DNA of 35,948 bases. It comes from an uncultured Mycoplasmatota bacterium. GTDB lineage: Bacteria; Bacillota_I; Bacilli_A; RF39; UBA660. The translations under genes were made by a program, and so were the position numbers. This document shows, in pieces, positions 1 to 35,948 of the stretch (positions are counted from its first letter, which is position 1; the number at the start of each line of letters is the position of its first letter). The notes under the pieces were generated by a model. That model made no database searches. It was not told the origin of the DNA and saw nothing but the letters and a program-made list of their open reading frames with translations. Location of the stretch: contig CAMLTY010000008.1 of assembly GCA_946486465.1 (NCBI GenBank), forward strand, positions 1 to 35,948, written 5' to 3'.

Positions 1-39
1 ATCAATGGTTTCTTTTAAAATTCTCCAATAACTTAAAAT

Positions 40-1677
40 CTACGATAATACATATGGACTTGTTGCAGTTCCATCTCCAGACGTAAACCCGTTATCAGTT
101 GTCACATTGATAACTGGTCTTAATAGAGAAACATAATCATCAATTATAGAAGAGCTTGATAATCCGCGGCTTTGACTATAAAGAAAGCCAGTCTCATCTA
201 ATAACCATAATGGAGACATAGTATAAAAGCCATAATCAATATTAAAGTTTCCTTTATATGTCAAATAACTATTACCTACTACTCCCATACTTTCTCCTGC
301 TAAAACTAACTCATCTGCTGTTATTAAACCTGCTTTTAATCTATATGAACCACCATAACTTTCACTTGTAGTAGGACATTTTAAAGTCGGTGTTACATTC
401 TCTTGCATTTCTAATCCCATTAACTTTCCATAAGCTGAACTTAATCTATCAAAACTTGCAAATACACTTACTCCTAGCATCGTTTCTTCTCTATAACCAC
501 TACTATCACTACAGAATCTTCCACTACTTACTTTACTATCATAACTACTGCTTCCTAAGGTATTACTATACCATGTATCTACTTCTTTCTTTATAAATGA
601 ATCTGTTCCATTATCGTAGGTATATCCTGTATATTTAGGATCATTACCCTCTAAATTATAAGGAGTTAGCCCTATTGCAGAAGATGATACTAAATCAGCA
701 TTTGTTGGATTAGTACTTACACCATTATAGATTAGTCTTAAACTTCCATCTCCATTTACTCGCACTATCTTCCAGTACATCTTATCACCTTGGGATGCTA
801 ATAGCACTCTATTACTTTCACTACAACTACTATTATATTCTTGGCAAGACGCTAAACTCTGAAAAAATCTACTACCATAATTATACACATAATAATCCTC
901 TGTATATTCTCCAAATTGAACATTATTATTATCTACTGCTCCTCTAAAGTAGTAACTTGTACCATCTTCATCTTCCATACTATATAAGCCATTTGTTACT
1001 TGGCTTTCATCAGTTTCATATTGAGGTTGTCCATCATCAGATGCCCCAGATAAGTACATACCATTACTTGCATAATTAAACATATCATCTAAACTTGTTT
1101 CTATTTCATTATCGGCAAGTACTTTTTTAGCTCCTTCATCTAACTCTATTTCGTTAAATAAATGTCCATTACTAGGTAACGACAAATCATTATAATCAAG
1201 ACCTACTCCTGCTCCTAGTGCAATTGTTATTTCACTATCGGAACTATTCTTAACTTGAATTCTATATATACTACTAGAACCACTAGAACCACTTGTTTCT
1301 AAATTAATTCCTTTTTCATCTGGAGGAGTACTAACACCTTTAACAGGAACATATCCAACTGTTACTCCTTCCTGTAGATCTCCTATATAATAAAAATTAA
1401 ATCTTGCCATTCTATTATTAGGATTACTTAATGTTACTATAAATTCCTTAGTTGTATTTTTAGGGACTGTTAAAATATTTCCTTCACTACCATCTACAGA
1501 TAATTTATAAGTTAAGTTACCTGTTACAATACTAATAGCATTATTTTTTTCCTTACTTACCGTAAATATAGCATAAGAAAAGAAACCTCCTAATAGTAAT
1601 AGACATATAATACTTACACCTAAGATATAAAACTTAGATATATCTGCTTTCATAAACTCTTTTATCTTATATTTCAT
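40..1677 (-). CDS. Secreted/membrane-anchored surface protein, paralogue of 26567..28240; N-terminal TM segment and C-terminal '(T/S)M(S/T)P ... RPVINVTT(D/E)NGFTSGDG' module
   Basis: Long ORF; N-terminal hydrophobic segment; C-terminal half aligns by eye with 26567..28240 (GLYS(M/I)EDEDGTSYYFRG, MYWKI(V/I)R(V/I)NGDGSLRLIYNG, RPVINVTT). Confidence 0.75.
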   Translation of the reverse strand: MKYKIKEFMKADISKFYILGVSIICLLLLGGFFSYAIFTVSKEKNNAISIVTGNLTYKLSVDGSEGNILTVPKNTTKEFIVTLSNPNNRMARFNFYYIGDLQEGVTVGYVPVKGVSTPPDEKGINLETSGSSGSSSIYRIQVKNSSDSEITIALGAGVGLDYNDLSLPSNGHLFNEIELDEGAKKVLADNEIETSLDDMFNYASNGMYLSGASDDGQPQYETDESQVTNGLYSMEDEDGTSYYFRGAVDNNNVQFGEYTEDYYVYNYGSRFFQSLASCQEYNSSCSESNRVLLASQGDKMYWKIVRVNGDGSLRLIYNGVSTNPTNADLVSSSAIGLTPYNLEGNDPKYTGYTYDNGTDSFIKKEVDTWYSNTLGSSSYDSKVSSGRFCSDSSGYREETMLGVSVFASFDRLSSAYGKLMGLEMQENVTPTLKCPTTSESYGGSYRLKAGLITADELVLAGESMGVVGNSYLTYKGNFNIDYGFYTMSPLWLLDETGFLYSQSRGLSSSSIIDDYVSLLRPVINVTTDNGFTSGDGTATSPYVLS

Positions 1678-1701
1678 AGACTCACCTTATCCTTATATAA
1701 A

Positions 1702-1729
1702 AATAATAACACAGATTGTGTTATTATTA
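1702..1729 (-). terminator. Intrinsic terminator downstream of trpS
   Basis: Hairpin AATAATAACACA-atc-TGTGTTATTATT followed on the minus strand by TTTTTAT. Confidence 0.7.
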
Positions 1730-1752
1730 AAGAATTTTTATATTTTTTTATG

Positions 1753-2805
1753 TCAATCAAAGTAATCTATTAACATTGCCTTTTTAACTTTTTTTAATGT
1801 CTCTTCTGCTTTGCTATTGGCTTTTATACTTCCCTCTTTTAATATCTTATAAACTAAATCTATATTATCTTCATAATATTTTCTTTTTTCTCTAATAGGT
1901 ATTAATATATCTTCAATAACTTCATATAAAAAGTTCTTTACTTTTACATCGCCTAATCCACCTTTTTCATAATGAGCCTTTAATTCATCTAGATTCTTAT
2001 ATTCAGGTAAATATTTCTTGAAATGATCATCAGTTGACAAGGCCTCTAAATAAATAAAGACAGGATTATCTTCAGTATTACCAGGATCTTCCACCTTCAA
2101 ATGATTAGGATCTGTATACATACTCATAACTTTCTTTTTAACTGTATCACTATCGTCTTTTAAGTAAATACAATTACCTATAGATTTACTCATCTTAGCT
2201 TTACCATCAGTACCAGGAAGCCTTCTACATACTTCATTATCTGGAATAACTGCTTTAGGCTCTACCAAGGTTTCTCCATATATATTATTAAAACTTCTAA
2301 CTATCTCTCTTGCCTGTTCTATCATAGGTAATTGATCATCTCCTACTGGAACAATAGTAGCATCAAAAGCAGTTATATCGGCAGTTTGACTTATTGGATA
2401 GTTTAAAAATCCTACAGGAATACTATTTCCAAAATCTTTTTGTTTTATTTCTGTTTTTACAGTAGGGTTTCTTTCTAATCTTGCTAATGTAACTAAATTC
2501 ATATAATACATAGTAAGTTCTGGTAACGCCCTAACCATACTTTGAATAAATATTGTCACTTTACTAGGATCTAAACCAACAGATAAATAATCTAAAGCAA
2601 CTTCAATAACATTATCTCTAACCTTTTTAGGATTATTGAAATTATCTGTCAAAGCCTGTGTATCAGCGATAAAAACATACATCTCATCATAATTACCTTC
2701 ATTTTGAAGCATTACTCTATTTTTAAGAGAACCAACATAATGACCTAAATGAAGGTTACCAGTAGGTCTATCACCTGTTAATATTATATTTTTCACATTT
2801 ATCAC
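1753..2805 (-). CDS. trpS: Tryptophanyl-tRNA synthetase
   Basis: TGDRPTGNLHLGHYVGSL (HIGH-type) and GKAKMSKSIGN (KMSKS) motifs; full-length class I aaRS. Confidence 0.96.
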   Translation of the reverse strand: MINVKNIILTGDRPTGNLHLGHYVGSLKNRVMLQNEGNYDEMYVFIADTQALTDNFNNPKKVRDNVIEVALDYLSVGLDPSKVTIFIQSMVRALPELTMYYMNLVTLARLERNPTVKTEIKQKDFGNSIPVGFLNYPISQTADITAFDATIVPVGDDQLPMIEQAREIVRSFNNIYGETLVEPKAVIPDNEVCRRLPGTDGKAKMSKSIGNCIYLKDDSDTVKKKVMSMYTDPNHLKVEDPGNTEDNPVFIYLEALSTDDHFKKYLPEYKNLDELKAHYEKGGLGDVKVKNFLYEVIEDILIPIREKRKYYEDNIDLVYKILKEGSIKANSKAEETLKKVKKAMLIDYFD

Positions 2806-2816
2806 ATCCTTATTTT

Positions 2817-3479
2817 CTAATTTATTATATAGTTACCTGAACTTATGGTAGTTCTATTACCTTTATTATCAATAGCATATCCTATTATTTTATAATCTCC
2901 TACTTCAGTTAATTTTATTGCAATTTCATTATTATATGTATTATAATTGCTATCATCGTAAGTTTCTCCATCTTTTGTTATTACATATCTAAATGAGGCT
3001 ACTTCTTCATTATCAGTAACTTTTATTATAACATTAATATAATCTTCTGATAATTTACTACTAGGAGTAAAAGTTATAACTGGTTTTATATCATCATTAT
3101 CTGTTTTATAATTATCACATATTAATGTTACATAATATTGAAAATCTCTTGTCGTTATCTTTTGAACTGTTACTATACTATTTTCAAAATCACAATCAGC
3201 TTTATTAACATCCTTTATGGAATCAATATATGATTCATTTATTAACGTTTTAGCAGGTATTGTAGAAGTCTCACCTATTTCTTTAGGAAGTTTACTTCGA
3301 TAATCAGCAAAATACTCCCTGCCTGCTAAAAGCAACATATTCTCCTGGGAATTATAATAATTATCATGACCTCTATCCAGTACTGACCTTATACTGATAT
3401 ATCCTATTGTTACCAATATTCCAAGTATTATAATCATAGCAAGCATTTCTATTAAAGTAAAACCACTATTATCATTCAT
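2817..3479 (-). CDS. Prepilin/pseudopilin-like protein with type IV pilin N-terminal methylation motif
   Basis: N-terminus NDNSGFTLIEMLAMIIILGILVTIG matches the G-FTLIE prepilin cleavage/methylation signature. Confidence 0.8.
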   Translation of the reverse strand: MNDNSGFTLIEMLAMIIILGILVTIGYISIRSVLDRGHDNYYNSQENMLLLAGREYFADYRSKLPKEIGETSTIPAKTLINESYIDSIKDVNKADCDFENSIVTVQKITTRDFQYYVTLICDNYKTDNDDIKPVITFTPSSKLSEDYINVIIKVTDNEEVASFRYVITKDGETYDDSNYNTYNNEIAIKLTEVGDYKIIGYAIDNKGNRTTISSGNYIIN

Positions 3480-3573
3480 TACTCACACATCCTTATCATA
3501 TATATTATAAAACAAATAAATATAAAAATTCAATATTATCATAATATTTCATTTTTTACATAATATTTATTAG

Positions 3574-3945
3574 GTGAAGCAAATGCAATATTTAAAAAAA
3601 CTAGGTAAATTTATTTTATTTATTCTTATTAGTATAATATTATTAGGATTAATGTTAAATGCTCTATACTATTTTGATATTATAAGTAATAATGTTTATA
3701 ATATTATGAAAATGGTCATTATTCTAGTTATTCTTTTTATTAATTCTTTATTATTAGGAAAAAACTCTTCTAAATACGGAATAGTTGAAGGCTTAAAATT
3801 GGGAGCAATATTTCTCCTTTTCATGGTCATAATAAAATTAATAATAAAGAGTCCTTTTGATATAAGAACCTTTATTTATAGTATCATAATTCTTTTAACG
3901 ACTAGTATTGGAGCAGTCATTGGCATTAACAAAAAAACAAAATAA
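3574..3945 (+). CDS. Small membrane protein, TIGR04086-like
   Basis: About four hydrophobic helices in 123 aa; start could be ATG at 3583. Confidence 0.5.
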   Translation: MKQMQYLKKLGKFILFILISIILLGLMLNALYYFDIISNNVYNIMKMVIILVILFINSLLLGKNSSKYGIVEGLKLGAIFLLFMVIIKLIIKSPFDIRTFIYSIIILLTTSIGAVIGINKKTK

Positions 3946-4623
3946 TTATTTATTTAAATCCTTTAAAGTTTGCAATAGGTATTTTATTTCTTTTTTAGTT
4001 ACTATTATTTTATTTCTAAATGATTTAGGTAAAGCTTTAAGAAGGGCTTGCTTGGTATTTAATATACTTTGATAATACTCTTTAGTAAGACTATCTTTTT
4101 TAGTCATTAAAACAGGTCCTAAAAAAAGTTTTTTATATGAGTAATATTTTCTTCCTTTCTTAAAGACTAATATTTCATAAATTATCTTATTTTCTTTAAC
4201 TAATGTTTCATTATCTATATGATATCCTAATTTTATTAGTTTTCTTTTAACAGCAAGAGAATAGTTATTAGGAGATAATATTAAAGTATTAATATTTTTT
4301 AAATAACTTCTATTATCATCAAGTATTTTATTGATATTAAGTCCCCCCATACCTGATATAGTAACTGTATCTATTCCTTCAATATAAGAATCTAATCCTT
4401 CGGCTTTTACTAACTTTACTTTATCAGATACTTTATAGAACTTAACATTTTCCAAGGCTTTCTTTAAAGGACCACTTTTATTATCACTAGCGACTGCTTT
4501 ACTAAGCCCTCTTTCTTTTATTAAATAAATGGACAAAAGAGCGTGATCACATCCAATATCTAGAGGATATGAAGAAAGAGGAACTAAATCCCCTATAGTT
4601 TTTAATCTGTTATTTATTTTCAT
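3946..4623 (-). CDS. trmK: tRNA (adenine(22)-N1)-methyltransferase TrmK-like
   Basis: DIGCDHALLSIYLI and TVTISGMGGLNI SAM-MTase motifs; dnaG-rpoD-trmK gene order typical of Firmicutes. Confidence 0.88.
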   Translation of the reverse strand: MKINNRLKTIGDLVPLSSYPLDIGCDHALLSIYLIKERGLSKAVASDNKSGPLKKALENVKFYKVSDKVKLVKAEGLDSYIEGIDTVTISGMGGLNINKILDDNRSYLKNINTLILSPNNYSLAVKRKLIKLGYHIDNETLVKENKIIYEILVFKKGRKYYSYKKLFLGPVLMTKKDSLTKEYYQSILNTKQALLKALPKSFRNKIIVTKKEIKYLLQTLKDLNK

Positions 4624-5715
4624 CTAATCTGTTAAGAAATCCTTTAATTTACGAGATCTAGATGGATGTCTTAGTTTTCTTAAAGCTTTCGCTTCTATTT
4701 GTCTAATACGCTCTCTTGTAACTCCAAAGATTTGTCCTACTTCTTCTAGAGTTCTACATTGTCCATCATCAAGACCAAATCTTAATCTTAGTACTTTCGC
4801 TTCTCTTTCTGTTAAAGTTGCAAGAACACTACTAAGTTCTTCTTTAAGCATTTCTTCAGTAGTATATTCTTCAGGTCCTATCATTCTATCATCTTTAATA
4901 AAGTCTCCTAAATGAGAATCATCTTCTTCCCCAATAGGTGTTTCAAGAGCAACAGGATCTTGACTAATTTTATAGACTTCTCTAACTTTTTCTACTGGCA
5001 TATCAAGTTTAGCAGCAATCTCATCATCAGTTGGTTCTCTATTTAATTCCTGGGTAAGTTGTCTTTGAATTCTTGCTAGTTTGTTAATTGTTTCTACCAT
5101 ATGAACAGGTACCCTAATAGTTCTCGCTTGATCTGCTATTGCTCTAGTTATCGCTTGTCTTATCCACCAAGTAGCATATGTAGAGAATTTATATCCTTTA
5201 GTAGGATCAAACTTCTCTACCGCTTTCATCAAACCTATATTTCCTTCTTGAATTAAGTCAAGGAAAAGCATACCTCTACCAACATAACGTTTAGCGATAG
5301 AAACAACTAAACGAAGATTAGACTCTGCAAGTATTCTTTTCGCTTCTTCATCCCCATCAACTGCACGTTCAGCATATTCAAACTCTTCATCACTAGTTAA
5401 AAGAGGGATTCTACCTATTTCTTTTAAATACATCCTAACTGGATCATTTATTTTAATATCTTTAGACATTGTCAAGTCTTCTGATTTAGTATGTTCAGTA
5501 ATCTCTTCTCCACTAGCATCATCGCTTCCATCTTCTGAAACAACATCAATGCCTTCTGCAACTAAAGCATTATATAAATCATCAAGACTATCACTATCTA
5601 CTTCAAGTCCTTTAAGTTCGTTAGCAAGTTGTTCATAAGTAATATAGCCTTGCTTTTTACCTAATTTTATAAGTTTCTCTTTTCTTTGTTCCATTGTTTT
5701 TATTTCTTCTACCAT
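4624..5715 (-). CDS. rpoD: Primary RNA polymerase sigma factor (SigA/RpoD)
   Basis: [62 protein letters not shown] and C-terminal region 4 [31 protein letters not shown]. Confidence 0.98.
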
Positions 5716-5716
5716 T

Positions 5717-7450
5717 TTAACTCTCCCCTATTCTTAGCTTTCTAATCTCTTCCGCGTATTTTACTTGTCTTACTGGATCTGTTTCATTCTTAATTTTCTC
5801 TTCTAAATTAGCAATTGTTCTTTTCAAGTTATATTCTCTTATTACTTTAAAGTAATCAAATAATTCTTCTTTAGTAACAACGGTCTTTAAATCCATTTCC
5901 AATACTTCATTTAAGAGATTAAGTAACTCTCCTTTAGGTGTTAAGTAAGTATAAAAGTCTGCTTCATTAATAAACCCATACTTATGATAAAAATAAACAA
6001 TTTCACTTTCTAATGCTCTTAAAGCTTCGGTAGGAAACACTAAATGTTCATCTTCTACCATATCGATAATATCTTGCTTATTTAACATATAATATATAAT
6101 ATTGAGGCTTGCTTTTTGATACTTATCTTTATTCTTAGGTTGTATAGTTTTTGGAGTAGTAATAACTTCTTTTGTTATCTCATTATTAGTAACTAACTCC
6201 TTAAAACTTTTTTCTAGGGTATTATACCCTATTTCAAACTTTTTTGCAAGGTCTTTTAGTATAATTTCTGTTCTAATAGAATCATTTATCTTAGATGCTT
6301 CTTCTAACACTTCATGAATATAATTAGCTTTCTCTTCACTACTTGCAAAATTACGGTTACGAGATAAGTTCTTAATCTTAAAATCACTATAGTAAATAGC
6401 GTTATTTATTAAAGCTTCAAAAGCATCTCTTCCATTTTTTAGAATATAGGTATCAGGATCATCTTCTCCTGGTAAAGAGATTACTTTAACTTCTATCCCT
6501 TCACTTTTAAATAACTCCCCAGAGGCGATAGTTGCTTTAACTCCAGCTTCATCACCATCAAAACAAAGGATAATGTTATTAGAAAGTCTTTTAATCTCTT
6601 TAATATGATCACGTGTTAAGGCCGTCCCCATAGTAGCGACCGTATTTTTAATCCCTACAGTACTAGCACGAATTATATCCATAAAGCCTTCCATTATTAT
6701 AACAGACTTTTTAACCCGTGCTTCTTCTTTTGCAATATGATAATGGTATAATAGTTTACCTTTTTTAAAAAGCTCTGTCTCTTTAGTATTAAGATATTTA
6801 TTTTGTTTACCACTAGTTATAATACGGCCACTAAATCCTATTACTTTACCATTTAAATCGTGTAAAGGAAACATTAGACGAGAATTATAGATATCATGAT
6901 CTTCATTACTAAGTCCTACTTTATTAAGTAAATCAATAGAGTGTCCCTTGGCTGTAAGTAATTTAGTAAGATCATCTCTATTTCTTAAAGAATAACCTAT
7001 TTCAAATTCTTTAACTGTCAGATCATCAATACTTCTATTCTTTAAATATTCCCTTGCCCCTTCTCCTTCTTTAGTAAGTAAATTATTTTGATAATATTTA
7101 TTAGCAAGATCATATATCTTATACCATTCATCATATTTAGTAGATATTTTTTTAGTTTTAAAGCCATTTAAAGTAATACCAACACGATTTGCTAATTCAC
7201 TTAAGACTTGATTAAACTCTTTATGTTCATAGTTCATTAAAAAAGTAAAGACATTGCCAGTCGCATGACAAGAGAAACAAGTATAGATTTGTTTTTCTCT
7301 TGATACACTCATAGAAGGATTAGTATCATCATGAAAAGGACAAACTCCAAAGTAGTTCTTACCACGTTTTTCAAGAGGAATCTTTTCACCAATAACATCA
7401 ACAATATCATTACGTCTTCTTACTTCATTAATAATATCTTGATTATTCAT
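5717..7450 (-). CDS. dnaG: DNA primase
   Basis: Zinc finger [45 protein letters not shown]. Start moved from 7468 to ATG at 7450 because of GGAGGG just upstream. Confidence 0.96.
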
Positions 7451-7478
7451 GATATCCCTCCTTACCAATCTACCAATT

Positions 7479-7484
7479 ATTTTA
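7479..7484 (-). promoter_or_regulatory. Candidate extended -10 (TGCTAAAAT) for dnaG operon, in the cptN-dnaG gap
   Basis: Minus strand TTGTGCTAAAATAATTGG about 30 nt upstream of dnaG ATG; no good -35. Confidence 0.3.
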
Positions 7485-7504
7485 GCACAAAAGATAAGAA
7501 AGTT

Positions 7505-8005
7505 CTATAAACTACTAGAATTTTCTAATTGCATATTATCAAGTTCTTTTAACATTTGTTCTTTAATTTTATCAATATCAGTAAAAAATAAGTTTATACC
7601 TTTTGACTTTAACTTTAATAAATATTTAAAACTGTTAAGTATCTCATTTTGTAATGAATCAATTACCTTGGCAGGACGCCCATTCTCAAGTAAATGTATA
7701 TGGTCTATATATTTATCTAAAGTAGGAAAAGCATTTTGAATAAGAATTGCAGAATCTTCTCCTAATACTTTTCGTATCAAAATACTATCACATCGTCCAT
7801 ATTTTTTAATCTTATTATTTATAATTCGTTTATATTTATTAACTTTGCTACTTAGAGGAATAAACCATAATATTTTCTTATCTTTAATAACAAAATATGT
7901 AGGTCTTTTATGTCCTCTTTCTTTATTAGTCATAAGATTTTCATCATTAACAATACCAAAAAATTCATCTTTAATATGGTACAAATAACCAGGTTTTATT
8001 TTCAT
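7505..8005 (-). CDS. cptN: Type III toxin-antitoxin system endoribonuclease toxin, CptN family-like
   Basis: 166 aa; MKIKPGYLYHIKDEFF...RPTYFVIKDKKILWFIPLSSKV recalls CptIN-family toxins; preceded by tandem-repeat RNA and terminator. GGGGGTG RBS upstream. Confidence 0.82.
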   Translation of the reverse strand: MKIKPGYLYHIKDEFFGIVNDENLMTNKERGHKRPTYFVIKDKKILWFIPLSSKVNKYKRIINNKIKKYGRCDSILIRKVLGEDSAILIQNAFPTLDKYIDHIHLLENGRPAKVIDSLQNEILNSFKYLLKLKSKGINLFFTDIDKIKEQMLKELDNMQLENSSSL

Positions 8006-8042
8006 TTTTTGTACACCCCCAGAATATATAAATTGTAACTTA

Positions 8043-8072
8043 AGTGTACTACATTAAAAATATGTTCGTCAA
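8043..8072 (-). promoter_or_regulatory. Candidate cptN-proximal promoter TTGACG-N18-TACACT
   Basis: Minus strand ATTGACGAACATATTTTTAATGTAGTACACTT, between the cptI terminator and cptN start. Confidence 0.55.
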
Positions 8073-8087
8073 TGCTTTTTTCAAAAT

Positions 8088-8118
8088 TTAAAAAGAAAAT
8101 TCTATCTTTATGATAGAA
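8088..8118 (-). terminator. Intrinsic terminator between cptI RNA and cptN
   Basis: TTCTATC-ataaa-GATAGAA followed by TTTTCTTTTT on the minus strand. Confidence 0.75.
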
Positions 8119-8124
8119 CTTTCC

Positions 8125-8235
8125 AAAACATTTTCACCCGGAATAATTTATTACTCGCACCATCCGGGAGCGAGAAACATTGTCGACCGGAATAATTTAT
8201 TACTCGCACCATCCGGGAGCGAGAAACATTTTCAT
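8125..8235 (-). repeat. Tandem repeat, 49-nt period, two full copies (8138-8186, 8187-8235) plus 13-nt partial (8125-8137)
   Basis: CCGGAATAATTTATTACTCGCACCATCCGGGAGCGAGAAACATT(G/T)TC(G/A)(A/T) repeated; first 44 nt identical. Confidence 0.95.
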
Positions 8236-8297
8236 ATATGTAAGTAAAACTACTTACTTTTATATTATATGAAATCTCTTTCATTTAATACATCTTT

Positions 8298-8326
8298 ATT
8301 GTATCATAACAAACTAGTTTAGTAAA
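8298..8326 (-). promoter_or_regulatory. cptI promoter TTTACT-N17-TACAAT
   Basis: Minus strand -35 at 8321-8326 and -10 at 8298-8303, 17-bp spacer; duplicated at 9147-9175. Confidence 0.7.
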
Positions 8327-8353
8327 TATTTTTTACATCATAAGAATCAATTC

Positions 8354-8899
8354 CTACAAAGTAGAATCTTTTGTTTTTAAATATTTTATATTTTTTTCTA
8401 ACAATTTAAAATTACAGCAACGTTCACTAAGTCTTGAATTAGGATTATTAATTTTCTCAAAATATAGCTTTCTTGCTTTTATACATATATCGTTTCTCCT
8501 AGCATTTATTATTTTCATCTCTTTATCTAATAAACTAATGTATTTATATCGTTCTTTTTTATTTTTGAACTTTCTGTAATTATTTATATTATTATATTTC
8601 AAAGCACTTGCCTCACTTGATAAAACTGGGATCATATTATTTAGATTTAAAACTCCTAATATTTTAGAATGGTCTTTTATTATGACAAAATCTTTGCCTT
8701 CTTTCATTTTATAATGCTTTTCTTTTACAGATGAAATAGGCACATAATAGTTAAAATTATTTATTTGTAACACAATTCCTATATATGGTTTAATCTCATT
8801 ATCACCATAGTCTATATTTTGGACAAGGCTATCAAACTGTCGTAAATATTCAACATATTTCTTAGAAAGCACATACCATGAGAGATGTTCACTATTCAA
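8354..8899 (-). CDS. toxN: Type III toxin-antitoxin system toxin, ToxN/AbiQ family-like
   Basis: 181 aa; KPYIGIVLQINNFNYYVPISSVKEKH...DFVIIKDHSKILGVLNLNNMIPV matches ToxN/AbiQ style; TTG start with AGGAGG; tandem-repeat RNA upstream. Confidence 0.85.
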   Translation of the reverse strand: MNSEHLSWYVLSKKYVEYLRQFDSLVQNIDYGDNEIKPYIGIVLQINNFNYYVPISSVKEKHYKMKEGKDFVIIKDHSKILGVLNLNNMIPVLSSEASALKYNNINNYRKFKNKKERYKYISLLDKEMKIINARRNDICIKARKLYFEKINNPNSRLSERCCNFKLLEKNIKYLKTKDSTL

Positions 8900-9002
8900 T
8901 TTTTCCTCCTTCCATATATTTTTTTCATGAACACCTAATTTTTCAACTAAGAACCCTTATCGCATTTATATTTTAACAATATATTAAATTTTTAGCAAAT
9001 AT

Positions 9003-9037
9003 AATTAACAAAAGAGATGACTAATTATCATCTCTTT
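9003..9037 (-). terminator. Intrinsic terminator between toxI RNA and toxN
   Basis: Perfect 10-bp stem AAAGAGATGA/TCATCTCTTT with 7-nt loop; weak U-tract TTTTGTTAATT. Confidence 0.7.
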
Positions 9038-9043
9038 ATAAAA

Positions 9044-9115
9044 CCATTTTTTACTGGAATGGTAAACCGCTTTATACGTCCATTTTTTATAGGAATGGTA
9101 AAACCCATTAATATT
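9044..9115 (-). repeat. Tandem repeat, 36-nt period (9044-9079, 9080-9115; second copy diverged at one end)
   Basis: CCATTTTTTACTGGAATGGTAAACCGCTTTATACGT / CCATTTTTTATAGGAATGGTAAAACCCATTAATATT; partial CTTTATA remnant on the terminator side. Confidence 0.8.
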
Positions 9116-9146
9116 ATATGAAATCTCTTTCATTTAATACATCTTT

Positions 9147-9175
9147 ATTGTATCACAACAAACTATTTTAGTAAA
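9147..9175 (-). promoter_or_regulatory. toxI promoter TTTACT-N17-TACAAT
   Basis: -35 at 9170-9175 and -10 at 9147-9152, 17-bp spacer; lies in the 73-bp block shared with cptI. Confidence 0.7.
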
Positions 9176-9196
9176 TACTTTTTGACTTTAAATACG

Positions 9197-9205
9197 TGAT
9201 ATAAT
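9197..9205 (+). promoter_or_regulatory. Extended -10 TGATATAAT for the divergent gene 9220..9690
   Basis: CGTGATATAATAGG upstream of the + strand ORF. Confidence 0.45.
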
Positions 9206-9219
9206 AGGTTCTATCAGAA

Positions 9220-9690
9220 ATGGGGGATTTTATGTTAGAACTTATTAAGGAAAGAAAAGTGTTAAAAGATGATAGTACATTCTTTAAACTATTAAGGGTA
9301 TCACTTGAAAGAGATTTAAATGAAAAGGAACAAGGCAAATTCTTAGAATCTTCTTATAGAAATATTGATTATTTAGAAGAAGAGTTTAATACTTATAGAA
9401 ATAGTGTTGTAGGTAATTTAATTATTTATAATACTCTTATTAACAATGGTACTACTTTAATTAATGGTCTAAGAACTGGTCTTAATATAACTAAAGATAA
9501 TTTTATTAAAGAAAATATTAATCAGTTTAGTGCCCATTATCAAACAGTTAAAGAGTATGAAGAAGCTTTTTTAGAATATAGAGAAAATATTACTGATGAA
9601 AGTTATGATAAGACAATAGAAAAGTATGAAGAAGCGATTGATTATAGTGATGGTTATACAAAAGAAAAGACTTTAACTAAAAAGAGTTAA
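9220..9690 (+). CDS. Hypothetical protein (start may be ATG at 9232)
   Basis: Open reading frame with upstream GGGGG RBS and extended -10. Confidence 0.6.
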   Translation: MGDFMLELIKERKVLKDDSTFFKLLRVSLERDLNEKEQGKFLESSYRNIDYLEEEFNTYRNSVVGNLIIYNTLINNGTTLINGLRTGLNITKDNFIKENINQFSAHYQTVKEYEEAFLEYRENITDESYDKTIEKYEEAIDYSDGYTKEKTLTKKS

Positions 9691-9698
9691 GGTCTTTT
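9665..9698. terminator. Bidirectional terminator hairpin between convergent genes
   Basis: AAAAGACTTTAACT...AGTTAAGGTCTTTT overlaps the stop codon of 9220..9690. Confidence 0.6.
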
Positions 9699-10506
9699 AA
9701 AATTCACTCCCCCTATTAAGATTTGCAAGTTCTATTAAGTAACTATTATCTATACTGTCTCTTGTTTCAAAGATATAAGTATAACTAGTTAATTCATCTT
9801 TATATGGTTCTATTAAATTATTAATGTCACTATCTTCATAATCATTATCTTCTTCATATAAATCTACTACTAAGTTTTTATTATTTACTAAGTCAGTATA
9901 ACTACCAAAATAAGATGAAGTATTTGGATAAGCGAAAGCTTTCTTTAAGGTTATAGAATAGATTAATTTATCTCCTTCTACTCTTCTTTCTCCTTCTACA
10001 TAATAGTTTTCTATAGATAAAGGAGTATAGCCGCTATGAGCATGATAATCATTATCTGCTTTATACATATTAGTATTACTATCATAGATTAGATAATCTC
10101 CATCATCTAAAAAGCAAGTAGAATTGACAGGATTAAAGGTTGTTTTAGGTCCAAAATATTTTTTTAAGACTCTTTTTACTCTATCTAAACTAACACCAGC
10201 ATTAAAATCTAAACCAAGGTCTTTTTTTACATTAAGAGGTAATCTATCTATAAAGTTAATCTTTTCTTTATCTGTTAAAGTACTTAAATCTTTAGTACCA
10301 TCAAAAGTAATTATATAACTGTCATAAATATTAACTAATTCTAATAAAGATGTCACTTCTTTAGTAGAAAGACTACTACTATCTTCATTAAATGTTTCCC
10401 TACTTTCTCCTTTTAGATTAATATTAACTATAAATATGATGGATGCTACTATTATGAGGGTTATTAAAGCAATAAATAACATCCCTACTCTTCTTGCATT
10501 TTCCAT
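9697..10506 (-). CDS. Membrane-anchored hypothetical protein
   Basis: N-terminal TM GMLFIALITLIIVASIIFIVNI then soluble extracytoplasmic-type domain. Confidence 0.65.
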   Translation of the reverse strand: MENARRVGMLFIALITLIIVASIIFIVNINLKGESRETFNEDSSSLSTKEVTSLLELVNIYDSYIITFDGTKDLSTLTDKEKINFIDRLPLNVKKDLGLDFNAGVSLDRVKRVLKKYFGPKTTFNPVNSTCFLDDGDYLIYDSNTNMYKADNDYHAHSGYTPLSIENYYVEGERRVEGDKLIYSITLKKAFAYPNTSSYFGSYTDLVNNKNLVVDLYEEDNDYEDSDINNLIEPYKDELTSYTYIFETRDSIDNSYLIELANLNRGSEF

Positions 10507-10576
10507 AAGCTTAGCTTCCTTTCTTACTTACTTAGAGTATAAGGGAAGAATAAAAAATATTCTATAAAAAAAGAAA

Positions 10577-10600
10577 AAAGACATGTAAATTTACACGTCT
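10577..10600 (-). terminator. Intrinsic terminator downstream of aspS
   Basis: AAGACGTGTAAATTTACATGTCTTTTTTC on the minus strand. Confidence 0.75.
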
Positions 10601-11916
10601 TATGGATTTAATCTATTAGGTCCTCTAAATATCAACATTGACTCTTTAACACTAGGTAATCCTAATACTAACATAGTAAGTCTATCTACTCCTAGTCCAA
10701 AGCCACCATGAGGAGGACATCCATATTTGAAGAATTCTAGATAGAACTCTACATCTTTATCAAGACCTTTTTCTTTGGCTTGTTTAACTAAAACATCATA
10801 TCTATGCTCACGTTCTGCTCCTGTAGTTATTTCAACTCCACGATAAATTAAATCATAACCTTCAGGAATACCATCTTTACGCATATGATAGAAAGCACGT
10901 TTTTCTTTAGGATAATCTGTAACAAAGATAAACTCTGAGTTAAACTCATCCATTGCATAACGATAACTTAGTCTCTCTGCTTCTGTAGTTAAGTCATTTT
11001 TTTCACTTTCATCTACTTTATAGTCATATCTTTTTTCAAGTTCATCGTATAAATCTGCTAATTTTACTCTTGGAAACTTCTCTTTAGGAACAACTATTTC
11101 TTTTCCATATAGATTTTTAACTAATTCTCCATACTTTTCATTTAACTTCTCTAATGTATAAGTTAATAATTCTTCTTCAAAGTCCATAACATCACGATAA
11201 GAGTCAATATAGGCAAACTCTACGTCGAAACCAGTAAATTCTGTTGTGTGTCTTGAAGTATTAGAGTTTTCAGCGCGAAAAACAGGGGCAACTTCAAAGA
11301 CTCTATCATAACCACTAGCGATAGCCATTTGTTTATAAAATTGAGGTGACTGGGCAAGATATGCTTTTCTATCAAAGTATTTTACTTCAAAGACATCTGC
11401 CCCACTCTCACTGGCCGCTCCTATTAGTTTAGGGGTATGGATTTCTGTAAAGTCATGAGAATACATAAACTCACGCATATATTTAACCATATCACTTTGA
11501 ATCTTAAAGATATTAAAGTTATATTCATTTCTAAGGTCTAACCAACGATAATCTAGTCTTTGGTCAAGTAATTGAGCATCTTTATCATGAATGTTAATAG
11601 GAAGTTCTGCATCACTTGTACTAGTAACTTCTATTTTAGTTGGAATAAACTCCATTCCTCGTAATCTAACATTTTCATTTTTCTTTAATATTCCTGTTAC
11701 TTTAATAGTAGATTCTACAGTTAAGTTATTAGCTAACTCTACCATCTCAGCATTATTTTCATCACTCTTTTCAATAGTTACTTGAATCTTCCCAGTAGAG
11801 TCTCTAAGTACTAAGAACTGTACCCATTTAATATTTCTAATATTTTCAACAAAACCACTAAGTTCTATTTCTTTATCAAAATAATTTTCTAAATCTTTGA
11901 AATAAATTTTTTTCAT
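10600..11916 (-). CDS. aspS: Aspartyl-tRNA synthetase, archaeal/eukaryotic-type short form (possibly non-discriminating Asp-tRNA(Asp/Asn) ligase)
   Basis: 438 aa, lacks the bacterial GAD insertion; TEFTGFDVEFAY, GVEITTGAEREHRYD, GCPPHGGFGLGVDRLTMLVLGLPSVKESMLIFRGPNRLNP. Confidence 0.9.
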   Translation of the reverse strand: MKKIYFKDLENYFDKEIELSGFVENIRNIKWVQFLVLRDSTGKIQVTIEKSDENNAEMVELANNLTVESTIKVTGILKKNENVRLRGMEFIPTKIEVTSTSDAELPINIHDKDAQLLDQRLDYRWLDLRNEYNFNIFKIQSDMVKYMREFMYSHDFTEIHTPKLIGAASESGADVFEVKYFDRKAYLAQSPQFYKQMAIASGYDRVFEVAPVFRAENSNTSRHTTEFTGFDVEFAYIDSYRDVMDFEEELLTYTLEKLNEKYGELVKNLYGKEIVVPKEKFPRVKLADLYDELEKRYDYKVDESEKNDLTTEAERLSYRYAMDEFNSEFIFVTDYPKEKRAFYHMRKDGIPEGYDLIYRGVEITTGAEREHRYDVLVKQAKEKGLDKDVEFYLEFFKYGCPPHGGFGLGVDRLTMLVLGLPSVKESMLIFRGPNRLNP

Positions 11917-12784
11917 ATTTTTTCACTCCTTCTTTATGTTTTTCTTCATACTCTTTTACAAATATACAATCTAATAAATGTTTCTTTATCTCTTCTCTTG
12001 GATAATTACTATGTATCTTTTCTTCAATATAATCTAATAATTCATAAATATCACTACTATCATTACTTTTTATTACTTTTATCATTTCTTCATATGGCAT
12101 TAGTAAATGTCTACTAATTTCAATATTGTGCAATCTAAAAAAAGAAGTTTTTATTGATACACCATCTTTAGTTTTTAAAATTTCTTCTTTGCCTTGTCGT
12201 AATACGGTATAACTAAACTTTTTATAGTTTCTATTTATTAAATGTAACCCTGTAACAAAACTATTAACTTCAAAATAAACTACATATTTATTTTCCATAT
12301 ATCTATTAATAGCTATTTTTGTATTATTATCATCATATATTAAAATGCTATAAAACAAATTCTCACCTTTACCTGTAAGTTCACATAAAGAATTTATATA
12401 ATTTTTTTGATAATTATTTCCATCTTTAAATAATGACCAATCATATAAAGTATTTTCTCTTATGAATTTAGTATCTTTTTCTATTTTCATAAACTCTTCA
12501 TATCTATATAAGTCTTTACCTTCTTTAAGCATTTCTTCATCAAAACGGTAATTATCTAAAAGATAAGATACATCTTTCTCTAATAGTTCTTTTGTTTCTT
12601 TAGAACATTCTATTACATCATTAATGTAATCATCTTTTAAGTTCATAAATTCTTTATAAAACTCTCTATCATAAGATGAAATAATCTGTACTTTAGCATC
12701 TTCTTGTCTTAATATAAATAAATATGGTTTTCCATAAGGATTAAGCCCCTCTTTTAATTCTATAAATGGTCTATTCTTCGTCAT
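11876..12784 (-). CDS. Hypothetical protein between hisS and aspS
   Basis: ORF track start 12814 overlaps hisS; ATG at 12784 (MTKNRPFIELKEG) reduces the overlap. Confidence 0.6.
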   Translation of the reverse strand: MTKNRPFIELKEGLNPYGKPYLFILRQEDAKVQIISSYDREFYKEFMNLKDDYINDVIECSKETKELLEKDVSYLLDNYRFDEEMLKEGKDLYRYEEFMKIEKDTKFIRENTLYDWSLFKDGNNYQKNYINSLCELTGKGENLFYSILIYDDNNTKIAINRYMENKYVVYFEVNSFVTGLHLINRNYKKFSYTVLRQGKEEILKTKDGVSIKTSFFRLHNIEISRHLLMPYEEMIKVIKSNDSSDIYELLDYIEEKIHSNYPREEIKKHLLDCIFVKEYEEKHKEGVKKYEKNLFQRFRKLF

Positions 12785-14090
12785 GATCATGGTCATGGCA
12801 AGTACATTTTTCATCTATATCTATAGGCAAATTATCATCACTTATATGTTCATCAAAGTAATAGATGATATATTCCATCATAATCTTTTCTTCTTCTTTA
12901 GTCTTATTATTCTTAATAGTAATTAAGCCTTCGTTTAAATCATCACTGTTAAGTAGTATTAAATATTTACTATTAAAGTAATCTGCTCTTTTAAACTGAC
13001 TCTTTAAGCTTCTTCCTGTATACTCTGTTTCTACCACAAAACCTGACATTCTAAGTTCATTTGCAAGGTAGATAGCGTTTTTCTTTTCATCTTCATTAAC
13101 ATACATAATGAAAGCATCTATATCATCTCTAACGTTTTCTATATCTCTTTCTATTATCTCTTCAACTAATCTATCAAGACCAACAGCATAACCTACACAT
13201 GGGGTTTCTGGTCCACCTAGCATACTAACTAAGTTATCATATCTTCCTCCACCACCTAGAGCAAGATTGTTGTTTTCTGTCATTAGTTCAAAAACAGTAT
13301 GATTATAATAGTCAAGTCCTCTAACTATCTTAGGGTCTATTTCATATTTAACTTCTAATAAGTCAAGATACTCGCACACCTTATCAAAGTGTTCCTTACT
13401 TTCAACACTAAGATAATCTAATATATTAGGAGCATCTTTAAAGTAGTCTTTATTACTATCTACTTTACAGTCTATAATCCTTAAAGGGTTCTTATCAAAC
13501 CTTTCCTTACAATCATCACATAAGTCGTCTAAATGAGGCTTAAAATAATTTTTTAAGGCTTCTCTATATTTATCACGAGACTCTTTATCTCCTATGCTAT
13601 TAATATGTACTACAGTATCTGTTAGTCCTAACATTTTATTGATATTGTAAGCAAGAGAGATAACTTCAGCATCCATCATAGGGTCACTACTACCTAGAAC
13701 CTCTACTCCATATTGACTAAGCTCTCTGTATCTTCCCTTCTGTGGCCTTTCATAACGATACATTGTTCCATTATAATATACTTTAACAGGTAAGTTATGA
13801 GTACCATACATTTTATTTTCTATATAACTTCTAACTACTCCTGCCGTTCCTTCTGGTCTTAAGGTAATAGACCTATCTCCTCTATCTTTAAAGTCATATG
13901 TTTCTTTAGTAACTATATCAGTAGAATCTCCTATTCCTCTATGAAATAATTCAGTAGATTCAAATATAGGAGTTCTAATATAATTATAGTTATATTTTTC
14001 CATTACAGAATCAATTACTTCTTCTACATATTTCCAAGTTCTTGCCTTCTTATCAATTAAATCAACTGTTCCTTTTGGTTTACTAATCAT
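12771..14090 (-). CDS. hisS: Histidyl-tRNA synthetase
   Basis: TLRPEGTAGVVRSYIENKMY, GRYRELSQYGVEVLGSSDPMMDAEVI, GGGGRYDNLVSMLGG, PCVGYAVGLDRL. Confidence 0.97.
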   Translation of the reverse strand: MISKPKGTVDLIDKKARTWKYVEEVIDSVMEKYNYNYIRTPIFESTELFHRGIGDSTDIVTKETYDFKDRGDRSITLRPEGTAGVVRSYIENKMYGTHNLPVKVYYNGTMYRYERPQKGRYRELSQYGVEVLGSSDPMMDAEVISLAYNINKMLGLTDTVVHINSIGDKESRDKYREALKNYFKPHLDDLCDDCKERFDKNPLRIIDCKVDSNKDYFKDAPNILDYLSVESKEHFDKVCEYLDLLEVKYEIDPKIVRGLDYYNHTVFELMTENNNLALGGGGRYDNLVSMLGGPETPCVGYAVGLDRLVEEIIERDIENVRDDIDAFIMYVNEDEKKNAIYLANELRMSGFVVETEYTGRSLKSQFKRADYFNSKYLILLNSDDLNEGLITIKNNKTKEEEKIMMEYIIYYFDEHISDDNLPIDIDEKCTCHDHDHDEE

Positions 14091-14210
14091 ATTAATCCCT
14101 TTCTTTCTAAGCTTTATTATACAGTAAAATTCTCCTTAAGGAAAGCATAACCTTGATTTTTCTTTAATTTTGTGGTATTTTATATATTACTTTTAGAAAG
14201 GGGCTATACT

Positions 14211-14996
14211 ATGAATATAAGTTTTAGAGAAGCTTGTTTTATTAAGAAGCTCCCTAATATGGAAGGTTCATTTGGGTATCTTGCCACTCATAAGACACTT
14301 CCTAATGGGACAGTTATTAAAGTAATAAATAATTTAACAAAAGAAAAAGAATCTACTATAAGAGAATTAATTGGTGAGAAGAAAATTCAAGGTAGTGGAT
14401 ATCCTATTGATGAATATAAAGTTGATAATAAATTACAAGGTTTTATCATGCCTTACTATCCTCATTCTCATACCTTTGATTATATTGTTAATAGAGATAT
14501 GTTTACACATATGGAAAGATTAAAAGCTTCAATTGATTGTACTAGACAGTTAAAAGAGTTACATAATAAAGGTTTCTTTTTAAATGATATCGCTTTATCT
14601 AATAGTTTGATTGATAAAGATGGAGGCCACTTAATAGACTTTGATTCTGCTACTAAAAGAAGTCCTAAGAAAACAGAAAGTCATTATGAATTAACCTTAA
14701 ATGGTAAAATTCTAAGACCAAGTTATAATACTGATAAATTAAAACAAGCTTTAACAAATCTCTCAATCATTTATGGAATTAACTTTGAAGAAGTAATAAA
14801 AGATAGAACTACTGATGTTAATGGTCTATTTAGCCTATTTAAAGATAACAAAGAAATTTTTAATCTTTTATATAGTTACCTTAGTTGTGATAGTTCTAAA
14901 CCTTATTTTGATGTATTAATAGATACTTTAGAAGATGAAGAAAAAGTTATGTTTGAAAGTGCTAAGATATATAGAAAAACTAATAGCCTAGTTTAA
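14211..14996 (+). CDS. Protein-kinase-like (atypical) protein
   Basis: ATG at 14211 preceded by AAAGGGG; ELHNKGFFLNDIALSNSLIDKDGGHLIDFDSATK resembles catalytic-loop D-x4-N and DFD motifs. Confidence 0.6.
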   Translation: MNISFREACFIKKLPNMEGSFGYLATHKTLPNGTVIKVINNLTKEKESTIRELIGEKKIQGSGYPIDEYKVDNKLQGFIMPYYPHSHTFDYIVNRDMFTHMERLKASIDCTRQLKELHNKGFFLNDIALSNSLIDKDGGHLIDFDSATKRSPKKTESHYELTLNGKILRPSYNTDKLKQALTNLSIIYGINFEEVIKDRTTDVNGLFSLFKDNKEIFNLLYSYLSCDSSKPYFDVLIDTLEDEEKVMFESAKIYRKTNSLV

Positions 14997-15005
14997 GACA
15001 AAATA

Positions 15006-15035
15006 AAAGAAGCCACCTAAACTCTTCTTTTTTTG
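15006..15035 (+). terminator. Terminator downstream of the kinase-like gene
   Basis: AAAGAAG-loop-CTTCTTTTTTT. Confidence 0.5.
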
Positions 15036-15194
15036 TTTATTTGGGCGACTATAAAACAAAATAAGATGGTAAAGAGAGTCAGATGACTTAGGAAATTTCT
15101 TTCCTAATACAAATATATAATAAAACTTCAAAAGTTACAAGTACGAGTTTTCGTAAATGCCTTCAAACCCTTTAATATCAACGAAAATTTATTA

Positions 15195-15275
15195 TTATTT
15201 TTTTATTTTAAAGGGAATAAATCCTGATAAAACTAATAACCCTATAGAACAAATAAAACAAAATAAATTTTGTTT
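15195..15275 (-). pseudogene. Possible C-terminal remnant of the disrupted MFS transporter
   Basis: Minus-strand frame reads KQNLFCFICSIGLLVLSGFIPFKIKK*, like a last TM helix plus charged tail, on the far side of the tnpB element from 16640-17323. Confidence 0.35.
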
Positions 15276-15289
15276 TTACCTTGTCGTTA

Positions 15290-15414
15290 CCTCCAAGGAT
15301 TCCTACTTCATAGATAGAGTAACCTCTATTCTCCATAGGCTTAAATTCCGATAGTCGCTACCGTACTCAATAATCTATTTATCTTTGTTCATTTTTTATT
15401 ATATCAAACATTAC
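15290..15414 (-). ncRNA. Candidate omega-RNA (reRNA) / right end of the tnpB element
   Basis: Non-coding sequence immediately 3' of tnpB with a perfect hairpin ATAGAG-GTTA-CTCTAT (15314-15329) and adjacent GAAGTAGGAATCC. Confidence 0.5.
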
Positions 15415-16554
15415 TTAACTTTGGTAGTGTAACTTCAATCCTTCAAACATTATGTTTAAACTTGCATTTATATCTCTATCATTATGTGAGCCACATTTTG
15501 GGCAATCATATTCTCTTATACTCAAATCTTTTAACTTACTATTCTTATATCCACAATGACTACATATTTGACTACTTGGATAATAGGTATTTATTTTATA
15601 ATAAATCTTTCCTTTTATCTTACATTTCCATTCTATTAGAGAACGTAATGTACTAACAGCAGCATCTGATAGACTTTTATTAAATGCTTTTCTCTTATCT
15701 TTAAACATATCTTTTACTAATAAACTCTCTGTTACTATAATATCATGGTCATTCACTATCTCCTTTGCAATGTCATTTAAATAATGTTTTCTATAATTTT
15801 TAATCTTAGCATGTAACCTTGCTATTTTCTCTTTTGTCTTTAAATAATTCTTACTTCCTTTAACTTGTCTTGATAACTTTCTTTGTAATCTTTGTAATCT
15901 CTTTTCATACTTCATTAATACTTTCTCATTACTATATTTAATTCCATCACTTGTTACTACTAAATCTTTTATACCTAAGTCTATTCCTACTATACTAGTA
16001 GGTGTTATTACTTTTTCTACTAACAAATCTTCTTCTACTAATACACTTACATAATACTTATTAGTTGTATCTTTTGATATAGTCGCATTTACTATTTTTC
16101 CTTCTATTATGTCTTTATTTCTATATCCTCTTATTTTAACTCTACCTAGTTTAGGTAATTTTATATTTCTAGTTAGTAAATCTACTTCTATATTACTATA
16201 CTCTTTACCTTTATAAGTACTTCTTATACAACTAGTTCTATAAGATTGTCTACTAAACTTACTCTTAAACCTTGGGATTTCACTTCTCTTAGCAAAGAAG
16301 TTATTAAAACCATCTTCTAAATCAAATATAGAACATCTTAAGGCACATGAATCTACTTCTTTAAGGTATTCATGATTGTTTTCTAATTCTTTTAAATCTT
16401 TACACAAATCAAATGATTTCTTTACTCCATTTTCTTTTTGATAATTTAGATAGTAGTTATAAACAAATCTACTACATCCAAAAGTTTTATGTATTAATAT
16501 TCTTTGTTCTTCTGTTGGATATAACCTAAATTTATATGCTTTATATATTTTCAT
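15415..16554 (-). CDS. tnpB: IS200/IS605-family TnpB RNA-guided nuclease
   Basis: RuvC residues GIDLGIKD, IIVTESL, NDRDINASLNI; zinc ribbon CSHCGYKNS...YDCPKCG; N-terminal KAYKFRLYPTEEQ. Confidence 0.95.
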   Translation of the reverse strand: MKIYKAYKFRLYPTEEQRILIHKTFGCSRFVYNYYLNYQKENGVKKSFDLCKDLKELENNHEYLKEVDSCALRCSIFDLEDGFNNFFAKRSEIPRFKSKFSRQSYRTSCIRSTYKGKEYSNIEVDLLTRNIKLPKLGRVKIRGYRNKDIIEGKIVNATISKDTTNKYYVSVLVEEDLLVEKVITPTSIVGIDLGIKDLVVTSDGIKYSNEKVLMKYEKRLQRLQRKLSRQVKGSKNYLKTKEKIARLHAKIKNYRKHYLNDIAKEIVNDHDIIVTESLLVKDMFKDKRKAFNKSLSDAAVSTLRSLIEWKCKIKGKIYYKINTYYPSSQICSHCGYKNSKLKDLSIREYDCPKCGSHNDRDINASLNIMFEGLKLHYQS

Positions 16555-16580
16555 ACAACGAACCTCCCTTTAGTAACTAA

Positions 16581-16610
16581 AGTGTACCGTATAGAAAATA
16601 TGTTTGTCAA
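16581..16610 (-). promoter_or_regulatory. tnpB promoter TTGACA-N18-TACACT
   Basis: Minus strand ATTGACAAACATATTTTCTATACGGTACACTTTAG upstream of tnpB, RBS GGGAGG. Confidence 0.65.
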
Positions 16611-16639
16611 TACATTTTTTCGATTTTTAAGTATAACTT

Positions 16640-17323
16640 TCCTATTATATAAATAAAGCGGAAAGAATGCCGTCATTACTGTTGATGCTTCTCTTAATGC
16701 TAAATGAAATAGTGTTGTTTTAGGAACTATTTTAAAATATTTAATAAGAGAATCCTTAAGTTTTGTCTTCCTTTTTTCATCCATAAGAAAAAAACTAATT
16801 AATGAGATTAACATCAAAATACTTGATGCAATAACTAAAGGAACAATACTAAAATTATCTAATATAAAAGCAGATATTATCCCTGCCGTTATTTCAGAAA
16901 TTTGTGATATTATTCCTACTTTACGACCAAGCTTTTTATCGTTTAGAGTAATAAATTCCAAATTATGTCTTACATTCCAATATATATTAGAATAAAGAGC
17001 AAAGAAAAATACATTAACTATTAAACTACCTACCCCCTCTACAAAAAAGATTAAGTCTACATAAGTACAAATAAAGAAAAAATTAGAGATAAGCATTAGA
17101 GTCTTATTACTAATTTATAATTATACCTAAATACAGGTGGTTGAAAAATAATATACCCAAGATATGCTATTAATTGCCATATAGCAACTTCTAAAACAGA
17201 AAAGCCTTGTTTATAAAGATATATACAATTAAATGTTCCCAAAAGATTTTTAGCAAGCGAAGATAACAATAAGAAAACTTTAGTATATGTAATTGTACTA
17301 TTCATTTTATTTATCCTCGCCAT
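16640..17323 (-). pseudogene. MFS transporter pseudogene (frameshift near 17096, truncated near 16640 by the tnpB element)
   Basis: Two overlapping ORFs in different frames (17096..17323 and 16551..17096) read as consecutive MFS-like TM segments; the last about 30 codons of the second are tnpB upstream sequence. Confidence 0.65.
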
Positions 17324-19217
17324 TAAATATAATATTATTTTTCTTTATATTCTGTAAAATATTACTGATATTTATTAAATTATTATTTTCTAATAAAATA
17401 TTTACTTCTTTACTTTTATTTGATAAAGGATCTAAGAATTCATAGTTATAATTAGTAACACCATCTTCTATAAGATTATCATTATTTAATATTTGAAAGA
17501 CAATTTCTTTAATAGTTATATTATTTTTTTCTAATAATGGACTTAACAAGACTACAATCTTACTATTAATGTTGTTATATTTTTCATAAATATATCTTTT
17601 TATTATATTTTCTAATAGTAGTTTTAAATATTCATCTTTATTAACACTATTAACTAATTCTCTAGCTTTATATTTAGATGTAAACTTCAAAGTATTACCA
17701 GTCTTCAAATAATCTAAGATAGCATAAATACCTTGTCCCTTCTTATAGACTTTATCGCAAATTACCACCGCTGTATTTATATCTAAGACTGTATTAATAT
17801 CTTTATATATAGAATTATCTTCTCTAGTTATAGTTACATTAATTTTATTACTACTAGCTAAAAGCTCTAATTCTTTAACTCTATTATTTAAGTATTCATT
17901 AATCTTTTCATAATTTGTAATTATATTACCAGTAGTTTCTATATTATTAGAAACAGTATCAGTAGTATCAACTAATGGCATTTCATTACCCACTTGATAG
18001 TTAGTATTCAACAAATCATTTAATATTTTTGAATCATACATTGTTTTTAAAATACTTTTAGTATCTATAATACTTTTTTCTTTAGGATTTAAAAAGATAG
18101 ATATAATGATTCGTTTAATCTCTTTACTAATACTATTTGTATCATTTTCATATTGTAAAAAATATTCTTCTTTCGGAACATCATTATATGTAATATTTGG
18201 ATACTTATCACATGGTAAATGATTTACTAATAAAGCGATTGAATCTATAAAATCAAGTTGCATTTTAATGTTTTCTTCAAGATAAGTTAATCTTTTTTTA
18301 TAATTTACTATTAACTCATCTATTTCTTTAGTCATTTTTGTTTTATAACTCATCTCAATATAGCGCATAAACTCATTTAAATCATAATAAATACTAGCAT
18401 TTCTTATAATGATTTCACAAGTATTAATTATATTATCTTTAGTTAACACTAAATTAGGTAAAAATGTAAAACTTTGATCTATAATTTTCACCTCAGATTC
18501 CTTTTTTACTATAGCATAATATTTACTATTATCTTCAAGTGTATATAAGGCATATATATAATTACCTTTATTTACAAAGGATGAAGCGACTACTTGATCA
18601 TTTATTTTAGCAAATAGATTAAAAATTCTATCACTAAAGGATCCCTCTTTATTGTCAGTAGCATCCATATTTAATAATAAAGTATTGGTTTCATTAATAA
18701 ATTGTTGCAATTTAGAAATAGCTGTTACATCAGTTATATTATTATAAATTTTATTTAATGAATCAATTATTTCATCAGAAACATTTAAACAATTTATCTT
18801 TACAATATTTTCATTAGCTTTAGCAATTAAACTATTATACTCTATAAATATATTATTATCTATTAAATTGTCCTTAGCTTTACTTATAAGTAAATTATAA
18901 TCTTTTTCCATCTCTTCATATAACTGATTAAGTAAAGTGATTTTTTTTATGGGATCAATTTCTTTATCTAAATCTTTTTGTTTTGTTGTATAAAGATTCC
19001 GCTTTATAATAAAATTATTTAATTCATATTTATTAATAATATCTTGTATTCTAACTAAAAGTTGATTATAATGCCCTAATAATTGATTGATTATTGTCTC
19101 CTTAGAGGCAATCTCTTCTTTTATTAAAGTATCATTAGTATTATTAATAAACTTTTTCAAATCATCAATGTTGTTATCTATTGGTTTCAATAATTCAATT
19201 TTTTTACTACTACCCAT
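17307..19217 (-). CDS. Large hypothetical protein rich in coiled-coil-like segments
   Basis: 636-aa ORF; no recognised motif. Confidence 0.6.
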   Translation of the reverse strand: MGSSKKIELLKPIDNNIDDLKKFINNTNDTLIKEEIASKETIINQLLGHYNQLLVRIQDIINKYELNNFIIKRNLYTTKQKDLDKEIDPIKKITLLNQLYEEMEKDYNLLISKAKDNLIDNNIFIEYNSLIAKANENIVKINCLNVSDEIIDSLNKIYNNITDVTAISKLQQFINETNTLLLNMDATDNKEGSFSDRIFNLFAKINDQVVASSFVNKGNYIYALYTLEDNSKYYAIVKKESEVKIIDQSFTFLPNLVLTKDNIINTCEIIIRNASIYYDLNEFMRYIEMSYKTKMTKEIDELIVNYKKRLTYLEENIKMQLDFIDSIALLVNHLPCDKYPNITYNDVPKEEYFLQYENDTNSISKEIKRIIISIFLNPKEKSIIDTKSILKTMYDSKILNDLLNTNYQVGNEMPLVDTTDTVSNNIETTGNIITNYEKINEYLNNRVKELELLASSNKINVTITREDNSIYKDINTVLDINTAVVICDKVYKKGQGIYAILDYLKTGNTLKFTSKYKARELVNSVNKDEYLKLLLENIIKRYIYEKYNNINSKIVVLLSPLLEKNNITIKEIVFQILNNDNLIEDGVTNYNYEFLDPLSNKSKEVNILLENNNLINISNILQNIKKNNIIFNGEDK

Positions 19218-19282
19218 AATAATATCACCCTTATTATTCTATCTATATTTAAATTATAGCATAGAAAAAGCAAATAGTAAAA

Positions 19283-21010
19283 CTATCTTGTCATACCATT
19301 TGCTTCATATGTTTGTTCAACAGGAACTTGCTCTACACTTACTGTATTATCTTCATTTACAGAAATAGTTACATCTTCCCCGTTTTCCATGGCTTCTATA
19401 GCTGCATCTACGACTTGTTCAACAGGAACTGTTTCTATATCTTGATTTGGTTTTTCAACATCTATTGAAGGTTGTTCAAAGTCAGTATCAGTACTAACAT
19501 AATCACCATCACTAGCCGTTTCATTAGGATCAGGTAACTGTGGATTCTCACTAGTACCTAGCTCTTCATCATAACCATAATCTTCATCAATAGCTCCTTG
19601 ATTATTTTGATATTCATCATCAAAAATAATTTCATCACTAGGTGTTTCTTCTGAATCAGGCAATTGTGGTTCTTCACTATTATCTAACTCATCATCAGTA
19701 TTGTCACCAACAGGCACTTCTATTTCTTCACTGTAATCTTCATCTTCACTACTATTGTCTTCACCAACATCAATAGATGGCGTTTCTTCTTCTATAAGAC
19801 CATCATAATCTTCTTCATCTGTAGAAGGTTGTGCATCTTCTTTAGAATCATTTATAGTAGCATTAGGATCTTGAAATTCTACATAAGAGTCATTAACACT
19901 TCCTGGTGTTGTAGTAATAGGAGCTGAAGTAGCAGGTTGTTGATAATCACTATAATTATTATCTGCAACTGTTGTATTAGTATTAACATAATTACCATCA
20001 TATTCACTACCAGTTACAACTGAAGTTTCTACAACTTCATCTTCAACAGTTGCTTCTTCTGTTGGAGTTGTTTGTTCTTCAGTTATCTCTTCAGTCTTAT
20101 CATCTTCATCAGGAGTTGTATTATCTTTTTCTCTATCTTTATCATCAGTATTATCTAATGTTGTTGCATATTTACTGCTATTAGAAGTAGGACCATGATA
20201 TTTCTTAACAGCAAAGACTGCACCTACAGCAACAAATGCACATAAAGATGCTAAAGCAGCTCTTAAAGCAATTCTTTTAACTTTTTTGCCATCAAATTCA
20301 TCTTCAAAATTATCTTCATAAAACATTTTTGTTTCGTATTCATCATTATCATCATCAATAAACTCAGTTTCACTATCGTTATCAGAAGACATAGCCTCGC
20401 TATCGCTATCACTAATTTTAGTTGCACTATCACTATCAGAAGTCATAGTTTCACTAGCTTCAGCTTCTGCTTCAGCAAATTTGCTATCTGTTTTTAAAGT
20501 AGATTTATAATATTTCTTTTCAAATGCAAATTTAGCAGTAGCAAAATCTTCAATACTGATATCTAAGCCTTCATTATTTGTAGTATTATTATTTTTTATC
20601 CAATCAAATACTTCTTTACTATCGCTAAGATTATAAGCAATATGAGGATCTGTTTCACTTGAATCTAACCCCATATCTGTATAATATTGTCCTCTAGCAG
20701 CATCAGCAATTAAAGCACTATCAGTAAACTCATATTTAATTTTGCCAAACAACGTAGTACGTACAATACAATACATCTTTATTAGATTACCATTTGGATC
20801 GTAATCATTATATTCATAAACACCTTTTATTAAAGATGAACGTTTCTTTGTCTTATTGTTATTAGATTTACGTTTAAACTTACTAAAGAAATTATTCTCA
20901 GCTTTATAACCATAATCATAATCTTCATAATCTTCATCATCATAATAATAATCTTCATCATCATAATCATCATTTTTTATAAAATTTCTAAAACTATTAA
21001 ATAAACCCAT
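19283..21010 (-). CDS. Acidic low-complexity protein with central TM (KRIALRAALASLCAFVAVGAVFAVKKY)
   Basis: 575-aa ORF with N-terminal D/E/Y-rich segment, SDSDSE repeats and repeated SE(E/N)PQLPD(S/P)(E/N)ET(P/A)SD units in a probable exposed tail. Confidence 0.65.
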   Translation of the reverse strand: MGLFNSFRNFIKNDDYDDEDYYYDDEDYEDYDYGYKAENNFFSKFKRKSNNNKTKKRSSLIKGVYEYNDYDPNGNLIKMYCIVRTTLFGKIKYEFTDSALIADAARGQYYTDMGLDSSETDPHIAYNLSDSKEVFDWIKNNNTTNNEGLDISIEDFATAKFAFEKKYYKSTLKTDSKFAEAEAEASETMTSDSDSATKISDSDSEAMSSDNDSETEFIDDDNDEYETKMFYEDNFEDEFDGKKVKRIALRAALASLCAFVAVGAVFAVKKYHGPTSNSSKYATTLDNTDDKDREKDNTTPDEDDKTEEITEEQTTPTEEATVEDEVVETSVVTGSEYDGNYVNTNTTVADNNYSDYQQPATSAPITTTPGSVNDSYVEFQDPNATINDSKEDAQPSTDEEDYDGLIEEETPSIDVGEDNSSEDEDYSEEIEVPVGDNTDDELDNSEEPQLPDSEETPSDEIIFDDEYQNNQGAIDEDYGYDEELGTSENPQLPDPNETASDGDYVSTDTDFEQPSIDVEKPNQDIETVPVEQVVDAAIEAMENGEDVTISVNEDNTVSVEQVPVEQTYEANGMTR

Positions 21011-21025
21011 AATTTTGAACCTCCC

Positions 21026-22009
21026 TTATTTGGTATTACCTGTATAGGTATACCCTTCATTTAATAGATTAGTATCATTATAATAACTCCATTTTACATC
21101 TATAGAACCACTACTTATTAAAGTTCTTGTTCTATAACTATAATAGTTTACTGTTGCATAAACTGCTTTACCAGTATCATCTGTACCTACTTTTTCTCTT
21201 CTTGAATATAACTGAACTTCTCTTAAACAATTTACATCAGTATCACTACATTTTATAGCACTATATCTATCATTATTATAATTCCAACTACTCCATGAAC
21301 TCCAGCCTGATAAAACTGGATTATTAACCTTTCTATATTCATACATGACCTGAGGTGTCGTTTGAACTATCTCAGACTGTGAACCTTGATTATTTGTATT
21401 ACCATTATTATTAGTATTTGTATTGCTATTACCACTAGATGTATTATTACTAATATTACCACTAGTATCATTAGTAGGCTCAGTAATTTTCACTTCATCA
21501 CTAGCCTCTTTAGATGTCTCTTCTTCTGTTTCTTTTGTAGTATCTTTTTTACAAATGTCATGTTCACAATAATCATATTCTCCTACTTTAGTAAGAGTAT
21601 AATCTTCTTTCTCATCACATTTCAAACTTACTCTCAATGTATAATCATCATCATTTTTAGTTAATCTAATATAACTCTTATTAACATCGCAAGCCTTACC
21701 ATTGGCATCAGTGAATGCTTCTAAGAGATTAGTATTAATCATCTCTCTTAAAGTTAATTCATTAACATCGCCTATTTCTTTTGGCAATCTATCAGCCGTA
21801 TAGTACTCATAAGCAACATTTTCCATCGTTTCTAAGTTTTTACTAAATACTTTATCATAATTAGAATCTGTTTTATTTACATTACTATTAGGTGTAGTTA
21901 TTTTAGTTATTATAAAGATAATCAAAATCAAGAAAATAATAACTACAATTGCTTTCAGTAAAATATCACGAAGTGGAAAACGTCCTCTTGCATTTTCCTC
22001 TGTGTACAT
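21026..22009 (-). CDS. Membrane-anchored protein with pseudopilin-like LPKEIG...CD module
   Basis: N-terminal TM; segment similar to 2817..3479; Asn/Thr/Ser-rich linker. Confidence 0.65.
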   Translation of the reverse strand: MYTEENARGRFPLRDILLKAIVVIIFLILIIFIITKITTPNSNVNKTDSNYDKVFSKNLETMENVAYEYYTADRLPKEIGDVNELTLREMINTNLLEAFTDANGKACDVNKSYIRLTKNDDDYTLRVSLKCDEKEDYTLTKVGEYDYCEHDICKKDTTKETEEETSKEASDEVKITEPTNDTSGNISNNTSSGNSNTNTNNNGNTNNQGSQSEIVQTTPQVMYEYRKVNNPVLSGWSSWSSWNYNNDRYSAIKCSDTDVNCLREVQLYSRREKVGTDDTGKAVYATVNYYSYRTRTLISSGSIDVKWSYYNDTNLLNEGYTYTGNTK

Positions 22010-22060
22010 ATAAGTCCCCCCCTTTTCCTATAAGTTGGCCATATTATAACACAATTATTG

Positions 22061-22315
22061 CTATTTGTCAAATTTTAAACGAATTATTGTACAACCGGGA
22101 TTCATAAAATCCAATTTATATTCTAATACTCTTGTATCTTTTTGTAAATGTTTTTTTACAGCATCTCTTAAAACCCCACTACCTATACCATGAATAATTA
22201 CAGCATATTCATATTTTAATTTGTAACAATCATCTATAAACTCTCTTACTTTAAAAATAGCATATTCTCTATCCATACCATGCAAGTCTATTTTAGGATA
22301 ACTAGATAATATCAA
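22061..22315 (-). CDS. Smr-domain protein
   Basis: IDLHGMDREYAIFKVREFIDDCY...VIIHGIGSGVLRDAVKKHL (LDLHG and HGxGxG Smr motifs). Confidence 0.88.
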   Translation of the reverse strand: MILSSYPKIDLHGMDREYAIFKVREFIDDCYKLKYEYAVIIHGIGSGVLRDAVKKHLQKDTRVLEYKLDFMNPGCTIIRLKFDK

Positions 22316-23204
22316 CTAAATTCTTTCTTTCTAAAATAGCAGAAAGCTTTGGCATAGAATATCTTCCCCCTACCTTTAATGTAGATAAAGCTCCTGTTAA
22401 ATTGGCAAGACGACATGTATTTTCAAGAGAATAGTTATGACTAATAAAGTAAGTAAATGCACCATGAAAGATATCACCAGCACCTGTAGTATCAACTGAA
22501 TCAACTTTAATACTAGGTATTAATTTATATTCATCACCTATCTTAGTAAAACATCCTTTACTTTCTAAAGTAATAACAACTGTATTATTAAAATCATCAG
22601 TTAATTTTTTGTGAATTTCTATTAAGTTTTCTATACTACCATCATAATTCATTTTGGTATAATCAAGAGCAAAGTTTTTAGAACAAACTAAATAATCTAC
22701 TAAAGGACATAAAGCAACTGTAGATGGTCTATAACTACCAGCATCTATTATTTTAATGGCATCTTTATTATTTTGAATTATTTTTTTACTCATCTCTTCT
22801 TCTTCACCATCAACTAATATTACATCATACTTATTCTCATTGGGCATACTACACTTAAAAGAAGTGGTATCTTTACTAGTTAATATTGTTCTACTAGCAT
22901 TAGTTGCATTTGCTAAAACAATACTAAGATCTGTGTCGTATTTATCTATAAGTTCTAAATAAGTAGTGTCAACACCAACACTTTTGAATTCAGCTTTTAT
23001 CATATTACCATAATAATCATTACCTACAACTCCCTGAAAAGAAACATTTTCTCCCCAAAGTGCTAGTAAATAACCTGCATTACTAGCAGGGCCACCCCCA
23101 CAATCAATATGTTTACCTACTCTTTGTTTAGTATTTTCAACTGGGTAACCATCTAATCTAAATGTTATATCATAGGATGCATGTCCTATCGCTAAATATT
23201 TCAT
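22302..23204 (-). CDS. PfkB/ribokinase-family carbohydrate kinase (ORF-track start 23258 trimmed to ATG 23204)
   Basis: DCGGGPASNAGYLLALWG and DTTGAGDIFHGAF motifs; the 18 N-terminal codons upstream lie in intron/leader sequence. Confidence 0.9.
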   Translation of the reverse strand: MKYLAIGHASYDITFRLDGYPVENTKQRVGKHIDCGGGPASNAGYLLALWGENVSFQGVVGNDYYGNMIKAEFKSVGVDTTYLELIDKYDTDLSIVLANATNASRTILTSKDTTSFKCSMPNENKYDVILVDGEEEEMSKKIIQNNKDAIKIIDAGSYRPSTVALCPLVDYLVCSKNFALDYTKMNYDGSIENLIEIHKKLTDDFNNTVVITLESKGCFTKIGDEYKLIPSIKVDSVDTTGAGDIFHGAFTYFISHNYSLENTCRLANLTGALSTLKVGGRYSMPKLSAILERKNLVDII

Positions 23205-23261
23205 CTTTTTATGATTATAGGTAAGGCTTTGGCTCTGTATCCTCCGCCTTTTCCCCAACCC

Positions 23262-23298
23262 TACACCGTACGGGATTATTTCTAATCATACGGCGTGC
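23262..23298 (-). ncRNA. Group II intron domain V-like hairpin
   Basis: Minus strand GGCACGCCGTATGATTA-GAAA-TAATCCCGTACGGTGT: long stem, 2-nt bulge, GAAA tetraloop. Confidence 0.8.
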
Positions 23299-23350
23299 CA
23301 TCAAAGTTAGTCTTTTACTTTTACTCTGTTTATATTATAGAGTTCCAAAA

Positions 23351-25105
23351 CTAAATTGTTAGCAAGTTGTTCTCCTTTCTTATAATATTTATTTCCTCTA
23401 GTTGTTTAGAAGTCAACCCCTTTTTGAGTCTTATCATCTCTATCAAGTCATCAACTTCTTTCTTTTCTATTAGTTCTTTTACTTTCTTTTCTACTAAAAT
23501 TATATTATCATATTTATTGTTGAAAGGAGTATTTTCCCTTTTAACTATTTTTAAATTTGATATATCTAGTATCATTTTATTAGTAAAAGCATATTTACCT
23601 AATTGTCCACAGAATTTTGATATTACATTATCATTAAATTCTACTGTCTTATTTAGGTAAGGATTTTTGAGTATTACCTCTGTCATATAAAGTTTTTTAA
23701 TCTTTAGTTCTTTATAGAACTTATCTCTTGATTTACTATCATAGTAATCAATTTTATCTCCTTTATATTTCGGCTCTTGATATTTTACTTTTTCTATCAA
23801 GGCTAGAGGTTTTCCTCTTATATATGGTATCTTTTTGCCATATGTTTTTACTACAAAGTTATCTTCATCGATATCTTCGTTGAAAGTAAGAACTCCTAAG
23901 AAATTCTTATTTATGTATGCATTTATTATAATCCCAAGTTTATGCAAGTTAGATAATATATTAGTGGCTTTAGAGTAATAACCATGTGTTCCTATCACCA
24001 TACTATTATATTTATCTATTTCTTCCTTGCATTTTTTCTTATTCCATTTACTTTTCTTAACTATTCGTATTTGCTTTTTAAGTTTATCAGTTGTATTCTT
24101 AATAGCCTTATCAGTCATATTACTAACTACTTTTAACTTACCCTTATGTTTCTTTAGTTTAAATCTAAGACCTAGAAAATAGGAGTTTGTTTTCTTTAGA
24201 TTTACTATTTTGGTTTTCTCTTCACTCACTTCAAGTTTTAGCCTTTTCTTTAGCCATATTGTTGTTTTATCTAACATATCACTTGCAATCTGATATGTAG
24301 GACACAATATTTTAAAGTCATCGGCATATCTCACACATCGAATACCTTTATTCTTTTTACTATCTAACCACCAATCTAGTTCATTTAACACTACATTTGC
24401 AAGTAGTGGTGATAGTATTCCTCCTTGTGGAGTCCCCTTATTAGGTATTCCTACACCTTTAACTTCTGCTTTTAGCATCTTTGAAATGATTGACAGTAGA
24501 TTCTTATCTCGTATTCCTAGTTGCCATAACTGTTTTAAGAGTTTACCATGGTCTATATTATCAAAGAATCCTTTGATATCTATATCTACCACATAGTAAA
24601 GCTTTTCTTTTATGATGTAATTAGTCATTTGACTTATTGCCCTAGAACAACTTCTTCCTTCTATAAAGCCATTACTATTATTATGAAATTTAGGAATTAG
24701 TATTGGGTTTAGTACTTGATATATCGCTTGTTCAACAATTTTATCTATTGGTTCTTTTATTCCTAGATATCTAATTTTTCCATTAGACTTTGGAATACCA
24801 ACTCTTTTAATCATTGACGGTTTATAATTATCTAGTTGTTCCTTTATCTTCTTCAAGTACTTATAGAGTTTCATTTTACTTATAAAATCCATATTATTAC
24901 CACTTAGTCCTCTAGCTTTACTTCCACCATTATTTTTGATGTTTCTATAGGCTAGCCTAATGTTAGTATCTTCATTTATGTATTTCATTAAATCATGAAA
25001 TACATATTTATTTTTACTTCTTTTATTAAGTACATCAAACTCTTCTTGCATACAATAATATTCGTTATTTCTTAGTTGCACGATTTTAGTTTTCTCTTCT
25101 CCCAT
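23351..25105 (-). CDS. ltrA: Group II intron reverse transcriptase/maturase (HNH domain apparently degenerate)
   Basis: GIPKSNGKIRYLGIKEPIDKIVEQAIYQVLNPI, GTPQGGILSPLLANVVLNELD, VRYADDFKIL. Confidence 0.96.
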   Translation of the reverse strand: MGEEKTKIVQLRNNEYYCMQEEFDVLNKRSKNKYVFHDLMKYINEDTNIRLAYRNIKNNGGSKARGLSGNNMDFISKMKLYKYLKKIKEQLDNYKPSMIKRVGIPKSNGKIRYLGIKEPIDKIVEQAIYQVLNPILIPKFHNNSNGFIEGRSCSRAISQMTNYIIKEKLYYVVDIDIKGFFDNIDHGKLLKQLWQLGIRDKNLLSIISKMLKAEVKGVGIPNKGTPQGGILSPLLANVVLNELDWWLDSKKNKGIRCVRYADDFKILCPTYQIASDMLDKTTIWLKKRLKLEVSEEKTKIVNLKKTNSYFLGLRFKLKKHKGKLKVVSNMTDKAIKNTTDKLKKQIRIVKKSKWNKKKCKEEIDKYNSMVIGTHGYYSKATNILSNLHKLGIIINAYINKNFLGVLTFNEDIDEDNFVVKTYGKKIPYIRGKPLALIEKVKYQEPKYKGDKIDYYDSKSRDKFYKELKIKKLYMTEVILKNPYLNKTVEFNDNVISKFCGQLGKYAFTNKMILDISNLKIVKRENTPFNNKYDNIILVEKKVKELIEKKEVDDLIEMIRLKKGLTSKQLEEINIIRKENNLLTI

Positions 25106-25913
25106 AGTCAGTCAGTACAGTTTCCTGCCTTATACTTCTCTTAGTCTATAATAGAACCTATGATTATTATAAACTTTTCTTGTAGAAGATTAACTCTGAC
25201 TAGTGCCTTTCCCTCCACATCTTGTTATCAATGCTTCTAAAGTACTTTTACACCGCTTTCACAAGGATTAAGTTAAGTTATAGTCATTACTTTTCCTTAA
25301 CAATACCGTCATCGCCTAATAGGACTCTTGTATTCCTTGCTTATCAAGTTCCGATAAAACTATCTATCCATATATACTTTTAGGACTTCTCTATAAGCCT
25401 GTAGACTTGATAGTACCTTTAATACTATATGGTATTTCATAGGTGATATTCTTACTTTACCACATCTACAACACCTTTGGTGTTCATGTCATTTCTAACA
25501 TGTTATCTCTAGACCTGTACACTCGAGAATTTGTCGATTAAGACTATCACTAGTTCTTAATATTCTATCCATGAGTATTTTATAGACCACCGACCTATCA
25601 TATACAGATTATACCTCTATAACCATTTCCTTGATTACTCATTAGGGTATACTTCAGTCGACTTCAGCGAGTTCCCATACATACTAATATCTATTACTAT
25701 CATTATGCATGTCGCAGTTCTTATGGAAAGCATTTCGTGGCGTTACCCACTCATTCTACTTTTCGTTTTATCAGTTGCAAGTTGTAAAAAACTTACCTAT
25801 CGCTTTTCACGATTGAACTTGCCACACATCACCACTATTAGTATAACAACTTTTTTTAAAAAAATATATAAAAAGAAAAGACTATAGTGTAAATATTTGT
25901 TATAATTAATAAA

Positions 25914-26537
25914 GTGGTGATTAAATTGAAAAAAAAAGAAAAAAAGAAATTAACAAAAAAACAAATAATTATTTTTATAATAGCTACAATAATTTTAAGC
26001 ATTCTATGCTATTTTATTACTATAGAAATTACTAAATCTATTATAGATCATAAAACAGTTGCAAAATGGGAAAAAGAAGATTCTTATTCAGATTTAATTG
26101 AAGTAGATACAATTGATAACATTTCATTACAAGATTTAATTAATAACTTTAATGAAATTACTGATGAAGATATTAATATAGAAGATATAAATAATAACAA
26201 AATTACAATCGATAACATAGAGCTGATATTTAATTTAAAAGATGATAATAATATTAATATAGTAAGTATTAATTTCAATAATAAAAATAATAAAGTAAAA
26301 GAATTAATAAGTAATATGATAATAGCAAATAATGATGATATTGATAATGATACTGTAGATCTAATATATAACAAAGTATTTGAAACACTTGGTAACACAA
26401 CTAACAATGATAGTAAAACTTCAGAATTCTTTCAATATCAAGGACTAGAATTTAGTTTAAAAGAATATAATAATAATGATTATAAGTATAGTTTTAGAAT
26501 AGGAAGAATTACAGAAAAAAATAAAAGTGATGAATAA
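25914..26537 (+). CDS. Small single-TM hypothetical protein (start GTG 25914 or TTG 25926)
   Basis: Lys-rich N-terminus then TM IIIFIIATIILSILCYFITI; TATAAT-like -10 upstream. Confidence 0.55.
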   Translation: MVIKLKKKEKKKLTKKQIIIFIIATIILSILCYFITIEITKSIIDHKTVAKWEKEDSYSDLIEVDTIDNISLQDLINNFNEITDEDINIEDINNNKITIDNIELIFNLKDDNNINIVSINFNNKNNKVKELISNMIIANNDDIDNDTVDLIYNKVFETLGNTTNNDSKTSEFFQYQGLEFSLKEYNNNDYKYSFRIGRITEKNKSDE

Positions 26538-26566
26538 ATTTCAACACTTTTTTATTATCGATATTA

Positions 26567-28240
26567 TTAATCGGCTTGTATCACATATGGATTTTCTGCA
26601 GCTCCATCTCCAGATGTAAACCCGTTTTCAGTGGTCACATTGATAACTGGACGAACGGCGCCGTTGGCACCCACAAAGTTGCCGCCGAGATCCTCACGCT
26701 CATACCACACATTAGCATTACCAATAAGGAAACCGCCCGGCGTCATACTCCAATACTCTATTCCTGATTTTCCTGGGCTTAAGTAACTATCTGTGGTTAC
26801 TCCAATATTCTCTCCTGCAAGTACCAATTCATCTGCTGTTATCAATCCTGCTTTTAATCTATAAGAGCCCCCATATATCTCACTTGTACTTGGACAATTC
26901 AAGACTGGTGCATTAGGTTTTGCATAGTTAGTAGCACTTTGATCTAGTCTATCATAACTCGCAAATACATTAAAGTCCATACCTGAAAAGCCATATTCGC
27001 TTACTGGTTTATATCCACTACTATCACTACAGAATCTGCCTCCTATTACTTTACTATCATAACCACTACTTCCTAATGTGTTTTTATACCATGTATCTAC
27101 TTCTTTCTTTATAAAACTATCTGTTCCATTATCATAGGTATATCCTGTGTATTTTGAATCATTATCCTCTAAATTATATGGTGTTTGTCCTACTACATAA
27201 GAATGTGCTAAATCACTATTATCTGGATTTGCACTTGTTCCATTATATATTAATCTTAAACTTCCATCTCCATTAATTCTTATAATCTTCCAATACATCT
27301 TATCTCCGGCACTAGCAAGCTTTACTTGAGTACAACTACTATTACCTGCTTCAGTACAACTAGATTCACTTTGATAAATAGTGTTATTACCTTGATAAAC
27401 ATAATAATCACTTGTATATTCTCCAAACTGTACATTGTTATTATTTACATTTCCTCTAAAATAGTAACTTGTTCCATCTTCATCTTCAATGCTATATAAT
27501 CCATTTGTTACATACTCTGGATTATTTTGTGGACTAGAACTCATATCTAAATAGTTTCCATTACTTGCATAATTAAACATATTCTCTTTTTCTTCTTGTA
27601 ATTCATTATCTTCTAATATCTCTTGTGTAGTTAGAGGAACATACTTATCTCCTGCTTTTCCATAAACATTTATCTGTACTGTAAAGACTAATCCTCCTCC
27701 ATCTCCCTGGGGATTATAACTCTCATCTACATACATTCTTAATCTATAATTATTAGATTCACTAGAGTTCATACTACTTGTATATAAACTCATCTCATTT
27801 ACTGGTCTTCCTGTATAATCATTAGCACTACTCTCCTCATTATATGTCTCAGGTACCATTAAAGCTTCTTCACTACCATCATCTGTTAATCTAGTTAGAT
27901 ATAACTTTATATATTCTCCACCTATAGTATTACCATCTTCTTTTTTAGCACTTATCTCATAGTTTATATTTACATCTCCTGTTATTTCACTACTTATACT
28001 AAAATCAAAGTACTCTCCAGGATTTAATCTTACCATACCTGTCTTATCTGTTGTTGGTAGGGCCCCATTTAGACTTATTGTATTATCACTCTCTTCATAA
28101 CTCATTGTTATCGCTCCTGTTGTTATACTATTTATACTACCTTCTCTATTATAACTAAAAGCAGCATAACTTACTCCTACTATTGCAATTACCATTACTA
28201 TTAACACCACTATTATTACTATGTTTTCACGTTTTTTCAT
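26567..28240 (-). CDS. Secreted/surface protein, paralogue of 40..1677, with camelysin/TasA-like N-terminus
   Basis: N-terminal TM/signal IVIIVVLIVMVIAIVGVSYAAFSYNREGSINSITTGAITMSY; C-terminal RPVINVTTENGFTSGDG. Confidence 0.8.
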   Translation of the reverse strand: MKKRENIVIIVVLIVMVIAIVGVSYAAFSYNREGSINSITTGAITMSYEESDNTISLNGALPTTDKTGMVRLNPGEYFDFSISSEITGDVNINYEISAKKEDGNTIGGEYIKLYLTRLTDDGSEEALMVPETYNEESSANDYTGRPVNEMSLYTSSMNSSESNNYRLRMYVDESYNPQGDGGGLVFTVQINVYGKAGDKYVPLTTQEILEDNELQEEKENMFNYASNGNYLDMSSSPQNNPEYVTNGLYSIEDEDGTSYYFRGNVNNNNVQFGEYTSDYYVYQGNNTIYQSESSCTEAGNSSCTQVKLASAGDKMYWKIIRINGDGSLRLIYNGTSANPDNSDLAHSYVVGQTPYNLEDNDSKYTGYTYDNGTDSFIKKEVDTWYKNTLGSSGYDSKVIGGRFCSDSSGYKPVSEYGFSGMDFNVFASYDRLDQSATNYAKPNAPVLNCPSTSEIYGGSYRLKAGLITADELVLAGENIGVTTDSYLSPGKSGIEYWSMTPGGFLIGNANVWYEREDLGGNFVGANGAVRPVINVTTENGFTSGDGAAENPYVIQAD

Positions 28241-28350
28241 TTCATTTCAACTCCTCTTATTTTTTTATAGTCTTTCCCAAATTATTATCTTCTATACTAT
28301 AATTAAATACTAACACATAAAATCCAAAATATCAAATATCTTGACATTAT

Positions 28351-28386
28351 AAAAAGAATAGAACACTCCTCTACTCTATTCTTTTT
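28351..28386. terminator. Strong hairpin with A/T tracts on both sides (bidirectional terminator-like)
   Basis: AAAAAGAATAGA-acactcctctac-TCTATTCTTTTT, perfect 12-bp stem. Confidence 0.65.
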
Positions 28387-28423
28387 ACACTATGAAAGAA
28401 AGTAATATTATTACTTATATTTA

Positions 28424-28471
28424 CTAAACTGCCCCCCCCCAAGTAACATATTGTAAACATAGTTTTCTCAT
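28424..28471 (-). CDS. Candidate leader peptide MRKLCLQYVTWGGAV
   Basis: 15-codon ORF with upstream GAAGG, promoter-like TTTACT-N17-TAATAT (28505-28533) and in-frame G9 tract. Confidence 0.3.
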   Translation of the reverse strand: MRKLCLQYVTWGGAV

Positions 28472-28596
28472 ATTTTTACCTTCTTTCTTATCTTTGTTAA
28501 ATTAATATTACCATGAATAAATATGGAAGTAAAGTGTTTATTTTTCTCTTTACATCAAATTATTTTTATAGTAGTTAACTCTAATATAGAAAAATA

Positions 28597-28632
28597 AAAA
28601 TTGATCCTAATATTAAATAAAGACCAATTTTA
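28597..28632 (-). terminator. Terminator downstream of efp
   Basis: AAAATTGGTC...GATCAATTTTTATTTT on the minus strand. Confidence 0.6.
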
Positions 28633-28642
28633 ATTATTTAAA

Positions 28643-29200
28643 TTATGCACGAGATACATATTTACCATCTTTAGTACTAACTAAGATATCTTCATCTTGT
28701 TTAATAAATAATGGCACTTGAATAGTCATACCTGTCTCAAGTTCAGCATTTTTCATCGCACCGCTTGAAGTATTACCTTTAACTGCATCTTCAGTTTTAA
28801 CTACTTTCATAACTACTTTATCAGGTAAAGATAATCCTAACATCTCACCTTCAAAGAAAGTAATTTCAACTTCTAAGTTTTCTTTTAAGTACTTAGCATC
28901 TTCACCTATAACACTCTTATCAAGTTCTATTTGTTCATAGTCTGTCATACTCATGAAATAATAAGTATCTCCCATACTATATAAGAATTGCATAGTTTTC
29001 TTAGAAATATGAGCAGTTTCTACTTTAACACCTGCATTAAATGTCTTCTCTACAATAGAACCTGTTCTTAAGTTTTTCATCTTAGCTTTTACTATCGCAG
29101 CACCTTTACCTGGTTTAACATGTTGACTTTCAATTATAGTATAGATTCCACCTTCAAATTGAATAGTCATACCTGGTTTAAAATCATTTGAATTAACCAT
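28643..29200 (-). CDS. efp: Elongation factor P
   Basis: HVKPGKGAAIVKAKMKNLRTGSIVEKTF and full-length EF-P architecture. Confidence 0.97.
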   Translation of the reverse strand: MVNSNDFKPGMTIQFEGGIYTIIESQHVKPGKGAAIVKAKMKNLRTGSIVEKTFNAGVKVETAHISKKTMQFLYSMGDTYYFMSMTDYEQIELDKSVIGEDAKYLKENLEVEITFFEGEMLGLSLPDKVVMKVVKTEDAVKGNTSSGAMKNAELETGMTIQVPLFIKQDEDILVSTKDGKYVSRA

Positions 29201-29224
29201 TTTACTTACTCCTTTCTATAATAT

Positions 29225-29249
29225 ATAACAGTCATTTAATGACTGTTAT
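29225..29249 (-). terminator. Terminator-like hairpin downstream of rpmG
   Basis: ATAACAGTCAT-3 nt-ATGACTGTTAT. Confidence 0.6.
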
Positions 29250-29253
29250 ATTA

Positions 29254-29421
29254 TTATTTCTTCTCTTTATGAGTTGTGTGTTTACCACAGAATTTACAAT
29301 ATTTACTAATCTCCATTCTTCCTGGAGTATTATTTACATTTTTCTCTTCTCTATAATTCTCATTACCACAAACTGAGCATACAAAAGTCTTCTTTTGTCT
29401 ATGTCCAAGCTTTTTTGCCAT
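29254..29421 (-). CDS. rpmG: 50S ribosomal protein L33 (not in the supplied ORF track)
   Basis: Translates to MAKKLGHRQKKTFVCSVCGNENYREEKNVNNTPGRMEISKYCKFCGKHTTHKEKK; L33 with two CxxC knuckles; upstream GGAGGG. Confidence 0.93.
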   Translation of the reverse strand: MAKKLGHRQKKTFVCSVCGNENYREEKNVNNTPGRMEISKYCKFCGKHTTHKEKK

Positions 29422-29477
29422 AAGTTATCCCTCCTTTTTTCTTTAGTAATTTTACCAAATATTTTAAAAAGTATCAA

Positions 29478-30764
29478 CTATTTATTTAATTCTTTTAATA
29501 ATTCAATAGTTTTTCTCATCTCTTGGTCATATTGTACCATTTCAATACCACCAAATTGATTTAAGAAGTCATCTAGTTCCATATTATAACGTTCTGCAAG
29601 TCTTTTAGCTTCTTCCATAGCTTCATCTTCACTTACTTCAATATGCTCCATATTCATAATCTCTTCAAGCATTAAACGATATAATACGTTTTGATAAGCT
29701 TCTTTTTCAAGTTGATCTCTTAAATCTTTTTCAGTAGATTTAGTAACTTGATAATATAAATCTAAACTAATTCCTTGCATAGCCATTTGTTGTTCTGTTC
29801 TTCTAAGTAGTCTATCTACTTCTTCATTAACCATTTCTTCTGGAATATCAACTTCAACGTTTTTAGATACTTCTTCTAGTAGTTTATCGATATATTTATT
29901 TTCTTCTTCCATATCTTTATTAGCTTTTATATTAGCTTCTACTTCTTTTCTAAGACTCATCTCATCATTAACACCTTCAATACCAAGGTCAAAGAAGAAG
30001 TCTTCATCTAATTCTCTTTTTTCTTTAGTTTTAATTTCATGTACTTTTACTTTAAATGTAACTTCTTGTCCCTTTAGAGACTCTTCCATATAATCATCTG
30101 GGAATGTTACTTTAATATCTTTCTCATCACCTGACTTCATACCAATTAATTGTTCTTCAAAACCAGGAATAAAAGTACCACTTCCTATTTCTAGAGAATA
30201 GTTTTCTCCTTTACCACCATCAAAAGGCTCTCCATCTTTAAATCCTTCAAAGTCAATAACTGCAACATCACCATTTTCAACTTTACCGTTTTCATCTTTA
30301 TTAACTAATTCTTCATATCTTTCAAGTAAATAGTCTATTTCATGGTCGATTTCTTCTTTAGTTACTTTAACTTCGTTAGGTTTAACTCCTAAATCTCTAT
30401 ACTTTTTAATCTTAACTTCTGGTTTAGTAATAATTTTAAAAGTAAATGTTACACTATTTTCATCTAAACTCTTTAAATTAGGCTCAGGTTGTACTACTGG
30501 TACTAAATCATTATCTTTTAAAGCTTTAGTATAAGCATCTTGAATTACTAAGTCTGCAGCATCTAATAAATAGTTTTGTCCAAACTTCTTATCATAGATA
30601 TTCTTAGGACATTTACCTTTTCTAAAACCGTCTACTTCAACTTTTTTAACTCTATCTTTAAAAGCCTTATCAACAGCATCAGTCCACTCTTTTCCTTCTA
30701 CTTTTATTTCAATATTATGATAATTTTTCTTATTTGTCTCTTTTTTATTTTCTTTCTTTTCCAT
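29478..30764 (-). CDS. tig: Trigger factor
   Basis: VDGFRKGKCP ribosome-binding signature; FKBP segment NGDVAVIDFEGFKDGEPFDGGKGENYSLEIGSGTFIPGFEEQLIGMKSGDEKDIKVTFPDDY. Confidence 0.97.
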   Translation of the reverse strand: MEKKENKKETNKKNYHNIEIKVEGKEWTDAVDKAFKDRVKKVEVDGFRKGKCPKNIYDKKFGQNYLLDAADLVIQDAYTKALKDNDLVPVVQPEPNLKSLDENSVTFTFKIITKPEVKIKKYRDLGVKPNEVKVTKEEIDHEIDYLLERYEELVNKDENGKVENGDVAVIDFEGFKDGEPFDGGKGENYSLEIGSGTFIPGFEEQLIGMKSGDEKDIKVTFPDDYMEESLKGQEVTFKVKVHEIKTKEKRELDEDFFFDLGIEGVNDEMSLRKEVEANIKANKDMEEENKYIDKLLEEVSKNVEVDIPEEMVNEEVDRLLRRTEQQMAMQGISLDLYYQVTKSTEKDLRDQLEKEAYQNVLYRLMLEEIMNMEHIEVSEDEAMEEAKRLAERYNMELDDFLNQFGGIEMVQYDQEMRKTIELLKELNK

Positions 30765-30925
30765 ATTTCTTCCTCCAATACGTCTCTTATTATATATTAT
30801 AAACTATAGTTTTTCAACAGTTAATTTATACTTATATCACATTTTGCCACTTTAAATCAATAAAATCATTAAAAACACCATTTATGTTAATTTATCTTTA
30901 GAAATAATATTAATTTTTGCTTTAA

Positions 30926-30954
30926 TTGACAAAATATCTCTAATTTAGTACAAT
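30926..30954 (+). promoter_or_regulatory. Consensus-like promoter TTGACA-N17-TACAAT
   Basis: Read directly upstream of the PHP gene. Confidence 0.8.
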
Positions 30955-30977
30955 ACAGCAAAGAAAGAAGGGATAGA

Positions 30978-31769
30978 ATGGATGATTTTCATATTCACTC
31001 TACTTATTCTGATGGACTTGATAGTATTGATAATTTAATCAAAAGAACTAAAGATTTCACTATGTTTTCTATAACTGATCATAATAATATAGAAGCTAGC
31101 AAAAAGATAATGGAACATAATTTTATTACAGGTGTTGAACTTTCTGCTTATTTTTTGAAAGATGAATATCATATTTTAGGATATAATTTTGATGCTAATA
31201 ATAAAAAATTGAATGATATGATAAAAGAATATAACTATTATAACAATGAAATTTTTAAAGCTATATACAAAAGGATTGCAAATAATATTAAAATTGATCC
31301 AACTCTTATAGATATATTGATTAAACAAGGTATTAATTTAAACAAAGTTTCTATTACTAAAATTATATCAAAAGAATTAAATAATCAAGACTTATATAAT
31401 GTATATGATAATTATGTAAAAAAACACTGTCAAAATATTACATATTATTATATATCTATTAAAGATATTATTGAAAATATCAAAACAGCTAATGGTTATC
31501 TTATACTAGCACATCCATTTATTAGTTGCAAACATATGAATACTAAAACAATAATAGGAAAATTTTTAACACATGGTGGAGATGGTATAGAAATAACACC
31601 TGACTCTATTGATAAATCTAAAGAAATAATTGATTACTATAATGCTCTTTATTCTATTGGTAGTGACTATCATAGCGATATATTTAATAAGAATAACATT
31701 TTAGGTATAAATACAGAACATTTCGATAATGATAAACGTTATCTAAAAAATATAATTAGGAGGAAGTAA
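30978..31769 (+). CDS. PHP-domain phosphoesterase
   Basis: DFHIHSTYSDG, SITDHNNIEA, GVELSAYF, LAHPF, GSDYHSD metal-binding motifs. Confidence 0.9.
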   Translation: MDDFHIHSTYSDGLDSIDNLIKRTKDFTMFSITDHNNIEASKKIMEHNFITGVELSAYFLKDEYHILGYNFDANNKKLNDMIKEYNYYNNEIFKAIYKRIANNIKIDPTLIDILIKQGINLNKVSITKIISKELNNQDLYNVYDNYVKKHCQNITYYYISIKDIIENIKTANGYLILAHPFISCKHMNTKTIIGKFLTHGGDGIEITPDSIDKSKEIIDYYNALYSIGSDYHSDIFNKNNILGINTEHFDNDKRYLKNIIRRK

Positions 31770-31771
31770 AA

Positions 31772-32389
31772 ATGCATACATTTAAAGAAATAACTAATAT
31801 TTTAGAAGAAATATATAAGTTAAACGAAATAAATGATATTATTTATATAAATGGAGGGATTGTTCCTTATCTAATAAATAACAAGGCAAAGACAAGAAAT
31901 CATAGCGATATTGATATTTTAGTAAATTTAAAAGATATGGATACTATTAGGAATGTATTAAAAAAATATAATCTTTATAGTGAAAATAAAGACAGTCTTA
32001 AGTTAGCTAATCAAGATTTTGGAATTCATACTAATATTAGATGTATAGATATAGGTTTTTACCCTTTTGTAATAGAAGACAATGGTATAAAAATTAATAC
32101 TTTTAGTATTGATGACAAAACCATATTTAAATCTAGATTTATAGCAGGATTAACTTTTAATGATTTTTATGAAATAATTAGTTTTAAGAATTATAAAATT
32201 AAGATTATTAAAAGAGAATTACTATATATATTGAAAGAAAATTTAACAAGAAACAAAGATAAATTAGATTATGTGGTATTAAAAAAATTAAATATGAATA
32301 AAGAGTGTATAACTAGATTAAGAAAGTTAAATATCTCTAAATATACTAATATAGATGATTTTATTACAGAAAAAGAATCCAAAAACTAG
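31772..32389 (+). CDS. Nucleotidyltransferase-like protein
   Basis: YINGGIVPYLINNKAKTRNHSDIDILVNL resembles the NTase GG...R.H.DID motif; 2-bp gap from the PHP gene. Confidence 0.75.
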   Translation: MHTFKEITNILEEIYKLNEINDIIYINGGIVPYLINNKAKTRNHSDIDILVNLKDMDTIRNVLKKYNLYSENKDSLKLANQDFGIHTNIRCIDIGFYPFVIEDNGIKINTFSIDDKTIFKSRFIAGLTFNDFYEIISFKNYKIKIIKRELLYILKENLTRNKDKLDYVVLKKLNMNKECITRLRKLNISKYTNIDDFITEKESKN

Positions 32390-32400
32390 GATTCTCTTTT
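32374..32400. terminator. Bidirectional terminator between convergent genes
   Basis: AGAATCC-loop-GGATTCTCTTTT. Confidence 0.65.
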
Positions 32401-32415
32401 CTTTACTATAGTTAA

Positions 32416-33441
32416 CTACTTTATAAACATTGCATCTCCGAAAGAGAAGAATCTATATTTTTCTTTAACTGCTACATTATAAGCATTTAAGATATTATCT
32501 TTTCCTGCTATTGCAGATACTAACATGATTAAGGTTGATTTAGGTAAATGGAAATTAGTAATAAGTCCATCGATACTCTTAACCTCTTTACCTGGATAAA
32601 TAAAGATATCAGTAAAACCAGAGTCTTCTTTAAACTCTCCAAACTTACCATAAACTGTCTCTAATGTTCTAGTTGAAGTAGTACCAACTGCTATTATTCT
32701 TTTACCATTTTCTCTTGTTTTATTAAGAATATCTGCAACTTCACTACTTAATGAATAAAACTCACTATGCATTTTATGTTTTGTAACATCTTCTACTTTA
32801 ACAGGTCTAAATGTACCAAGTCCTACATGTAAAGTTAGATAAACGATATTTATACCTTTCTCTTTTATTTTTTCAAGTAACTCTTTTGTAAAATGAAGAC
32901 CTGCCGTAGGAGCAGCAGCACTACCTACTTCTTTAGCATACACTGTCTGATATCTATCTTTATCTTCTAGTTTTTCATGAATATATGGTGGTAGTGGCAT
33001 AGTACCAAGTTTATCTAATAGTTCATAGAATATTCCTTCATAACTAGCAGTAAATACTCTTATACCTTCATCTTTAACTTCAGTACATGTTAACTTTAAT
33101 AACCCCTCACCAAAAGATACAACATCACCTACATGAATACGTCTAGCAGGTTTAACTAAAGTCTCCCAAGTATCACCTTCAACATTCTTTAATAATAGAA
33201 CTTCTATAACGGCTTTAGTACTCATCTTTTCACCTATTAATCTAGCAGGTAAGACTTTAGTATCATTTAAAATTAAAGTGTCTCCTTTATTAAGATAATC
33301 TATAATATCATAAAAATGTTTATGTTCAATTTCTCCTGTTTTCTTATCAAGCACCATAAGTCTTGAAGCATCTCTTTGTTTAATTGGTGTTTGAGCGATT
33401 AACTCTTCTGGTAAATCATAATCAAATTCTTCTAACTTCAT
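32416..33441 (-). CDS. queA: S-adenosylmethionine:tRNA ribosyltransferase-isomerase
   Basis: [63 protein letters not shown]. Confidence 0.97.
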
Positions 33442-33451
33442 AAATATCCCC

Positions 33452-34471
33452 CTATTCTATATCTAGGTTAAATAAACCTCCTTGGTAGTTTATATTAAGC
33501 TCTTTATATGCTTTTTCTGTTACCATTCTACCTCTACTTGTTCTTTTTAAATAGCCTTCTTGTAAAAGATAAGGCTCTATTACATCTTCAATAGTAGATG
33601 TTTCTTCACCAATTGAAGAAGCTAGGGCATCTATTCCCACAGGTCCTCCATTAAAGCGTTCAATAATCGCTCTTAATAGTTGATGGTCAGTCTCATCTAG
33701 TCCACTCTTACCGACTTTTAGTCTCTCTAAAGCTTTTTCCATTACTTCTAAATCAATAGATTCTTTCTTATCTACTAGAGCAAAGTCACGTACTCTTTTA
33801 AAGAGACGGTTAGCAATACGAGGAGTTCCTCTACTTCTTTTAGCAAGTTCAACTGCTGCTTCATCATCTATTGGCATATCTAAGACTCTACTTGTTCTTT
33901 TAATAATTTCTGTTAACTCTTCTGTTGTATAGAATTTTAATTTAGAAATAATACCGAAACGGTCTCTAAGCGGTGCAGATAAATCTCCTGCTCTTGTTGT
34001 CGCTCCAACTAAAGTAAATGGAGGTAGATCTATTTTAATACTACGAGAACTTCCTTCCCCGCCGATTATTATATCTAAAGTAAAGTCTTCCATAGCAGGA
34101 TATAGTATTTCTTCAATATATCTTGGCATTCTATGAATCTCATCTATAAATAAGACATCTCCTGGTTCAAGAGTTGATAGTATCGCTGCTAAATCCCCAC
34201 TTTTTTCAATTGATGGACCACTAGCAGTTTTAATATTAACACCAAGTTCTCTTGCAATAATAAAGGCAAGTGTAGTTTTACCTAGTCCAGGAGGACCATA
34301 TAATAAAACATGGTCTAATACTTCTCCTCTTATCTTACTAGCTTCTATAAAGACTCTAATATTTTCTTTAACTTCACTCTGTCCAATATATTCATCTAGA
34401 ACTTCAGGTCTAATAGTATTATCTACTACACCATCATCTTCTAACTCTTCACTTGTTACAATTCTTTCCAT
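33452..34471 (-). CDS. ruvB: Holliday junction helicase RuvB
   Basis: [50 protein letters not shown]. Confidence 0.98.
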
Positions 34472-34479
34472 TTAAACAC

Positions 34480-35040
34480 CTACTTCAATAATAATTTTAA
34501 GGCTTCTTTTATTTGGTCTTCTATACTTAAAGAATTATCTACTTTCAAGATTATACTCTTAATCTCTTTATCTTTATAACCAAGTCCAAGTAAAGCTTCT
34601 CTTAACTCTTCACTTGTATCTTTAACAATTTCATCACCAGTAGTTAAGTCATCAAGTTTTCCTTTTAAATCAAGTATCATTTGTTTAGCAAGTTTCTCAC
34701 CTATCTTAGGGAACTTCTTTAGATAAAGAATATTTTCTCTATTAATCGCATCACTAATACCATTAATAGAACCAGTGGCAATTATTGGTAGAGCCATCTT
34801 AGGTCCAAGACCCTTAACACCAATTAGTTTTAAAAATAGTTCTTTTTCTTCTTTAGTTTTAAAACCAAAGATACTATGTTCATCTTCTTTAATTTGTTGA
34901 TATAAATAGACTTTATAGTCATTTCCTTCTTCGAAAGCGAAAGGATTAGGTGTATTAATAAGATAGCCTATACCATTGTTTTCTAACACTATAGCATTAG
35001 ACATGATTTCTGTTACTTTTCCTATAATATAACTATACAC
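34480..35040 (-). CDS. ruvA: Holliday junction protein RuvA
   Basis: EDEHSIFGFKTKEEKELFLKLIGVKGLGPKMAL, C-terminal UBA-like ALLGLGYKDKEI; adjacent to ruvB. Confidence 0.96.
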   Translation of the reverse strand: MYSYIIGKVTEIMSNAIVLENNGIGYLINTPNPFAFEEGNDYKVYLYQQIKEDEHSIFGFKTKEEKELFLKLIGVKGLGPKMALPIIATGSINGISDAINRENILYLKKFPKIGEKLAKQMILDLKGKLDDLTTGDEIVKDTSEELREALLGLGYKDKEIKSIILKVDNSLSIEDQIKEALKLLLK

Positions 35041-35399
35041 TTTTTTTTCCTCCTATCTTTAATAATCAATACTATACTTAATACAACATTAAGAGGAATA
35101 AAGATATTAAATGAATTCATTAAAAGAAGGCCTGCTATAGTAAATATTTCTATCAAACATATAACATATAATAATGTATTTTTCTTTTCTTTATCTTGAA
35201 TCCTATCATTAAGAAATATAAGAATTATAAATAAAACTGTAATTACCATCTTAATAATATTAAATATATTTATAAACTCATCAGTGTATTGATAATCTTC
35301 AATAAAAGCATTTATTCTAATATTACCAGTCTGAATTAGAAATAAAACTGTAGAAAGCAAATTTAATATTATATTAGCAATATATACTGTTAATTTCAT
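35022..35399 (-). CDS. Small multi-TM hypothetical membrane protein
   Basis: About four hydrophobic stretches; overlaps ruvA start. Confidence 0.55.
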   Translation of the reverse strand: MKLTVYIANIILNLLSTVLFLIQTGNIRINAFIEDYQYTDEFINIFNIIKMVITVLFIILIFLNDRIQDKEKKNTLLYVICLIEIFTIAGLLLMNSFNIFIPLNVVLSIVLIIKDRRKKKCIVIL

Positions 35400-35400
35400 C

Positions 35401-35948
35401 TTAATCCTCTTTCATATTATGATGAACATCCTGTACATCATCTATATCTTCTAAAGCCTCTATTAGATTATATACTTTTTCTTTAGTTTCATCATCAAGT
35501 TCTACTTCATTATTTGGAACAAAAGTAACTTCGCTAGTTAAGAATTCTGCTACACCGATATTAGCAAGGGCATCTGTTACAGCGATAAACTTATCACTAG
35601 GTGTTGTGATTAAGTATGTATCACCATTATTTTCCATATCTAAAGCTCCTGCATCTAAAGCTGTTAACATTACTTCATCTTCATCATAATCACTTGGAAT
35701 TACAATAATACCCTTACGTTCAAAAATATAACTAACAGAACCATCAGTACCTAAATTACCACCACGTTTAGAAAAAGTACTACGTACAGCTGAAGCTGTT
35801 CTATTACGATTATCAGTAAGGCAATCTACCATGATAGCAACGCCACCTGGTCCATATCCTTCATATCTTATACTCTCATAATTTTCTCCATTACCTGCTC
35901 CTTTAGCTTTATCAATAGCTTTTTGGATATTATCTTTAGGCATATTAG
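35401..35948 (-). CDS. yebC: YebC/PmpR-family protein, N-terminus beyond the window
   Basis: MPKDNIQKAIDKAKG...YEGYGPGGVAIMVDCLTDNRNRTASAVRSTFSKRGGNLGTDGSVSYIFERKG; starts internally relative to typical YebC. Confidence 0.93.
   Translation of the reverse strand, partial: NMPKDNIQKAIDKAKGAGNGENYESIRYEGYGPGGVAIMVDCLTDNRNRTASAVRSTFSKRGGNLGTDGSVSYIFERKGIIVIPSDYDEDEVMLTALDAGALDMENNGDTYLITTPSDKFIAVTDALANIGVAEFLTSEVTFVPNNEVELDDETKEKVYNLIEALEDIDDVQDVHHNMKED

What the first reader, a model, noticed from the sequence alone, without database searches (positions are those of the whole stretch)
7505..9183. Two different-family type III toxin-antitoxin loci in tandem (CptIN-like + ToxIN/AbiQ-like)
On the minus strand the order is promoter - tandem-repeat RNA - terminator - toxin, twice in a row: toxI (9140-9003) to toxN-like (8899-8354), then cptI (8291-8088) to cptN-like (8005-7505). 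Toxin sequences read as two distinct type III toxin types, and the antitoxin repeats are unrelated in sequence and period (36 vs 49 nt). Type III TAs (ToxIN, CptIN, TenpIN) are established RNA-protein systems, with ToxIN and AbiQ known for phage abortive infection. A head-to-tail pair of different families sharing a regulatory block would be an unusual compound defence or addiction module. I did not check whether such tandems have been reported.
Basis: partly seen in the sequence, partly recalled or inferred. Interest (0 to 1): 0.85.

Follow-up and report, generated by a model that had tools for sequence, protein, structure and literature searches.

The report
Two RNA-neutralised toxin modules in tandem
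A gut bacterium carries two different kinds of RNA-inhibited toxin gene side by side under two copies of the same promoter, and related bacteria show that such units are gained, lost and reordered at that site, probably by recombination at the shared promoter-leader sequence.

Summary
ORF 8354-8899(-) is a ToxN/AbiQ-family toxin and ORF 7505-8005(-) a CptN-family toxin. Each is preceded by promoter, family-typical tandem repeats (36 and 49 nt) and a terminator. CptI folds as a pseudoknot supported by strong covariation across relatives. The two units do not share one regulatory block. They carry two 76-nt copies (72/76 identical) of a promoter plus 5' hairpin leader. In 35 genomes of the genus (Candidatus Onthousia by contig match) the exact hairpin pattern occurs at 35 places, and all 35 are followed by ToxI or CptI repeats, 10 of them without a toxin. 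So it is a leader specific to type III toxin-antitoxin units and common to two families. A sister species has only CptIN with one leader at the same dnaG-upstream site; the extra segment here is exactly one leader plus one ToxIN unit. Another species has the units in the opposite order; others have CptIN pairs or orphan antitoxins. Best reading: two independent canonical type III modules in a hotspot where units recombine at a common leader. The families are known; the mixed arrays and common leader look unreported, but the founding 2012 survey could not be read.

The parts
9108..9183 (-). toxI leader: promoter (TTTACT-17-TACAAT) plus 5' hairpin TATTA-A-ATGAAA(GAGA)TTTCAT-A-TAATA at 9112-9139
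   Evidence: 72/76 identical to the cptI leader; 97.5% identical to the single leader of sister species G054; hairpin -6.8 kcal/mol, z -3.76; all 35 genus copies of the hairpin pattern precede type III antitoxin repeats
9034..9102 (-). toxI antitoxin repeats, 36-nt period, about two copies
   Evidence: TRF; upstream repeats at ToxN loci of relatives are 34-37 nt in 39 of 51
9011..9037 (-). toxI Rho-independent terminator
   Evidence: -12.2 kcal/mol, z -4.93
8970..8998 (-). promoter-like TTGCTA-17-TAAAAT between toxI terminator and toxN (also in L149); weak
8354..8899 (-). toxN: ToxN/AbiQ-family endoribonuclease toxin, 181 aa
   Evidence: PF13958 E=3.6e-48, 164 bits vs cut-off 25; PADLOC AbiQ 1.1e-32; PDB 2xd0, 4ato, 7d8o, 4glk
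8259..8334 (-). cptI leader: second copy of promoter plus hairpin (hairpin 8263-8290)
   Evidence: 92.5% identical to the G054 leader
8126..8234 (-). cptI antitoxin repeats, 49-nt period, 2.2 copies; each unit an H-type pseudoknot
   Evidence: TRF score 190; 94.2% of pair cells form, 8 of 10 pairs with compensatory changes in 33 distinct units
8094..8124 (-). cptI Rho-independent terminator
   Evidence: -13.9 kcal/mol, z -5.55
8043..8072 (-). promoter-like TTGACG-18-TACACT between cptI terminator and cptN, conserved in dnaG-locus CptINs and homologous to the upstream region of IS605-type tnpB
7505..8005 (-). cptN: CptIN-family toxin, 166 aa
   Evidence: NF047359 E=2.6e-47, 160 bits vs cut-off 90; PDB 4rmo CptN E=2e-18 over residues 6-150
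7488..7528 (-). hairpin overlapping the 3' end of cptN, resembling the cptI terminator; possible partner for deletions that leave orphan cptI
   Evidence: sequence comparison with L140, L145; fold -6.8 kcal/mol, z -1.28, not significant
5717..7450 (-). dnaG (then rpoD 4624-5715): the fixed flank of the hotspot
   Evidence: identified by conserved order and own knowledge of DnaG/RpoD
9220..9690 (+). ORF156, divergent, unknown function: the other fixed flank
   Evidence: no confident family hit; found in 23 of 35 genus genomes

Best explanation
The locus is two complete, independent type III toxin-antitoxin modules: ToxIN (upstream) and CptIN (downstream, next to dnaG). In each, the leader promoter makes an antitoxin precursor RNA; the terminator lets only some transcription reach the toxin; the toxin, a ribonuclease, cuts the precursor into pseudoknot units that then inhibit it; loss of antitoxin supply frees the toxin. 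Shown here: family membership, anatomy, the CptI pseudoknot, the TA-specific common leader, and the different arrangements in relatives. Inferred: that the unit count and order change by homologous recombination at the shared leader (and at terminator-like repeats), so ToxIN was inserted next to a resident CptIN; that both toxins are active RNases; and that the two antitoxins do not cross-neutralise.
For: Families. Periods typical of each family in relatives: CptN 48-51 nt in 39 of 60 loci, ToxN 34-37 nt in 39 of 51. CptI pseudoknot covariation: 59 double-change cells against 17 in shuffles, second stem 97.6% paired. Leader: duplicated 72/76; 35 of 35 genus occurrences precede ToxI or CptI repeats (12 ToxN units, 13 CptN units, 6 orphan cptI, 4 orphan toxI), reversed-pattern control 0; also at ToxN and CptN loci in other genera. 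Empty site: window 4555-8334 aligns to L047 1-3782 and window 9108-11842 to L047 3707-6438, overlapping by 76 nt, which is one leader. Different arrangements at one site. ToxN of G000 and G256 is closer at degenerate silent sites (80%) than neighbouring dnaG (54%) or cptN (51%), so ToxIN moved more recently than its neighbours.
Against: No expression, processing or toxicity data. The genome is a draft (109 contigs, 86.9% complete). The single leader in G054 could instead be a deletion product. Promoter-like sites before cptN and toxN suggest toxin transcription may not depend only on read-through. The CptN residue aligned with Tyr104 of CptN_Er is His, so cleavage specificity may differ.
Confidence: 0.8

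Rival explanations
1. The ToxIN-CptIN pair is old at this site and G054 and others lost ToxIN by recombination between the two leaders; the array here is the ancestral state rather than a gain.
For: Orphan toxI at the same place in G276 and G265 shows that toxN is lost there; orphan cptI in five or more species shows loss is frequent.
Against: ToxIN lies on the other side of CptIN in G256; ToxN is closer between G000 and G256 at silent sites than its neighbours; most relatives with an intact site show no toxI trace.
Confidence: 0.35
2. A true compound module: the two antitoxins or toxins act on each other, and the pair is selected as one unit.
For: Near-identical leaders predict coordinated antitoxin supply; no terminator-like site was found between toxN and the cptI leader, so toxN transcripts may run into cptI.
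Against: Units occur separately and in both orders; published CptI RNAs do not neutralise even other CptNs at 35-44% identity (PMC4627078).
Confidence: 0.07
3. The leader hairpin is a DNA operator for a repressor rather than an RNA structure.
For: It is a palindrome just downstream of the -10; RNA covariation is modest (3 pairs with two-sided changes).
Against: The loop length varies between copies, which a dimer-bound operator would not usually tolerate; 95.2% of pair cells still form.
Confidence: 0.3
4. One or both units are decaying relics.
For: Broken cptN and orphan antitoxins are common in relatives.
Against: Both ORFs are full length with intact repeats, terminators and start signals; cptN is 94% identical to that of G054 with most change at third positions.
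Confidence: 0.08
5. Assembly chimera of two loci.
For: Draft metagenome assembly; some relatives' contigs end near this site.
Against: Same units at the same site in G256 (opposite order) and toxI traces there in G276 and G265.
Confidence: 0.02

Closest known systems
ToxIN family, type III TA (ToxIN of P. atrosepticum and B. thuringiensis; AbiQ of L. lactis)
   Same: ToxN-family toxin, 34-38-nt antitoxin repeats, terminator between them
   Different: Sits in tandem with a CptIN unit under a near-identical leader; only about two repeats
CptIN family, type III TA (CptIN of Eubacterium rectale, PDB 4rmo)
   Same: CptN-family toxin, about two repeats of 45-51 nt, H-type pseudoknot with very short L1 and long A-rich L2, terminator
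   Different: Promoter-like block between terminator and toxin; His where CptN_Er has Tyr104; part of a recombining array
Genomes with several type III families listed in a review (Marvinbryantia formatexigens, Clostridium sp. HGF2; PMC6315513 Table 3)
   Same: ToxIN and CptIN together in one genome
   Different: Adjacency, common leader and orphan antitoxins are not described in the passages that I read

Membership tests
ToxIN (type III TA) | Toxin belongs to the ToxN family | tested here: met
   PF13958 E=3.6e-48, far above cut-off; AbiQ model; four solved ToxN/AbiQ chains
ToxIN (type III TA) | Tandem antitoxin repeats of about 34-38 nt directly upstream | tested here: met
   Period 36, 1.9 copies; relatives 34-37 nt
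ToxIN (type III TA) | Rho-independent terminator between repeats and toxin | tested here: met
   9037-9011
ToxIN (type III TA) | Antitoxin unit folds as H-type pseudoknot | tested here: inconclusive
   Inner stem ACCAU/AUGGU is predicted; a GG/CC or UUUAC/GUAAA crossing stem can be read, but too few alignable units for covariation
ToxIN (type III TA) | Active-site residues (Tyr29, Lys33, Thr52, Ser53, Lys55 of ToxN_Pa; PMC5086642) | tested here: inconclusive
   In the alignment the window has Ser-Ser-x-Lys at 52-55 and a Lys at 33; the Tyr29 position is ambiguous
ToxIN (type III TA) | RNase toxicity neutralised by cognate RNA; phage abortion | not testable with these tools
   Needs expression and phage assays
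CptIN (type III TA) | Toxin belongs to the CptN family | tested here: met
   NF047359 E=2.6e-47, 160 bits vs cut-off 90; 4rmo E=2e-18
CptIN (type III TA) | About two longer repeats (45-51 nt) upstream | tested here: met
   Period 49, 2.2 copies; relatives 48-51 nt
CptIN (type III TA) | H-type pseudoknot antitoxin | tested here: met
   94.2% of cells paired, 8 of 10 pairs with compensatory change, slid controls at most 48%
CptIN (type III TA) | Toxin transcribed by read-through from the antitoxin promoter | tested here: inconclusive
   Terminator present, but a conserved promoter-like block lies before cptN
CptIN (type III TA) | Active-site residues Ser-Ser-Arg and Tyr104 of CptN_Er (PMC4627078) | tested here: inconclusive
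   Ser-Ser kept; Lys for Arg and His for Tyr104 in the alignment; both usual in this subfamily
CptIN (type III TA) | Neutralisation only by its own CptI | not testable with these tools
   Needs a kill/rescue assay

The most novel reading that the evidence does not exclude
Type III modules in this lineage form a cassette system: a conserved promoter-hairpin leader, common to unrelated toxin families and found only at type III loci, serves both as regulatory RNA for the antitoxin and as the crossover site by which toxin-antitoxin units, orphan antitoxins and antitoxin repeats of different specificity are stacked, swapped and reordered at fixed sites.
Probability: 0.4. Interest if true: 0.72.

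Novelty: new variant of a known kind. Interest (0 to 1): 0.52.

Why it matters
Type III systems are usually described as single loci with a family-specific antitoxin. Here two families share a leader that marks type III antitoxins wherever it occurs in the genus, and one chromosomal site shows units being added, reordered and stripped to solo antitoxins. That gives a testable route by which RNA-neutralised toxins diversify, and a sequence tag for finding antitoxin RNAs without a toxin, which toxin-based surveys miss. Solo or mixed-specificity antitoxin arrays may protect cells from toxins they no longer carry.

Tried and rejected
LexA/SOS control of cptN: the block before cptN (CGAACATAT...) resembles half an SOS box, but its best-conserved other copies in the genome lie before IS605-type tnpB genes, so the idea was dropped; a Peptidase_S24 protein exists but was not followed. 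Rfam finds no known RNA family in the locus. CptN relatives in the phage collection: none; in plasmids only 6 distant ones. Blower et al. 2012, the founding survey, is not held, so prior reports of tandem loci could not be excluded. ToxI covariation failed for lack of alignable units. A structure prediction was not run: sequence matches to solved ToxN and CptN structures were already decisive. TenpIN was not searched for separately.

Full report
Observation. The order is leader (9183-9108), toxI repeats (9102-9034), terminator (9037-9011), toxN (8899-8354), leader (8334-8259), cptI repeats (8234-8126), terminator (8124-8094), cptN (8005-7505), then dnaG. The repeat arrays and the duplicated leader are far beyond shuffled sequence.

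Identity of the toxins. The upstream ORF matches Pfam ToxN_toxin at E=3.6e-48, the AbiQ model and four solved ToxN/AbiQ structures. The downstream ORF matches the NCBI CptIN toxin family at E=2.6e-47 and the CptN structure 4rmo.

Antitoxins. Across 111 type III toxin ORFs in relatives, the upstream repeat period is 48-51 nt for CptN and 34-37 nt for ToxN in nearly all cases where TRF finds an array (39 of 60 and 39 of 51 ORFs; most of the rest have no array detected). Thirty-three distinct CptI units support an H-type pseudoknot (CUCGC/GCGAG crossed with CCGGA/UCCGG): 94.2% of cells pair, 8 of 10 pairs show two-sided changes, and slid controls reach at most 48%. For ToxI the inner stem is clear but the crossing stem is not proven.

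The leader. The two units start with 76-nt blocks that are 72/76 identical: an extended -10 promoter and a 5' hairpin, TATTA-A-ATGAAA-GAGA-TTTCAT-A-TAATA (-6.8 kcal/mol, z -3.76). The hairpin pattern has three exact matches in this genome and 35 distinct places in 35 genomes of the genus, with none for the reversed control. I looked at all 35: each is followed within about 70 nt by ToxI or CptI repeats (the window's two copies are). Twelve lead to ToxN, thirteen to CptN (two of them broken), six to cptI without cptN, four to toxI without toxN. More diverged copies precede both toxN and cptN in other genera. Covariation of the hairpin is modest, so RNA against DNA function is open.

How the tandem arose. 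In sister species G054 the same dnaG-ORF156 interval holds CptIN only, with one leader; aligning it to the window leaves exactly one leader plus one ToxIN unit extra here. Of the four differences between the two window leaders, three lie upstream of the hairpin, and at those three the ORF156-side copy agrees with the G054 leader, as a crossover inside the leader would give (inference). Other genus members show CptIN alone (G259, G268), CptIN then ToxIN (G256), orphan toxI then CptIN (G276), orphan toxI and two CptINs (G265), CptIN then orphan cptI (G248, G252), orphan cptI alone (G245, G257, G260, G266, G270, G275), and cptI followed by a tnpB gene where cptN should be (G263). ToxN of G000 and G256 is 80% identical at degenerate silent sites against 54% for dnaG and 51% for cptN (ORF156, 72%, rests on 29 sites), so ToxIN moved between these lineages more recently than its neighbours diverged. 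Direction at this particular site (gain or loss) is not settled.

How common. ToxN and CptN are each found in about a fifth to a third of genomes of the family and order. In the 385-genome order sample the only adjacent ToxN-CptN pairs in the listed matches are this one and G278 (CptIN-ToxIN-ToxIN, L131); same-family tandems are several (L039, L132, L133, L134, L135). G080 has orphan cptI before a ToxIN (L088). So mixed tandems are rare but recurrent.

Mechanism. From established work on both families (PMC5086642, PMC4627078) each unit should run by itself: antitoxin in excess from the leader promoter, toxin by leak through the terminator, processing of the precursor by the toxin, and inhibition in a ToxIN or CptIN complex. 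Loss of transcription or of the DNA would release the toxin. One departure: dnaG-locus CptINs have a conserved TTGACR-17/18-TAYACT-like block between terminator and cptN that is homologous to the region upstream of IS605-type tnpB, so cptN may have its own promoter. Not shown experimentally.

Taxonomy.

Novelty. Families and architecture are known. A review lists genomes with both families (PMC6315513), but the passages I read describe neither adjacency nor a common leader, and the other searches of the open library found none. The 2012 survey that defined the families could not be read.

Noticed in passing
G000:C9:5959-5986 (locus L153): Own genome carries an orphan toxI array (same leader hairpin, four repeats of two types, terminator) with no toxN; the next gene is on the opposite strand.
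   Followed up: partly
L251, L253, L257: Single toxI arrays that mix two repeat types (one or two GGAAT-CCCTTGCC units, then three GGTTSAC units) before one ToxN: possible mixed-specificity antitoxin.
   Followed up: partly
window 8043-8072; window 15415-16554; L250 1778-2914: The promoter-like block before cptN is homologous to the region upstream of IS605-type tnpB; in G263 a tnpB sits directly after cptI where cptN would be.
   Followed up: partly
L140, L145, L150, L241, L252, L259: Solo leader-cptI-terminator directly upstream of dnaG without cptN; could act as antitoxin against CptN or as a plain 5' region of dnaG.
   Followed up: partly
window 23211-25779: Group II intron with reverse transcriptase ORF 23351-25105(-).
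   Followed up: no
L088 (G080:C57): Orphan cptI, then a ToxIN unit, downstream of an ORF that reads like a tyrosine recombinase.
   Followed up: no
window 9220-9690: ORF156, a protein of unknown function divergent from the leader, found in 23 of 35 genus genomes but fast-evolving.
   Followed up: no
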